Shown: piece after piece, positions 1-64,000 of the stretch
Position numbering within the stretch: the stretch's first letter is position 1
Layout: every line of letters starts with the position of its first letter
Assembly: GCA_012960305.1 (NCBI GenBank)
Contig: DUBM01000011.1
Span: 62,001 to 126,000 of the forward strand
Source of the DNA: Gammaproteobacteria bacterium
GTDB taxonomy: Bacteria; Pseudomonadota; Gammaproteobacteria; Pseudomonadales; Pseudohongiellaceae
Direction: 5' to 3'
Length of the DNA stretch: 64,000 nucleotides
Notes under the pieces: model-generated
Told to the model about the DNA's origin: nothing
Database searches by the model: none
What the model saw: only the letters and a program-made list of their open reading frames with translations
Position numbers and translations under genes: made by a program

Positions 1-818
1 ATCTACCTGATTTGCCAGTACCCACTCTGGCATTGAATTACAGCGATGATATTGAATCAATTTCTGCTCAGCTCTTCCAGTTTGGCCTAGCCCCAGAGGA
101 TGAGATGACACAGGCGGCTGAAATGGCCTGGAAAGCGGGATACAGAAATGCAGCAATTGTCACGCCACAATCTAATGACTACCTTCGCTTGCAGTCAATA
201 TTTTCTGATCTATGGACCGCTCGTGGCGGTGAATTGGTGTCTAGTGCTACATTTAGTGGCGATAGTGATTACGCTGAGGTTATCAAACGGCTAATGGCGA
301 TTGATTCCAGCGAGGCTAGAGCAGAACGTCTGCTCGGTATATTGCCCAGAAGCAACATGGAATTTACACCACGCCGCCGCACTGATATCGATTTCATTTT
401 CCTTATCGCCAATCCAAGACAGGGTAGACAGATCAAACCTACGCTCGCATTCTATTTTGCTGAGAATGTTCCAGTCTATTCTTTGCCCTCAATCTATGAC
501 GGTGCTGAGAATCAAGGTGAGAATCGTGATCTTGACGGCATAGTATTTACCGATGCACCCTGGTTACTTAGATCTCCTAATCCACTCAAAACAGAAATAG
601 CAGAAAACCTCCGTCAGGCCCCAAGCCCCCTGCAACGATTGCGTGCTATGGGAATCGATAGCTTTAGGCTCTATCCACGACTCAAGCAAATGATAACTAA
701 ACAAATCGATTCACTAATGGGGACAACGGGTATCCTCAGAATGGCAGATAATCAGAGGATTCATCGAGTACTTGAAGTGGCTGAATTTGTGGATGGCTTA
801 GCGAAAATACGTGAATAA
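1..818 (+). CDS. lpoA: Penicillin-binding protein activator LpoA, C-terminal part (partial)
   Basis: The reading frame is open from the left edge, so this is the 3' end of a longer gene; about 270 codons are visible. LpoA is an outer-membrane lipoprotein that stimulates PBP1A. The visible part is the periplasmic-binding-like domain, with the family-typical segment 'IDFIFLIANPRQGRQIKP' (near 380-435), the 'FTDAPWLL' stretch and the C-terminal 'RLRAMGIDSFRLYPRL' block. The downstream order (yraN relic, diaA/gmhA, BON lipoprotein) is the usual lpoA neighbourhood, which supports the call. The N-terminal TPR-like domain and lipobox lie outside the window. The first in-window start-like codon (TTG at 12) is not the real start. 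Confidence 0.88.
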   Translation, partial: LPDLPVPTLALNYSDDIESISAQLFQFGLAPEDEMTQAAEMAWKAGYRNAAIVTPQSNDYLRLQSIFSDLWTARGGELVSSATFSGDSDYAEVIKRLMAIDSSEARAERLLGILPRSNMEFTPRRRTDIDFIFLIANPRQGRQIKPTLAFYFAENVPVYSLPSIYDGAENQGENRDLDGIVFTDAPWLLRSPNPLKTEIAENLRQAPSPLQRLRAMGIDSFRLYPRLKQMITKQIDSLMGTTGILRMADNQRIHRVLEVAEFVDGLAKIRE

Positions 819-869
819 GTCAGTCGCTGTCATCGCTATTAGTATCTAGAGTTCTCTCCAAGGGTAGTG

Positions 870-1270
870 AAAAGTTTATTCCAGCCCAACCAGTCGACAC
901 TTTGGTGTACAACAAGAGCTAGTTGCTCTTTCCTACTTGTAGACTTTAGACTAGAAACTCGTGAGAAAAATTTTCGCTGCAAACTAGTGAAAATAAACCT
1001 GATCATGCTCGACCACGAAACGAAACTGATATCCGAGGATGTAAGATATCAAATAAGCAATCGTGATGGTAATCCTCTCAGCTCATTATCATTCCGGAAA
1101 CAACAGCGAATTCGACGAAGCGCACAGATATCTTCTCAATGTCGACCGAGATATCAATCCTATACCTGTCGATTTGATGTAATCGGGCTTTCGCCTTCAA
1201 CTGATGTTCCGTCAAAAAGGGACCTGCAATTGAGAATCCTTCAATTAATGCTCACCTAACTGAAGACCTA
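870..1270 (+). pseudogene. yraN: Relic of yraN (UPF0102, Holliday-junction-resolvase-like nuclease)
   Basis: Pieces of a YraN protein can be read in three different frames. Frame 1 (about 877-942) gives 'FGVQQELVALSYL' followed by a stop. Frame 2 (about 942-1200) gives 'NFRCKLVKINLIMLD', 'RKQQRIRRSAQ' and 'CRFDVIGL', matching the family order NFRC-GEIDL, RKQ and CRFDV. The terminal IEWIENAF-type segment appears in a third frame (about 1229-1262, 'IENPSINAHLTEDL'). The frame-1 piece has no start codon. The normal GEIDL acidic motif reads V-K-I-N-L, so the conserved Glu and Asp are gone even where the frame is open. The position between lpoA and diaA is the standard yraN slot. I read this as a decayed gene. 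About 165 bases follow before the next gene, in which I see nothing. Confidence 0.8.
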
Positions 1271-1433
1271 CCATCCAAAACGAATCAATTAGAATTTCAT
1301 TTGGTTAAAAATGCTTCCTTTTGAAACTTTTCTCCTTTAACAGGAGTCTATTGCAATATCGGCAAGCCAATTAAAATTAGCAAATAATATAAATGTTGCT
1401 CAGTTCCCGGCCGATATAGATGACTACTTTTAA

Positions 1434-2614
<1,181 letters not shown>

Positions 2615-2626
2615 CTTATCAATCAG

Positions 2627-3061
2627 CTATTTAACTAGCCTCAAAGGTGTTTTTTTCTTCGTCTGCCCTTTGGCAAGTTCAGGCTTAGTACCCGGACCTT
2701 CGGTACCAGCTGCGGGAGTTGGTGGTTCGGGTAAGTGACCCTCGGTTTCGAAAATCATTCCCTGCCCGTTTTCCTTTGCATAAATTCCCATCACAGCAGT
2801 AATGGGGACATAAACACGTTTAGGGATTCCAGCAAACCTGCCATCAAAATCCACAGCTTCATTACGAATAACTAGGTTTTGCACTGCGCTAGGGGCGATA
2901 TTAAGTATTATCTGCCCGTCTTTGACATGCTCTTGAGGCACTTCCACGTTGTCATCGAATGCATTAACCAATAAATAAGGTGTACATTCGTTTTCCAGGA
3001 TCCATTCATAGAGTGCTCGTACAATATGCGGTCGACTCGAACTCATGGTCATAGCAGGCAC
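2627..3061 (-). CDS. sspB: ClpXP protease specificity-enhancing factor SspB
   Basis: 144 aa. SspB binds the ssrA tag and delivers tagged proteins to ClpX. The N-terminal dimer/peptide-binding domain is recognisable ('RPHIVRALYEWILEN', 'PYLLV', 'LNIAPSAVQNLVI', 'RVYVPITAVMGIYA'). It is followed by a Pro/Gly/Lys-rich linker and the short hydrophobic-basic tail 'LRLVK', the ClpX-docking peptide. The first residues before 'MSSSRPHIV' may not be translated; the Met at about residue 6 is an alternative start. It lies directly downstream of sspA on the same strand, the standard sspAB operon, and converges on the BON gene. Confidence 0.93.
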   Translation of the reverse strand: MPAMTMSSSRPHIVRALYEWILENECTPYLLVNAFDDNVEVPQEHVKDGQIILNIAPSAVQNLVIRNEAVDFDGRFAGIPKRVYVPITAVMGIYAKENGQGMIFETEGHLPEPPTPAAGTEGPGTKPELAKGQTKKKTPLRLVK

Positions 3062-3083
3062 CAGTTTTGGTCAGCTTTTACTG

Positions 3084-3716
3084 TCAGACCATTTCCTTTT
3101 CTTGCTCAGAGAAGCTCTCTATTATGGAGTTTCTTTCAAACAATCGGTCTCGATATTCGATCAAAAGTTTAGTGGTCTTATTGTTTGGCAACTCAATACC
3201 CATTGCCGGAAGACGCCAAAGTATTGGGGCGACGCAACAATCTACAATAGTAAACTCATCACTCATAAAATAGGGCTTTTCACCGAATATTGGCGCGATA
3301 GAAATCAAACTCTCACGCAGCTCTTTTCTGGCTTTATCTAACTGCGAAGGGGTACCAACGCCAGCCATTATCGGGTCAACTAAGTTGCACCAATCTTTCT
3401 TAATTCGATAGATCCACAAACGGCTCTGTGCTCTAGCAACAGGATAAACAGGAAACAGAGGTGGATGAGGAAATCTCTCGTCGAGGTATTCCATCATAAT
3501 GTCTGCTTCATATAGAACCAAGTCTCGATCTACCAAAGTCGGAAGAGTATTATATGGATTCAAACTAGCCAGATCTTCAGGCTTTTCGTCTGGATCTACA
3601 TCAATAGTTTCTACAGTTACGCCTTTCTCAGCCAGTACAATTCTTACACGATGGCTATAATGGCTAGTGCCATCCGAATAGAAAGTCATGGAAGATCTTT
3701 TAGCGACCACGCCCAT
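3084..3716 (-). CDS. sspA: Stringent starvation protein A (GST-like, RNA-polymerase-associated)
   Basis: 210 aa with a glutathione-S-transferase fold: thioredoxin-like N-terminal domain ('YSHRVRIVLAEKGV', 'NPYNTLPTLVDRDLVLYEADIMMEYLDERFPHP'), then an all-helical C-terminal domain. The 'ERFPHPPLFPVYPVARAQSRL' stretch is characteristic of SspA, which binds RNA polymerase and alters transcription in stationary phase and starvation. A good ribosome binding site (GAGGAATTAAT) precedes the ATG. sspB follows after 22 nt. In relatives petABC lies immediately upstream; here only fragments of it remain. Confidence 0.93.
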   Translation of the reverse strand: MGVVAKRSSMTFYSDGTSHYSHRVRIVLAEKGVTVETIDVDPDEKPEDLASLNPYNTLPTLVDRDLVLYEADIMMEYLDERFPHPPLFPVYPVARAQSRLWIYRIKKDWCNLVDPIMAGVGTPSQLDKARKELRESLISIAPIFGEKPYFMSDEFTIVDCCVAPILWRLPAMGIELPNNKTTKLLIEYRDRLFERNSIIESFSEQEKEMV

Positions 3717-3772
3717 ATTAATTCCTCAAAACCCTAAGTGTTAATTTATATTTGATTCTTATTTTGTAAATA

Positions 3773-4012
3773 CTAGTGATAATCTTTAGCAAACTCTCTA
3801 CCCAATGCAGCGGTCAATACATAAAGAACTCCAAGAAATGCTAGAACCCAAACTCCTATCTCTTGCCGTCGACTTCGAACTGGCTCTACTCAGTAGTACA
3901 TAAAATTCATCAAGTCAGCTACAGTGGAATCGAATTCTTCGACACTCATTGAACCCGTGCCATCAACATGACTAAGTTCGCACTGAGTCGGATCATCGGC
4001 TCCATGATCATC
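3773..4012 (-). pseudogene. petC: Remnant of cytochrome c1 (petC), C-terminal end only
   Basis: Read on the minus strand from about 4012, the frame gives the end of a bc1-complex cytochrome c1: 'MSVEEFDSTVADLMNFMYY', a TGA stop, then 'VEPVRSRRQEIGVWVLAFLG' and a hydrophobic anchor ending 'GREFAKDYH' with a normal TAG at 3775-3773. In intact cytochrome c1 the segment continues through 'Y-x-AEPVK-RR' without a stop. The haem-binding CxxCH region and almost all upstream sequence are absent. The fragment begins exactly where the petA fragment ends, so one deletion removed the rest of petA, all of petB and most of petC. Confidence 0.88.
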
Positions 4013-4113
4013 ACAGATGGGACTGCTGCCCCAACAACCCCTGCAGCACCTACCACCGAGGTTGAGCCCACTAAAAACCGTCTACGGCCAACATTAGTAC
4101 TGTCGTCAGTCAC
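3946..4113 (-). pseudogene. petA: Remnant of Rieske iron-sulfur subunit (petA), N-terminal Tat signal fused out of frame
   Basis: GTG start at 4113 with an intact Shine-Dalgarno AAGGAG (4128-4123) 9 nt upstream. The first 33 codons encode the N-terminus of the ubiquinol-cytochrome c reductase Rieske subunit: 'TNVGRRRFLVGSTSVVGAAG' with the twin-arginine motif RRRFLVG and the hydrophobic segment. At about 4012 the frame runs into petC DNA in the wrong frame and stops after 55 codons (TGA 3948-3946). No cluster-binding CTHLGC/CPCHGS motifs remain. The short ORF could still be translated and targeted to Tat, but it cannot be a functional Rieske protein. Confidence 0.88.
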
Positions 4114-4329
4114 CGTATGTATCTCCTTGAGGACATACTAACTTCAATTGAGTATTCCACCCCGACAGGAGTAAAACGAACACTTGCTACAGAATTGGAT
4201 GGCGAATTCTTTTTAAGCCAAAGAACCTAAGCAATTCTAGTCAATTTAGTACTTTTTTTCAAGTGGGGTACCCTCGCAAAACCCATGCAATCTATTGAAA
4301 GTAAAAGAAAATAATAATTTTCATTGGTC
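4114..4329. other. Intergenic stretch between the petA relic and the rpsI terminator
   Basis: No coding signal was found on either strand. It holds the petA ribosome binding site (4123-4128) and presumably the old pet promoter reading leftward. Short ORFs here have no recognisable content. Confidence 0.5.
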
Positions 4330-4370
4330 AAAAAAAACGCCGAACTCAGGCACTGAATCGGCGTTCTTTT
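4330..4370 (-). terminator. Rho-independent terminator of rplM-rpsI
   Basis: Inverted repeat AACGCCGA (4336-4343) / TCGGCGTT (4358-4365) with a 14-nt loop. Reading leftward it is followed by a run of seven Us (4336-4330). It lies just past the rpsI stop at 4384. A short T tract on the other side (TCTTTT) would also allow rightward termination. Confidence 0.85.
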
Positions 4371-4383
4371 CAATATATCAGTA

Positions 4384-4776
4384 TTAGCGTTTTGAAAACT
4401 GCGGCTTCTTGCGAGCCTTTCGCAGCCCAACCTTCTTACGTTCTACTTCTCTGGCATCTCGAGTCACAAACCCTGCTTTCCGCAGAGTTGGCCTGAGATC
4501 CGTATCATATTCCATCAATGCTCTGGTGATCCCATGGCGAATAGCGCCAGCTTGACCGAAGCTACCACCGCCCCGAACAGATACATTGATATCAAATTTT
4601 TCAGTCATGTCTACTAATTCAAGTGGCTGCTTAACTATCATGCGAGCGACTTCACGACCGAAATAACCATCCAAAGAACGCTTATTTACCGTAATAGATC
4701 CATTGCCGTTAGTTAAATAAACTCGAGCGGTGGAAGTCTTGCGTCTTCCAGTTCCATAATATTGTGTGGCAGCCAT
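4384..4776 (-). CDS. rpsI: 30S ribosomal protein S9
   Basis: 130 aa, normal bacterial length. It begins '[19 protein letters not shown]', contains '[19 protein letters not shown]' in the middle and ends in the basic tail '[12 protein letters not shown]' that reaches the P-site tRNA. It lies 18 nt downstream of rplM in the standard rplM-rpsI operon, with a strong terminator after it. Confidence 0.98.
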
Positions 4777-4794
4777 TAACTAATACAACCTCTT

Positions 4795-5223
4795 TTATAA
4801 TCGAACTGTCTGTGGTTGCTGAGCTGAATGAGGATGCTCGGAACCAGCATAAACTTTTAGCTTCTTGAACATTGCCCGACCGAGAGCAGTTCGAGGAAGC
4901 ATACCTTTGACTGCTCTTTGAATAACTTTTTCTGGCGATTTTTCAATTAATTTCTCAAAAGAAATCGATTTCAATCCACCAGGATAGCCAGAGTGACCAT
5001 GGTATATCTTGTCTGTAGCTTTCTTGCCTGTGACATGCACCTTCTCGGCGTTAATCACTACAATAAAATCCCCAGTATCAATATGGGGGGTGTATTCAGG
5101 CTTGTGTTTGCCACGCAATCGAGTCGCAATGACAGTAGCCATGCGGCCTAAGGTTTGACCTTCCGCGTCCACCAGAAGCCAGCTCTGGTCGACTTCATGT
5201 GGTTTTGCACTATAAGTCTTCAT
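4795..5223 (-). CDS. rplM: 50S ribosomal protein L13
   Basis: 142 aa, the normal length. Signatures are '[21 protein letters not shown]', '[17 protein letters not shown]', '[13 protein letters not shown]' and '[19 protein letters not shown]'. First gene of the rplM-rpsI operon. The ribosome binding site TAAGGAG-like region lies in the short leader before the zapE terminator. Confidence 0.98.
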
Positions 5224-5292
5224 TGTATGGCCAATAGGCTTTACTTTAAGGAGCGCGAATACTACCGAAGCAGCGCTTATTATTCAAGTGGG

Positions 5293-5336
5293 AAAAGGCC
5301 CCAAATCCTTATTTTTCGGTGGTTTTGGGGCTTTTA
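5293..5336 (-). terminator. Terminator downstream of zapE (probably bidirectional)
   Basis: A near-perfect inverted repeat pairs AAGGCCCCAAATCC (5295-5308) with GGTTTTGGGGCTTTT (about 5321-5335) around an AT-rich loop. Short T runs flank it on both sides. It separates zapE (ending at 5403) from rplM (starting at 5223), both read leftward. Confidence 0.7.
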
Positions 5337-5402
5337 AGGCATTTAGTTAACAAGCAGGGTCTGCGTAACTGCTTAGCCGACATTTTGGAGCCTAATGTTG
5401 GC

Positions 5403-6512
5403 TCAAGCACGGTGTCCCCAGGACAGATAGTCGTTGGACTGCATCTCCAAAAGCCTGGATGCAGTTCGTTCAAATTCGAAAACCAATTTTTCTCCGGTAT
5501 AGAGTGTGTTTATAGGAATATGGGCTGAAATAATAAGTTTCACCCTTCGATCATAAAGCTCATCCACCAGAGTTATGAAGCGACGACAAAGATCTTCATT
5601 TGTGGAATCTAATTGCGGGATATTGCTAACAATAATTGCATGAAATAATTTCGCCAATTCAATGTAGTCATGAACGCTTCTTGGACCATCACATAAATCT
5701 GAAAAATCGAACCATACCACATCATCGCCGCAGTAAAGTGAAGGTAACTCTCGACCAAGAATTTCTACTACTTGCTGACAATGAATTTCATCTTCATCAG
5801 GGGCCAGTTCATAAAATATTTTTAACAGCAGGTCATTAGTTTCTGCGGTAATAGGTGAATAATAGAGTCTTGCTTGACTAAGGCTTCTAAGTCGATAGTC
5901 GGTACCGGGTTTAATTTGGACAATATTGGTATTGGTTTTAATTAACTCGATTGTCGGCAGAAACTGCTGCCGTTGAAGCCTGTTTTCATACAAGCTATCT
6001 GGGTGAATATTGGATGTGGTAACTAAAATGATTTTCCGCTCAAAAAGAGCCCGGAACAATCCGGATAAAATCATCGCATCGCCTATGTCTTGAACAAAGA
6101 ACTCATCAAAACAAAGCAGTTTGGCCTGAACAGTTATTTTCTCTGCCACTTTCTCTAATGGATTCTTCTCACCTTGGAGAAGAGCTAGCTCTGAGTGAGT
6201 CCACTGCATAAAGCGATGGAAATGTGTTCTTAGTTTGTCGTGTCGATCGACACAATCAAAAAGCAAATCCATTAGATACGTTTTTCCTCTGCCGACGCCT
6301 CCCCATAGATAAACCCCCTTGGGTCTTTTCGCCTGAACAGATGCAGAAGGTAATATGCTAGTGAGTTGCTGAAAAAAGCGCCTGTCTTTTTGATCCGGCC
6401 GAGACAATGCCTTCCATAGCGTTTGCAAATGTTCTACCACAAGGGCTTGTTCATTATCAGCAGTTACTTTACCCATCTCAATATCGCGGTGGTATTTTTC
6501 AATTGGACTCAT
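5403..6512 (-). CDS. zapE: Cell division protein ZapE (AFG1-like ATPase)
   Basis: 369 aa, the usual length. AAA-type ATPase with Walker A 'GGVGRGKTYLMDLLFD' near residue 70, Walker B 'LLCFDEFFVQDIGDAM' near 135, and the family blocks 'HFHRFM', 'TTSNIHPDSLYENRLQRQQF' and 'YYSP'. ZapE is an inner-face ATPase that interacts with FtsZ during constriction. The location upstream of rplM and divergent from zapG is the common gammaproteobacterial arrangement. Confidence 0.95.
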   Translation of the reverse strand: MSPIEKYHRDIEMGKVTADNEQALVVEHLQTLWKALSRPDQKDRRFFQQLTSILPSASVQAKRPKGVYLWGGVGRGKTYLMDLLFDCVDRHDKLRTHFHRFMQWTHSELALLQGEKNPLEKVAEKITVQAKLLCFDEFFVQDIGDAMILSGLFRALFERKIILVTTSNIHPDSLYENRLQRQQFLPTIELIKTNTNIVQIKPGTDYRLRSLSQARLYYSPITAETNDLLLKIFYELAPDEDEIHCQQVVEILGRELPSLYCGDDVVWFDFSDLCDGPRSVHDYIELAKLFHAIIVSNIPQLDSTNEDLCRRFITLVDELYDRRVKLIISAHIPINTLYTGEKLVFEFERTASRLLEMQSNDYLSWGHRA

Positions 6513-6733
6513 AGTCGTAACTTATTTTATCTGTGGCGAAAGATGCTCAGGCATTCTATTGATGTTTAATATCAGACTCCAGATTTATCCCTCTCAATAA
6601 GGATCTCCAGCGCCGTCATAAGTAAAGATTGTTTCGGTCAGGCACTTGAACTGGGGTATACTTAACGCCATACAGCGATATTTGCAGTAGATGAATTAAC
6701 TTAAACTGACAAAATTAAGAGGCATGTGTCGGT

Positions 6734-7204
6734 ATGATCTGGTTAACAGCAATAGGCTGTCTGGCAGTTGGAATCGTTCTTGGAGCCGTGTTCGTGAATC
6801 GTCTGAACACTGGACCTTCTCGAGTCCAAGAATTAGAAAATCAGATTCGAGATATGAAAGAAAGCCACCTCGACTACCGTGACAATGTTAGTGATCATTT
6901 CAGCATGACTGCAGAATTAGTTCAGCACATGACCGAAAGTTATAAAGATGTCTATCAGCACCTCGCTACAGGAGCACAAGACCTTTGCTCCCAGGAAGTG
7001 GCAAGTCAGTTATTGCCAGCCGGTTCTGATGCAGTTTTCGATAACAGTGGCGCAAGCGAAGAAACTACTGGTCTCATTCCACCCAAAGATTATGCAGCAA
7101 AACAATCACCCGATCAGAAAGGTGCCCTAGCGGAAGACTTTGGCATCGGCAAAACCAAAACTAATGGTGAAAAAGACTCTTCAGTACAAACCGCTAAACA
7201 ATAG
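6734..7204 (+). CDS. zapG: Z-ring associated protein ZapG (YhcB, DUF1043)
   Basis: 156 aa. One N-terminal membrane segment (about residues 3-20, 'WLTAIGCLAVGIVLGAVFV') is followed by a cytoplasmic coiled-coil region containing the YhcB signature 'YRDNVSDHFSMTAELVQHMTESYKDVYQHLATGA'. The C-terminal third is low-complexity and acidic. The protein links division and envelope synthesis in relatives. Divergent from zapE across a 221-bp gap that should hold both promoters. Confidence 0.9.
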   Translation: MIWLTAIGCLAVGIVLGAVFVNRLNTGPSRVQELENQIRDMKESHLDYRDNVSDHFSMTAELVQHMTESYKDVYQHLATGAQDLCSQEVASQLLPAGSDAVFDNSGASEETTGLIPPKDYAAKQSPDQKGALAEDFGIGKTKTNGEKDSSVQTAKQ

Positions 7205-7276
7205 CCCTATCGGCCTGCAAAAAATTATGGGCTTACCCATACAGAAAAACCCCTAGTGATAGTGACTTAAAAAACC

Positions 7277-8185
7277 ATGTCTGAGTACAGCTTAACCCAT
7301 TTAAAACAGTTGGAAGCCGAGAGCATCCATATAATGCGTGAGGTCGTGGCTGAATTTGATAAGCCTGTGATGCTCTACTCGATTGGAAAAGATTCAGCGG
7401 TAATGCTCCATCTAGCGCTTAAGGCATTCTATCCGGGCAAGCTTCCTTTTCCACTAATGCATGTAGACACTACTTGGAAATTCCGAGAAATGATTGAATT
7501 CCGAGATCAACAGATCGAAAAGCTCGGGTTAGATATCATCGTTTACATTAATCAAGCAGGAGTTGATGCGGGAATCGGCCCATTCACTCACGGCAGTGAA
7601 AAACACACTGATATAATGAAAACTCAAGCCTTAAAACAAGCGTTAGACAAATACAAATTTGACGCTGCTTTCGGAGGTGCTCGCCGGGACGAAGAAAAAT
7701 CTAGAGCCAAAGAAAGGGTGTTCTCTTTTCGTGACAAGAACCATGTTTGGGACCCCAAAAACCAACGACCTGAACTTTGGAACACATACAACGGCAAAGT
7801 TAACAAAGGCGAAAGTATTCGCGTGTTCCCTCTCTCCAATTGGACTGAACTAGATATTTGGCAGTATATCTACCTTAACAATATAGATATCGTACCACTA
7901 TACTTTGCTAAACCTCGACCAGTAGTTCACATAAATGGCGTGGATATATTAGTGGACGATGTTCGCATGCCTCTGAAAGAGGGTCAGCAAATTGAAACCA
8001 AAACTGTCCGCTTTCGAACCTTAGGTTGTTACCCTTTAACCGGCGCAGTAGATTCTACCGCAACCACCCTGCCAGAAATAATTCAGGAAATGCTGCTTAC
8101 AACTAGTTCCGAACGACAAGGTCGATTAATTGATTCCGATTCTGCCGGCTCAATGGAAGAAAAGAAGCGCAAGGGATACTTCTAA
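7277..8185 (+). CDS. cysD: Sulfate adenylyltransferase subunit 2
   Basis: 302 aa, the normal CysD length. PP-loop ATP-pyrophosphatase motif '[18 protein letters not shown]' near residue 35, with family blocks '[19 protein letters not shown]' near 133 and '[21 protein letters not shown]' near 250. With CysN it makes adenylylsulfate (APS) from ATP and sulfate, the GTP-driven first step of assimilation. The stop is 1 nt before the cysNC start, so the two are coupled. No cysH/I/J lies in the window. Confidence 0.97.
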
Positions 8186-8186
8186 A

Positions 8187-10091
8187 ATGTCTCATCAATC
8201 AAAATTAATCAGCACCGATATTAATGCCTATCTTGCACAACATGAACGCAAAGAGCTGCTGCGTCTGCTAACTTGCGGCTCAGTAGATGACGGTAAAAGC
8301 ACCTTAACAGGCAGGTTGCTTCACGATTCAAAAATGATTTATGAAGACCAATTAACAGCTATTGAAAAAGACAGTGTGAAGTCCGGAACTACTGGCGGAA
8401 AAATAGATTTAGCATTACTGGTAGACGGTTTACAAGCCGAAAGAGAGCAAGGAATTACTATCGATGTTGCCTATCGATATTTTTCGACTGCAAAGCGTAA
8501 ATTTATCATTGCCGACACTCCTGGCCACGAACAATACACTCGTAATATGGCAACTGGCGCCTCTACCTGTGATCTCGCGATTATTCTGATCGATGCTAGG
8601 CATGGAGTACAAACTCAAACTCGGCGGCATAGTTTCATCGCTTCATTACTGGGAATAAAGCACATTATCGTAGCCATAAATAAAATGGATTTAGTAGATT
8701 ATCAAGAAAATATTTTCCAAGCTATTAAACAAGATTACCTGTCTTTCTCAGGAAATCTGGCTTCTGCTGATTTTCAATTCTTACCCCTTTCTGCACTCAA
8801 TGGGGATAATGTAGTAAACCCTTCAGAGAATATGCCGTGGTATTCCGGCAATCCCCTCATGTTCACTCTGGAAAATATAGAAATAGCCGCCGATCGCAAC
8901 TACGATGATTTCCGCTTTCCAGTGCAGTATGTAAATCGACCCAACCTAAACTTCCGTGGTTTCTGTGGAACAATCGCTTCGGGAGTGGTGCGCAAGGGCG
9001 ACGAAATTATCGTGCTGCCGTCGAAAAAAATCAGCCGCATCAAATCAATTGTTACTTATGATGAAGAACTAGAACTAGCTCATGCTGAGATGGCTATCAC
9101 CTTAACTCTCGAAGATGAAATTGACGTCAGCCGCGGCGACATCATTGCTCATACTGATAACCTCCCAACGACCAATGACCTTTTTAAGGCGACAGTGGTA
9201 TGGATGGCAGATAGTCCCTTGCTTCCAGGGACGCTTTATGATTTCAAATTGGGAACGAAGACTGTGAGCGGTAAAGTAAAATCCATTAGAAATAGAATCG
9301 ATGTAAACAGTCTCGAAGAAAATCCAGCTCCCTCGCTAGAACTTAATGAAATCGGTATAGCCGATATCGCCGTAGACCAGGTTATTTGCTTTGATGATTA
9401 TAAGAGCAATCGTTACACCGGCAGCTTTATTGTGGTTGATCGCCTCAGCAACGTGACAGTTGGTGCTGGCATGATTATTAGCGATGAACAAATTAAGCCG
9501 TCATCGAAAACCACAACCAGCAACATTCATGTCAGTAAAGAAGAGCGAGCGTCTCGTTATGGACAGAAGCCCGTAACTATCATGTTTGTTGGAGTCTCCG
9601 GCTCAGGAAAATCCACATTAGCTCACGGACTAGAACGAGAATTATTTGATCGTGGTCGGGTAAGCACTGTACTTGATGGAAAAACTATGCGACTTGGTAT
9701 TAGCAAGGATCTCCCGCACGATTCTGAGGGGCGAGCTGAAAACTTGAGACGCAGCGCTCACGTCGCCAAGTTCTTAAATGATTCCGGAGTTATTTGCTGC
9801 GCCTCCTTTGTAGCACCTAACCGTGATTCCAGAGAGCATGCGCTTAGCGTCATTGGCAAAGATAATTGTTATATGGTATTTCTCAACACAGCTATAGAAA
9901 TTTGCATTCAGCGTGACCCAAGTGGTCTATATGCGGCTGCCGAAGAGTCTACGTCCAGCAATATTCCTGGAGTTTCATTCCCCTATGACCCTCCTGAAGT
10001 GATCCACTTGGAATTAGACACCGATGTCCTTTCAATTGAACAATGCCTGGATCGAGTACTCAAGCTGATGAGCGATGAAGGAATCATCTAG
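8187..10091 (+). CDS. cysNC: Bifunctional sulfate adenylyltransferase subunit 1 / APS kinase (CysNC fusion)
   Basis: 634 aa from the ATG at 8187, immediately after cysD; the frame is open further upstream but that part overlaps cysD. Residues 1 to about 440 are the EF-Tu-like GTPase CysN (G1 '[10 protein letters not shown]', G3 'DTPGHEQY', G4 'NKMD', then beta-barrel domains). Residues about 465-634 are an APS kinase domain with P-loop 'GVSGSGKST'. The kinase half is divergent: the usual DGDN reads DGKT, the FISP serine region reads FVAP, and the DPKGLYKK lysine region reads [12 protein letters not shown]-forming activity is therefore likely from the fusion architecture but not certain from the residues. 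It overlaps the NIF3 gene's end by 4 nt. Confidence 0.93.
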
Positions 10092-10849
10092 ATTGGATTA
10101 TCAATATCAATAAATTGATGTTCAATCTTATACTCATCGGCCAAATAATTTCCCACAGCTTGAACCCCATATCGCTCCGTCGCATGATGCCCAGCTGCAA
10201 AAAAATGGATCCCCGCTTCTCGCGCAATATGCACAGTTTGCTCTGAAACCTCGCCAGTCAAATAGGCGTCTACGCCCGCGTCTACTGCCATCTCAATATA
10301 ATTCTGCGCAGCACCTGTACACCACGCAATAGAGTTTATCTCTTCTGAACCTCCCTGGACCGCAAAGCATGGGCGATTTAGACGTCCGGAAACAAAATCG
10401 CTAAATTCTTCAAAGCTTCTCGTTTGATTGAGCCTTCCCTCCAAAACTAGACCATGATTATTTTGTTTATAGATATCTCCTTCAATATCTATTTCTAATA
10501 ATTTCGCTAATTGAACGTTGTTCCCAAGTTCACTGTGTACATCTAGAGGCAAATGATAAGCTAACAGGTTAATATCATGCTCTAATAATTTTCCGATTCT
10601 AACTTTCTTCAATCCAGTTATGGATTGATCTTCACCACGCCAAAAATAACCGTGGTGCACCAAAATTGCATCTGCATTTTGCAGAGCGGCAGCATCAATT
10701 AAGGCCTGACAAGCAGTCACACCTGTAACTATTTTCTGTATTTGAGATCTTCCTTGCACCTGCAGCCCATTCGGGCAATAGTCACTAAATTGCTCTGGTT
10801 TTAATAATTGCAAAAGCTTTGATTCAAGCTCTTTCAAGCTAACAGTCAT
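10088..10849 (-). CDS. NIF3-like dinuclear metal centre protein (YbgI family)
   Basis: About 253 aa from the ATG at 10849, which has a Shine-Dalgarno GAGGTGG upstream; the frame extends to a TTG at 10867 but that would disrupt this ribosome binding site. Family motifs are '[11 protein letters not shown]', 'VHHGYFW' (metal ligands), '[21 protein letters not shown]', '[28 protein letters not shown]' and the C-terminal '[13 protein letters not shown]'. It is probably a hexameric hydrolase-type protein; the true function in bacteria is not settled (GTP cyclohydrolase I type 2 is a homology label). Convergent with cysNC; the two stop codons share the palindrome CTAG. Confidence 0.92.
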
Positions 10850-10932
10850 TGGAAACCACCTCGACAACGCTGTATATTGGATGATCTGCCAATAGTAACA
10901 TAGTGCGATAGTTACAAAATCAGGCCAAGCTA

Positions 10933-12057
10933 ATGGACCGAATCGCCAAGGTATTACAATTTCTTAGCTGGCCCATTGCCTGCGGCATATTGGTGGCTTT
11001 GGTAATTCTTCAATATCAACAACTGCAGCGATTGAATCGACGAGTTACTGAGATTGAAAGCGTTATCCCGCCGACAATCACTACTAAATCCTATGCTGAA
11101 GCGATTCAAAGAGCCGCCCCTTCTGTGGTTAGCATTAATGCGACTAGTGTAAATGTTGAATCAATCGAACGAGCCTCAGAAGACAGAGTAAACTTTTATC
11201 TCGGAGAACGTCTGAGTCTGGGATCGGGCGTTATCGTGGGCAACAAAGGTTTTATTCTCACCAATTTTCATGTTGTGGATACACTATTTGATGCCTTCGA
11301 TACCGAGGTAACCCTGAGTGATGGTCGAAGAACACCGGCAACTGTAATTTCTTATGACAAAGCAAATGATCTCGCCATACTACATATAAATATGGATGAC
11401 CTGTCCCCTATTCCCATTGGTGATGGACAAAACCTAGCTGTAGGAGATTTGGTTTTTGCTATTGGCTACCCTAGGAATATAGGACAATCGGTTTCGCAAG
11501 GTATTGTAAGCGCACTTAACTACAATCCAGATACCTCATTATCTATCATTAGAACTGATGCCGCGATTAACCCAGGCAATTCCGGAGGTGCTTTAATAGA
11601 TGCTAATGGATATTTGGTAGGAATTAATTCTTCTATATTTTCGGAGTCCGGGAATTTTGAAGGCATTGGATTCGCGACACCAGCTAGGCTTGCTGTATCG
11701 GCACTTGAAGAAATGGTTTCAGAAGCTATCGAGGCCAATTCTGGTTATCTTGGAGTGCTTACTGGCGAGGCATTGAATGAACAATCGAGTCAGTTGTTTT
11801 TCGGCGTTGATCATATAAGGGGAATGATTGTTGAAAGCGTAGATGAAGGTGGCGGCGCTCAACGCGCGGGAATCAAACCCGGAGACGTGATTACCAGAGT
11901 CGAAGATACACCGGTAATTGATGGGCAAAATATCGTTATGGAAATCCGCAACAAAAAGCCCGGTGATACGCTAACCATCCAAGTCTATCGAAACGGGAAA
12001 ACAATTAGTTTACCTACAACTTTGGGTTTCGGCCCAGCTAGCATCATCGGACAATAG
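10933..12057 (+). CDS. degS: Membrane-anchored S1C serine protease, DegS/AlgW type
   Basis: 374 aa. An N-terminal membrane anchor (about residues 10-27) rather than a cleavable signal, a trypsin-like domain with triad His113 ('TNFHVVD'), Asp146 ('ANDLAIL') and Ser217 ('GNSGGAL'), and a single C-terminal PDZ domain (about 270-365, 'GIKPGDVI'). One PDZ plus an anchor is the DegS/AlgW architecture, the periplasmic site-1 protease that cuts the anti-sigma factor RseA/MucA in response to misfolded outer-membrane proteins. degS next to hisD/murA is also the Pseudomonas order. Convergent with hisD with 3 nt between stops. Confidence 0.9.
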   Translation: MDRIAKVLQFLSWPIACGILVALVILQYQQLQRLNRRVTEIESVIPPTITTKSYAEAIQRAAPSVVSINATSVNVESIERASEDRVNFYLGERLSLGSGVIVGNKGFILTNFHVVDTLFDAFDTEVTLSDGRRTPATVISYDKANDLAILHINMDDLSPIPIGDGQNLAVGDLVFAIGYPRNIGQSVSQGIVSALNYNPDTSLSIIRTDAAINPGNSGGALIDANGYLVGINSSIFSESGNFEGIGFATPARLAVSALEEMVSEAIEANSGYLGVLTGEALNEQSSQLFFGVDHIRGMIVESVDEGGGAQRAGIKPGDVITRVEDTPVIDGQNIVMEIRNKKPGDTLTIQVYRNGKTISLPTTLGFGPASIIGQ

Positions 12058-12060
12058 CGC

Positions 12061-13389
12061 TCAGACCTTTGGCTCGGATTTTTGGTTTAAGCGATATTCA
12101 GCTGACAGGGCATGGGCTTGAAGACGTTCATTCCTCGCTAGTTCTGCGGCGGTTTCTGCTAAATTATTTGCTCCTTCTGCTGAACAATTGATGATTGAGC
12201 TGCGCTTCTGAAAATCATAAACTCCTAAAGCGGAGAAGAATCTTGCAGTTCCAGAGGTAGGGAGTACGTGGCTTGGTCCTGCGCAGTAATCACCTAAAGC
12301 TTCAGCGCTGTATCTTCCCAGAAAGATGGCGCCAGCATTATCAATAGTGCTAAGTAACTCATCAGGGTTTGCGACTGATAATTCGAGATGTTCGGGAGCG
12401 ATTAGATTGCTCGCCACTGCCGCCTTTTTCATATTTTCTGCCAGAATAAAAATTCCGCGATTATTCAGAGATTTAGAAATAATATTCTTTCTTTCCATAG
12501 TAGGAAGTAAACGATCAATACTCTCAGCAACGCTGTTTAGAAATTTAATATCAGTAGTAATTAAAATCGACTGAGCTTGCTCATCGTGTTCGGCTTGTGA
12601 AAATAAATCCATCGCTACCCAATCTGGGTCCGTACTACCATCACAAATAATAGTTAACTCCGAAGGCCCGGCTACCATATCTATACCAACCTCACCAAAC
12701 ACCTGTTTCTTAGCAACAGTGACATATACATTCCCCGGCCCTGTAATCTTGTCCACTCTGGGGATAGTTTCTGTACCATAAGCTAGCGCTGCAATTGCCT
12801 GAGCACCACCAATAGTAAACAAGCGACTCACACCAGCTAAAGCCGCTGCTGCGAAGACTAGATTTCCGTCTTTTCCATAAGGAGTAGGTACCGTTGCGAT
12901 TATTTCTTTCACTCCCGCAACCTGTGCCGGAATCGCTAGCATCAATATCGAGGAAGGGTAATTTGCCTTACCCCCGGGAGCGTAAATTCCTACCCGTTGC
13001 AAAGGGCTAACTTTCTGGCCATAGACTGAACCGTCAGCCTCTTCATAATGCCAGGAAGATTGTTTCTGTTTCTCATGGTACTTTTGAATTCGTTCCGCTG
13101 CGTGATTGAGAGCTTTTCGTTGTGTGTCCGAAATACTATCCAGCGATGCTTGGAGTTGATCCTTGCTTACCAATAAATCATCCATGCTAACAGCTTGGAA
13201 ACGGTCAAACTTATTAGTGTATTTAACTACAGCCGCGTCTCCAGATTTTCGCACATCTCTCAATATCGAACTAACAGTCTCGGTGATTCCATCGGCAACT
13301 AGCATTTCCCGATCAAGACAATTCGCCAGATCAGTTTCAAATTCTGAATCTGCTGTAAATAAGCGCTTTATTGCAATAATCTCACTCAT
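12061..13389 (-). CDS. hisD: Histidinol dehydrogenase
   Basis: 442 aa, the normal length. It carries the catalytic and zinc-binding blocks 'GPGNVYVTVAKKQVFGEVGIDMVAGPSE', 'DLFSQAEHDEQAQ' (Gln and His ligands), 'APEHLEL' and 'GDYCAGPSHVLPTSGTAR'. It catalyses the last two oxidations to histidine. hisD follows hisG after about 50 nt in the mlaC-ibaG-murA-hisG-hisD series; hisC, which often follows, is absent from this spot. Confidence 0.97.
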   Translation of the reverse strand: MSEIIAIKRLFTADSEFETDLANCLDREMLVADGITETVSSILRDVRKSGDAAVVKYTNKFDRFQAVSMDDLLVSKDQLQASLDSISDTQRKALNHAAERIQKYHEKQKQSSWHYEEADGSVYGQKVSPLQRVGIYAPGGKANYPSSILMLAIPAQVAGVKEIIATVPTPYGKDGNLVFAAAALAGVSRLFTIGGAQAIAALAYGTETIPRVDKITGPGNVYVTVAKKQVFGEVGIDMVAGPSELTIICDGSTDPDWVAMDLFSQAEHDEQAQSILITTDIKFLNSVAESIDRLLPTMERKNIISKSLNNRGIFILAENMKKAAVASNLIAPEHLELSVANPDELLSTIDNAGAIFLGRYSAEALGDYCAGPSHVLPTSGTARFFSALGVYDFQKRSSIINCSAEGANNLAETAAELARNERLQAHALSAEYRLNQKSEPKV

Positions 13390-13438
13390 AGCTATTGATC
13401 AATCTTGGTAGAATTTTGAATATGAAAACTTCGCGACC

Positions 13439-14086
13439 TTAGTCCTGGATTTTATCGTCTACGGCTTTGTTCAATTTTCTAAGCATATCTCGAATTATGG
13501 AATTTTTAATTTTCATCGATGCCTTGTTTACAATTACTCGGGAACTAATATGCGCAATGACTTCTTTCGCCTCCAGACCGTTCGCTTTTAGCGTCTTACC
13601 TGTATCCACGATATCAACGATGGAATCAGCCAAACCCATGGCAGGGGCCAGCTCCAGCGCACCGTTTAATTTGATCAGTTCAATCTGCTGGCCCTGTTCA
13701 GCAAAATACTGCTTGGCAATGTTAGTAAACTTGGTCGCCACTTTTAATCTTCCCGACCTAACTGGTGCTTTAACAGGTTCTGCCGTCATAATGCGGCATT
13801 CAGCTATTTTTAAATCCAGAGGTTCATAAAACCCCTCGCTACCATGCTCCATTATTAGATCCTTTCCAACCACTCCAATATCAGCGCTGCCAAACTCCAC
13901 ATAAGTGGGAACATCAGAACCTCGAATCACCATAATTTTTACATTGCTTAAATTAGTATCGAAGATTAATTTTCGACTTTTAGAAATATCTTCGCTCGGC
14001 ACAATGTTGGCCTGTTCGAATAGTGGAAGCACCTCTTCTAATATTCGGCCTTTGGTTAGTGCAATGACAAGTTGATTTGTATTCAT
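13439..14086 (-). CDS. hisG: ATP phosphoribosyltransferase, short form
   Basis: 215 aa from the ATG at 14086 ('MNTNQLVIALTKGRILEE'); an upstream in-frame start at 14134 adds 16 residues that do not look like HisG. Signatures are 'GSADIGVVGKDLIMEH' and the PRPP-binding 'GLADSIVDIVDTGKTLKANGL' near residue 150. The length is that of the short HisG class, which lacks the regulatory C-terminal domain and normally needs HisZ to form an active complex. hisZ is not in this window. Confidence 0.96.
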   Translation of the reverse strand: MNTNQLVIALTKGRILEEVLPLFEQANIVPSEDISKSRKLIFDTNLSNVKIMVIRGSDVPTYVEFGSADIGVVGKDLIMEHGSEGFYEPLDLKIAECRIMTAEPVKAPVRSGRLKVATKFTNIAKQYFAEQGQQIELIKLNGALELAPAMGLADSIVDIVDTGKTLKANGLEAKEVIAHISSRVIVNKASMKIKNSIIRDMLRKLNKAVDDKIQD

Positions 14087-14162
14087 AGGGAGTCTATTAA
14101 CATTAATAACTGATCTCAATATTCGAGTTTGCAAGAGATTATTAACTCTTTTGCCTTACTTG

Positions 14163-15461
<1,299 letters not shown>

Positions 15462-15496
15462 TTAATAAGAGTTTTACGGCTGAATCAAGATGACAT

Positions 15497-15733
15497 TTAA
15501 TTTGAATGCTGTTCTTGTTCAGTCATCAAACGCATAGTCACAGCGTGGATAGCACCACTTGCTATATATTCATTGAGGATTTTATAGATAGTTTGTTGGC
15601 GCTTTACAGCATTTAGTCCCTCGAAGACATTACCAACCGCAGTGACTAGAAACTTCCCGTCACCACCTTCAACAACTATCTCACAGCTGGGGAGTTCTGC
15701 TGTTAGCAGTTGCGTTATAGATTCAGATTCCAA
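15497..15733 (-). CDS. ibaG: BolA-family protein IbaG
   Basis: 78 aa single BolA fold. The motif 'VEGGDGKFLVTAVGNVFEGLN' carries the Cys/His-loop region, followed by 'AVKRQQTIYKILNEYIASGAIHAVTM', the helix that includes the conserved His near the C-terminus. IbaG binds a [2Fe-2S] cluster with monothiol glutaredoxin. It lies 12 nt after mlaC; the mlaB gene usually between them is missing. Confidence 0.94.
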   Translation of the reverse strand: MESESITQLLTAELPSCEIVVEGGDGKFLVTAVGNVFEGLNAVKRQQTIYKILNEYIASGAIHAVTMRLMTEQEQHSN

Positions 15734-15745
15734 TTTCAGCCTCCC

Positions 15746-16348
15746 TTATCGCCAATTATCCAGCACTAGATCGATGTCATTGCTGTGTTGAGACATTAAA
15801 GCAGAGAACTGAGTGAAATACTGACGTCCCAAATTGATTCCCGCCAGGCTCAAATTCTTTAGCTTCCATTCATCATTCTCATTAACAAACATTTGATATT
15901 GAAGGCGAAGACTGCTGTCTCCCCCTCGAAGCTCCATTCCGACGACCGTATCAGCGCGGGGATTAGCATTCTCAGTGCTAGCAGGTAAAAACACCAACTC
16001 CTGCCCCTCGTAAGAGACCAGAGAAGCTCCATAGAATCTGGTTAAAGTAGCTCTCAATATGTTGGCGAATCGTTCAGTCTGCGTTTGGGAGGCAGAGCTG
16101 GCAAAACGATTCATAACCACCACAGCGACCGCATTAAAATCCACGAATGTTTCTAGCACTGCTTCCACATTTGCGAAATATCTATCTCTGTCCGAGAGGA
16201 ATAAATCCCTGGACTCAGCAACGGTATCCAGAAGAGTTTCAACCCCCATTTCTGCAGTTTCTACTGCACTAAGAGATTGTGCCAGCAATGCCACAGGCAT
16301 CAACAGTGTTGCAACTATCGTAACAAATTTTTTTCCCACTGATTTCAT
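15746..16348 (-). CDS. mlaC: Periplasmic phospholipid-binding protein MlaC
   Basis: 200 aa with a cleavable signal peptide (residues 1-22, 'FVTIVATLLMPVALLAQS'). The MlaC/Ttg2 fold is seen in 'LETFVDFNAVAVVVMNRFA', 'ILRATLTRFYGASLVSY' and 'WKLKNLSLAGINLGRQYFTQFSALM'. It ferries phospholipids between the outer-membrane MlaA and the inner-membrane MlaFEDB complex. A clear ribosome binding site (GGGAGG) precedes the ATG. mlaF, mlaE and mlaD, normally upstream, are not here, and no fragments of them were recognised in the 262-bp gap to yrbG. Confidence 0.93.
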   Translation of the reverse strand: MKSVGKKFVTIVATLLMPVALLAQSLSAVETAEMGVETLLDTVAESRDLFLSDRDRYFANVEAVLETFVDFNAVAVVVMNRFASSASQTQTERFANILRATLTRFYGASLVSYEGQELVFLPASTENANPRADTVVGMELRGGDSSLRLQYQMFVNENDEWKLKNLSLAGINLGRQYFTQFSALMSQHSNDIDLVLDNWR

Positions 16349-16610
16349 TCACTTACCTCCCAACCCAAACAACAATATCCAATCGACATATTCAGAAAAT
16401 TAGATCAAGCTTAATGGCTAATTGGCTTTCAGTTAGATCTTGATTAACCTGTAATTCAATTTGAATCACTAGACCTTAATAGGGGCTGAACCCTTATAGA
16501 AGGCCTGTAGTTTACATCAATTGCGGCTCCCAATAAATTATTACTTGCAAAGCGGACCAAACCCCCTTCTAATTATCGCCTTCATTGCCAGCAGTAAGTT
16601 TTAATCGTTT

Positions 16611-17570
16611 ATGTTCCTCGACACGATCATCATTGTCCTTGGCTTTATTGGTTTAATCTGGGGCGCAGACAAGTTTGTGTTCGGCGCATCAGCATTGGCG
16701 CGAAATTTTGGCGTTTCCCCCTTGATGATTGGCTTAACGATCGTTGCATTCGGCACTTCTGCTCCAGAAATTTTCTCCTCCGCAATCGCTGCACTCAATA
16801 ACAAGCCAGAACTCGCCATAGGCAATGCCCTTGGGTCAAACCTCTTCAATGTAGGCGTCGCGCTTGGTGTTGCCGCCTTAATTAGTCCATTGAAACCACC
16901 AGAATCTCTTATCAGCAAAGAAATTCCTGCCCTACTTTTCGTTACATTTGTCACCGGAGCCTTGTTGTTTGACCTGTTTCTAGGCAGATTTGATGCAGTA
17001 GTATTAATTTTTATAACTGGTTTCTTTGGCTATAAACTGTTTCGCAAACAAAGTCGTGTGGGCGCCTTACCGGAGGTAGGAGACTCTGATTTAGCACCTG
17101 TAAATAGCGCAAAAGCGGTAACATATTTAATCGCAGGTCTGGTATTGCTGGTGCTTAGTGCTGAAGTGCTTGTGGCCGCGGCAGTATCAATCGCCGAATT
17201 CTTTGATGTATCCGAAGCTATCATTGGTCTTACTGTTGTCGCATTAGGTACTAGTCTTCCAGAACTTGCAGCATCCGTAACCTGTGTTTTAAAGGGGCAT
17301 CATGATTTAGCCATCGGCAACATTATTGGATCGAATATATTAAATCTGTTGGCAGTATTACCTCTTCCGGGATTGCTTAGCCCTGGACTTATTCAAAGCC
17401 CACTCCTCTTCCGTGACTACACCGGAGTTCTTCTGCTGACGTGCTTGCTGGCCTATTTTTGTTTTGACTGCATAAAAAAACAAAAAATGATTGGCAGGCT
17501 GCACGGCATTGCATTCTTGTTAATTTACTGCGGCTGGTTTACCGTAATGCTTGTTCGAGTGCAGGCTTAA
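16611..17570 (+). CDS. yrbG: Calcium/sodium antiporter of the CaCA family (YrbG)
   Basis: 319 aa, about ten membrane segments in two homologous halves. Each half has an alpha-repeat with the ion-binding signature: 'GTSAPEIFSSAIAALNNKPELAIGNALGSNLFNVG' near residue 62 and 'GTSLPELAASVTCVLKGHHDLAIGNIIGSNILN' near 212. Family members exchange Ca2+ for Na+ or K+ across the inner membrane. First gene of the rightward yrbG-kdsD-kdsC-lptCAB-rpoN series, as in E. coli, although it has no obvious role in that pathway. Confidence 0.95.
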   Translation: MFLDTIIIVLGFIGLIWGADKFVFGASALARNFGVSPLMIGLTIVAFGTSAPEIFSSAIAALNNKPELAIGNALGSNLFNVGVALGVAALISPLKPPESLISKEIPALLFVTFVTGALLFDLFLGRFDAVVLIFITGFFGYKLFRKQSRVGALPEVGDSDLAPVNSAKAVTYLIAGLVLLVLSAEVLVAAAVSIAEFFDVSEAIIGLTVVALGTSLPELAASVTCVLKGHHDLAIGNIIGSNILNLLAVLPLPGLLSPGLIQSPLLFRDYTGVLLLTCLLAYFCFDCIKKQKMIGRLHGIAFLLIYCGWFTVMLVRVQA

Positions 17571-17599
17571 CCAATTTCATATCATCAACGCTGGACAAC

Positions 17600-18574
17600 A
17601 TGAGTTCTGACAACCCTCTTAAAGCAAGTGCGCTGCGTACCATAGAAATTGAATTGTCTGCGGTAGAAGGCTTGCTTGCCCGCATAGATGATGAATTTGA
17701 AAAGGCCTGTCAGCTTATTCTCAACTGTCATGGACGTGTCGTCGTCATCGGCATGGGAAAATCTGGCCACATTGGTAAAAAAATTGCAGCTACTTTAGCC
17801 AGCACTGGCACCCCTGCAATATATGTACACCCAGCAGAGGCGAGTCATGGTGACATTGGCATGATTACCGATCATGACTGTGTTCTGGCGTTATCTAACT
17901 CAGGTACAACAGAAGAGGTTCTGTCTCTTTTGCCTATTTTCAAGCGCAAGGGCATCCCTTTAGTAAGTCTAACTGGCAATTCGAATTCTGAATTGGCTCA
18001 ATCAGCTAATTTTAATTTGAATGCGCAAGTAAATGAAGAAGCTTGCCCTCTCGGCCTGGCGCCTACATCAAGCACCACTGCCGCATTGGTATTAGGTGAT
18101 GCCTTGGCGATGGCACTACTGGAAGCCCGCGGGTTTACCAGAGACGACTTCGCGATTTCTCACCCCGGAGGAAACTTAGGTCGCCGCCTACTAGTAAAAG
18201 TCAGAGACCTTATGCACTCGGGAGAAGCCATTCCGCAGGTATCAGCTGATACTAAACTTGCATCAGCACTCTTGGAAATGTCAGAAAAAGGCTTTGGTTT
18301 GACCACAGTAACTGATGGTGACAAGAATTTAGTCGGAGTATTTACTGATGGAGATTTGCGCCGGGTAATAGAATCTGGGAAAGATATCCAACAAATTAAT
18401 ATCACTGAAGCTATGTCTGCTGATTTCAAATTTATTAACGCAAACTCCTTAGCTGCAGAAGCAGCTCGAATAATGCAAGAATCAAATGTCTATGTACTTA
18501 TTGTTCGAGACGACAATGGAGAAATCGAAGGTATTTTGAAAATGCACGATCTCCTGCAAGCCAATGTAGTTTAA
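17600..18574 (+). CDS. kdsD: D-arabinose 5-phosphate isomerase
   Basis: 324 aa. An SIS domain (about 35-180) with 'GMGKSGHIGKKIAATLASTGTPA', 'HGDIGMI' and 'ALSNSGTTEE', then two CBS domains (about 205-320, 'DLMHSGEAIPQV', 'GVFTDGDLRR'). It converts ribulose 5-phosphate to arabinose 5-phosphate, the start of KDO synthesis. Lies 29 nt after yrbG and is followed by kdsC, the pathway's phosphatase. Confidence 0.97.
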   Translation: MSSDNPLKASALRTIEIELSAVEGLLARIDDEFEKACQLILNCHGRVVVIGMGKSGHIGKKIAATLASTGTPAIYVHPAEASHGDIGMITDHDCVLALSNSGTTEEVLSLLPIFKRKGIPLVSLTGNSNSELAQSANFNLNAQVNEEACPLGLAPTSSTTAALVLGDALAMALLEARGFTRDDFAISHPGGNLGRRLLVKVRDLMHSGEAIPQVSADTKLASALLEMSEKGFGLTTVTDGDKNLVGVFTDGDLRRVIESGKDIQQINITEAMSADFKFINANSLAAEAARIMQESNVYVLIVRDDNGEIEGILKMHDLLQANVV

Positions 18575-18593
18575 AAAGAAGCAGTGCTGAATC

Positions 18594-19121
18594 ATGAAAT
18601 TTAATCACGACATTAAAGCCCTGACTAAAACTGCCTGCCAGACTAGATTATTGTTATTGGATGTAGATGGCATACTGACTGATGGCCGTCTCTATTTTTA
18701 CAATTCAGGCGAAGAAATTAAGGCCTTTAATAGCCTCGATGGACATGGTATTAAAATGTTGATTTCAGCCGGAGTGGACGTTGGCATCATTACTGGTCGA
18801 ACATCGGAAATAATAAAGAAGAGAAGCGCCGATCTGGGCATCACTATTCTCTTACAGGGACGGGAAGACAAATTAAATGCACTCAGAGAAATGCAGTCGC
18901 AGGTAAACTACTCCGACGCTGAAATTGCTTATGCTGGAGATGACTTTCCAGATCTTCCTGTTTTGAAAACCGTGGGATTGAGCTTTTCTGTACCGAACGG
19001 GCATATAGATATTCGCGAAGCGGTGCATGCCGTAACAGAATCTAATGGAGGAATGGGCGCTGTTCGAGAGATTACTGACTTCATACTCAAAGCTCAGAAC
19101 AAGTACCCACAAATTAAATAG
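18594..19121 (+). CDS. kdsC: 3-deoxy-D-manno-octulosonate 8-phosphate phosphatase
   Basis: 175 aa HAD-superfamily enzyme of the cap-less KdsC type. The catalytic motif 'LLLDVDGILTDGRLYF' (Asp nucleophile and DxD) is near residue 23, motif II at 'GIITGRTSE', and the 'YAGDDFPDLPVLKTVGLSFSVPNGH' motif near 120. It releases free KDO from KDO-8-phosphate. It lies 19 nt after kdsD, and lptC follows. Confidence 0.96.
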   Translation: MKFNHDIKALTKTACQTRLLLLDVDGILTDGRLYFYNSGEEIKAFNSLDGHGIKMLISAGVDVGIITGRTSEIIKKRSADLGITILLQGREDKLNALREMQSQVNYSDAEIAYAGDDFPDLPVLKTVGLSFSVPNGHIDIREAVHAVTESNGGMGAVREITDFILKAQNKYPQIK

Positions 19122-19187
19122 GACTAAATTTCCCACTCAGACTCTACTTCTTTCATTCTTTTGGCATTCATTGCTTTCTAAACATTC

Positions 19188-19829
19188 ATGGTAAGCTCTA
19201 GCTACACTCCGCCGGACGCACCCCATGCCATGCAAATAACGATGCAACGGTTATTTATCTTACTTGTCCCTGGCTTAATCGCCATAGGATTATATTTGGG
19301 AATTAGCTCAATTGAGTCTGTCGGCAATCAAACCGAAGACAATCACAACACTCCCTCTCTCAATTATGACGCTTACTCAGAAGGAATAAATACGATTCTT
19401 TATGATGCTCAGGGCGGTATTAATTACACACTCAATGCTGTCAGACAGATCCACTTTAATAACGACGTCACGGAACTCGAAAAGCCCTTCATTCGTTTAT
19501 TTCAGGATGGCTACTCACGTTGGAATATAGCAGCAAATTCCGGCAGAATTTCAGCTGTTGCTACTACTGCCGACACTTCTAATCAGACAATTGAATTATC
19601 CGGAAATGTTGAAGTCTACAATTTGGATAAATACGGTAACCGCATAATAATGTCTACAGATTTCCTTTCATTCGATCCAGAAATGGAAACCTTACAAACT
19701 GATCGACCCGTGACAATTATAACAGATTATCTTTTACAAACGTCTATAGGGATGTTTGTAAACTTGAAATTAGATAAGATCGAATTTCACAATGAAATCA
19801 GAGGAAGTTATGAGCAAACCAAGAATTGA
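19188..19829 (+). CDS. lptC: LPS export protein LptC
   Basis: About 213 aa (or 199 from the ATG at 19230, 195 from 19242; no start has a convincing ribosome binding site). One N-terminal membrane anchor ('LFILLVPGLIAIGLYLGI') is followed by a periplasmic beta-jellyroll. The LptC pattern is visible in 'WNIAANSGRISA' and 'IELSGNVEVYNLD'. LptC bridges the LptBFG transporter and LptA. Its end overlaps lptA by 20 nt. Confidence 0.9.
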   Translation: MVSSSYTPPDAPHAMQITMQRLFILLVPGLIAIGLYLGISSIESVGNQTEDNHNTPSLNYDAYSEGINTILYDAQGGINYTLNAVRQIHFNNDVTELEKPFIRLFQDGYSRWNIAANSGRISAVATTADTSNQTIELSGNVEVYNLDKYGNRIIMSTDFLSFDPEMETLQTDRPVTIITDYLLQTSIGMFVNLKLDKIEFHNEIRGSYEQTKN

Positions 19830-20328
19830 AATCGCTCTAATCGCACTAGTAGTATTAGTCGGAAATCATTTCTATGGTATTGCAGCATTGGAAAATGACA
19901 GAGAACAAAATGTGTCATGGAATGCAGATCAAGCGAAAATGAATCCAGTAGGGGAACTACGCATCTTGGATCTTATCGGCAATGTTAAAGTCACACAGGG
20001 AAGCCTAGAGATAACTGGCAACCATGCAGTATTTGAATATGGAGCAGTGGATAATGAACTCAAAAAAATCACCGTTACGGGCAGCCCTGTTCACTACAAA
20101 CAGCAACTTGATATGGAAGAAAGCATGGTAATTGGAACTAGTGATACTCTTATGTTTTACACAGATGAAGTCGAGAACCAAACTATTCTGGAACTGATCG
20201 GGAAAGCCCACATAGAATCTCCTGATTCCACGATGAGCTGTGCTGCGATCACATATCTCGCAGATCAAGACTTAATTCGCGAAGCTGTCGGCCCCTGCGA
20301 AGGCGTTCTGAGTCCAACCTCAAACTAA
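19810..20328 (+). CDS. lptA: Periplasmic LPS-binding bridge protein LptA
   Basis: 172 aa from the ATG at 19810, which has the ribosome binding site AGAGGAAG; an upstream in-frame ATG at 19792 lies before that site and is less likely. Signal-like N-terminus ('[19 protein letters not shown]'), then the OstA/LptA beta-jellyroll with '[25 protein letters not shown]' and '[16 protein letters not shown]'. LptA polymerises into the periplasmic bridge carrying LPS to LptDE. Coupled to lptC by overlap and followed after 4 nt by lptB. Confidence 0.92.
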
Positions 20329-20332
20329 TTCA

Positions 20333-21052
20333 ATGCTTACAGCTACCAATCTTGCAAAAAGCTACAAAGGTCGAAAGGTCGTTCGCGATGTTTCTCTTAG
20401 CGTTGATCAAGGAGAAATCGTAGGTCTACTTGGACCGAATGGTGCTGGAAAAACCACCTGTTTCTACATGATCGTTGGCTTAGTAAAAGCCGATAGCGGT
20501 AACGTCCAGCTAAGCGATCAATCTCTCACCTCATTACCGATTCATCAAAGAGCCTCTTACGGCTTATCTTACTTGCCTCAGGATTCATCAATCTTTAGAA
20601 CGCTTTCGGTCGAGGACAATATTTTAGCAATTCTGGAAACACGAAAGGATCTTAGCAGCACTGAAAAAAACACTAAATTAGATATCCTGCTCAGCGATTT
20701 TAATATTGACCATATCCGAAGCAATAAGGGCATGAGCTTATCAGGAGGTGAACGTCGCCGAACAGAAATAGCACGGACCCTAGCCACTGATCCAAAATTT
20801 ATTCTACTTGATGAACCATTCGCAGGTATTGACCCTATTTCCGTTAGCGATATTAAACAAATAATACAGCAGCTGAAAAATCGCAATATTGGGATTTTAG
20901 TGACTGACCACAATGTCAGAGAAACATTAGATATCTGTGAAAAAGCGTATATCGTCAATGAAGGTAGAATAATCGCTGAAGGCAATTCCGAGACTATCCT
21001 GTCCAATGATAAAGTCAGAGAAGTTTATCTGGGCGATCAATTTCAAATTTAG
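20333..21052 (+). CDS. lptB: LPS export ABC transporter ATPase LptB
   Basis: 239 aa ABC ATPase. Walker A '[20 protein letters not shown]' near residue 35, Q-loop region '[17 protein letters not shown]', ABC signature '[15 protein letters not shown]' near 139, Walker B '[15 protein letters not shown]' and the LptB-type '[23 protein letters not shown]'. It powers LPS extraction with LptFG. Lies in the normal lptA-lptB-rpoN order. Confidence 0.97.
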
Positions 21053-21337
21053 ATATACATCATCAAGCGCACTGAATCCAGAAAATAGCAGCTTATAGCT
21101 GAAAACCTTTTCTCAAATCGCTGATTTTGCATACTCCGTTCTTAAAGTCTACAAACCAAAGAACGCATCCAAAACACGCTCATCTGCAGTCATCAATACC
21201 GCTCTAAGTCCGATGGTTAAGAGGCTATGCAATAAAGGCATGAAACTTGCCGCAATCGCGCTTATACTATTCTCAATAAACTTTAAGGTTATTCATTACA
21301 TCGATATTCATACATTCTGCATTAAGAAGTATTACTC

Positions 21338-22840
21338 ATGAAACTTTCGCTCCAGCTAAAGCTCGGTCAGCAATTGACCATGACTCCACAGCTACAGCAA
21401 GCAATTCGATTGCTACAATTATCGACTCTAGATCTTCAGCAAGAAATTCATCAAGCATTGGAAAGAAATCCGATGCTGGAATTAATTGAAAATGATGAAG
21501 AAGAAACTGCACCATCACAGAATTCTGTAGCTGAAAGCAGTGATTCACCCGCCATGACTTCGAATGAAGTAAACCTCGAACGCCCGATGCAAGAGACAGA
21601 AGAACCGAGCTGGGAAGATCAAATACCTACTGAATTAGCTGTAGATAACAATTGGAATGATAGCTACCTCACTTCAAATTCATCTGAATCAAACTATGAT
21701 TCAGAAACGGCAGACTTCGAATCCAGAAATACCACGGTCGACACCCTTCAAGATCATCTTCTTTGGCAATTAAATCTGACTCCAATGTCAGAGAAAGACG
21801 CAACTATTGCCTTCTCAGTTATCGATGCGATTGACCCTAATGGAATGCTCACTGTTGAGATCGAATCACTTCATGCAAGTTTTGAAGACGAGCTGGAAAT
21901 AGAATTAGACGAAGTTATTGCTGTCTTACATCGAATTCAACAGTTTGATCCGATTGGAGTTGGTTATAGAGATCTAGCCGAATGCCTGCTAATTCAACTG
22001 AATCAATATGACAATCCAGAGCAAAAAAAGAATATCGAAAATGCCAAAGTTGTCATCAGGAGTCATCTGCCTTTGCTAGGCAATCGAGATTATGCTCTGC
22101 TGATGCGACGCACTAAGCTAAAAGAAGCTGAGCTTGGGGAGACCATAGCTATAATTGAAAGTTTGGATCCTCGCCCTGGAGCTAATATCTCCCCTCCATC
22201 CACTACCTATATAGTTCCCGACGTTTTCGTTTCTAAAAATAATGAATCCGGCAAATGGAAGGTTGAACTCAACCCGGATACAGCACCCAAGATTCGCATT
22301 AATAACAACTACGCATCTTTGGTAAAACGAGCCGATGCGAGCGATGATAACAACTATCTCAAGGACAACTTGCAAGAAGCAAAATGGTTTATTAAGTCCT
22401 TACAGAGTCGCAACGAAACATTGATGAAAGTTTCCACACGAATAGTTGAACACCAAAAAGACTTCTTAGAATATGGTGAGGAAGCGATGAAACCTTTAGT
22501 ACTTCATAATATTGCCGAAGCAGTAAGCATGCACGAATCTACAATTTCTAGAGTGACTACACAGAAATACATGCATACACCTAAGGGTATTTTTGAACTC
22601 AAGTACTTTTTCTCCAGCCATGTTTCTACTAAAGGTGGTGGTGAGTGCTCTTCAACAGCTATACGGGCAATTATTAAGAAATTAATCACTGCTGAAAATG
22701 TTAAGAAGCCCTTAAGTGATAGTAAAATAACCGACCTACTTGATGAAAAAGGCATTAATGTAGCAAGAAGAACTATTGCCAAATACAGAGAATCTTTATC
22801 CATACCACCATCGAACGAGCGCAAAAGACTGGTTAGTTAA
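21338..22840 (+). CDS. rpoN: RNA polymerase sigma-54 factor
   Basis: 500 aa. Region I '[23 protein letters not shown]' at residues 5-27 (activator-responsive), an acidic region II (about 50-130), the core-binding domain, an HTH, and the RpoN box 'ARRTIAKYR' near residue 477. This sigma factor reads GG-N10-GC promoters such as the one found at 48511-48525 and needs activators like CbrB. A 285-bp gap before it separates it from lptB and may hold its own promoter; I saw no other gene there. No hpf gene follows, unlike E. coli. Confidence 0.97.
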
Positions 22841-22904
22841 CAAGAGATTGATTAACCCAAATATCTAATTTTCAATATCAACACAATTCAGAGATTTAAT
22901 ATTC

Positions 22905-23357
22905 ATGCAATTAGAAGAAATTCTTACAGCTGACCGCTGTCACTGCAAGCTCACTGGTGTCAGCAAGAAACGGCTACTTACAAAGGTGAGCGAACTAATA
23001 GCGAAAGATATTGCAGCCCTCGAAGCTGACGATATTTTTAATGCCCTCATGGCCAGGGAACAGCTCGGAACTACCGGCCTAGGTAATGGTATCGCTATCC
23101 CCCACTGCCGCGTGCCGCTCTGCCAGGAAATAATCGGAACTTTGATCACGCTCGAAGAGGCCATCGACTTTGATGCAGTTGATGGGGGTCCTGTCGACCT
23201 TCTCTTTGCATTAATCGTTCCTGAACAAAAGACAGACGACCATATACAAACTCTCGCGGCTATAGCGGAGCTATTCAATGATAAAGATTTTTGTTTTACA
23301 TTGAGACATACCCACGACACTGAAGATTTATTTAATATCGCGGTAACTTACAAGTAA
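22905..23357 (+). CDS. ptsN: Nitrogen-regulatory PTS EIIA component PtsN
   Basis: 150 aa EIIA-Fru/Ntr domain. The phosphorylated His lies in 'TTGLGNGIAIPHCRV' near residue 66; other blocks are 'AIDFDAVDGGPVDLLFALIVPE' and 'HIQTLAAIAELF'. It is phosphorylated via EI-Ntr (PtsP) and NPr (PtsO, 1 kb downstream) and regulates potassium, nitrogen and envelope functions. Follows rpoN by 64 nt with hpf missing in between. Confidence 0.95.
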   Translation: MQLEEILTADRCHCKLTGVSKKRLLTKVSELIAKDIAALEADDIFNALMAREQLGTTGLGNGIAIPHCRVPLCQEIIGTLITLEEAIDFDAVDGGPVDLLFALIVPEQKTDDHIQTLAAIAELFNDKDFCFTLRHTHDTEDLFNIAVTYK

Positions 23358-23401
23358 TAAACCACCACTCTTACTATTACTATTATTTTGAATTTAAGCA
23401 A

Positions 23402-24256
23402 ATGAAACTTACAATTATTAGCGGTCGCTCCGGCTCTGGAAAAAGTACAGCTCTCCATGTCCTTGAAGATCATGGCTATTATTGTATAGACAATCTTCCG
23501 GCTAGCTTATTGATTTCACTAGCCAACAGAATTACTGCAGGGGCAGCTGAAATTCCAAATGTAGCTGTAAGTATCGATGCGCGAAATAGTTCGACAGATT
23601 TACAACAAGCTCCGATGATGATCAAAGAACTCAAAACACGAAAACTTCTTATAGAAATTATATTTCTCGATGCCAACAGCCAAACTCTGTTACAACGCTT
23701 TAGTGAAAGCCGGCGAAAGCATCCATTGACGACAGAAACTCTCAGTCTTACAGAGGCCATTGACCAGGAATCCGAACTATTAGAGTCAATTTCTATAATG
23801 GCAAGTTTGTCTATCGATACAAGCAACATGTCTCAACATCAACTTAGAGATACCATCAAAAATCGTCTTTGCGATAGCACTGAAAATGGTTTAGCACTTC
23901 AGTTTCAGTCTTTTGGCTACAAGAACGGAGTACCCGCAGACGCAGATATAGTTTATGATCTTCGATGTTTGCCGAATCCATATTGGGATACAACACTGCG
24001 CGCTCTCACCGGTCTAGATAGCCCAGTAGTTTCATACTTAGATTCACGGGAAGAGGTTCAAGAGATGTCCAAAGACATTGCCGCTTACTTACAGAAATGG
24101 CTACCCAGTTTTGAATTCAATAACAGAAGCTATATAACCGTGGCATTGGGCTGTACGGGTGGTCAACATAGATCGGTATATTTATGTGAGAAATTGAGTC
24201 AAGAATTTTCTGCAAACTATTCCAATGTGCAAGCTCGCCACCGTGAACTTAATTGA
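23402..24256 (+). CDS. rapZ: RNase adapter protein RapZ (YvcJ family)
   Basis: 284 aa. N-terminal P-loop 'ISGRSGSGKSTALHVLED', 'CIDNLPASLL', then 'DLRCLPNPYW' and a C-terminal domain with 'GCTGGQHRSVYLCEKL' near residue 256, implicated in ligand and sRNA binding. In enterobacteria RapZ directs RNase E to GlmZ; in other groups it is studied as a nucleotide-binding protein. The rpoN-ptsN-rapZ-ptsO context is conserved. Confidence 0.95.
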   Translation: MKLTIISGRSGSGKSTALHVLEDHGYYCIDNLPASLLISLANRITAGAAEIPNVAVSIDARNSSTDLQQAPMMIKELKTRKLLIEIIFLDANSQTLLQRFSESRRKHPLTTETLSLTEAIDQESELLESISIMASLSIDTSNMSQHQLRDTIKNRLCDSTENGLALQFQSFGYKNGVPADADIVYDLRCLPNPYWDTTLRALTGLDSPVVSYLDSREEVQEMSKDIAAYLQKWLPSFEFNNRSYITVALGCTGGQHRSVYLCEKLSQEFSANYSNVQARHRELN

Positions 24257-24331
24257 TCGATTCAGGTTTTTCAGTAAATTGTTAGATAATTTTTTATCTT
24301 TCCAGCTTTATTGCACAACTTATTAGGGCTA

Positions 24332-24607
24332 ATGAGACAAATGCTTAAGCAACAAATTTCAATAATTAATAACGCCGGACTCCATGCGAGAGCGGCATCG
24401 AAGTTAGTTGAACTCACTAGTACATTCGCCAGTGATGTTAAAATCGGCACAGATAAAATGGTGAACGGTAAAAGTATCCTTTCTCTTATGATGCTAGCTG
24501 CTACAAAAGGTACGTCACTAAATGTCGTACTCGATGGCCCCGATGAAGATCAGGCAATGATCGCTCTTATCGCACTGATCGATGATGGCTTTGGCGAATC
24601 CGAGTAA
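24332..24607 (+). CDS. ptsO: Nitrogen PTS phosphocarrier NPr
   Basis: 91 aa from the ATG at 24332 (88 aa from 24341; a TTG at 24311 is unlikely). HPr fold with the phosphorylated His in 'NNAGLHARAASKLVEL' near residue 19 and the regulatory-loop serine in 'MVNGKSILSLMML'. It transfers phosphate from PtsP to PtsN. Last gene of the rpoN operon; a terminator follows at once. Confidence 0.94.
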   Translation: MRQMLKQQISIINNAGLHARAASKLVELTSTFASDVKIGTDKMVNGKSILSLMMLAATKGTSLNVVLDGPDEDQAMIALIALIDDGFGESE

Positions 24608-24631
24608 AGCAGCTCAAACAACCTGCTTTTT
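24606..24631 (+). terminator. Rho-independent terminator after ptsO
   Basis: AAAGCAG (24606-24612), 10-nt loop, CTGCTTT (24623-24629), then further Ts. The left arm overlaps the ptsO stop codon. It ends the kds-lpt-rpoN-pts series. Confidence 0.75.
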
Positions 24632-24788
24632 CAATATCCGCAATATTTCTCTTAACGTTAAAATGGCGATAGAATTGCGCTAACCCACGTAAACCATCGG
24701 TTTATAAGTGCCTTTCAACAGTTCTCGGCGTCTATAATTCCAAATACGTTCTGTTTACAACAATAAAGCACAAGTGTCGAACTGCAAT

Positions 24789-26147
24789 ATGTCTCAAGTA
24801 AAAGAGCCGCAAATCAAGAAGGACCACGTGCTTGAACTCAGTCAAGCAATAGATAGTGGTTCTCTCTACCAAGTGAGGCAGATGATAAAAACTCTGCCCA
24901 CTGCTGGTATTGCACATTTACTTGAGTCTTCACCTCCAAAAACTCGAACCGTCCTTTGGCAATTAATTGACAAAGATGCTGAAGGCGAAATTATTCAGTA
25001 TCTGAATGAAGATCTGCAACACGATATCCTCAGCGAACTGAACCCCCAGCAAGTCGTAAAACTAACCGAAGGGCTGGAAACTGACGATCTCGCAGATATA
25101 CTTCAACAACTCCCTCAACAAGTTACTTTACAAGTCCTGCAAGCCATGGACCTGCAGGATAGAGACCGTGTCGAAAGCATTCTCTCCTATGACGAGGATA
25201 CTGCTGGCGGATTAATGAACACTGACACTATTACCGTGAGGCCCAGGCATACGGTAGAGCTAGTGCTCAGGTACTTGCGTCGCCACGACAGCATTCCGGA
25301 AATGACCGATAATCTTCATGTAGTCAATCGAGACGATGAATTTCTCGGCATATTACCCCTACGGGCACTTCTGGTTTCCGGTCCCAACACCCCTGTCAGG
25401 GATGTTATGGGTGAAGATATAGAGGCAATTCCAGTAGATATGGAAGCCACTCAAGTAGCTCAACTATTTGAGCAACATGATTGGGTGTCTGCACCTGTTA
25501 TCGATAGCGAAGGTAAACTTCTTGGGCGTATTACTATTGATGATGTTGTTGATGTGATTAGAGACAGTACTGAACACTCTTTAATGAGTATGGCCGGCCT
25601 TGATGAAGAAGACGACACTTTCGCACCTGTATTTAAAACCGCAAGACGACGAGCTCTATGGTTAGGCATCAACCTAATGACTGCAATTCTTGCCTCGTTA
25701 GTTATATATATGTTTCAAGACACTCTCGACCGGGTGGTCTATTTGGCAGTACTCATGCCTATTGTTGCCAATATGGGGGGGGTAGCCGGGACCCAGACTC
25801 TAACTCTAGTAATAAGAAGTCTCGCTCTAGGCCATATCAGTCCATCGAACAGTCACTGGCTATTAATTAGAGAGCTAGGAGTGGCAGCCTTAAATGGCAC
25901 AGTTTGGGCTGTGGTAATCTCAATAATTACCTATGTTTGGTATCGAGATATTCAGCTTAGCGCGATAATAGCAGCAGCCATGTTAATCAATTTAGTGATT
26001 GCGGCATTTGCAGGCGCCTATTTACCACTTCTACTTAAACGTATGAATATCGATCCTGCGCTCGCGGGAACCGTTGCATTGACCACAGTTACCGATTCCA
26101 TTGGTTTTTTTGCCTTTCTAGGCTTAGCACAAATATTTTACCTATAG
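24789..26147 (+). CDS. mgtE: Magnesium transporter MgtE
   Basis: 452 aa from the ATG at 24789 (a GTG at 24774 would add 5 residues). An N-terminal superhelical MgtE_N domain (about 20-130), two CBS domains (about 135-255, 'GGLMNTDTITVRP', 'LLGRITIDDVVDVI') and five C-terminal membrane helices with the pore signature 'ANMGGVAGTQTLTLVIRSLALG' near residue 330. It is a Mg2+-gated channel; the CBS domains close it when cytosolic Mg2+ is high. The leader has an A-rich AACAATAAA stretch at 24759-24767. Confidence 0.96.
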   Translation: MSQVKEPQIKKDHVLELSQAIDSGSLYQVRQMIKTLPTAGIAHLLESSPPKTRTVLWQLIDKDAEGEIIQYLNEDLQHDILSELNPQQVVKLTEGLETDDLADILQQLPQQVTLQVLQAMDLQDRDRVESILSYDEDTAGGLMNTDTITVRPRHTVELVLRYLRRHDSIPEMTDNLHVVNRDDEFLGILPLRALLVSGPNTPVRDVMGEDIEAIPVDMEATQVAQLFEQHDWVSAPVIDSEGKLLGRITIDDVVDVIRDSTEHSLMSMAGLDEEDDTFAPVFKTARRRALWLGINLMTAILASLVIYMFQDTLDRVVYLAVLMPIVANMGGVAGTQTLTLVIRSLALGHISPSNSHWLLIRELGVAALNGTVWAVVISIITYVWYRDIQLSAIIAAAMLINLVIAAFAGAYLPLLLKRMNIDPALAGTVALTTVTDSIGFFAFLGLAQIFYL

Positions 26148-26188
26148 CCACTAATCAACCCTAATTACTAGATGTAACGTAACTACTA

Positions 26189-26686
26189 ATGAGTCCAGAA
26201 AGAAAAACCACAATAAAATCAGAAGAAATCAGTAAGACTCAACGAAAAAAGGAAGCTCAAGACCTGAAGCAGCTAGGCCAAGAATTGACTAAATTTACTG
26301 TGCAACAACTGCAATCACTGCCCCTGTCAGATAAATTAATTACTGAATTATTAGAATTTAATCGATTACCGAATAGCCACGGTGCAAAAAAACGTCAACT
26401 ACAGTTTATTGGGAAGTTAATGCGCGCCAATGATGCTGAAGAGATCAGAAATGCAATTCCTAAACTACCGCCAAAATCCAAAAAAACTAGTAGCAAAAAT
26501 AATGAAATATCGATTTGGTGCGACAAGATCTTGCAAGGCTCAAATGAAGAGATTAATGAATCTCTAATTAAATTCCCAAATACCGAGAGACAACAACTAA
26601 GACAATTTCAGCGCGAATTCGTCCGAGCTGAAGAATCTCGTCGCACCACCCTCAAAATAAAACTTATTCGTTATTTACTGAGTTAG
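26189..26686 (+). CDS. darP: Ribosome-associated protein DarP (YjgA, DUF615)
   Basis: 165 aa, basic and helical. The N-terminal 'SEEISKTQRKKEAQDLKQLGQEL' matches the typical DUF615 start ('SKSQ-KR---LQ-LG-EL'); 'LPLSDKLITELLEFNRLPNSHGAKKRQLQFIGKLMR' is the strongest family block. DarP assists 50S subunit maturation. It normally sits beside pmbA; here it follows mgtE by 41 nt. Confidence 0.88.
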   Translation: MSPERKTTIKSEEISKTQRKKEAQDLKQLGQELTKFTVQQLQSLPLSDKLITELLEFNRLPNSHGAKKRQLQFIGKLMRANDAEEIRNAIPKLPPKSKKTSSKNNEISIWCDKILQGSNEEINESLIKFPNTERQQLRQFQREFVRAEESRRTTLKIKLIRYLLS

Positions 26687-26859
26687 ATTTACAAAAAAAA
26701 GTCCGACAGCCATCAAAATTCTATTAAAGGATGAGCTACGGCTGGTCTTAAATTACGACAATACACCGTTGTGCCAAATCGGTGATTCGTGCATAGCTTT
26801 CTTTTTGATTATGCCGAGATTGGGAGGGTAAGTTAGCATTCATTAATCAAACACTCTGA

Positions 26860-26875
26860 TAGTGCTTAAGCACTA
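26860..26875. promoter_or_regulatory. Perfect 16-bp palindrome upstream of the symporter operon
   Basis: TAGTGCTTAAGCACTA reads the same on both strands. It lies 245 bp before the DUF4212 start codon in an otherwise non-coding leader. A dimeric regulator site is the simplest reading; the protein is unknown. Confidence 0.4.
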
Positions 26876-27099
26876 AATGTACAGATATAGCAATGTCTTA
26901 ACTAAGTTTAGTAAATATATTGGATTCAATAAGCAATTTCCTCCGAAATTCATTGGAGACTCTGAATACCACCCTCAAGCTCACTATCTATACGGTCTGG
27001 AGATTAAGTGATACAATCTTAGCGCAGAAAAATGAGTCTAAAAACAAAGAAAATTCTTCAGATCGCATTCTTAGTTCTACCCAAGAGAGTAGAACGGAT

Positions 27100-27114
27100 A
27101 AGAACAATAAGAGG
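27100..27114 (+). promoter_or_regulatory. A-rich (AAN)n motif overlapping the ribosome binding site of the DUF4212 gene
   Basis: AAGAACAATAAGAGG: four AAN repeats run straight into the Shine-Dalgarno AGAGG, 6 nt before the ATG at 27121. This is the layout of Hfq/Crc-repressed mRNAs in Pseudomonas, such as amiE, where Hfq's distal face covers an A-rich motif at the start site. It is a candidate target of the CrcZ-like RNA at 48.5 kb. Confidence 0.5.
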
Positions 27115-27120
27115 CAACCC

Positions 27121-27411
27121 ATGTCTGATAGCAACGCCCAATCGTACTGGAAATCCAATATCAAGCTCGTTATAAAACTAATGTGTGTCTGGTTTTTCAT
27201 TTCGTTCGGTTGCGGAATTCTATTCGTAGACGCTCTAGACACAATCAGGTTTGGTGGCTTTAAATTGGGTTTTTGGATCGCCCAGCAAGGCGCAATTTTA
27301 GTCTTTGTCGCACTCATTTACATATATATTTATTACATGGACAAACTCGATGATCGCTACAAAAAAGATTCACTAGAATTATCGGATGAGGCTGCAGAGG
27401 AAGTCAATTAA
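27121..27411 (+). CDS. DUF4212 small membrane subunit of a sodium/solute symporter
   Basis: 96 aa from the ATG at 27121. Two membrane helices (about 18-40 and 49-72) with the family pattern 'YWKSNIKLVIKLMCVWFFISFGCGILF' and 'GFKLGFWIAQQGAILVFV', and a charged C-terminus ('MDKLDDRYKKD'). DUF4212 proteins are always paired with a VC_2705-type SSS symporter, here encoded immediately after with a 1-nt stop/start overlap. Likely required for carrier assembly or activity. Confidence 0.9.
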   Translation: MSDSNAQSYWKSNIKLVIKLMCVWFFISFGCGILFVDALDTIRFGGFKLGFWIAQQGAILVFVALIYIYIYYMDKLDDRYKKDSLELSDEAAEEVN

Positions 27412-29099
27412 TGAGCGTACAAATTTGGACTATTATTTTTGTCTTCCTTTCATTTAGCCTCTACATTGGAATTGCCATTTGGTCGCGAGCTGGATCAACG
27501 AAAGAATTTTACATAGCCGGTGGTGGCGTTCCTCCTTTAGCCAACGGGATGGCAACTGCCGCTGACTGGATGTCCGCCGCCTCATTCATTTCGATGGCAG
27601 GCTTGATTTCAGTCCTGGGAAGAGACGGCACTTTCTATTTGATGGGCTGGACCGGAGGCTATGTACTACTCGCTTTGCTATTAGCCCCTTATCTTCGTAA
27701 GTTTGGAAAATTCACCGTGCCTGATTTTATTGGTGATCGTTACTACTCAAAATCTGCCCGACTCATCGCAGTATTTTGCGCAATCACGGTTTCATTTGTA
27801 TATGTGTGTGGCCAAATGCAAGGTGCTGGAATTGTATTTTCCAGGTTCTTAGAAGTTGATATCACGACAGGCGTAATCATCGGTATGGCGATCGTATTTT
27901 TCTATGCCGTCATGGGCGGGATGAAGGGCATAACCTATACACAAGTAGCCCAATACTGCGTTCTTATTTTCGCTTTTATGGTGCCGGCAATTTTTATCTC
28001 CATCTTAATGACAGGTCAAGTCATTCCTCAAGTGGGCTTTGGTTCTGAACTAACCGAAGCCTATGGAGGCGGATATTTACTAGACAGGCTAGATGCTCTG
28101 AGTCAGGAACTTGGCTTCGATACCTATACTGAAGGACAGCGCAGCACGCAAGATGTTTTCTTCATCACCGCCGCGTTAATGTTTGGTACGGCAGGATTAC
28201 CTCATGTGATCATTCGCTTTTTCACTGTGCCTAATGTGCGAGATGCCAGACGATCAGCTGGTTACGCCTTAATTTTCATAGCAATTCTATACACAACCGC
28301 ACCAGCAGTGGCTGCATTTGCTCGAACGAATCTTATTAACACTGTTAACAACATCGAGTATTCCGCGGTGCCCGAATGGTTTACCCAGTGGGAAACCACA
28401 AGCCTTATAACGTTCGATGACAAAAACAACGATGGACGAATTCAATTCGTCGGAAACTCTGATGCCAACGAGTTAAATGTAAACCGCGACATCATTGTTC
28501 TCGCCAATCCAGAAATTGCTGGCTTACCTAATTGGGTGGTAGCACTAGTGGCAGCTGGAGCCTTAGCGGCAGCGCTCTCTACGGCTGCCGGTTTACTCTT
28601 AGTTATATCGACATCAGTTGCCCACGACCTCCTTAAGAGGAGTTTCATGCCCAAGATAAGCGAGAAACAAGAGCTACTCTATGCGCGAATATCGATTTTT
28701 TGTGCGGTGCTGATCGCAGGGTACTTTGGCATAAATCCGCCTGCTTATGTTGCACAGGTTGTAGCTTTTGCTTTTGGACTCGCTGCAGCTTCGTTCTTTC
28801 CAGCGATTGTACTGGGAATATTTAGGAAGCGCATGAATAAGGAAGGTGCCATTGCCGGGATGATCACCGGATTTAGCTTCACGGCTCTTTATATAATATA
28901 TTTTCGTTTTGTAAATCCAACAGCAGATGACGCAGAAAATTGGTTATTCGGAATCTCTCCAGAAGGAATTGGAACTGTTGGGACTTTGCTAAATTTCGCT
29001 GTTGCCTTAACTGTCGCGAAATTTAATCCTGATCCTCCGCAAGAAGTTCAAAAGATCGTAGAAGAAATCAGATTACCTGGAGAAACTATCGTTCGATAA
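27411..29099 (+). CDS. Sodium/solute symporter, VC_2705 subfamily (SSS family, probable small carboxylate uptake)
   Basis: 562 aa with about 13 membrane helices. SSS signatures are 'FYIAGGGVPPLANGMATAADWMSAASFISMAGL' near residue 32 and 'GALAAALSTAAGLLLVISTSVAHDL' near 385. The family is related to the acetate permease ActP, and in Vibrio the orthologous pair is controlled with acetyl-CoA synthetase by an acetate-responsive system; acetate or another monocarboxylate is thus the likely substrate (inference). Coupled to the DUF4212 gene. Confidence 0.9.
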   Translation: MSVQIWTIIFVFLSFSLYIGIAIWSRAGSTKEFYIAGGGVPPLANGMATAADWMSAASFISMAGLISVLGRDGTFYLMGWTGGYVLLALLLAPYLRKFGKFTVPDFIGDRYYSKSARLIAVFCAITVSFVYVCGQMQGAGIVFSRFLEVDITTGVIIGMAIVFFYAVMGGMKGITYTQVAQYCVLIFAFMVPAIFISILMTGQVIPQVGFGSELTEAYGGGYLLDRLDALSQELGFDTYTEGQRSTQDVFFITAALMFGTAGLPHVIIRFFTVPNVRDARRSAGYALIFIAILYTTAPAVAAFARTNLINTVNNIEYSAVPEWFTQWETTSLITFDDKNNDGRIQFVGNSDANELNVNRDIIVLANPEIAGLPNWVVALVAAGALAAALSTAAGLLLVISTSVAHDLLKRSFMPKISEKQELLYARISIFCAVLIAGYFGINPPAYVAQVVAFAFGLAAASFFPAIVLGIFRKRMNKEGAIAGMITGFSFTALYIIYFRFVNPTADDAENWLFGISPEGIGTVGTLLNFAVALTVAKFNPDPPQEVQKIVEEIRLPGETIVR

Positions 29100-29143
29100 A
29101 CGACGCATCATTTGTAATAAAGAAAATCTAAACAAGCTGCCTA

Positions 29144-30814
29144 TCAGGTTTTACGCTTGCCGTGATCTATCTTTTTCCAATAATCAGTCACGGTTTGCTT
29201 CATATCTCGATGCATAAATAAGAGTCCAAATAAATTTGGCGCTGTCATTAAGACGATAGTGATTAGTGAAACATTCCAAATAATCGTTGTATCTGCTAAT
29301 GCCGCATAGAAGAAAGCCAACACGTAAGCCACCCGATAAGGCAATACCGATTTAGCACCCAACAAATATGTCATTGCTCGATCGCCGTAGTATGACCATG
29401 CAATCGCGGTTGAAAAAGCGAACAACATCAACCCAATAGAAACAATATACTTACCATAGTCACCGAGCAATCCGCGGGTGAACGCGACAGTCGTAAGCGG
29501 CACAGAATGCAATAGCGATCGACCATTTACGGCCACAGCTGTATCCACCAACTGCCCACCAGATACGCTAAGCGATCCAGAGATTGCATTCCCATCACGA
29601 GAAAAAACTATATTTTCCGCAAATGATCTCGCCGCGATCAAGGTAAAATCATTGAGGTTTTGAATCTGTCCATTTTGCAGAATAACATCACCTGAATAGC
29701 TGGTGACAGCAGATTCATCGCCATTTAAGTAGGAAAACAATTCTTGTTTATGATCGGTATTGGATTCCAATAAGTGTCCGCTGACGAAGTTCATATCAGC
29801 TCTTTGGAATTCATTGTCGAATTTTTCCATCCATACACCGGAAGACAGTATGACTAGACCGGTAATAGTACAAATGACGATTGTGTCGATGAACGGCTCT
29901 AGTATCGAGACCATACCTTCATCTGCTGGCTCATCTGTTCTCGCGGCTGCGTGAGCGATGGGAGCTGAGCCCTGTCCTGCTTCGTTTGAATAAAGACCTC
30001 GATTTACACCTCTGTCAAAAGCGTATGCAAAGGTCGCACCAAGAAATCCACCGGTAGCCGCAGAGCCGGTGAAAGCGTCACTAAATATAGATGCGAAAGA
30101 AGGAATAATGTTCCCCAGATTTGGAATTATGACTGCAAATGCTCCAAATATATAAATAAATGACATCGTAGGAACAATCGCTGCAGCTACTTTCGCGATA
30201 CGGGTGATTCCACCAATAATTACCAATGCTAATAGCACTGAAAGCACACTTCCAGTAATCAAAGGATCTAGCGAGAAGGTACTTTCAAGACCCGCTGCAA
30301 TACTATTTATCTGAGGCAGGTTGCCAGTGCCAAAAGAAGAGAGCACGGTGGCAATGGCGAAAATTATAGCTAGCCACTTCGCGTTCATGCCCTTTTCCAT
30401 ATAGTACATGGGGCCACCGGCAATAGACCCATCTTCAGTTTCAGTGCGATATTTGTGAGAAAGAGTGACTTCAACAAATTTGCTGGTCATACCGAAGAAT
30501 GCCGTCATCCACATCCAAAACAATGCTGCTGGACCGCCAAGGTGCAGTGCGAGGGCTACACCACCTATGTTGCCAGTACCCACTGTTCCGGATAGCGCCG
30601 TTGATAAGGCCTGAAAGTGAGAGGTGTCACCTTTCGCACCAGCCTTATCAAACTTTCCCAACACCACACCAATGGCGTGTTTGAAATAGCGAATTTGGGG
30701 GAAACCCAAGTAGAAAGTAAAGAAGATTCCAACTGATAAAAGAAATGTGGGAAACCAAATAGCACTGCCGAGGAAACCATCTAGAAAAATTAAAAAGTCA
30801 TTAACTGCGTCCAA
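29144..30814 (-). CDS. Sodium:alanine (AGCS-family) amino acid symporter with a periplasmic-type insertion
   Basis: 556 aa, longer than the usual 440-490 of AlsT/DagA carriers. Family motifs are '[24 protein letters not shown]' near residue 64, '[16 protein letters not shown]' and '[27 protein letters not shown]' near 268. Between 'SSGVWMEKF' and '[11 protein letters not shown]' an extra soluble segment of roughly 90 residues (about 340-430) interrupts the helices, accounting for the added length. Couples Na+ entry to uptake of alanine or glycine. No ligand-specific residues can be read with confidence. Confidence 0.9.
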
Positions 30815-30891
30815 AGTAATTCCCCACGTGGTTGGCTATACTCAAATCAGCTGATTGATCCAAAATCTTTCTTCTGCCTACTTCAATCTTA

Positions 30892-31713
30892 CTAATCGTC
30901 GCTTATTGTTATTTTAGGCCCTGCTTCTGCTGACAATTCTACTTCAGCCAATCTTTTTCGAACATTGTTGGCAAGCTCCAAATAGCTTGCTGTGGCAGGG
31001 TGATTTGGCTCAGATGCTACCACAGGATCACCACCATCTGAGCTTTCTCGTATAGCCAATTCCAATGGTAATCTACCAATAACAGTTACGCCGTACTCAC
31101 TAGCTAATCTGTTTCCGCCACCAGTTCCAAAGATTGCTTCCTCATGACCACACTGTGTACAAATATGGGTGCTCATATTTTCGACAACGCCGAGTATTGG
31201 CACTCCCACCTTATTAAACATTTCAATACCTTTGCGAGCATCCAACAAAGCAACATCTTGCGGCGTTGTGACTATTACCGCTCCGGTAACACTAACTGAC
31301 TGAGCCAAACTTAACTGTATATCGCCGGTACCCGGCGGCATGTCAACGATCAAATAATCTAATTCCGACCAGACGGTGTCAGTTAAAATTTGATTGAAGG
31401 CCGATATAATCATCGGCGCACGCCATACCATGGCCGTGTTTTCATCAATGAGAAACCCCATCGAGTTACATTGAATGCCATGTGCCTGAATAGGAACCAT
31501 GAATTTCTGCTCTTTGATCTCAGGCCGAGTGCCTGGTTCAACGCCAAGCATTAGCGGCAGGCTGGGTCCGTAAATATCTGCATCCAACAAACCAACCGTG
31601 GCACCTTGCTTAGAGAGAGCCAATGCCAAATTAACAGCAGTAGTTGACTTTCCAACCCCTCCTTTACCTGACGCGACACAAAGAATGTGTTTTACATTTT
31701 CCAATTTTTTCAA
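30892..31713 (-). CDS. mrp: Mrp/ApbC-type iron-sulfur cluster carrier ATPase
   Basis: 273 aa. It begins almost directly with the deviant Walker A 'ASGKGGVGKSTTAVNLALAL' (near residue 14), so the N-terminal DUF59/MIP18 domain of E. coli Mrp is absent. Other features are 'DADIYGPSLPLMLG', 'VDMPPGTGDIQLSLAQ', 'VENMSTHICTQCGHEEAIFGTGGG' with the CxxC that binds the cluster between subunits, and 'GRLPLELAIRESSDGG'. It delivers Fe-S clusters to apo-proteins in the cytosol. Monocistronic. Confidence 0.93.
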   Translation of the reverse strand: MKKLENVKHILCVASGKGGVGKSTTAVNLALALSKQGATVGLLDADIYGPSLPLMLGVEPGTRPEIKEQKFMVPIQAHGIQCNSMGFLIDENTAMVWRAPMIISAFNQILTDTVWSELDYLIVDMPPGTGDIQLSLAQSVSVTGAVIVTTPQDVALLDARKGIEMFNKVGVPILGVVENMSTHICTQCGHEEAIFGTGGGNRLASEYGVTVIGRLPLELAIRESSDGGDPVVASEPNHPATASYLELANNVRKRLAEVELSAEAGPKITISDD

Positions 31714-31868
31714 ATGATCAACTACCTTGGTAATTTAGGCTATAGTTCCATCCAGCCTATTAATGAAGATGAGGATTATGATTTATTCAATTTCAAAAGA
31801 AAATAGGCATGGCGTGCATTGCTCTAGCCCGCTAAAATTGCCTCAGAAGATATGAGCCCAATTGAAGC

Positions 31869-32387
31869 ATGCAAAAACTACTAACATTCCTAATTCTGGC
31901 AAGTAGCTGCCTTACAGCTGCCGAACTAGCAGAAGAAACTGAATTAAAATTTGCCTTCTACTCATCCGCATGGGGCGAAAATACTGACGATGGCTTAAGG
32001 CTGGTTGCCTATAACCAGACTAGAAATCAAATTCAGCTTACTTCAATTTCATTTCTAAAAACTGGCGAAGAATCTGAACCAGTCAACATCAACTTCAATT
32101 TAACAGTACCCGCACTCGGTTATGCCGACGTGGATTTACCTTACATCGATCTGCTACTTGGAAATGAATGCATCGATAGAACCATGGCGGAAAACTGGAA
32201 GTTGGTGGAAGTATCTAATTACACGCTCAATCCTTCTGTGCGAAATCTAATAATAGAAGATACTGATTCATTCAGAATTTATCAGTGTGTTGAAAATGTC
32301 TTAACGACTTGGTCGAGTGCTTACTACAGAGCCCGGGAATATGAAGAATGGGTTTTGTTTCACTTTGAGAACCGTAGAGAGTACTAA
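31869..32387 (+). CDS. Putative exported protein, unknown function
   Basis: 172 aa. A short signal peptide ('LLTFLILASSCLTAAELA', cleavage near residue 18-20), then a soluble domain rich in beta-prone and polar residues with two conserved-looking Cys ('GNECIDRTM', 'IYQCVEN') that could form a disulfide, and an aromatic C-terminus ('WSSAYYRAREYEEWVLFHF'). I do not recognise the family. Isolated between mrp and hppA, transcribed away from mrp. Confidence 0.6.
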   Translation: MQKLLTFLILASSCLTAAELAEETELKFAFYSSAWGENTDDGLRLVAYNQTRNQIQLTSISFLKTGEESEPVNINFNLTVPALGYADVDLPYIDLLLGNECIDRTMAENWKLVEVSNYTLNPSVRNLIIEDTDSFRIYQCVENVLTTWSSAYYRAREYEEWVLFHFENRREY

Positions 32388-32565
32388 TTTCAAAGGAAAA
32401 TAACTAACCGTAGCCAAAACTATTAATGTAAATCCATCAGAATAAATTAAAGGGTCATAAGACCTCTTATTTTATTCTGCGGATGCGAGATATTGTCTTC
32501 GCCGTATTTATCTGTCTTTTGACTGCCTTTATCTTTAAAAACGAAAATCACTCTCTAACAAGGCT

Positions 32566-34692
32566 TTATCCCAATAAAATTCCACCATATTCGACAAAGA
32601 AAGGTGCGAACACCAAACTCAATATTGCAGACAGCTTAATTAGAATATTAAGTGATGGTCCTGAAGTATCCTTCAGTGGATCACCAACAGTATCGCCAAC
32701 TACTGCAGCAACATGTTCATCTGAACCTTTACCACCATGGTGTCCGGCTTCGATATATTTCTTAGCGTTGTCCCAGGCACCACCACTATTAGAGGAGGCA
32801 ATTGCAAGTACGCCGCCAGTAACTAAGGAGCCAACAAGAATTCCGGCCACCGCTTCGACACCGAACAAGTATCCTGTCACTAATGGAGTACCCATTATGA
32901 GTACACCGGGAGCGATCATTTCTCTTAAAGCAGCTTGAGTTGAAATCGCAACACATTGCGCATAATCAGGTTCACCAGTACCTTCCATAATTCCAGGAAT
33001 AGTTTTGAACTGGCGGCGGACCTCTTCAATCATGGCAAAAGCGGCCTTACCAACAGACTTCATGGTCATTGCAGTGAATAAAAATGGCAATACTGCACCA
33101 ACAAATACACTGGTATAAACAACTGGGTCCAGCAAGCTCATCGTAATCGGCTCACCCATAAGCGTGGAAGAAGCAGTAATAAATGCTGCGAATAGCGCCA
33201 AAGAAGTAAGTATGGCAGCGCCAATAGCGAAGCCTTTACCAATCGCTGCAGTTGTATTTCCCGCAGAGTCTAGAATATCGGTACGACGTCTAACTTCTTT
33301 GTCCAAGCCAACCATTTCTGCAATTCCACCGGCGTTATCTGCTACCGGCCCGTAGGCGTCGATCATCAACGCGATAACCAGCGTGCCGAGCATGCCCAGT
33401 GACGCTATAGCCACACCGTACATTCCTGCTAAATCCCAAGAGATGAAAATGCTGGCGGCGATACAAAGGTACGGAAGCAGAGTGCTCTTGTAACCCAGCG
33501 CCAAGCCGTAAATGATGTTAGTAGCCACACCAGTCTCGCAAGACTTAGCCAACTCTTGCACCGGACCATATTTTTCTGACGTGTAGTACCCGGTTAGCAG
33601 ACCAACGGCCAAGCCTGAAATGAGACCGGCTAAGAAGCACCCGTAAACACCCATGTTGGAGTACTGTTCGCCATTTAATTCGAATGTTTCAGGTATCAGT
33701 GCGCCAGTGAAGAAGTACATGACGATACCCATCAAAACGCTGGAGATGATAAGCAACTTCATCAGTGCTGGGGCAACATCATCTTCAGTCTTTACGCCCA
33801 CCAATAACTTAGTGATCAAACTGATAGGGATACCGATAGCACTAATCAATATAGGATATAACAAAGCATTAGGATCCGCTGCGAAAACAACAGCGCTGAT
33901 TACCATCGCGGCACAAGTACTTTCCGCGCATGAGCCAAATAAGTCCGCGCCCATTCCGGCAACATCACCAACATTATCACCAACGTTGTCAGCAATTACG
34001 GCTGGATTTCTGGGATCATCTTCAGGTATGCCCTGCTCTACTTTGCCCACCAAGTCAGCGCCAACATCTGCAGCCTTAGTGAATATTCCGCCGCCAACAC
34101 GAGCAAATAGTGCAATAGTCGACCCGCCAAGACCAAATCCTGCGATGACTTCCATGAGAATATGATTATTTGCTTCACCAAGACCTGACAGCAAACTACT
34201 CATCACTAAATAAATCACCACCAATCCCAGTACTGCTAAACTTACTAGAGCGAAACCCATCACCGCTCCTGAATTGATCGCAACATCATAGGCATTGGAG
34301 ATGTCTTTCTTAGCGGATACAGTTGTTCTCGCATTGCCCTGAGTCGCAACTTTCATTCCGATATAGCCAGAAGCGATTGAAATAGCACCACCAAACAAAA
34401 AGGCTATTGCTGTGTATATCCCTTCGCTTATATCCGGAGTATGAGAATCATCAATTAGGAGAGCAATGACAATTGCGAATAACACCATAAAGATGGTGAG
34501 AAATTTATATTCCTGCTTCAGAAATGCCATGGCTCCAGAGGCAATCGCACCATGAATAAATCTCAAGCGAGCCCCATCTTTCTCATCCAGCCCCATATCA
34601 AGCGGTATGCTGGTAACTTTCTTCATATAGAAAAACGCTACTGCTAATCCAAACAGTGACAAAACTGTAGATACTGTAATGGTAATTCCCAT
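32566..34692 (-). CDS. hppA: Membrane-bound ion-translocating pyrophosphatase (K+-dependent type)
   Basis: 708 aa with about 16 membrane helices. Substrate-site motifs are '[28 protein letters not shown]' near residue 225, '[16 protein letters not shown]' and '[22 protein letters not shown]' near 660. The ion-coupling region reads '[14 protein letters not shown]'; Ala in that position (instead of Lys) marks the K+-dependent class, which includes Na+ pumps as well as H+ pumps. It couples pyrophosphate hydrolysis to ion export across the inner membrane. H+ versus Na+ is not decidable here. Confidence 0.96.
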
Positions 34693-34867
34693 GTCTAAAT
34701 CTCTCTCCCCAAAACGAATATTGAATGTTTATTTTAAAGGCGCGCACTTTACCATAAGAGCTAGTACAAACAAAGCGCATAACAGGGCTTGAACACTAGT
34801 AAATTAGCGCTTTTCAAAGGAATTTTAGGGATTGGTAATTTGCCTTAGATAAAACTGGGAAGTGAGG

Positions 34868-35038
34868 CTATTTTTTCTTCGGTTTTCTGCCCTTCTCAGC
34901 TCTGGACCGGGGTGGTTTAGAGGGCTCATCACCTCTAGCTTTGCGAAATGCCTTTCGCAAAGCGTCAACTTTAGCTTCCTTGCGCTTATGCAGCTGTGCT
35001 TCTTTCTTGGTCTCGAAATCTAAGACATTTTTAGCCAT
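34868..35038 (-). CDS. Small, highly basic protein (56 aa), function unknown
   Basis: An ATG-initiated ORF beginning 'MAKNVLDFETKKEAQLHKRK' and ending in a Lys/Arg/Pro-rich tail. About one residue in three is Lys or Arg. The composition suggests a nucleic-acid or ribosome-associated protein, but no family is recognised with certainty. It lies between hppA and the coiled-coil lipoprotein, on their strand. The regular coding pattern and absence of other content in the gap support it being real. Confidence 0.6.
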   Translation of the reverse strand: MAKNVLDFETKKEAQLHKRKEAKVDALRKAFRKARGDEPSKPPRSRAEKGRKPKKK

Positions 35039-35103
35039 TGAGAATTAGGGTCCGCTCACAGGAATTAGTTGGAAATTGCTCTAGGTCACATATTTAGAAC
35101 GTA

Positions 35104-35760
35104 TTACTGAGACTGAGCTCGCCGAATCAAATCGTCTTTGCGAGCCTCCAACTCAGCTATCCGTTCCTTGGCCAAAGGTTCAACAGTGTACCCGCTGACA
35201 GGATCAGTCTCTTCATACTTAGCTTGCTCAACCGCGAGCACAGCAAGCAATTCTTCAGCAACTAAAATAGCTTCTTGCAACACCGCAGTAGCTGACTCAT
35301 TACGGTCAGTTCCGGACTGAATAGAAGCTATTTGGCGCTCTAAAAAACTAATTCGTTCTAGTTTTTCACGCCGCTCAGCTTCTGCAGCAGCTATTGCAGC
35401 TAGCCGTTGCTGCTCTCTGCGCTCAACCTCTTCTCGCTGCCGCCTTTCGACTTCAGCTCTAGCTAAATCTTCTGCCTCGCGCCGCTCTAGCTCAGACTGC
35501 TCTCTAGCTCGCTCAGCGGCGACCACCTCTCTTTGTTGGCGTTTTGCTGCTTCTTGCTGACGAGCTTGTTCCTGCACGATACGCGCTGCTTCCTGTTCTG
35601 CTGCTGCAACTTCTGCCTGTTGAGACGCTAATTCTGCATCTCGAGCGCCCTGCGAAGTACAGGCAGTCACAAATATTATCAAAGCAATTCCAATCAGAAT
35701 TTTCAAAGGTCTGCGAATAGTAGATGCAATCCCAACATATTGTTTTTGGCAGAAACTCAT
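35104..35760 (-). CDS. Predicted lipoprotein with a long charged coiled coil
   Basis: 218 aa from the ATG at 35760. The lipoprotein signal ends 'IALIIFVTACTSQG', so Cys34 would be lipidated. Residues about 40-155 are an almost uninterrupted Ala/Glu/Arg/Gln helix, a long coiled coil. The C-terminal 60 residues ('AILVAEELLAVLAVEQAKYEETDPVSGY') end in another helix. It could be a periplasm-spanning envelope protein; I cannot assign a function. The upstream in-frame start at 35805 is less likely because it would bury the signal peptide. Confidence 0.75.
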   Translation of the reverse strand: MSFCQKQYVGIASTIRRPLKILIGIALIIFVTACTSQGARDAELASQQAEVAAAEQEAARIVQEQARQQEAAKRQQREVVAAERAREQSELERREAEDLARAEVERRQREEVERREQQRLAAIAAAEAERREKLERISFLERQIASIQSGTDRNESATAVLQEAILVAEELLAVLAVEQAKYEETDPVSGYTVEPLAKERIAELEARKDDLIRRAQSQ

Positions 35761-36188
35761 GAGCTGTTCCTCGATGAAGGCTTGCAACTGGCCAACAACA
35801 ATCAACTGGCACAGTTTTCAGCTTAAAGTAAACAGATATTAACTCCAAGCTCTTGATTAATAAATTATTTTTTACAGATTTATCGGATTTTATGAATTTA
35901 GTCATAGTTTATAGCGATTACCAGACCATTTATCAGTAATATCCTTACCTAGATGCCTTGTTTGACACATAATCGACCTATATTTATGGCTCTTTGTGAG
36001 TTATTTGCAGACCCAATCGTCGCTAACAAGGGTCTCAATTGAGTGAATTTGATAATCTGAGCGGCTCTTTCAGTAGTTGACAGCGATCGCATTGCAGTTC
36101 TTTTGCAGATTGCGGAATAGCCTATCCCTATCATTTCAAATGCCAAATTCTCCCGCAAATCACAAATGGCGTAGCCAACACCCGCGAA
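35761..36188. other. Divergent intergenic region, no gene recognised
   Basis: 428 bp between the leftward lipoprotein and the rightward membrane-anchored protein. AT-rich; it should hold both promoters. A 69-codon minus-strand ORF (35949-36158) has no recognisable content. Confidence 0.5.
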
Positions 36189-37514
36189 ATGGCCAAAATA
36201 ACACCCAAGATTATTAGTCTTATTCTGCGAACTCTATTGGTGCTAATTGTGAGTACGCCATTCATAATTCTGCTGCTGGCCATCCAAACCGGTCCGACGA
36301 TTAGTTACTCAAGTCCTCTACGTCCCTCTGAGCTATCTCAGATTGAAGGTTTAATTTTAGAAAACGCTCCAATATCACCATCAATTGCGAGCCGTCAGCA
36401 ATTACGGCTCAACCCGCATGAACTAAATCTTCTGCTTCGATACAGTGGGGACGTAATGAATTTATCTCCAAATTGGGCTGCACACATGCAGCTCTACGAA
36501 CAGTCGTTGAGATCTCAGGTCAGCGTAAAAATATCTGATAGCATTCAGCCACTTTACTTTAATATAACTGCAGAGCTCCGTACCGAAAGCAATGTACTTA
36601 AATTAACCTCTTTAAGTTTTGGTAAGCTGCAAATTCCCCAGCAACTTCTCAATTTTACGCTGATGCGAGTGAGGTCTAGACTGCAGAGCTCAATACCTCC
36701 TTTCCCAGATTTAAGTGAGCTGATGACCAGCGTTGGAAATGTATCCATTACCCCGGAGTGGCTAGATGTTGACTTACTCTGGGACCCAATCCTGCTCAGT
36801 CGTCTTGGTAATGGAGCACAGCGATTTTTTATTTCCAATCAAGATCGGCAACGGATAATTCATTATTACCAGATCATCGCAGAAGTGGCTGATGCCATCC
36901 CTGTGGATATCAGGGCAGTATCGCTTAATACTTTCCTGATTCCTCTGTTTACTTCAGCCCAGGAGAGATCAAGGATTCGTGGTAATCCGATTGCTGAAAA
37001 CCGAGCTATATTCCAAACTCTGGCAACATACGTGAACGAAGAGGGAATCGAGCAGCTGCTCGGCGATGCAGTCGCTAATACTATTGGAGAAGCTAGATTC
37101 ATAGAAATTCGTCTCCAACGAAGACAAGATTTAGCCCAACATCTAGTTTCTACTGCGGCCATAACTGCTTCTGCGGGAGCTGATTTTGCAGAATTGCTAT
37201 CGACAACTAAAGAGGCCTATGATGCCCGCTATCGGTCTGGATTTAGCTTCTCTGACCTTACTGCTAATTCTGTTGGTGTCACTCTCTCACGCCGTGCTAC
37301 TCAGGATCCCGCCTCGGCAATTAGAATGCAAGAGAGGATTATTTCGATTCAGAATGAGGCAGATTACATGCCAGAAGTTGGCAATAACCGCGATGGCTTA
37401 TCTGAATCTGATTTTAATGCCTTGTATCAAGACCGGAACAGCACTCAATATCAAGAAAGGCTCAGTGAGATCCAGAAGCTGATCAACGAAAGACCTTTGT
37501 TTGCGGGATTTTAG
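36189..37514 (+). CDS. Conserved membrane-anchored protein of unknown function
   Basis: 441 aa. One N-terminal membrane helix (about residues 8-30, 'ILRTLLVLIVSTPFIILLLAI'), the rest predicted periplasmic. Distinctive blocks are 'LRLNPHELNLLLRYSG' near 75, 'NPIAENRAIFQTLATYVN' near 262, 'QRRQDLAQHLVSTAAITASAGADFAELLSTTKEAYD' near 300 and 'SGFSFSDLTANSVG' near 348. From memory this resembles an uncharacterised conserved proteobacterial family, but I cannot name it. The first part looks like a beta-rich lipid-binding-type fold, which is only an impression. Confidence 0.75.
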   Translation: MAKITPKIISLILRTLLVLIVSTPFIILLLAIQTGPTISYSSPLRPSELSQIEGLILENAPISPSIASRQQLRLNPHELNLLLRYSGDVMNLSPNWAAHMQLYEQSLRSQVSVKISDSIQPLYFNITAELRTESNVLKLTSLSFGKLQIPQQLLNFTLMRVRSRLQSSIPPFPDLSELMTSVGNVSITPEWLDVDLLWDPILLSRLGNGAQRFFISNQDRQRIIHYYQIIAEVADAIPVDIRAVSLNTFLIPLFTSAQERSRIRGNPIAENRAIFQTLATYVNEEGIEQLLGDAVANTIGEARFIEIRLQRRQDLAQHLVSTAAITASAGADFAELLSTTKEAYDARYRSGFSFSDLTANSVGVTLSRRATQDPASAIRMQERIISIQNEADYMPEVGNNRDGLSESDFNALYQDRNSTQYQERLSEIQKLINERPLFAGF

Positions 37515-37578
37515 ACAGTGTCTGTATTAGCTAGAGCAATTTACGGTCCGAGTTAATTTATTGCAGAGAACTTTTAAA

Positions 37579-37947
37579 ATGAATGTCCACCAACTCAGCG
37601 AGCATCAGATTCAGGGATTACAGCAGGAATTACTGAAATCGAAGGATGCCTTGGCAGATCAAATTAACTTAAGTGCTGAAGCTACTGGGGTGGTGATTCT
37701 GGATCAAACAGCGGTTGGGCGAGTTTCTCGAATCGATGCTATGCAACAGCAGTCTATGGCAGTCTCTACAAAAGCGAAAGCAGTAACCAAGCTAAAGAAA
37801 GTAGCTGAAGCACTAATAGCAATAAAAAATGGCGATTATGGCTATTGTCGTCGCTGTGATGAGCCGATTGCATCAGCGCGCTTGGCAGCTCAACCTGAGG
37901 CGAATCTCTGCCTACTGTGTCAAGATAAGGTGGATCGCCAGCAATAA
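37579..37947 (+). CDS. TraR/DksA-family zinc-finger protein
   Basis: 122 aa from the ATG at 37579; an upstream TTG (37561) is less likely. An N-terminal helical hairpin, then a DksA-type C4 zinc finger 'CRRCDEPIASARLAAQPEANLCLLC' near residue 92. The coiled-coil tip lacks the DxxDxA acidic signature seen in the true DksA at 42.1 kb. Proteins like this bind the RNA-polymerase secondary channel or act as DksA paralogues. Transcribed alone. Confidence 0.85.
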   Translation: MNVHQLSEHQIQGLQQELLKSKDALADQINLSAEATGVVILDQTAVGRVSRIDAMQQQSMAVSTKAKAVTKLKKVAEALIAIKNGDYGYCRRCDEPIASARLAAQPEANLCLLCQDKVDRQQ

Positions 37948-38087
37948 ATTAATATTAATAACCACGACAATAAGATGTATTTTTCCTTACATAACAGAAT
38001 GATAAGCAACTGAGTAACTTTCAAAATCTCTGCCACTGGTGTATAACCCGCTTCTCGAGAACTACTCACTCGCTTAAATCGAAAAAA

Positions 38088-39320
38088 ATGACTAAAAAAG
38101 GTTTCTCCACAACAAACTTGCATTCCGACCGCAAGGACAATCCGGAACATGGCGTTCTTCACAAGGCCATCCATCCGTCCGTTGCATATGGCTATGATGA
38201 TGCTAGAGAGTTGGCTGAAGTTTTCCAGGGCAAGAAAGCTGGTTACAACTATGGCCGCCAATTAAACCCGACCGTAACTGCTCTTCAAAACCGCATCACT
38301 GCCATGGAAGAAGGTGTCGCCACTGTTGCTTTCTCTACGGGCATGGCAGCTATAGCAACCTCGTTTATGTCACTTTTAAGGAGTGGCGATCACATTGTCT
38401 CAAGCGCATTTCTTTTCGGAAATACCAATAGCTTGTTTGGCACTTTGGAAAATCTTGGCATCGAAATTAGTTATGTTGATGCAACCGATGTTGCTGCAGT
38501 CAAAAATGTCACCCGGGGAAATACAAAAATTGTTTTTGTCGAAACCATAGCGAATCCAGTAACTCAGGTGGCAGACCTTGCAGCAATTGGAGATTTTTGT
38601 AAGAGTGAGAAACTCATATACGTGGTTGATAATACGATGACGTCGCCACATTTATTCTTGCCTAAAAAAGTCTCTGCTAGTCTCGTGGTGAATTCTCTAA
38701 CCAAATATATTGGCGGTCACGGCAATGCACTTGGCGGATCCATTACGGATACGGGGCTTTTCGATTGGCAAAGCTTTGACAACATTTTTGAACATTATAA
38801 GAAAGAGCAGCCTAACTTGTGGGGAATTACTCAGATCAAGAAGAAAGGTCTGCGAGACATGGGTTCTACACTAGGCCCCGAGGCTGCACATCATTTAGCA
38901 GTTGGGTCAGAAACACTACCGATGAGAATGGATCGAGCCAGTTCAAATGCCCAACAGTTAGCGGAACTCTGTAATACTCACGCCAGCGTAAACAATACCT
39001 ACTACCCTGGCCTGAGCCACCATCCGCAACATAGCCGAGCCCGCCAGCTCTTCAATAGCTTTGGTGCAATTTTCAGCATCGACCTGATTGATGGCATAGA
39101 TTGTTTCGACGTACTGAATAAAATGGAAACGGTGGTTTCTTCTAGTAATCTAGGTGATACCAGAACACTAGGTATACCTGTTGCACATACCATCTATTTT
39201 GAGATGGGCGCAGAACGGCGGGCCTCAATGGGTATCACTGACTCCTTGTTACGTTTCTCTGTCGGTATTGAAGATATCTCAGACTTGCTGGATGATTTTC
39301 ATCAGGCCTTAAATCCGTAA
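38088..39320 (+). CDS. PLP-dependent Cys/Met-metabolism enzyme (cystathionine gamma-synthase family)
   Basis: 410 aa. The PLP-binding Lys lies in 'VVNSLTKYIGGHGNALGG' near residue 207; also 'YNYGRQLNPTVTALQNRITAMEEG' and 'FSTGMAAIATSFMSLLRSGDHIV'. The family includes cystathionine gamma-synthase/lyase, methionine gamma-lyase and O-acyl-homoserine sulfhydrylases; the sequence does not decide between them. The next gene, a small Rieske protein, starts 6 nt after the stop, suggesting a two-gene unit. Confidence 0.88.
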   Translation: MTKKGFSTTNLHSDRKDNPEHGVLHKAIHPSVAYGYDDARELAEVFQGKKAGYNYGRQLNPTVTALQNRITAMEEGVATVAFSTGMAAIATSFMSLLRSGDHIVSSAFLFGNTNSLFGTLENLGIEISYVDATDVAAVKNVTRGNTKIVFVETIANPVTQVADLAAIGDFCKSEKLIYVVDNTMTSPHLFLPKKVSASLVVNSLTKYIGGHGNALGGSITDTGLFDWQSFDNIFEHYKKEQPNLWGITQIKKKGLRDMGSTLGPEAAHHLAVGSETLPMRMDRASSNAQQLAELCNTHASVNNTYYPGLSHHPQHSRARQLFNSFGAIFSIDLIDGIDCFDVLNKMETVVSSSNLGDTRTLGIPVAHTIYFEMGAERRASMGITDSLLRFSVGIEDISDLLDDFHQALNP

Positions 39321-39326
39321 ACTAAA

Positions 39327-39674
39327 ATGATTAATCTTCTGAATATCAATGATCTTGAAGAAGGCACTTCACTTGGCCTAGATATAAACGATCTGTATAT
39401 GTTTGCGGTTAAGAAAAATGATGATATTTATCTCTACTGGAATCGCTGCCCTCATATCGGCACGCCTTTAGAGTGGGAAGAAAATCGCTTTCTTGATGCT
39501 GATGCTGCTTTAATTCAGTGCTCAACTCACGGAGCTTTATTTCAAATTGATGACGGCTTGTGTCTGGCGGGTCCCTGCAAGGGAAAGCATCTCCAGAAAG
39601 TGGATTTTACAATTAAGAATGGATGCGTATTCATTGACGAATCAAAACTACATGCCCCAAAATCCCTCACTTAG
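39327..39674 (+). CDS. Small Rieske [2Fe-2S] protein
   Basis: 115 aa, essentially one Rieske domain. The cluster-binding boxes are 'CPHIGTPL' (near residue 41) and 'CSTHGALF' (near 67), with a spacing typical of ferredoxin-like Rieske proteins (NirD/BphF type). There is no signal peptide, so it is cytosolic and unrelated to the lost bc1 Rieske subunit. Directly after the PLP enzyme gene. Confidence 0.9.
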   Translation: MINLLNINDLEEGTSLGLDINDLYMFAVKKNDDIYLYWNRCPHIGTPLEWEENRFLDADAALIQCSTHGALFQIDDGLCLAGPCKGKHLQKVDFTIKNGCVFIDESKLHAPKSLT

Positions 39675-39754
39675 TTCTGAGATTGTTCGTCGATGCCTTC
39701 CGCCGAAAATCCTAATTTTAAATCCGCTAACTTCAAGTCACACAAATTTATTTC

Positions 39755-40477
39755 TTATAGCTTAACCGCCAATTTCCTGATTAGTTTTACCCTAGATTTT
39801 TGAGGATTAAATTCTGTGCCGTAAGCAAGTATTTCAACACCCTTTGTGGCCGCCTCTCGTAACAATTCCCCATAGCGGGGATCAATTTCATCAGCTGGAG
39901 AAACCGTATGGATATTGCTGTGTTGTACGCAAAAAAATAGCACACTACGATAGCCCTTCTCACACATGTGAATCAGTTCTTGCAAATGTTTTTGCCCTCG
40001 CATTGTAACTGCGTCTGGAAAGAGGCCGAGACCATTACCTACTCCTAGGCTGACATTTTTAACTTCAACGTAACAATCAGCCTGAAGTTGATTTTCAGAA
40101 ATTTGCAAAAGAAAATCAACTCTGCTCTTTTGCTCGCCGTAAGCGACTTCCGCTTGGATTAATTCATAGCCCAACAACTCACTGATAATATTCTGTTCCA
40201 TGGCTTCATTAACTAGCGTGTTCGCAATTCCAGTATTGATGCCGACTCTCTCAGCTTTATTAATTTCAATAAACTGCCATGTATGGGGATACTTACGTTT
40301 AGGATTGGCTGAAGTGGAATACCAAACACGACTTCCAGGTTCAGCACAATTTTTCATCGATCCAGTATTAGGGCAATGAATCGTAAGCACTTTGCCTTTA
40401 CTAGTTTCAACATCTGCCAAAAATCGTTTGTAGCGCTTAATTAGTATTGCTTGTTTTAAGGGCGGCTCGAATTCCAT
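39755..40477 (-). CDS. sfsA: Sugar fermentation stimulation protein homolog SfsA
   Basis: 240 aa from the ATG at 40477, where the family normally begins ('MEFEPPLKQAILIKRYKRFL') and an AAGGA site lies upstream; a farther ATG at 40516 is less likely. Other blocks are 'LTIHCPNTGSMKNCAEPGSRVWYS', 'YPHTW' and 'RVDFLLQ', ending in a nuclease-like fold with 'CYVEVKNVSLG'. It is a DNA-binding or nuclease-related protein of poorly defined function. Confidence 0.93.
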   Translation of the reverse strand: MEFEPPLKQAILIKRYKRFLADVETSKGKVLTIHCPNTGSMKNCAEPGSRVWYSTSANPKRKYPHTWQFIEINKAERVGINTGIANTLVNEAMEQNIISELLGYELIQAEVAYGEQKSRVDFLLQISENQLQADCYVEVKNVSLGVGNGLGLFPDAVTMRGQKHLQELIHMCEKGYRSVLFFCVQHSNIHTVSPADEIDPRYGELLREAATKGVEILAYGTEFNPQKSRVKLIRKLAVKL

Positions 40478-40569
40478 TAGGGTTTGATTCCTTGGTGTTG
40501 AAAACAATACATTCATTAGGACTTAGGATTAGTATGGTGCTGAGAAAAATTAAGAATTCAATGCCTGCT

Positions 40570-41742
40570 TCAATTTTTTAGAGCAGCTTCTAGCCTTGCA
40601 ATTCCTAGTGTAAGGTTTTCCATATTAGTGGTAAAAGCAATCCGCACATGTTCGAGGCTCTTAAAATCCCCGAAATCTGTACCTGGCGTTATAGCCACTC
40701 CATGATTCTCTAATAAATCAGAGCAAAATTTCTCACAATCGTTGGAAAAGTTTTTAATTCCTGCATAGACATAAAAAGCACCTTGAATATTTTCAGATAA
40801 TTCAAAACCGAGGTCGCGAAGCGCTGCACTCAAAAAATTTCTGCGCTCCCGAAATGCCTCCCTTCTAGCATCCAGGATTTCAATACATTCGCTAGAGAAA
40901 GCAGCCAGTGCACCATATTGCGCTATTGAAGATGCTGATATATAAAGATTCTGCGCCAGTATATTTGCTGTTTCAACGTATTCGTCTGGCACCACTATCC
41001 AACCTAGTCGCCAGCCGGTCATCCCAAAATATTTTGAAAAGCTGTTAACGACGAATGCCGATTGATCGAGTTCCAACACGCTGGGCATATCATCAACATA
41101 ATTTAGCCCTTGGTAAATCTCATCTACTAGCAAATGCAGCCTCTTTTTCTTCGCCCAAGCACAAACGTCAGTAAGGCGACCCCGTTCCATAATAGTGCCT
41201 GTCGGATTACCCGGCGATGCTAACCAGAGACCGCTGGTATTTTCTTGATAGTGACCCTCCAGCTGGTCGACGGTTGGCTGGAAATTCTGGTCAAGACCCA
41301 CAGATATCAACTGCGGCTCAGCAGCCATCAAGTGCATAAAATTTCGCACGCAGGGATAGGCAGGATCACTTAACAAAACTCCGTCACCTGCTGTAACCAA
41401 CATATTTGCTAATAAACCTAACCCACCGCTCGCCCCTGGAGTTATTAGGATACGATCTAACGAAATCTCAACTCCATATTTCTCCCGGTAGTGGCCAACT
41501 AGGCACTCTCTTAATTGGGGGATTCCTGGTGCCACCGTATACTGAGTTAAACCTTGGTCCAGCGCTTCCTTTGCAGCATTTATAATTGGCGCCGCTGTGG
41601 AAAAATCTGGCTCACCGACTTCCATATGAACGATTTTTCTACCTTCAGCCTCTAGTTCTGAGGCACGGTGCATAACAGTCATAACGCGAAAAGGGTTCAC
41701 CTTTTTCACGCTTCCCCGAATATTTGGTGTTAGGTCGAACAT
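40570..41742 (-). CDS. Class I/II pyridoxal-phosphate aminotransferase
   Basis: 390 aa fold-type I enzyme. 'MEVGEPDFSTAAPI' near residue 40, 'GLWLASPGNPTGTIM' with the Asn/Pro signature near 173, 'LVDEIYQGLNY' near 206 and the PLP Lys in 'VNSFSKYFGMTGWRLGW' near 240. Closest to aspartate/aromatic/alanine aminotransferase-like enzymes; the amino-donor is undetermined. Monocistronic, divergent from dksA, with a strong inverted repeat 50 bp upstream of its start. Confidence 0.9.
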   Translation of the reverse strand: MFDLTPNIRGSVKKVNPFRVMTVMHRASELEAEGRKIVHMEVGEPDFSTAAPIINAAKEALDQGLTQYTVAPGIPQLRECLVGHYREKYGVEISLDRILITPGASGGLGLLANMLVTAGDGVLLSDPAYPCVRNFMHLMAAEPQLISVGLDQNFQPTVDQLEGHYQENTSGLWLASPGNPTGTIMERGRLTDVCAWAKKKRLHLLVDEIYQGLNYVDDMPSVLELDQSAFVVNSFSKYFGMTGWRLGWIVVPDEYVETANILAQNLYISASSIAQYGALAAFSSECIEILDARREAFRERRNFLSAALRDLGFELSENIQGAFYVYAGIKNFSNDCEKFCSDLLENHGVAITPGTDFGDFKSLEHVRIAFTTNMENLTLGIARLEAALKN

Positions 41743-42127
41743 GCCATGATCCTTTTATAGACTTTCTATTAACCTTCCTTTCCTGGATCAGACAAACAAA
41801 GCAAAATCCGCTTTGTTTGAATGGGTTGCATTATAGAGGATCATTTTTCATAGCAGGCAAATATATGTACCAGGACCCCAGCGAAGGCTACAAATATTTA
41901 GCATATTTTTTATAGCATCCATGCGAAGAATCTGGTAGGTTACCCGCCTTTCTGAAAATCGAGCCGTAAAGCTAGTTGGTACATGGCGCTTACACAGATA
42001 TTTCACCACAAAGTAATCCGAGTTTTCCGCACTTTATTTAACCTATGAAAACTATGAATGGCCCAGCGAGCTTGCTTTAAAGGCCGCAGACAAAGTATGC
42101 CACGATTAGATAGAGGCTTTAGAAATT
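41743..42127. other. Divergent intergenic region between the aminotransferase and dksA
   Basis: 385 bp without a recognisable gene. It contains the 10-bp inverted repeat at 41793-41819 (separate entry) and the presumed promoters of both flanking genes. Confidence 0.5.
41793..41819. repeat. Perfect 10-bp inverted repeat, 7-nt loop, upstream of the aminotransferase gene
   Basis: CAAACAAAGC (41793-41802) and GCTTTGTTTG (41810-41819). There is no long T tract, so it is more likely an operator or leader hairpin than a terminator. It lies 51 bp before the leftward aminotransferase start codon. Confidence 0.5.
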
Positions 42128-42571
42128 ATGCCTAATACTCAAAACTCAGAATCTCAACCAGTTCTTAAGAACTTCGTTCCGTACAAGCCGAAAAAAGGCG
42201 AAGAGTACATGAACGAGGAACAGCGAGAACATTTCAAAAAGATCTTGTTGGATTGGCGCAATCAACTTATGCAAGAAGTTGATCGTACTGTTAATCATAT
42301 GCAAGATGATGCTGCGAATTATCCTGATCCAGCTGACCGAGCTACGCAGGAAGAAGAATTTAGTCTTGAATTACGCACCCGTGATCGAGAAAGAAAATTG
42401 ATCAAGAAGATCGATAGTACTATTGAGCTTATAGCCCAAGACGGCTACGGTTTTTGTGAGTCTTGTGGAATCGATATCGGCATTCGTCGACTTGAAGCGC
42501 GACCAACAGCCAACAAATGCATCGATTGCAAAACTCTGGATGAAATTAAAGAGAAACAGTTAGGTAGTTAG
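42128..42571 (+). CDS. dksA: RNA polymerase-binding transcription factor DksA
   Basis: 147 aa, the typical length. The coiled-coil tip acidic motif lies in '[19 protein letters not shown]' near residue 70, and the C4 zinc finger is '[25 protein letters not shown]' near 110. With ppGpp it reprograms transcription in starvation. dksA followed by gluQ, cbrX, cbrA and cbrB is the Pseudomonas order. Confidence 0.97.
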
Positions 42572-42721
42572 GTAGCTCGACCAACTTAAGTCGATCAAGT
42601 CTTTGGGCTGTTTGACGCTGCCATACTTGATATCTTTCTAAACTAGATCAATAGTAGCTACTCATCAGTGAAAATTTGTTTTCTGGCATGATAGATGTAC
42701 TGCCGTGCAATTTTGATGCAC

Positions 42722-43654
42722 ATGATTAAACACTCAACTAGCCCAAACTCCGCTACCGGTTCACATCGGACTTCAGTTTATATTGGCCGTTTCGCACCCT
42801 CACCATCAGGGCCCCTTCATTTTGGCTCTCTCATAACAGCGTTGGCGAGCTATCTAGATGCTAAAGCAAATAATGGGACGTGGTTGGTAAGAATAGAAGA
42901 CTTAGATCCGCCCAGAGAATCGCCGGAAGCAGCGGCTGAAATCCTTCGGCAACTGGAAACCCTGGGCCTATTTTGGGATGGAGAAATTCTTTACCAGAGT
43001 TCGCGCCTCGATGATTATCAATCAATCTTGGATCAGTTTAACAAAGTTGATCTTTGTTATGACTGCGATTGCACACGACCACAAATCAAAGCCATGGGCT
43101 CTATTTACGACGGTTCCTGCCGAAGCCGCACAAGACTGCCAGCTGACAAATTCGCACGTCGAATTAAAACTACTAACAAGTTGATCGAAATCGAAGATTT
43201 AGTTCAAGGTCACTATGCACAGAATTTAGAACGAGACACCGGAGATTTCGTACTGCGTAGAAAAGATGGCTTAATTGCTTATCAGCTTGCGGTGGTCGCG
43301 GATGATGACTTTCAAAATATCAGTCATGTTATTCGCGGATTTGATCTACTTGATTCCACTCCAAGACAGATATATCTGCAACAGCTTCTAAGTTACCAAA
43401 CACCTGAATATGCGCATGTTCCAATAATCACTAGTGACCAAGGACAAAAACTCAGCAAACAACATTTTGCTGAATCTATAGATGTTGAAAAAGCCCTCGC
43501 TCTAATAATTACTGCATTGAAGTATCTAGGTCAAAAAACCCCTCAATTGAACGACTTCTCAGATACTGAAGCACTCCTGCAATGGGCTGAGGTCAACTGG
43601 GATATACAGGCGATACCCAAGTTAGCTACTATCTCACAAGAATCGCTGGAATAA
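42722..43654 (+). CDS. gluQ: Glutamyl-queuosine tRNA(Asp) synthetase
   Basis: About 310 aa (in-frame ATGs at 42695, 42716 and 42722; none has a clearly superior ribosome binding site). Class I synthetase paralogue without the anticodon-binding domain: HIGH-like 'FAPSPSGPLHFGSL' near residue 24, the zinc-site Cys residues in 'CYDCDCTRPQI' and 'YDGSCR', and KMSKS-like 'KLSKQ' near 240. It glutamylates the queuosine of tRNA-Asp. dksA-gluQ linkage is typical. Confidence 0.94.
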   Translation: MIKHSTSPNSATGSHRTSVYIGRFAPSPSGPLHFGSLITALASYLDAKANNGTWLVRIEDLDPPRESPEAAAEILRQLETLGLFWDGEILYQSSRLDDYQSILDQFNKVDLCYDCDCTRPQIKAMGSIYDGSCRSRTRLPADKFARRIKTTNKLIEIEDLVQGHYAQNLERDTGDFVLRRKDGLIAYQLAVVADDDFQNISHVIRGFDLLDSTPRQIYLQQLLSYQTPEYAHVPIITSDQGQKLSKQHFAESIDVEKALALIITALKYLGQKTPQLNDFSDTEALLQWAEVNWDIQAIPKLATISQESLE

Positions 43655-43664
43655 GGGCAGCCCT

Positions 43665-43844
43665 TTGTATATACCTCGACCCATTCTCATTCTTCTCGTC
43701 ATAATTTACCTGCTATTCCTGGTTAGCATTGATTGGATCAATCAAACCGATGGCGCCTGGTATCGTCCATTTATTGTTGGCTTACTAGTGATTGCAGTTG
43801 CCAGTTGGGCTCATCAGAAACAAGAAAATGATGAACTCGAATAG
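43665..43844 (+). CDS. cbrX: Small membrane protein CbrX upstream of cbrA
   Basis: 59 aa with a TTG start and an AAGGG ribosome binding site 7-8 nt before it. Two hydrophobic segments (about 6-22 and 35-48) flank the polar 'DWINQTDGAWYRP', and the tail is charged ('HQKQENDELE'). In Pseudomonas a small ORF of this size, cbrX, lies between gluQ and cbrA and is translationally coupled to cbrA. Position, size and topology all match. The gap to cbrA is 69 nt. Confidence 0.75.
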   Translation: MYIPRPILILLVIIYLLFLVSIDWINQTDGAWYRPFIVGLLVIAVASWAHQKQENDELE

Positions 43845-43913
43845 TTGCCTTCTAGGACTCGAACCAATGATCAAGTTTCACAGCAGGCTAAATAAATTGG
43901 ATTCTTTGTTCTG

Positions 43914-46880
43914 ATGAATTATGAACTAACAACCATAATTGGCTTAGGCAGTTGCTATCTGCTGTTGTTATTTGGAATCGCCTATATTACTGAACGAGGG
44001 TGGATTCCTGAGAAGATCGTTCGCCACCCCATAGTCTATGTTCTTTCTTTAGGTGTCTTCGCCAGTGTTTGGGCATACTACACTTCAGTTGGGAACGCAC
44101 TCAGAGATGGTTATGGCTACCTAGCTCAGTCAATTGGAATCTCACTCGCATTTATCTTCTCTCCCCTTTTACTTCGACCTCTTCTAGAGCTAACAAGAAC
44201 ATATCAACTAAGCTCTCTCGCCGATCTCATGGCTTTTCGGTATCGCTCACCTTGGGCAGGAACGCTTTCCACGATCGTGATATTGGTCGGTGTTACACCC
44301 TTAATTTCGTTACAAATACGAGCTGTTGCGGATACTGCAGATATTTTGTCTCCTGCTGCACCGCAGGGTTCAATTGCATTCGGCTTTTGCGTAATCATCA
44401 CCCTGTTCTCCATTCTATTCGGCACTTCTCGTCGCGCAGGTCGTACCCGCCACGATGGATTGGTTATGGCTATAGCTTTTGAGTCTCTGGTAAAATTAAT
44501 TGCCTTCCTTGCCGTAGGTATCTTCGCGATAGTTGGTGGTTTTGGTGGCATGGAGGGTATGACTGAATGGCTTAATGAACGGCCAGAGTTGGTAAACAGT
44601 CTTAAAGGAACTGACTATTTCAGCACTTTTCATATTATGACACTGCTATTTTTTACCGCATCTGTGGCGATGCCCCATATGTTCTATGCAACTTTTAATG
44701 GGAATAGCGGACTCAAAGCACTTTCATTCGCGAGCTGGGGATTACCCCTGTATTTTTTACTCATCAGCTTACCAATTCTTCCAATTCTCTGGGCCGGCTT
44801 GAAATCTGGTAGTGCTGTGCAAGTTGAATATTTGCCTGTGGTAATAGGGGTATCCTACGACGCTCCCTTCTTTACAATTCTCGCTTATCTAGGTGGGCTC
44901 TCGGCCGCCAGTGGTCTAATTATTGTAATTACACTCGCTCTATCGAACATGTGTTTAAATCATCTTATTCTACCTGTCACTCAACCCCCAGCAAATAGCG
45001 ACATCTATCGTTGGTTGTTATGGAAGCGGAGAGTTCTTATAACAGCTCTCATTTGGGCCGGATTTCTATTCCACTACTTACCAGAAGATCGCGTTAGCAT
45101 TCAAATCATTGGAACGTTGGCATTTACAGCATGCCTGCAGTTCTTGCCTGGCATGCTGGCGATTCTTTATTGGCCACAGGGGAATAGAAAAGGATTCATG
45201 GTTGGGTTGGCCACAGGCATATTCATTTGGTTTCTGTTCCTTATGCTGCCTCCATTCTTGGATTCTGGGCCGCTCTCTTTGGTATCGACAAACTGGCGAG
45301 AAATTGCAGCAATCTCACTTATTATGAATAGCATTGTCTTCGCCGCGGTTTCAGTACTAAGTGAAAGCACTGATGAAGAACGCAGCTCCGCTGACATCTG
45401 CGCACTCGACACTATTAAAAGAAGAAAACGCAGTGGCTTAGTTGCCAAATCACCAGATGAATTTATTAAAAGTCTTAGCAAGCCTCTCGGAATGAAAACA
45501 GCCACTCGAGAAGTAATGCAGGCCATCAATGATCTAGATATTACAATTGAAGACTGTCGCCCTAACTCTCTTCGCTTATTACGAGGACGCTTGGAAGCCA
45601 ACCTTTCTGGATTGCTAGGCCCAAGCATAGCGAGGGAGATTATTGACAGATATCTTCCCTACAGCATAATTTCCCAGAATGGCAGCTCTGATCTTAGTGT
45701 TATCGACAACCGAATGGAATCTTATCGCAGCAATCTCTCCGGCATGGCTGCGGATCTGGACAATTTACGGCGCTATCATCGCCAAATCTTACTTGACCTA
45801 CCCTTGGGGGTTTGCTCGTTAAATTATGAAAACGAAGTGATTATTTGGAATCATGCACTGGAAGAGTTTACCGGGATTCAGAGTGCCGACATTGCAAGTT
45901 CTCAATTAAGCGACTTGCCTCAACCTTGGCGTACTTTGCTGACAAACTTCATTGAAGAAGATGCGAATCATTCTTACAAACATACCTTCCAATTAGGAAG
46001 TAGCAAGAAGTTCGTTAATTTGCATAAAGCATTGATTGAAAAATCTGGCGAACAAGGCTCCATGCACGAAGGCACAATTATCCTCATCGAAGACATAACT
46101 GAAACTGAGTTATTAGAAGCGGGGTTAACCCATAGTGAGCGCTTAGCTTCAATCGGCAGGCTTGCTGCTGGCGTAGCTCATGAAATAGGCAACCCAATAA
46201 CTGGAATCGCTTGTTTAGCTCAGACCATAAGAGATGAATTTGAAGCGGATGAATTAAGCGGTCTCGCCGAACAGATTATTGAACAAACTGATAGAACATC
46301 AAGAATTTTACAATCCTTAGTTAATTTTGCTCACGCTGGAACAAATAAAACTCACTATGAGAATGAAATAGTCTCCATATTTGATTGCATGGAAGAAGTA
46401 AAAACTCTCATCTCATTGGATGCGAAAAGCAAAAATTTGAATTTCACTTTGGAATGTGAGCCAAAGGCAAAAATCTTGGGAGACTCGCAACGGCTACTTC
46501 AGGTTATGGTTAACCTCATCAACAATGCCAGAGACGCCTCACAACCAAATAGCAATATTTCCCTACTTGCCACAATAGAAAGAGAGCAAGTGAAGATTGT
46601 AATAATCGATGAGGGAATAGGCATAGCACCAGCTATTCGAGATAGAATTTTCGACCCTTTTTTCACTACTAAAGAAGCTGGAGAAGGCACGGGGCTTGGG
46701 TTGTCGCTAGTCTTCAGCATAATTGAGGATTTAGGCGGTGATATTGATATAATTAGCCCTGTAAATAAAGATAGAGGCACGGGGACGAAGGTATTACTTA
46801 GGTTTCCTTGTTATGATGGCCTCATACAAACAGCTCAAGCTGGCAGTGAGTTGAATAACGAGCCAATGGATATTAACTAA
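43914..46880 (+). CDS. cbrA: Sensor histidine kinase CbrA with an SSS-transporter-like sensor domain
   Basis: 988 aa. Residues 1 to about 500 form an SLC5/SSS-type membrane domain of about 13 helices. A linker (about 510-620) precedes a PAS domain (about 635-740, 'LPLGVCSLNYENEVIIWNHALEEFTGI'), then the HisKA domain with the phosphorylated His756 in 'GVAHEIGNPITGIA', and the HATPase domain with N box 'NLINNARDAS', G1 'DEGIGIAP', F box 'DPFFTTK' and G2 'GTGLGLSL'. CbrA controls carbon/nitrogen balance and use of amino acids and other carbon sources through CbrB. It is followed by cbrB after 30 nt. Confidence 0.95.
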   Translation: MNYELTTIIGLGSCYLLLLFGIAYITERGWIPEKIVRHPIVYVLSLGVFASVWAYYTSVGNALRDGYGYLAQSIGISLAFIFSPLLLRPLLELTRTYQLSSLADLMAFRYRSPWAGTLSTIVILVGVTPLISLQIRAVADTADILSPAAPQGSIAFGFCVIITLFSILFGTSRRAGRTRHDGLVMAIAFESLVKLIAFLAVGIFAIVGGFGGMEGMTEWLNERPELVNSLKGTDYFSTFHIMTLLFFTASVAMPHMFYATFNGNSGLKALSFASWGLPLYFLLISLPILPILWAGLKSGSAVQVEYLPVVIGVSYDAPFFTILAYLGGLSAASGLIIVITLALSNMCLNHLILPVTQPPANSDIYRWLLWKRRVLITALIWAGFLFHYLPEDRVSIQIIGTLAFTACLQFLPGMLAILYWPQGNRKGFMVGLATGIFIWFLFLMLPPFLDSGPLSLVSTNWREIAAISLIMNSIVFAAVSVLSESTDEERSSADICALDTIKRRKRSGLVAKSPDEFIKSLSKPLGMKTATREVMQAINDLDITIEDCRPNSLRLLRGRLEANLSGLLGPSIAREIIDRYLPYSIISQNGSSDLSVIDNRMESYRSNLSGMAADLDNLRRYHRQILLDLPLGVCSLNYENEVIIWNHALEEFTGIQSADIASSQLSDLPQPWRTLLTNFIEEDANHSYKHTFQLGSSKKFVNLHKALIEKSGEQGSMHEGTIILIEDITETELLEAGLTHSERLASIGRLAAGVAHEIGNPITGIACLAQTIRDEFEADELSGLAEQIIEQTDRTSRILQSLVNFAHAGTNKTHYENEIVSIFDCMEEVKTLISLDAKSKNLNFTLECEPKAKILGDSQRLLQVMVNLINNARDASQPNSNISLLATIEREQVKIVIIDEGIGIAPAIRDRIFDPFFTTKEAGEGTGLGLSLVFSIIEDLGGDIDIISPVNKDRGTGTKVLLRFPCYDGLIQTAQAGSELNNEPMDIN

Positions 46881-46910
46881 CTTATTAAGTAAATAATCTA
46901 AAAATCAAAT

Positions 46911-48296
46911 ATGACTGCATTAAATCAAGTCTTAGTAGTAGAAGACGAAGTAGTAATTCGTTCAGCATTGAAGCGCTTACTCGAACGGCACGAGTATGAA
47001 GTGAGTGAAGCTAGTACCGTTAAAGAATCCATCGAAAATTTTGATATGGATGATTTTGACGTGATCATTAGCGATTTGCGCTTACCCGGGGCTCCAGGAA
47101 CCGACTTAATTAAAGCAACAAGCACGCCTGTCTTAATCATGACCAGCTATTCCAGTATCCGCTCCGCTATCGATTCAATGAAAATGGGAGCCGTTGACTA
47201 CATCGCAAAACCTTTCGAACATAGCGAGCTGATAGAATCAGTTGCTAAGATCATACGCGACCATCCTGCCAGCCGATTAAAGAAAGATTCATTAAAAGAG
47301 GAAAATTCAGAACCTCCGATTCATGGCATGATAGGCAACTGTCCGCGGATGCTAGAGCTGTTTCGCCGTATCCGCAAAGTAGCGCTTACAAATTCCACTG
47401 TATTAATAACCGGCGAATCTGGAACAGGTAAAGAGTTAGTTGCTCGAGCGATACACAACTTGAGCTGCGATCAGGGCCGTGAAATGATTTCCGTAAATTG
47501 TGCTGCAATCCCCGAAAATTTGATTGAGCCTGAACTATTTGGGCACGAAAAAGGAGCTTTTATCGGAGCTACCGCTACACGCACTGGACTTGTAGAAGCG
47601 GCAAACGAAAGCACTTTGTTTTTAGATGAAATCGGCGAATTACCGTTAGAGGCGCAAGCTCGCCTCTTACGAGTACTCCAAGAAAGTGAAATTCGTAAAG
47701 TTGGTTCAGTCCAATCTCAAAAAGTGGATGTCCGTTTGGTGGTAGCTACTCACCGTGATTTGAAGCAACTAGTGATTGATGGGAACTTTAGAGAAGATTT
47801 ATATTACCGAATCAATGTAATGACCTTGCTCATTCCCCCTCTGCGAGATAGAGGCAATGACATCCTCGATTTGGCCGAAACAATCTTACTCAGAACCTGC
47901 AGTCGATTGAAATCTCCAGTTTTGAGTTTCAGTAATACTGCCCGACGAGCGATATTAAATTACGCCTGGCCTGGAAATGTTCGTGAGCTGGAAAATGCTA
48001 TAGAGCGCGCCGTAGTGCTCACTGAAACAAGCACTATCGGTGAAGAACTATTAGCCATTGATGATGAATTTCGAACGGACGATACTGCGTTAGTAAGTGC
48101 GGCAGCCAACTCTATTCAAGCAGAACCAATTGAAGAACTTTCTCTAGAAGACTACTTCCAACGCTTTGTGATTGAGCACCAAGATTCGATGAATGAAACA
48201 CAATTGGCAAAGAAATTGGGTATTAGTCGAAAATGCCTCTGGGAACGTCGTCAAAGATTCGGCATACCACGACCCCGGAAGAAAAAAGCAGGCTAA
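46911..48296 (+). CDS. cbrB: Sigma-54-dependent response regulator CbrB
   Basis: 461 aa. A receiver domain (1 to about 115) with phosphorylated Asp55 ('VIISDLRLPG'), a AAA+ domain (about 140-365) with Walker A 'GESGTGKELVARAIHN' and Walker B 'TLFLDEIGELP', and a C-terminal Fis-type HTH ('LAKKLGISRKCLWERRQRFG'). The loop that touches sigma-54, normally GAFTGA, reads GAFIGA here: codon ATC at 47562-47564 gives Ile218, one base from a Thr codon. The adjacent 717-bp gap holds a sigma-54 promoter and CrcZ-like RNA, the expected main target. Confidence 0.94.
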   Translation: MTALNQVLVVEDEVVIRSALKRLLERHEYEVSEASTVKESIENFDMDDFDVIISDLRLPGAPGTDLIKATSTPVLIMTSYSSIRSAIDSMKMGAVDYIAKPFEHSELIESVAKIIRDHPASRLKKDSLKEENSEPPIHGMIGNCPRMLELFRRIRKVALTNSTVLITGESGTGKELVARAIHNLSCDQGREMISVNCAAIPENLIEPELFGHEKGAFIGATATRTGLVEAANESTLFLDEIGELPLEAQARLLRVLQESEIRKVGSVQSQKVDVRLVVATHRDLKQLVIDGNFREDLYYRINVMTLLIPPLRDRGNDILDLAETILLRTCSRLKSPVLSFSNTARRAILNYAWPGNVRELENAIERAVVLTETSTIGEELLAIDDEFRTDDTALVSAAANSIQAEPIEELSLEDYFQRFVIEHQDSMNETQLAKKLGISRKCLWERRQRFGIPRPRKKKAG

Positions 48297-48411
48297 TTAA
48301 CTCTAATTCCGCACCCAACCCGCTACCTGGAAGGCCCGAAAATGGATTTTCCACTGTAAAATCACCACCTTCTTTTCTCAGCCCTATTCGGGTTAATTTT
48401 TGGGTCTGATT

Positions 48412-48456
48412 TGTTACCGCTACTTTTCTACCCAAATATTGGAGCAGAATGTAACA
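48412..48456 (+). promoter_or_regulatory. Candidate CbrB upstream activating site
   Basis: Inverted repeat TGTTAC (48412-48417) ... GTAACA (48451-48456), 33 nt between half-sites, centred about 100 bp upstream of the predicted start of the CrcZ-like RNA. As I recall, TGTTAC/GTAACA half-sites are the reported CbrB elements at Pseudomonas crcZ; the spacing here should be compared. Confidence 0.6.
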
Positions 48457-48510
48457 AAAACCCCCGATAAATAATTGAGAACTACTATCTTAAAAATTAA
48501 CTAATTGATT

Positions 48511-48526
48511 TGGCACAGTAAATGCC
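48511..48526 (+). promoter_or_regulatory. Sigma-54 promoter of the CrcZ-like RNA
   Basis: TGGCACAGTAAATGCC: GG at 48512-48513 and GC at 48524-48525 with exactly 10 nt between. The -24 element TGGCAC is a full match to consensus; the -12 element is ATGC instead of TTGC. The predicted start is at about 48537. Confidence 0.82.
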
Positions 48527-48536
48527 CCATAGTAAG

Positions 48537-48812
48537 GACTAATAACAATAAATAATAATAATAAACCTTAATAAAAACAAAAATAGCATTACTGAGTTAT
48601 ACAACTAAGGTTAGTGCGTTAAATAATAATAAGGTCGGGATTGTGGGCACAAAATAGCAATTTGCTATTTTGTCTCGGATATACCACCTATTGCTTATGC
48701 GGCGCCACTTTTGGCACCGAATAAAAACAATAATAAAAACAATTTAATAGTAATAATAACAAAAACTATTAACTTCCAAATGGAGGGTGGTCTTCACCCT
48801 CCAAAGTATTTC
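48537..48812 (+). ncRNA. crcZ: CrcZ-like regulatory RNA (candidate Hfq/Crc antagonist)
   Basis: Predicted transcript of about 275 nt from the sigma-54 promoter, without a plausible ORF. It carries five A-rich AAN-repeat blocks: 48541-48565, 48570-48585, 48621-48632, 48720-48743 and 48751-48766. Such (AAN)n tracts are the Hfq distal-face ligands by which Pseudomonas CrcZ removes Hfq/Crc from target mRNAs. Between blocks 3 and 4 is an 11-bp hairpin with a 3-nt loop (48649-48673). The transcript ends in a 9-bp stem (48781-48803). The location between cbrB and pcnB is that of crcZ. The 3' end and the RNA itself are predictions. Confidence 0.72.
48781..48812 (+). terminator. Terminal hairpin of the CrcZ-like RNA
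   Basis: TGGAGGGTG (48781-48789), loop GTCTT, CACCCTCCA (48795-48803), a perfect 9-bp GC-rich stem. The tail is only weakly T-rich (AAGTATTTCT), so termination might be partial. The next 200 bp to pcnB hold no recognisable gene. Confidence 0.6.
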
Positions 48813-49013
48813 TCCTGCTACACTACTCTCTACTCACTCGGCTTTCTTTTCGGACTTTAATTTTCGATACAACGGTGTATTATGCCGTTCCATCTCTCTG
48901 TTCAAGTGGTTGCTTCGCTTAATTCTTTCTAATAGTACTTGGAATTCGCACTCACACTAGGATTCACACCTTTTGGAAATTCACACACTAGCAATAACTA
49001 GAAAAACTTTACG

Positions 49014-50345
49014 ATGATTCATCGCGCCTCACCTCCTGGCATGGAAAAAGCAATCGTGACAGAACGCGATCAGCATCCAATATCTCGTAAACAGATTTCT
49101 GAAAATGCTCTCAAGGTCTTGTACAAATTGGGTAGTGCTGGCTATTGCGCCTATTTGGTAGGCGGTAGCGTTCGAGATTTGCTACTAGGTAAAACGCCGA
49201 AAGATTTCGATGTAGCAACCAATGCCACACCGGAAGAACTCAAACAAATTTTCCGCAATGCCAGAATCATCGGCAGGCGATTCAAAATCGTCCACATCCG
49301 CTTTGGCCGAGAAATTATTGAAGTTACTACTTTCCGAGCACCCCATGAAGCCGACAATGAAATCGCTGATGACGTATCACGACGGCAAATTAAGGGTCTT
49401 GATTCTGCCCATTCAACCTCTGGCATGATCTTAAGAGACAATGTCTATGGAAGCATAGATGAGGATGCACTGCGTCGCGATTTCACTATAAACGCTCTTT
49501 ACTACACTACTGAGAATTTTCGCATATTAGATTTTTCTACTGGTCTAAAAGACATGGAAACTCGCCAAATTCGTATGATTGGCGACCCTCGAGAAAGGTA
49601 TAAAGAAGATCCGGTAAGGATGCTGAGGGCTGTTCGGTTCTCAGCAAAACTTGATTTTGATATCGAGGAGTCTACGAAGCAGCCAATAAAAGAATTGGCC
49701 CACTTATTAGGTTCCATTTCTTCTGCTCGGTTATTTGATGAAACTCTAAAATTGTTAACAGGCGGTCATGCTCAAGCAACCTTCGCGTTAATACGCGAAC
49801 ATGATATAGGTGATTATTTATTTGCTCCCACTATGGAAGCTTTGGACAGCGACGAAAGCCCGGCATGCAATTTAGTCGACTTAGCATTGAGAAATACTGA
49901 CATTCGGATTTCTGAAGGAAAATCAGTAACCCCAGCATTTTTATTCGCCGCGCTACTCTGGCCGGTTTTGACCCAAAGACTTCGGTCGGAGTCATATGAG
50001 AAAAAGTTTGATTTCCAAATTTACCAACGCTGTGCAAATGCTGTGCTGATAGAACAATTAGACTACACCGCAGTACCCAAGCGATTTACTATCGCGGCAC
50101 GGGAAATATGGGAACTTCAGCTGCGCCTCGAACGCAGAGCAAAGCACTTTTTGGGAAATGCTCTAAATAATCCTCGCTTTCGAGCTGGCTATGATTTTTT
50201 ATTGCTTAGAGAAGAGTCCGGCGAAGATTTAAAGGGCGTGGGTCAATGGTGGACGGACTTTCAAATCGGTGATACAAAGCAGAGAACAGAACTCATTGCC
50301 AGAGTAGCAAGTCCTATAAACCGCCGAAAGCGACGGAAAAAATAA
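49014..50345 (+). CDS. pcnB: Poly(A) polymerase I
   Basis: 443 aa. Class II nucleotidyltransferase signature 'LVGGSVRDLLLGKTPKDFDVATNATPEEL' near residue 44 with the catalytic DxD, 'RIIGRRFKIVHIRFG', 'RRDFTINALYY' and 'EDPVRMLRAVRFSAKL' near 197. The basic C-terminus ('NRRKRRKK') is typical of bacterial poly(A) polymerases rather than CCA-adding enzymes. It tags RNAs for degradation. In relatives folK follows directly; here a deoxynucleoside kinase follows after 18 nt. Confidence 0.95.
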   Translation: MIHRASPPGMEKAIVTERDQHPISRKQISENALKVLYKLGSAGYCAYLVGGSVRDLLLGKTPKDFDVATNATPEELKQIFRNARIIGRRFKIVHIRFGREIIEVTTFRAPHEADNEIADDVSRRQIKGLDSAHSTSGMILRDNVYGSIDEDALRRDFTINALYYTTENFRILDFSTGLKDMETRQIRMIGDPRERYKEDPVRMLRAVRFSAKLDFDIEESTKQPIKELAHLLGSISSARLFDETLKLLTGGHAQATFALIREHDIGDYLFAPTMEALDSDESPACNLVDLALRNTDIRISEGKSVTPAFLFAALLWPVLTQRLRSESYEKKFDFQIYQRCANAVLIEQLDYTAVPKRFTIAAREIWELQLRLERRAKHFLGNALNNPRFRAGYDFLLLREESGEDLKGVGQWWTDFQIGDTKQRTELIARVASPINRRKRRKK

Positions 50346-50363
50346 GCCATCGGGTGCAACTGA

Positions 50364-51032
50364 TTGACGCAGCAAACGAAATTCACTAGGAAATTGCCCA
50401 GCTTCATCGCTGTTGAAGGACCAATTGGTGTAGGAAAAACTAGCCTAACCAAAAGACTCGCAGATACTTTTAACTATGAAATTCTTTTGGAAAAAAGTGA
50501 TGACAATCCATTTCTCGATCGCTTTTACAAGAATCCTAAACAACATGCTCTTTCCACTCAATTATTTTTCCTCTTTCAGCGCACTGCACAAATCCAGAAA
50601 TTACGTCAAGAAGATATGTTTGAGCCAGCCCGAATAGCTGATTTTTTGATTGATAAAGATCAACTGTTCGCACAACAAAATCTTGACCCTGATGAATATG
50701 AACTTTACTTAAACGTCTACGAACATTTGACACTAGAAGCACCTGTTCCAGACCTAGTAATTTATCTACAAGCGCCAACAAACGTATTGCTGGAGAGAAT
50801 ACAAAAAAGAGCAATTAATGCAGAGCAGCTAATTGAGCTTGGCTATTTAGAAAATTTAAATGATGCTTATACTGAGTTCTTTCACTACTACAACAGAACA
50901 TCTTTACTTATCGTTAATAGCGCGGAGATTGATTTAGTATCGAATGATAACGATTATAATCAGTTGGTAGAATATATTCAGACTCTGCCCAACGGAACCC
51001 ACTACTTCAACCCTAAAGCATCACTGATTTAG
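50364..51032 (+). CDS. Deoxynucleoside kinase (dNK family)
   Basis: 222 aa from a TTG start. P-loop 'IAVEGPIGVGKTSLTKRLA' near residue 15, then 'FLDRFYKNPKQHALSTQLFFLFQR' and 'DFLIDKDQLFAQQNLDPDEYELY' typical of deoxyadenosine/deoxyguanosine kinases, and the lid region 'RIQKRAI'. It phosphorylates deoxynucleosides for salvage; specificity is unknown. It occupies the place between pcnB and panB where folK usually precedes it; no folK sequence is left in the 18-nt gap. Confidence 0.9.
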   Translation: MTQQTKFTRKLPSFIAVEGPIGVGKTSLTKRLADTFNYEILLEKSDDNPFLDRFYKNPKQHALSTQLFFLFQRTAQIQKLRQEDMFEPARIADFLIDKDQLFAQQNLDPDEYELYLNVYEHLTLEAPVPDLVIYLQAPTNVLLERIQKRAINAEQLIELGYLENLNDAYTEFFHYYNRTSLLIVNSAEIDLVSNDNDYNQLVEYIQTLPNGTHYFNPKASLI

Positions 51033-51117
51033 AAAAGTTAGTCAGACACTACATAATAGTTTAATAAATTAATCACGTTTCCGATCAAAACTTAAACACC
51101 TACTCAAGAAACAAATT

Positions 51118-51930
51118 ATGAGCGTACATTCGGACAAAAAAACCACCACTCTAGTAACTCTTTTGAACAAAAAGAAAGCCGGTGAAAAAATCGCCTGCTT
51201 GACGGCCTACGATGCATGCTTCGCTACTATTCTTAGCGAAACAGGAATTGATGTGCTTCTAGTTGGGGATTCTTTAGGCATGGTACTTCAAGGCCATGAC
51301 AGCACTCTCCCAGTAACAATGAAAGACATGGTTTATCACATGGAGTGTGTGAAACGTGGTAATCGCGGGGCATTGCTGATGGCTGATCTGCCTTTTATGA
51401 GTTATGCCTCAGAATCTCAGACACTGGAAAATGCTGCTGCATTAATGCGGGCCGGGGCTAACATCGTAAAACTTGAAGGTGGAGCATGGATCGAAAATAC
51501 CACTAAATTATTGGCTGAGCGCGGCATACCTGTTTGTGCTCATATGGGTTTAACTCCTCAATCAGTAAACCGAATCGGTGGCTTCCATGTTCAAGGGCGG
51601 GACACCGAACAGGCGCAATCAATTATTGACGAAGCTCAATTATTGCAAAGCGCTGGCGCAAGCATTCTCTTACTTGAATGTGTTCCAACGAAACTCGCTA
51701 AAGCCATTACTGATATGTTGGATATTCCAGTAATTGGAATTGGTGCCGGACCTGATACTTCAGGTCAGATAATGGTGCTCCATGACGTTCTAGGAGTATC
51801 TCCTATCACTCCTAAATTTGTGAAAAACTTCTTAACCGACTCAACTGCCGGCATACCTGGAGCTATAAAAGCCTATGTGGAAGCCGTAGAAAACCAAACC
51901 TTCCCATCTGACCTTCACTCTTTCAAGTAA
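51118..51930 (+). CDS. panB: 3-methyl-2-oxobutanoate hydroxymethyltransferase
   Basis: 270 aa, the normal length. 'TAYDACFATILSETGIDVLLVGDSLGMVLQGHDSTLPVTMKDMVYH' near residue 28 holds the Mg2+ ligand Asp residues. 'MADLPFMSY', 'KLEGG', 'GLTPQSVN' and 'IGAGPDTSGQIMVLHDVLG' are further signatures. First step of pantothenate synthesis. panC follows 6 nt later. Confidence 0.97.
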   Translation: MSVHSDKKTTTLVTLLNKKKAGEKIACLTAYDACFATILSETGIDVLLVGDSLGMVLQGHDSTLPVTMKDMVYHMECVKRGNRGALLMADLPFMSYASESQTLENAAALMRAGANIVKLEGGAWIENTTKLLAERGIPVCAHMGLTPQSVNRIGGFHVQGRDTEQAQSIIDEAQLLQSAGASILLLECVPTKLAKAITDMLDIPVIGIGAGPDTSGQIMVLHDVLGVSPITPKFVKNFLTDSTAGIPGAIKAYVEAVENQTFPSDLHSFK

Positions 51931-51936
51931 TAACTC

Positions 51937-52785
51937 ATGCAGACAATCTTCAACACTGCTGATTTACAGAAACAATTGGTAAAAATCCGTGCCAATAAAC
52001 TTTCAGTTGGCTTAGTGCCAACTATGGGAAATTTACACGGTGGGCACATTAGACTAGTAGAAGAAGCAAAAAAAATATCAGAGATAGTTGTTAGCACGAT
52101 ATTCGTCAATCCCATGCAATTTGGAGAAGGAGAAGACTTCGCCAACTATCCTCGAACTCTGGGCAAAGACAAAGCGAAACTGGAAGCAGCCAATTGTGAC
52201 ATTCTTTTCGTTCCCACTGTGGAAGAAATTTATGGCGAAGGGTTATCCGCAGGGACCGTTATATCAGTTCCTGGCCTTTCCCTAGATTTATGTGGTAATA
52301 AACGCCCTGGACACTTCGATGGTGTTGCAACGGTAGTTACAAAACTGTTGAACATTAGTCGAGCAGACCAAGCTTTCTTCGGGCTAAAAGACTACCAGCA
52401 ATATTTAATTATCAGAAAATTAGTTAAAGACTTAGCTTTGCCGACACAAATTATTGGAGTTAAAACCGAACGCGAAACTAGCGGCTTAGCCATGAGCTCT
52501 AGAAATAACTATTTGTCAGTAGATGAAAAACAAAAGGCTAAAGTAATTTTTTCAACGTTGAAGCTAATTGCAGAAAAAATAATTGCTGGCGAGAGAAATT
52601 ATGTAGTGTTAGAAAAAATCGGCTTCCAAACCTTACAAAATTCAGGTGCTGAGGTGGACTACTTCGCCATTCGAAATGATGAATTTCTGCAAACACCTAC
52701 TCTAAGAAATAGAAATTTAGTAATTCTAGCCGCCGCCAAGATCGGCCCAAGCAGACTGATAGATAATCTCCTGCTAACTATCTAA
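51937..52785 (+). CDS. panC: Pantothenate synthetase
   Basis: 282 aa. Nucleotide-binding 'VPTMGNLHGGHIRLVEEA' (HxGH type) near residue 28, 'STIFVNPMQFGEGEDFANYPRT', 'KRPGHFDGVATVVTKL', 'FFGLKDYQQYLIIRKLV' and the KMSKS-like 'GLAMSSRNNYL'. It joins beta-alanine and pantoate. panD, which makes beta-alanine and usually follows, is absent; beta-alanine must come from another locus. Confidence 0.97.
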   Translation: MQTIFNTADLQKQLVKIRANKLSVGLVPTMGNLHGGHIRLVEEAKKISEIVVSTIFVNPMQFGEGEDFANYPRTLGKDKAKLEAANCDILFVPTVEEIYGEGLSAGTVISVPGLSLDLCGNKRPGHFDGVATVVTKLLNISRADQAFFGLKDYQQYLIIRKLVKDLALPTQIIGVKTERETSGLAMSSRNNYLSVDEKQKAKVIFSTLKLIAEKIIAGERNYVVLEKIGFQTLQNSGAEVDYFAIRNDEFLQTPTLRNRNLVILAAAKIGPSRLIDNLLLTI

Positions 52786-52989
52786 GATCTCGGCAATGAT
52801 ATTGTGCCAAAAATTACTTTAGGGCATACTAATAGGCCCAGTTCTACTGGGATTCCAATAGCACTATCATCAACCGCGCATACTAGATATTTCGAGGTTT
52901 TAGCGCCGCACAATTAAGTACAATGAGCTTTAGTGAAGCCTTCGAATTGATCACCGTTGCAGACTGAACCATTTTTTAAGGTGTAATAG

Positions 52990-54927
52990 ATGTCCGAAGA
53001 AAAAATATATCCCGTTGAAGCAAAATCCGCGGCACGAAGTCTCCTCGATCCAGCCACTTATCAAGAATTATATAAGCAATCTATCGAGTCCCCCGAAGAG
53101 TTTTGGGCAGAGCAAGCCGGAAAATTTTTACATTGGCACAAACCCTGGCAGAATATTCATAAAAGTGATTTTGGTAATGCCGAAGCTGAATGGTTTAGCG
53201 GCGGCAAATTAAATGTTTCATTTAATTGCATCGACCGACACTTAGATCGTCATGCCGAACAGACTGCAATTATCTGGGAAGGTGATGAACCCAGTGATGA
53301 TAAAAAGATTACTTATCGTGAACTGCATGACCAGGTTTGCAAACTATCCAATGCATTGAAGACTAGAGGAGTTTCCAAAGGAGATCGAGTCTGCATCTAT
53401 ATGCCAATGGTCCCCGAGGCCGCATATGCCATGCTCGCATGTACCAGAATCGGAGCCGTGCATTCTGTTGTTTTTGGGGGCTTCTCGCCAGAGTCGCTAA
53501 AAGATCGAATACTGGATTCAGACTGCCAGACAGTTATCACTGCGGATGAAGGAGTGCGGGGTGGTAGGACAATTCCTTTGAAGGCAAACGTAGATGCTGC
53601 GCTGGAACACTGCCCTAATGTTCATTCAGTTTTTGTTGTTAGACGCACTAACGCTGACGTCCCCTGGTTTAACGATCGAGATGTTTGTTATAGCAAAATA
53701 ACCGACATGGCTTCTGCCGAGTGTGAACCAGAATTGATGGACGCCGAAGATCCTTTATTCATTCTTTACACTTCTGGCTCCACAGGGAAACCAAAAGGAG
53801 TTTTACATACCACGGCCGGCTATCTATTAGGGGCAGCAATCACACATAAATATGTGTTCGATTACCACGATGGTGATATTTACTGGTGTACTGCTGATGT
53901 TGGTTGGGTGACTGGACATTCTTATATAGTTTATGGCCCTTTGGCGAACGGAGCGATTACCTTGATGTTCGAGGGTGTGCCAACCTACCCCGATTCTTCG
54001 CGTTTTTGGCAGGTTATCGATAAACATCAGGTCAACATATTTTATACTGCACCAACTGCAATCAGAGCATTGATGGCCGCGGGTAATGAACCGGTTACAT
54101 CGACCTCTCGGTCATCGCTTCGACTTCTGGGTTCTGTAGGTGAACCGATCAATCCTGAAGCATGGGAGTGGTACTACCATGTGGTAGGGGAAGGTCGCTC
54201 TCCTATCGTCGATACCTGGTGGCAAACAGAAACCGGCGCAATCATGATTACGCCACTACCTGGTGTTACCGATCTCAAACCAGGCTCTGCCAGTACTCCT
54301 TTCTTTGGCGTAAAACCTGCACTACTGGACGCTGAAGGGAACGAAATAGAAGGAGCTGCCACTGGGAACCTAGTTCTCTGTCAAAGTTGGCCTAGTCAGA
54401 TACGCAGCGTCTATGGTGACCATCAACGCTGCATTGATACTTATTTCTCTACCTATCCAGGCTATTATTTTACTGGAGATAGCGCGCGCAGAGACACAGA
54501 TGGATACTACTGGGTAACGGGACGAGTAGATGATGTTATTAACGTTTCTGGGCATAGATTAGGTACTGCTGAAATAGAAAGCTCACTGGTATTACACAAT
54601 AGCGTCGCGGAAGCAGCCGTAGTCGGCTACCCCCATAGCATTAAAGGTCAGGGAATTTATGCCTATGTAACTCTCATGACTGGATTCGAAACGTCGGAAG
54701 AATTACGTGCTGAATTAGTAAAGTTCGTAGCAACTGAAATTGGCGCTTTTGCCAAGCCAGAGATTATTCAATTTGCACCTGGATTACCAAAAACTAGGTC
54801 AGGAAAGATCATGCGGCGAATTCTTCGAAAAATTGCCGCCAATGAATTAGACAATCTCGGCGATACAACTACTCTCGCTGACCCAGCAGTCGTCGATCAA
54901 TTAATTGAAAACCGAACTAACAAATAG
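52990..54927 (+). CDS. acs: Acetyl-coenzyme A synthetase
   Basis: 645 aa. AMP-forming acyl-CoA synthetase: '[15 protein letters not shown]' near residue 259 (P-loop), '[23 protein letters not shown]', '[13 protein letters not shown]' near 406, '[25 protein letters not shown]' and the acetylatable Lys in '[15 protein letters not shown]' near 604. The Trp in 'DTWWQTETG' is the acetate-pocket residue, favouring acetate over propionate. pcnB-...-panB-panC-...-acs matches Pseudomonas acsA context with panD and pgi missing. Confidence 0.96.
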
Positions 54928-54955
54928 CGAAGGCATACTCTGTTAAATATAGAAA

Positions 54956-55414
54956 GCGCCATATGTAATTTCCCCCATTCTAATTAGAGAAGAAAACAGA
55001 GATAATTTTTCCGTCACCGAGTATTTCATAGCGCACACTAGAGCATTAACTGGAGAGGCCAAAGTATTAGACTCTGCCTCAGGCCATACAGTGCCTCTAC
55101 TGCGATCTGTTGAGGAAAATATCGGCCCTAAAGAAGCCTTCGTTCCAGCGATTTCTTCCTGCCACATGCTTTTCGTTCTGCCAATTGCAGCAGAAAGAGT
55201 ATATCAAGTCGAAAATTAGGCAAACACCGCTATTAACAAGGTGGGAAGAATCTCAGCAATAAATGTTGCGATCCCCAATGTCAGTCTTCAATCTCAAATT
55301 GAGCCCTCCAGCTCAAATATTCCAAACAAAGAAGATATCGCCGCTATCCATCATTCCTCCCATAAAGAGTGATTTGTCGCAAATTTCCTTAAAGATATTC
55401 TGGAAGTAGGGTAA
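54956..55414 (+). pseudogene. osmC-family pseudogene (two in-frame stops, no start codon)
   Basis: One frame reads through an entire OsmC-like peroxidase: 'NFSVTEYFIAHTRAL' near 55005, 'GPKEAFVPAISSCHMLFVLPIAAERVY' near 55125 with the first active Cys, 'IPNKEDIAAIHHSSHKE' near 55320 and 'FVANFLKDILEVG'. It is interrupted by TAG at 55217-55219 (where Tyr is common) and TGA at 55370-55372, exactly where the second conserved Cys of the HHEAHEACFIANS-type motif is expected. A TAG at 54950 precedes it and no ATG, GTG or TTG lies in frame. I consider it dead. Confidence 0.8.
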
Positions 55415-55692
55415 ATTTCACCTAAATCTGGATTTAAATTTTTAAAGGCCTACCAACCCCTATGTGCGCGTACCTAACGACGAATTAATCTACGCACTAC
55501 ACAACTATGTTAGGCTTAAGGGAAATAATTCTTAGCATGCAAAGGTAAATTTGATTGCCTAGTCTATTGATGAGAATTAGGTAGCAATAAGTCTAAAGCT
55601 CCGCCAAATAATGCTAATTCAACTACCTAAAAAACCGAATAGCTATAAAAACCTATTGCAAATTAAGCTCATAATTATATGTACAAAGAACT
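55415..55692. other. Intergenic region before the DUF58 gene
   Basis: AT-rich, with no recognisable gene, repeat or RNA. It presumably holds the promoter of the DUF58-transglutaminase-MoxR cluster. Confidence 0.4.
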
Positions 55693-57027
55693 GTGACTAA
55701 ACTGAACTCCCTATTATTTAACATATTCAAGAATCGAATAAATTTTCTCGCACTCTTCCGACTGTTAGTTGGTTTGTTTCCGGTTACCTTGCAGGGGTTA
55801 ATCACCCTCACTCTCGCGACTCTAACTTTAAGTGTATATGGCTATGGTTCGATGGATTTAGTGGTATTCGCTATCGCTATATGCGCTCTGGCCATATTCA
55901 TCTTTAGTTTATTTTGTTCAATTATTAGCGGCATAATCGTTCAACGGAAAGTTCAGAAACTGTTAGAGGGCCAGGTTTCATCATTAGCAAACATAGAAGT
56001 AGAAGCAGGATTTCCAAATGAAACAGGATTCTCGCTTCCAGCAATAAATTACTTTCCATTGGTGAAGCTTTCTTGGGAAATTTCTTTCCCGGACTTCATA
56101 GAAACTGGAATCCGAGTTTCAGATAATAACGAATTAGTTGAAGAAATAATCCCACAAAAACGCTGCAAAACAAATTTAGTGATCCGCCAGTTCACCGTGG
56201 CCGATGTGCTGGGGTTTTCTCGCTACTCCTGGAGACAAAAACAAAAAGTAGGATGCTTGGCTCTTCCTCAAAAAAATACTGTTAAACAATTGCCATTACT
56301 ACGTTCTTTAACAGCTGAAGATGGAATACCCAACCTCTCTGGCGATCCTGAGGGTGACAGGATGGAAATCCGACCCTATGTGCCAGGAGATTCTGTCCGT
56401 AATATTATGTGGAAAGTCTATGCTCGTAATCGCCAACTAAATGTCCGTCTGGCGGAAAAAAGCGTATACCATAGCAAACGCATTGTGGCCTATCTCTTGA
56501 GTAGCAAAAATGACGAGGCTGCCGCAGCTGTAGCGCGTGTCGCGCTAGAATCTGGCGCACTTGGGGAAAACTGGCTATTTGCTGCCGACGGTTCACCTGA
56601 ACCCACGGATAACATAGTTAGGGCGCTACAAGCAGTTGCTGCTTCGCGGCGGATAGACAAAACCCATGGCTACGGATTGGACCAGTTTCTTGAGCAAGCT
56701 GCAGGGCAGGCAGGCACTCATTGCATAATTTTCGTGGCTGCAGAGCGAGCTGCTTGGCTGCCTGCGCTGAAAAAGACATTAGCGCACTATAATGGGCAAT
56801 TCTCCGTAGTTATAGCTACCGATGGCTTTGCAGACCCCAAGATTACCAGCATTTGGCAGAAGCTATTATTACGGAACACCGACGACATCGCAGCTGAGTC
56901 ATCCTCTCTAAACTCACGCTCAGAAATGCTGAAGTTATTGACCGAGCTAAAACAGCTAGTAGAATCAACAGTAATAGTAGACAGGAAAACCGGGCTTAGC
57001 TTCGATCATCAGTTAAGAAAGGTGTAG
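55693..57027 (+). CDS. DUF58 domain protein (MoxR-cluster membrane protein)
   Basis: 444 aa with a GTG start. Two N-terminal membrane helices (about 28-82), then a soluble beta domain and the DUF58 signature 'GDRMEIRPYVPGDSVRNIMWKVYARNRQLNVRLAEK' near residue 222, which precedes a von Willebrand A-like fold. DUF58 proteins accompany MoxR ATPases and transglutaminases in clusters thought to assemble or mature complexes in the envelope. Followed 9 nt later by the transglutaminase gene. Confidence 0.88.
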   Translation: MTKLNSLLFNIFKNRINFLALFRLLVGLFPVTLQGLITLTLATLTLSVYGYGSMDLVVFAIAICALAIFIFSLFCSIISGIIVQRKVQKLLEGQVSSLANIEVEAGFPNETGFSLPAINYFPLVKLSWEISFPDFIETGIRVSDNNELVEEIIPQKRCKTNLVIRQFTVADVLGFSRYSWRQKQKVGCLALPQKNTVKQLPLLRSLTAEDGIPNLSGDPEGDRMEIRPYVPGDSVRNIMWKVYARNRQLNVRLAEKSVYHSKRIVAYLLSSKNDEAAAAVARVALESGALGENWLFAADGSPEPTDNIVRALQAVAASRRIDKTHGYGLDQFLEQAAGQAGTHCIIFVAAERAAWLPALKKTLAHYNGQFSVVIATDGFADPKITSIWQKLLLRNTDDIAAESSSLNSRSEMLKLLTELKQLVESTVIVDRKTGLSFDHQLRKV

Positions 57028-57036
57028 ATCATAGAC

Positions 57037-59190
57037 ATGGAAACCAAGAACCATTTTATGCGATTTTTACCAATGAGCTTACGGGGCATTATTGTGGCCA
57101 GCAGCTATTGGTTGTTGAGTTTATCGTTAACCGTTCTATCGGGGTCAGTGGCGGCAGTTCTAGGTTGTATCGCTGCCTGCTATTTAATTGATAGCAGAAT
57201 CAAGCGCCCGCCACTGATATCGCTTAGAACAAGTTCTATTGCGGGAGGCTGCTTATTGATCGGCGTAGCCGGATATATAATTTCATCATCTCTAGTAAAA
57301 AGCGCCCTGCTGTCAAATTTGGCATCACCACTATTTGCTTATAACGTTAGTGAGTTCGTTCAATGGTTCTGTATTAGTACTGCAATAACAATTTTATTGC
57401 GCACTCTCGCAAAACGAACAAGTTATGGGGCTGTGGTAGAAATCTTATTTGTTGCCACTGCATTTGTGATAACTCTTTCAGCTCACCGAAATGGCATGAT
57501 TCACCGACCATTCTTCATTGGCGATTACGCCCTGACTCGCGGCATCGACCCTTCCACAATATTGATGACATTTGGATCTGTTGGAGTTCTTTCTCTAGCA
57601 GCTTTGTTAATAATTGAAAGTAGTCATAAACGCCTGCTGTATCATTTTTCTATATTAGGCACTCTATGTTTCTCTCTACTAATATACGTACGACTATTCG
57701 GACTCCCCACACCTCAACTAACCAATGATCTAGGTCTAACTGGCCAAGAGCAATCTGGAAGTAATTCTCAAAGAGAAAACCCTTTTCGAGATGGAGAAAA
57801 TGAAGCGAATGACAAAGAAGCTCCGGTAGCAGTAGTGGTGTTCCGTGATGACTATGAATCAAGCACCGGCTCCTACTATTTTCGCGAATCTGCTTATTCC
57901 CAGTTTAATGGCAATATATTGGGTTTCACTTCTCGTGACGATATGGATCAGGATTTGATTGAGCAATATACTCAAGGTCGAACCAATACTGAACAGCTCC
58001 CAGGGTCTGAAGACAAAAGAACTGCAGTCAGAACAACGATCGGCATGTTAGTGTCACACCGTACTCCGTTTGGACTAGATAGCCCAATTGCCTACGAAGA
58101 TACGCCTAATCCTAACAATCTGCGCTTCAAACGCACCTATGATGCGTATTCATTAGCACCTGAATTTGATTTTAATTATTTGTTAGGTCGAGAAGTTGGC
58201 AGAGCTAATTGGTCTGAGGAAGTCCTGCAAGAATATCTAACAATTCCAGATGACCCCCGCTATCAGCAATTAGCTGCAAGCCTCACCGAAAGTTTACTCC
58301 CTCAATATGAAAATGATGCCTTTGCCAAAGCTTGGTCAATTAAAAGCTATTTAGATGAAAATGGTATTTACAGCCTGAAAAATGCCCATGCCTACGAATC
58401 AGATCCCGCTGCCTCATTTCTATTCGGCGATCTCACTGGTTACTGTATGCACTTTGCCTTTTCCGCTACTTACTTGTTCCGCAGCCTGGGCATTCCTGCA
58501 CGAGTAGGAATCGGCTATTCGGTCCCTGCGAGCAATCGAGCTGGAGGCTCTTCGCTTTTAGTTCAAGCGATACATGGTCATGCATGGCCAGAAATTTATT
58601 TTCGAGACGTTGGCTGGGTAATCGTCGACCCTGCACCACAACAAACTTTAGTTGATATGACTACCGACCCGCAAAATGATCTACAACAACTGCTTGGAGA
58701 CATGCTGAGAAATGATACATCGTTTGAAGATTTTCTCGATTCTCAGCGAAGCTCTTCTATCAACATAACAATCATACTAAACACAATTTATGCACTAACT
58801 GTATTATTACTTCTGGCCGCATACTCGATTAAGCTTTATCGGCTGTGGATACCGAGACACGGAAATGAAGCGGCACAATACCGACTTAGCTACCGTGCGA
58901 TTTTGGATCGACTTAGCGCCATAGGTCTTCATCGGCACTACGGAGAAAGTCGGGAAGAATTCGCTCAAAGAATCGCTGGCGATATTCCAACGATTATAAA
59001 AGCCACAGACAATCACTTAGCCTCAGCTCTAGGAAAAAAAGATATAGGGCTCGAGAACAATGTCAGATTAAGTGATCAACAATGGTCTACCCTAAGAGCA
59101 GCAATAGATAAAGAAATAAAACAAAATGTCTCCTCTGGAAGAAAAGTATTGGCATTGATAAACCCTTTTTCCTGGCTGCTAACTAAGTAA
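57037..59190 (+). CDS. Transglutaminase-like membrane protease-fold protein (TgpA-like)
   Basis: 717 aa. Six or more N-terminal membrane helices (about 10-225), a periplasmic transglutaminase core, one helix near residue 575 and a cytoplasmic tail. The catalytic Cys lies in 'GDLTGYCMHFAFSATYLFRSLGIPARVGIGY' near 470, the His in 'IHGHAWPEIYFRDVGWVIVDPAP' near 512. Architecture matches TgpA of Pseudomonas, a periplasmic-facing transglutaminase. Between DUF58 and moxR genes. Confidence 0.88.
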   Translation: METKNHFMRFLPMSLRGIIVASSYWLLSLSLTVLSGSVAAVLGCIAACYLIDSRIKRPPLISLRTSSIAGGCLLIGVAGYIISSSLVKSALLSNLASPLFAYNVSEFVQWFCISTAITILLRTLAKRTSYGAVVEILFVATAFVITLSAHRNGMIHRPFFIGDYALTRGIDPSTILMTFGSVGVLSLAALLIIESSHKRLLYHFSILGTLCFSLLIYVRLFGLPTPQLTNDLGLTGQEQSGSNSQRENPFRDGENEANDKEAPVAVVVFRDDYESSTGSYYFRESAYSQFNGNILGFTSRDDMDQDLIEQYTQGRTNTEQLPGSEDKRTAVRTTIGMLVSHRTPFGLDSPIAYEDTPNPNNLRFKRTYDAYSLAPEFDFNYLLGREVGRANWSEEVLQEYLTIPDDPRYQQLAASLTESLLPQYENDAFAKAWSIKSYLDENGIYSLKNAHAYESDPAASFLFGDLTGYCMHFAFSATYLFRSLGIPARVGIGYSVPASNRAGGSSLLVQAIHGHAWPEIYFRDVGWVIVDPAPQQTLVDMTTDPQNDLQQLLGDMLRNDTSFEDFLDSQRSSSINITIILNTIYALTVLLLLAAYSIKLYRLWIPRHGNEAAQYRLSYRAILDRLSAIGLHRHYGESREEFAQRIAGDIPTIIKATDNHLASALGKKDIGLENNVRLSDQQWSTLRAAIDKEIKQNVSSGRKVLALINPFSWLLTK

Positions 59191-59231
59191 CAACTAACTT
59201 CTAACCCGTATCTTTTCGGAGCACCTATTTA

Positions 59232-60314
59232 ATGACGCCTGATAGCAATGTGCAATTGTCAGAAACCGAATGCGCTAATTCTGCTGAGATAAATGCTGAT
59301 ATCCAGAACAGAAAACAATCAGAAAGTAACCTGCCTAAAGCTGTTGGAATTTTAAGAACCTTAATGGGAGCAGTGCAGCAACAAGTATTGGGTCGAGACG
59401 AGGTTATCGAACTGGCTGTTATAGCTCTGGTCTCAGATGGCCATGTTTTGTTAGAAGATTTTCCCGGATCTGGAAAGACTACCCTCGCTAAAGCGCTGGG
59501 AGAAGCAATAGTCGACGATATCGAGCGCGAAAAAGAAAGGCCGGATGGCATCGTACCATTCCGACGAATTCAGTTTACTCCCGACCTACTCCCTTCCGAT
59601 GTAACTGGAGTTCCAGTTTTTGATAGCAATAGCAATGAATTTCACTTCCGCCACGGACCACTTTTTGCGCATGTAGTTCTCGCCGACGAAATAAATAGAA
59701 CTTCTCCAAAAGTCCAATCTGCCATGCTAGAAGCAATGGGCGAAAAACAAGTAACCGTAGATAATGTCACCTATAGTTTGGATCACTTGTTTTTCGTTAT
59801 AGCGACACAAAATCCTTTAGATCTTGTTGGCACATATCCATTGCCGACTCCTCAGTTGGATAGGTTCCTATTTAAGATCACCATGGATCATATAGATCGA
59901 GAATCTGAGTTAGATGTGCTGGACACTTATAAAGTACGCAAAGACCAAGTAACTCATCGCCCAACTGTATCCAGAAGTGAAGTACTTGAAGCGAGAAAAA
60001 TAATAGATAATTCCGTAGTAATTAGATCAACAATAAAAACAGCCCTAGTGGATATATCTCGTAACCTAAGAGAGGATGACCGGGTACTCCAAGGAAACTC
60101 CACCCGCAGCATGGTCCTATTACTTCCTGCTCTGCAGGTGTCCGCTGCCCTGCGAGGCCGAAATTATGTGAGTGCTGAAGATATTGAATTGTTATTGCCG
60201 AGAGTGCTTGGTCATAGAATAGAGCTTGCCCCCGGGGTCTCGGAGCTTACTAAGGTTTTGAAAGACAATATGCGTGAACCCATGGAAGTGTTGGCACTAG
60301 GAACTCTCTCTTAG
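59232..60314 (+). CDS. MoxR-family AAA+ ATPase
   Basis: 360 aa. Walker A 'EDFPGSGKTTLAKALGEA' near residue 77, Walker B 'VVLADEINRTSPKVQSAMLEAM' near 150, sensor 'FVIATQNPLDLVGTYPLPTPQLDRF' near 190. MoxR ATPases act as chaperone-like partners of DUF58 and vWA proteins. Gene order DUF58-transglutaminase-MoxR is the reverse of the more usual moxR-first arrangement. Confidence 0.93.
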   Translation: MTPDSNVQLSETECANSAEINADIQNRKQSESNLPKAVGILRTLMGAVQQQVLGRDEVIELAVIALVSDGHVLLEDFPGSGKTTLAKALGEAIVDDIEREKERPDGIVPFRRIQFTPDLLPSDVTGVPVFDSNSNEFHFRHGPLFAHVVLADEINRTSPKVQSAMLEAMGEKQVTVDNVTYSLDHLFFVIATQNPLDLVGTYPLPTPQLDRFLFKITMDHIDRESELDVLDTYKVRKDQVTHRPTVSRSEVLEARKIIDNSVVIRSTIKTALVDISRNLREDDRVLQGNSTRSMVLLLPALQVSAALRGRNYVSAEDIELLLPRVLGHRIELAPGVSELTKVLKDNMREPMEVLALGTLS

Positions 60315-60355
60315 ACTGCTTTGTGCACTTATATAGATTCGGCATCCTCCGCAGC

Positions 60356-62458
60356 ATGAAGATTTCGAGAGACAAGATATTGATACCGATAATCAGATCA
60401 GGCCTCAAAATTTTGAAACAAAATCAGCCGCTAATTTTTATGCTGCTTATGGTTTATCTATCCCTCACGACCACCGTTACATATTCACAAGATGAACCTC
60501 TTTCTCTCGAAAATATTGAAATTCCACAGGTTCGATTACCCCTTTGTTTTGGACTAAGTGACATAAGTGAGCTACGTGCGCTAGCGGTTTGTGAAGCTCT
60601 TAATCTTAATCAAACCGTCAAGGCGAGAGAATTAAGTGAACAATGGCTTCGCGCTGAACCTAATTCTCCAGCTGCTCAGTTTTCATTAGCCGAAGTTTTA
60701 TTCTCTGTTGAAGGCAATATGCCAAGAGCTCTATTTCATCTGAATCGTGCAGAGGAGCTGACTAACTATCAATTTGTAGGAGACGCCCTCCAATCCGGCC
60801 AGATGGAATGGCATTACTTAACATTGAGCCAACTCTCTTATGTACATCAGCTAATGGGAAATCAGATCAGCTCTTTGGAATATTTAGATAAGCTCAATAC
60901 CATTTACGGACAAGAAGTTGAATCCTTCCGTGGTTGGCCACTGATCAAATTGAAGCAATATGACGCCGCTAGAGCAAGTGCCAACTCGGTGCTCCAATCC
61001 AGTGATAACCAAAGGGAGCGTTCTCGGGCATGGAATACCCTATGCGCAGTAGAATTGGCCAGCCTGCAACCACTTGAATCGATGACCGCCTGCAATCGAT
61101 CAATTTCTGAAGATGAAGACATAGAAAATCCCGCGAATGATTATGATACGGTCTATCTCAGTAATGCCTCTGAAGTATCATTGAGCCTTCTGCAAATTGA
61201 CCAAGCTGAAAAATACCTTGATCGAGCCACTCAATTCCTAAATCCTCAAAGTGTAGCTAACCCCTGGATTTATAAACTGTATCTCACCCTAAACCAGTCC
61301 CGCTTTGATGAGGCTCGAGATTCTTTGGACAGAATGCTTATTTGGCGGGAGTCTCAAGACCCCATAGTAAGTGTAATGAATAGAGCCGAGCATTTTCTGG
61401 TGAGTGCGAGCTTTTTACTAATTGCCGGATATGCTGAAGATTCAATTAAATTAACCACAACGGCATTAAATCAACCTGACCGCAATGGGTCTTATAGCGC
61501 AGATGCTGCACAGAAAGATTCTTTTGCTGCGCTTCTTAATATGATGGCTAACCAAACTGAATTTCAGATTCAATTGGAAAATAACGCTTCAAACAACTTT
61601 CTTGATAGCATCTTCACCAGGTTAAACCTCACTTCCCTGCAACTAGATAGCTGGCGCGCAGCACGGAGGGCTGCAGCATTATTCGCCGATTTCGAGGTGC
61701 TACAAAACCGTCTAAGACCATATTCTCCGTTAGATGCCCATATTCCAGAGTGGATAGAACCAGAAATAATCTCTCTGATTGGAACTGGTGTGATGTCCAA
61801 TATCCTAGAACAAGCATATGAGAATGGCGCATTCCAATTAAACACTGGTTACTACAATTCTTATAAGGCGGAAATAGCTGCATTAGAAGGAAAAAACTTA
61901 GAGGTGCTAAGCCACGGAGAAAGTGCTCTCCGGCTGCTACCTCAGGAAGAGGGTTTACTTAGGGCTCGAATAGCAGCTCGCATGGCTTCAGCAGCGAGAG
62001 CACAGGGCAACTACGAAGAAGCGCTAATCTATTACGAAACTACTCTCAAACAAGACCCTAGCATTATACGGCGGCTAGCCGAAGATCTTCCTGTTTTAAT
62101 TATTTCTGATGGCAGTGATTTCTCCAATCTCTTAAAAAACTATATTTCTCGCTCTCCGAGATTTACTGCAGATGAAAATGGCCTAGTACTGGAGATTTCT
62201 TCTACCCCAGACTTTTCAATCTGCCTGAAATCAAGAAACGGAAATATTATTTCATGCTACAATGCCGCCGCTGTTAATAACCAAGACAGTAAATCGAAAG
62301 CTCGGCAATTAACTCGACTGTTTCACTCCAATACTTTTGGTCTCGGCTTTGATATCAGCAAAGCTCAGCGGTCGGTGCTCCTCGGCTCAAGCGTTATCTT
62401 GCGATCACAAACCGATGGCAGTATGCAAGCTGATCGAAATACTTTTAAAGCACGCTGA
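60356..62458 (+). CDS. TPR-rich exported or membrane-anchored protein
   Basis: About 700 aa from the ATG at 60356 (a GTG at 60323 would add 11). A hydrophobic N-terminal segment ('LIFMLLMVYLSLTTTVTYS', about 28-46) is a signal or anchor. The remainder is helical with TPR-like repeats ('AEVLFSVEGNMPRALFHLNRAEEL' near 118, 'AQGNYEEALIYYETTLKQDPSI' near 555). The C-terminal 130 residues do not look like TPRs. Downstream of moxR, it probably belongs to the same envelope complex; no finer function is visible. Confidence 0.75.
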   Translation: MKISRDKILIPIIRSGLKILKQNQPLIFMLLMVYLSLTTTVTYSQDEPLSLENIEIPQVRLPLCFGLSDISELRALAVCEALNLNQTVKARELSEQWLRAEPNSPAAQFSLAEVLFSVEGNMPRALFHLNRAEELTNYQFVGDALQSGQMEWHYLTLSQLSYVHQLMGNQISSLEYLDKLNTIYGQEVESFRGWPLIKLKQYDAARASANSVLQSSDNQRERSRAWNTLCAVELASLQPLESMTACNRSISEDEDIENPANDYDTVYLSNASEVSLSLLQIDQAEKYLDRATQFLNPQSVANPWIYKLYLTLNQSRFDEARDSLDRMLIWRESQDPIVSVMNRAEHFLVSASFLLIAGYAEDSIKLTTTALNQPDRNGSYSADAAQKDSFAALLNMMANQTEFQIQLENNASNNFLDSIFTRLNLTSLQLDSWRAARRAAALFADFEVLQNRLRPYSPLDAHIPEWIEPEIISLIGTGVMSNILEQAYENGAFQLNTGYYNSYKAEIAALEGKNLEVLSHGESALRLLPQEEGLLRARIAARMASAARAQGNYEEALIYYETTLKQDPSIIRRLAEDLPVLIISDGSDFSNLLKNYISRSPRFTADENGLVLEISSTPDFSICLKSRNGNIISCYNAAAVNNQDSKSKARQLTRLFHSNTFGLGFDISKAQRSVLLGSSVILRSQTDGSMQADRNTFKAR

Positions 62459-62623
62459 GCGGTTAATTCGAATTAATTTCCAATACATCAGCACTATTAC
62501 GGACTGCAAATTCTGCCTTTTGACTTAGTATTGATTCAGTATAGTCTCAAAAGCAGTCGGCAAGAGTCCCATCAAAACTATTGAAAAGCTTATACAAGGG
62601 CTTTAAGAGCACGTAGAACAGTT

Positions 62624-63808
62624 TTGCCTAAAATTTCATCCTTAACTAAATCCATGATCGTATTGCTTGCCGCTGTGTCTGCTCTGGGCCCTGCGAGCAT
62701 GCAAATATTGTTACCTGCACTACCTATTATTAAAGATTCATTTTCAGTCAGCAACGATGTTGCTCAGCTAACATTGAGTCTATCTATGTTAGCGATCGCG
62801 GTAGGGACTTTGTTCTATGGCCCACTTTCTGACAAATACGGTCGTAAGCCAGTAATGATGTTAGGGTTGTTTATTACAATTGTCGGCTCAATTCTTTGTT
62901 ATTTGGCAGACTCCATTGTTTTTCTAATCATCAGCCGTTTTATTCAGGCATTTGGGGGCGCTGTCGGCTTAGTACTTGCAAGAGCCATTGTTCGAGATGT
63001 TTATGGCGCACAAGAAGCGGCTAGAGTCATAGCAACTCTTGTTATGGTAATGGTTGTAGTTCCCATGTTATCGCCGGCGCTGGGTGGCGAGCTAATGGCA
63101 AGATTCGGCTGGCAATCTGTGTTTATCGTGGTAGCGGTACTATCCTTGATAATATCAGTCGTTCTAGCCAACAAACTTCCAGAAACACTAGAAGAACCCG
63201 TTGCCTTCGAAGGAATAGGCTCGATGATAGGTACATTTTTGGAATTATTCCGTTCCAAAGAATTTTGCGGCTATGCCTTTTGTGTCACTTTTATATCGGT
63301 TACATTTTTTGCTTTTATTGCCGCTGTGCCAGAAATTATGGTTTCGGTTTTACATCGCTCACCCACTGAATATGGTTATTACTTTGTGATGGTGACACTT
63401 GGTTTCATGATGGGGACAAATATTGCTCGATATTTTAGCAAATCTATTCCGATGAATAAGATGATAAGCATTGGAGCCTGCATCGGCATACTCGGAATAT
63501 CACTAGCCATCATCTTGCAACTTTTAGAATTCCGCCAACCATTGGCGCTTTTTGCTCCTATAGCATTGGCAGTAGTTGGCAACGGAATTGCCCTTCCTAA
63601 TGCCCAAGCAGCAGCAATCAATGAATTCCCAAAAATAGCCGGAAGCGCATCTGGATTAACGGGGTTTCTTCAGATGGCATTTTCAGCAGCGGCAGCTCAA
63701 TTGGTCGCGATCATCTACAACGGAACAGTTTATCCTTTGCTAAGCTTAATGCTCGTAGCATCAGTACTATCGCTAATATGCTTCCGCTTAGGCGTGAGTA
63801 AAAAGTAG
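62624..63808 (+). CDS. Bcr/CflA-type major facilitator efflux transporter
   Basis: 394 aa from a TTG start (an ATG at 62654 would cut into the first helix). Twelve membrane helices. MFS motif A 'GPLSDKYGRKPVMMLGL' near residue 66, and the Bcr-like 'ALGPASMQILLPALPIIKDSF' and 'RFIQAFGGAVGLVLARAIVRDVYG'. Members export drugs or peptides; the natural substrate is unknown. Not in an operon; an inverted repeat follows. Confidence 0.9.
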   Translation: MPKISSLTKSMIVLLAAVSALGPASMQILLPALPIIKDSFSVSNDVAQLTLSLSMLAIAVGTLFYGPLSDKYGRKPVMMLGLFITIVGSILCYLADSIVFLIISRFIQAFGGAVGLVLARAIVRDVYGAQEAARVIATLVMVMVVVPMLSPALGGELMARFGWQSVFIVVAVLSLIISVVLANKLPETLEEPVAFEGIGSMIGTFLELFRSKEFCGYAFCVTFISVTFFAFIAAVPEIMVSVLHRSPTEYGYYFVMVTLGFMMGTNIARYFSKSIPMNKMISIGACIGILGISLAIILQLLEFRQPLALFAPIALAVVGNGIALPNAQAAAINEFPKIAGSASGLTGFLQMAFSAAAAQLVAIIYNGTVYPLLSLMLVASVLSLICFRLGVSKK

Positions 63809-63825
63809 CAAGTCTTACTATTTAT

Positions 63826-63879
63826 TCTCAGTTAGGTAATTAGAACTAGAGAAATTTTTGCTCAAAAATCTAACTGAGA
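63826..63879. repeat. Inverted repeat between the MFS gene and selA (possible bidirectional terminator)
   Basis: TCTCAGTTAG (63826-63835) and CTAACTGAGA (63870-63879), a perfect 10-bp pair, with an inner ATTTTT/AAAAAT stem. The right half lies inside the last codons of selA. Two convergent genes end here. Confidence 0.55.
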
Positions 63880-64000
63880 TAACTGATTTATAAATTCTGT
63901 AGGCACTCGCAGACAGCGCACATCAAACAACAAGCTGCCATCGTGAATTCTACCGATAACCGGTTTTGGAAGCCTCCTAAACGCTGCCGCAAGACGCACT
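63862..64000 (-). CDS. selA: L-seryl-tRNA(Sec) selenium transferase, C-terminal end (partial)
   Basis: The last 46 codons of a leftward gene that enters from the right edge. 'RLPKPVIGRIHDGSLLFDVRCL' is the characteristic SelA C-terminal block ('PPVIGRI-DG-L-LDLRTL'); the stop is TGA at 63864-63862. SelA makes selenocysteinyl-tRNA; its presence suggests the organism decodes UGA as selenocysteine, with selB expected just outside the window. Confidence 0.82.
   Translation of the reverse strand, partial: VRLAAAFRRLPKPVIGRIHDGSLLFDVRCLRVPTEFINQLSQLDF

Follow-up and report, generated by a model that had tools for sequence, protein, structure and literature searches.

The gap between cbrB and pcnB in the window, as the whole analysed stretch of 64,000 nucleotides is called here, very probably harbours the gene for a small RNA of CrcZ type, about 267 nt long: a CbrB- and sigma-54-driven decoy for Hfq that would act without Crc. 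We put the probability of this reading at about 0.85. Judged by its sequence and setting, the RNA is a positional orthologue of crcZ that is shorter, is not seen by Rfam and lacks the canonical R1 half-site. The basis is synteny, promoter anatomy, the triplet phase of A-rich blocks 2 to 4, covariation in the stems, the conserved distal face of Hfq and searches that detected no Crc-clade protein. From the sequence we infer transcription, the binding of CbrB and Hfq, titration, the relief of repression and targets.

Gene neighbourhood and promoter

The window belongs to the genome, 3.1 Mb in 23 contigs, of a marine Pseudohongiella-like bacterium. The gap has the length of 717 bp given in the preliminary description and extends exactly from the stop of cbrB to the start of pcnB (48297-49013), with the predicted RNA and both genes on the same strand. 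Upstream are gluQ, cbrA and cbrB, downstream pcnB, a nucleoside-kinase-like gene, panB and panC. The order gluQ-cbrA-cbrB-gap-pcnB-panB-panC is common to the window and Pseudomonas, as seen in six Pseudomonadaceae loci (gluQ was not found in one of them, L023). The gene cbrA (43914-46880, + strand) encodes a sensor kinase with the Pfam domains HisKA and HATPase_c and a long N-terminal part without Pfam match; its product is 47-49% identical to that of the gene adjoining cbrB in the six loci. CbrB (46911-48296, +), according to Pfam a sigma-54-dependent response regulator, shares 61-64% identity with CbrB of the same syntenic loci, and the poly(A) polymerase gene pcnB (49014-50345, +) scores above the cut-off of TIGR01942. 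The nucleoside-kinase-like gene (50364-51032) lies between pcnB and panB, occupies the same place in five of five family loci tested and has no match among the six Pseudomonadaceae loci. A sigma-54 gene is present within the window itself. The gap had been described as free of ORFs, which holds in substance: the longest closed ORF has 57 aa and starts with GTG (48787-48960), the longest one from ATG has 26 aa.

The closest genus-named relative at the locus is an uncultured Pseudohongiella (CbrB 80%), a genus placed by the NCBI taxonomy in the Pseudohongiellaceae, Pseudomonadales. The term family denotes here 37 genomes with one genus label (G000-G036) and the named loci L002-L018, presumably Pseudohongiellaceae. 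CbrB searches yielded 34 distinct open-gap family loci besides the window; left out of this number were eight duplicates, the window's own copy (L082), five closed-gap genomes and the loci L018, L108 and L111, in which the contig ends inside cbrB.

A sigma-54 promoter had been proposed for the gap and was located as the -24/-12 element TGGCACAGTAAATGC at 48511-48525 (+), which is kept in most rows of alignment A1 and predicts a transcription start at about 48537. Upstream are elements absent from the preliminary description. In P. putida, CbrB recognizes TGTTAC (F1) and GTAACA (R1, R2) at intervals of 20-25 bp, with help from IHF at crcZ (PMC6296734, available text). Putative CbrB half-sites in the window are F1 (TGTTAC, 48412-48417, +), with the subsite sequence from that paper, and R2 (GTAACA, 48451-48456, +), found by sequence match. 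Between them, at the place of R1 (GTAACA) in Pseudomonas, stands TACCCA (48429-48434, +), which is conserved in alignment A1 and may, as we infer, have a role there. An IHF-like site on the - strand (48498-48510) abuts the -24 box and has no mismatch to the consensus used for scanning, which we take to be that of IHF.

Spacing was measured from the -24 box in the 31 family loci with a scored sigma-54 box, the window and L016 included, and in 63 Pseudomonadaceae loci. F1 was located 115-125 nt upstream of the box in 27 of the 31 family and 61 of the 63 Pseudomonadaceae loci, at 99 nt in the window, and R2 76-84 nt upstream in 29/31 and 62/63. A canonical R1 at 97-105 nt occurred in none of the 31 family loci versus 62 of the 63 Pseudomonadaceae. 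IHF-like sites with at most one mismatch were obtained, in a scan without shuffle control, for 25/31 and 40/63 loci, and exactly 32 nt from the -24 box for 17/31 and 35/63. Relative to the other family loci measured, the window is about 20 nt short in the stretch from the IHF-like site to the -24 box. All three elements, F1, R2 and the IHF-like site, are shifted towards the box by this distance, as if by the loss of two helical turns; the helical phase is kept, and the IHF-like site abuts the promoter. This arrangement might weaken the promoter in the window genome.

A-rich blocks and stems of the predicted RNA

The predicted RNA extends on the + strand from 48537, the start given by the promoter, to 48803, the end of a terminal stem. 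The sequence 48537-48812 folds with -66.5 kcal/mol (z -5.72 against shuffles). AAN blocks were defined as AAN runs of at least 11 nt. The gap contains six, all on the + strand: block 1 at 48541-48551, block 2 at 48554-48564, block 3 at 48570-48583, block 4 at 48622-48632, block 5 at 48720-48742 and block 6 at 48752-48765, the last one lying within a loop closed by a weak 8-bp stem; blocks 3 and 4 were identified by the run scan and the alignment. Five blocks had been reported before, the first of which resolves into two runs. The remainder of the 64-kb window has five blocks on the + and three on the - strand. The conservation in close relatives on which the preliminary description had staked its reading is present: a sigma-54 match was scored by script in 30 of the 34 other family loci, of which 29 are credible as that of L016 is misplaced, and 32 of the 34 showed an excess of AAN (p 0.01 or better). 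In five loci (L007, L010, L014, L107 and L016) the -24/-12 box is degraded or missing and the AAN blocks are retained. Degradation of the box following a loss of rpoN is not supported, since rpoN is kept in four of these five genomes; it was not found in that of L016, which is 75% complete.

Alignment A2 comprises 24 distinct RNAs. Conservation in blocks 1-4 is 98.8% for the A positions and 80.1% for the N positions (Mann-Whitney p 5e-7), a contrast due to blocks 2-4; the A's of blocks 1 and 2 are invariant (24/24), and the N's are nearly fixed in block 1 as well (97%), with 82% in block 2. In blocks 5 and 6 a triplet phase is not clear, with A at 57% and 83% of the A positions if gaps are counted; block 5 is A-rich in the relatives, gappy and without triplet phase in the alignment. 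The distal face of Hfq follows an A-R-N logic (PMC6422490, available text), and the conservation of A's over N's in triplets is, as far as an alignment can tell, what this face demands.

Three stems separate or terminate the blocks. Hairpin SL1 (48586-48617, +), not recognized earlier, is nearly invariant in the family. Hairpin SL2 (48649-48673, +) is the 11-bp hairpin already noticed; it has 11-bp arms in the window and a covarying short stem in the relatives. The terminal stem, announced with 9 bp, has 9-10 pairs (48781-48803, +) and is followed by a weak T tail in the window. Paired cells in the stems amount to 92.8%, compared with 38-55% in slid controls, over which a structure derived from the same alignment is favoured, and 87.9% after shuffling. 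Two-sided changes were found in 12 pairs (5.9 +- 1.5 shuffled) and 38 cells (11.6 shuffled), most clearly in the terminal stem with six of eight pairs. Another covariation measure, the number of further pair types, was no higher than in shuffled alignments (30 vs 29.0). By the two-sided changes, the stems covary.

These data bear on three other explanations. A functionless A-rich intergenic stretch, kept by a low G+C content, would agree with the AT-rich blocks and the 44% G+C of the 464 kb examined. However, 2000 dinucleotide shuffles of the gap contained 0.24 blocks on average, three at most and never six, and mere base composition would account neither for triplet-phased conservation nor for two-sided compensations. 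Moreover, in five family genomes the unit is wholly absent, not decayed, and cbrB abuts pcnB. We give this explanation next to no credence. The RNA could also be mainly an Hfq-dependent base-pairing sRNA, with the A-rich blocks only as loading sites and the SL1 region as seed. SL1 is indeed near-invariant on both arms in the family, beyond the need of a spacer hairpin, but A's of the AAN blocks make up most of the invariant columns, L133 has a shortened SL1, and the R1 model, a covariance model covering the 5' domain and SL1, had no match in six Pseudomonadaceae loci; base pairing as the main function is unlikely. Somewhat less probable still is a cis-acting 5' leader of pcnB, through which Hfq would regulate a CbrB/sigma-54-driven pcnB. 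A leader would fit the common strand with pcnB and the terminal stem, which in the window and 17 of the 24 aligned RNAs is not followed by a good T tail. At least six T in the nine bases after the stem in the other 7/24 RNAs, the concentration of two-sided changes in just this stem, and 210 nt of poorly aligned sequence between it and pcnB speak for a separate transcript, and the same arrangement in Pseudomonas gives a separate RNA (PMC4063720, PMC8871633, available text).

For the predicted RNA, the R1 model matched 27 of the 37 family genomes, a presence which is partly by construction because the model was built from many of these sequences. The ten genomes without match comprise the five closed-gap genomes, three for which the CbrB search gave no close match (G007, G015, G034), G005 with a truncated contig and G028 (L133) with a diverged copy of 27.6 bits. 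In the closed-gap genomes (G030, G018, G033, G021 and G022, loci L134-L138 in this order) cbrB is kept and lies 4 to 62 nt from pcnB; a model search detected no CrcZ-like RNA elsewhere in these genomes, and no second copy of the RNA in the window's genome.

Distribution in the Pseudomonadales, Hfq and Crc

Outside the family, the order was sampled with a single genome for each of 20 other families. A sigma-54 match together with an AAN excess followed cbrB in 15 of the 20, and 17 had the AAN excess if this was the sole criterion. One of them, G056 (L130), is evidently a member of the Pseudomonadaceae (CbrB 82% and Crc 85% identical to P. otitidis), so that the counts outside Pseudomonadaceae are 14/19 and 16/19. 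Among the incomplete cases, L112 is cut short by the end of its contig, L119 shows no more than two blocks of 8 nt, L117 and L118 are without a scored sigma-54 box, and L120 and L128 have neither box nor AAN excess. All 63 Pseudomonadaceae loci presented both features. In two loci, L116 and L122, the space from cbrB to pcnB contains two tandem arrays of sigma-54 match and AAN blocks, which may be a pair of adjacent crcZ copies. In two Stutzerimonas loci there is a match to the Rfam sRNA P36 (RF01679) just after cbrB and upstream of crcZ (L019, 6423-6485; L044, 6411-6473).

Outside the order, 185 genomes of the class were searched for CbrB relatives at E 1e-110 with a flank of 1.5 kb. Such relatives were present in 17 genomes outside the order (L236, L237, L239-L253), 16 of them with CbrA, and in G080 within the order. 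In the 1.5-kb flanks none of these 18 loci had an adjoining pcnB, and none exceeded a single 11-nt AAN block, the number seen in L240. A sigma-54 match followed cbrB in 6/18, three of which (L246, L247 and L251) had also CbrB-like half-sites, without an 11-nt block. According to these 18 loci, CbrAB, perhaps with a CbrB-driven promoter behind it, extends past the order, and the A-rich array was seen only inside. The R1 model, under stricter filters, gave no match at E 0.001 in the genomes of 21 other families; within the fetched loci of other families the matches were weak, the best being L126 with E 0.011. Homology beyond the family therefore rests on synteny and anatomy, not on alignment. 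The findings indicate that the putative switch is spread through much of the Pseudomonadales, including marine lineages where it escapes Rfam.

The window's genome has one Exo_endo_phos protein, whose best match among solved structures is an exodeoxyribonuclease that we take to be from Neisseria (304 bits), ahead of Crc, presumably of P. aeruginosa (260-262 bits). From 74 extracted Exo_endo_phos proteins, 51 entered a tree, with Pseudomonas Crc verified against PDB 4jg3. The Crc clade (support 100/99) contains 21 rows, including Pseudomonas Crc and one protein each from 16 of the 21 other families of the relatives set, G056 among the 16. The glutamate of the LQE motif is catalytic and is lost in all 21 proteins of this clade. 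The family's proteins stand outside and keep LQE, DWN and SDH, the active site of an ExoIII-type enzyme being intact. Their neighbours in the tree (support 85/93) are ExoIII-type proteins from G039, G044 and G048, three genomes which possess Crc in addition. G018 has a second, distant protein (L206), with DYN, which is also outside. Searches with the family protein and Pseudomonas Crc as queries revealed a Crc-clade protein in none of the 37 family genomes: 33 had a match and four had none, 31 matches were read, and the other two, in G005 and G010, are fragmentary proteins with 69-75% identity to the family enzyme. The same searches recovered Crc-clade proteins in other families at 36-46% identity. 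Incompleteness is an unlikely reason for the absence of Crc in the family genome G025, a single 6.6-Mb contig. A CrcZ-like locus without detected Crc also occurred in G052 and G057, and no Crc was found in G038 (75% complete), G053 and G054. Longer AAN blocks where Crc is missing were considered and gave no clear pattern, as G057 has the longest blocks and G052 has not.

The window's genome encodes an Hfq that shares 59 of 71 residues with that of P. aeruginosa. Among the residues that we take to represent the distal face, 25, 29-33, 52 and 61 are identical and 27 and 28 differ; this comparison with P. aeruginosa points to an ARN-binding distal face. Near gene starts, set by a simple rule for 334/374 called genes in 464 kb, four genes had a long AAN run versus a shuffle mean of 3.4, no excess, so that Hfq target mRNAs are not visible by a start-codon scan for long AAN runs.

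In the proposed mechanism, phosphorylated CbrB would bind the TGTTAC/GTAACA half-sites and, together with DNA bending, would activate the sigma-54 polymerase at 48511-48525. Each of the six AAN blocks would accommodate one Hfq hexamer by its distal face, and the hairpins between them would leave most blocks single-stranded. On a poor carbon source the activity of CbrB would increase, and the RNA would titrate Hfq off A-rich mRNA leaders and lift the repression. As the family appears to be without Crc, the co-repressor that normally accompanies Hfq, the decoy would act on Hfq alone. We consider it fairly probable that the decoy is widespread in Pseudomonadales and that the Pseudohongiellaceae and probably two further families (those of G052 and G057, one genome each) possess an Hfq-only version without Crc. 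If true, Crc would be a dispensable partner, a degenerate ExoIII relative outside the core switch. What Crc adds would become directly testable in a natural lineage with decoy and Hfq and without Crc, and the five relatives that keep cbrB and lack the RNA at the locus provide the matching control.

Relation to known CrcZ systems

The RNA had been called a crcZ homologue. Synteny, promoter geometry and the A-rich anatomy match this designation; by score it is not a member of the Rfam family. The CrcZ covariance model RF01675 reached 18.2 bits in the window versus a cut-off of 95, and no Rfam model matched the window at its cut-off. None of nine family loci passed the RF01675 cut-off compared with four of four Pseudomonadaceae loci at 191-309 bits. 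CrcZ-type RNAs had also been held to be known only from Pseudomonas. Pseudomonas is correct, but Azotobacter has to be added: a review of 2022 describes, in its available text, the cbrA-cbrB-crcZ arrangement only in Pseudomonas and Azotobacter and the Cbr system as unique to Pseudomonadaceae (PMC8871633). In view of the loci compared here, the published restriction of the synteny to Pseudomonadaceae looks too narrow. A search by titles and the beginnings of abstracts, with subscription journals mostly outside its coverage, found no paper describing CrcZ outside Pseudomonadaceae. Transcripts of cbrAB have been reported from mesopelagic water (PMC5073097, available text), and the available texts of PMC8312277 and PMC5295007 name CrcZ in the reference lists only.

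CrcZ and CrcY of Azotobacter vinelandii are likewise reported as CbrAB-controlled antagonists of Hfq/Crc; Azotobacter, however, is a member of the Pseudomonadaceae, and the account includes Crc (PMC6292655, PMC5429807). The sRNA99 of A. baumannii has three potential AAN motifs and behaves CrcZ-like in Hfq RIL-seq (PMC12802169), but CbrB is mentioned nowhere in the available text of that paper.

The closest counterpart is CrcZ of Pseudomonas (RF01675, with the paralogues CrcY and CrcX). The PAO1 RNA contains six A-rich stretches and binds Hfq with its first 151 nt, a binding in which the Hfq variant Y25D is defective (PMC4063720, available text). The predicted RNA of the window is shorter, with about 267 nt versus 407 nt in Pseudomonas (same source). 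R1 is replaced by TACCCA, the blocks are of AATAAT type whereas the three Pseudomonadaceae gaps compared have the AACAAGAACAA type, and the window's genome presented, in contrast to the Pseudomonas system, no detected Crc and a single RNA copy by model search. Both have in common the position between cbrB and pcnB, the sigma-54 promoter with the half-sites F1 and R2, in the window's relatives also the commonest distance of the IHF-like site, and an RNA with six A-rich blocks, in which an A-rich block is followed by a G/C-rich terminal stem.
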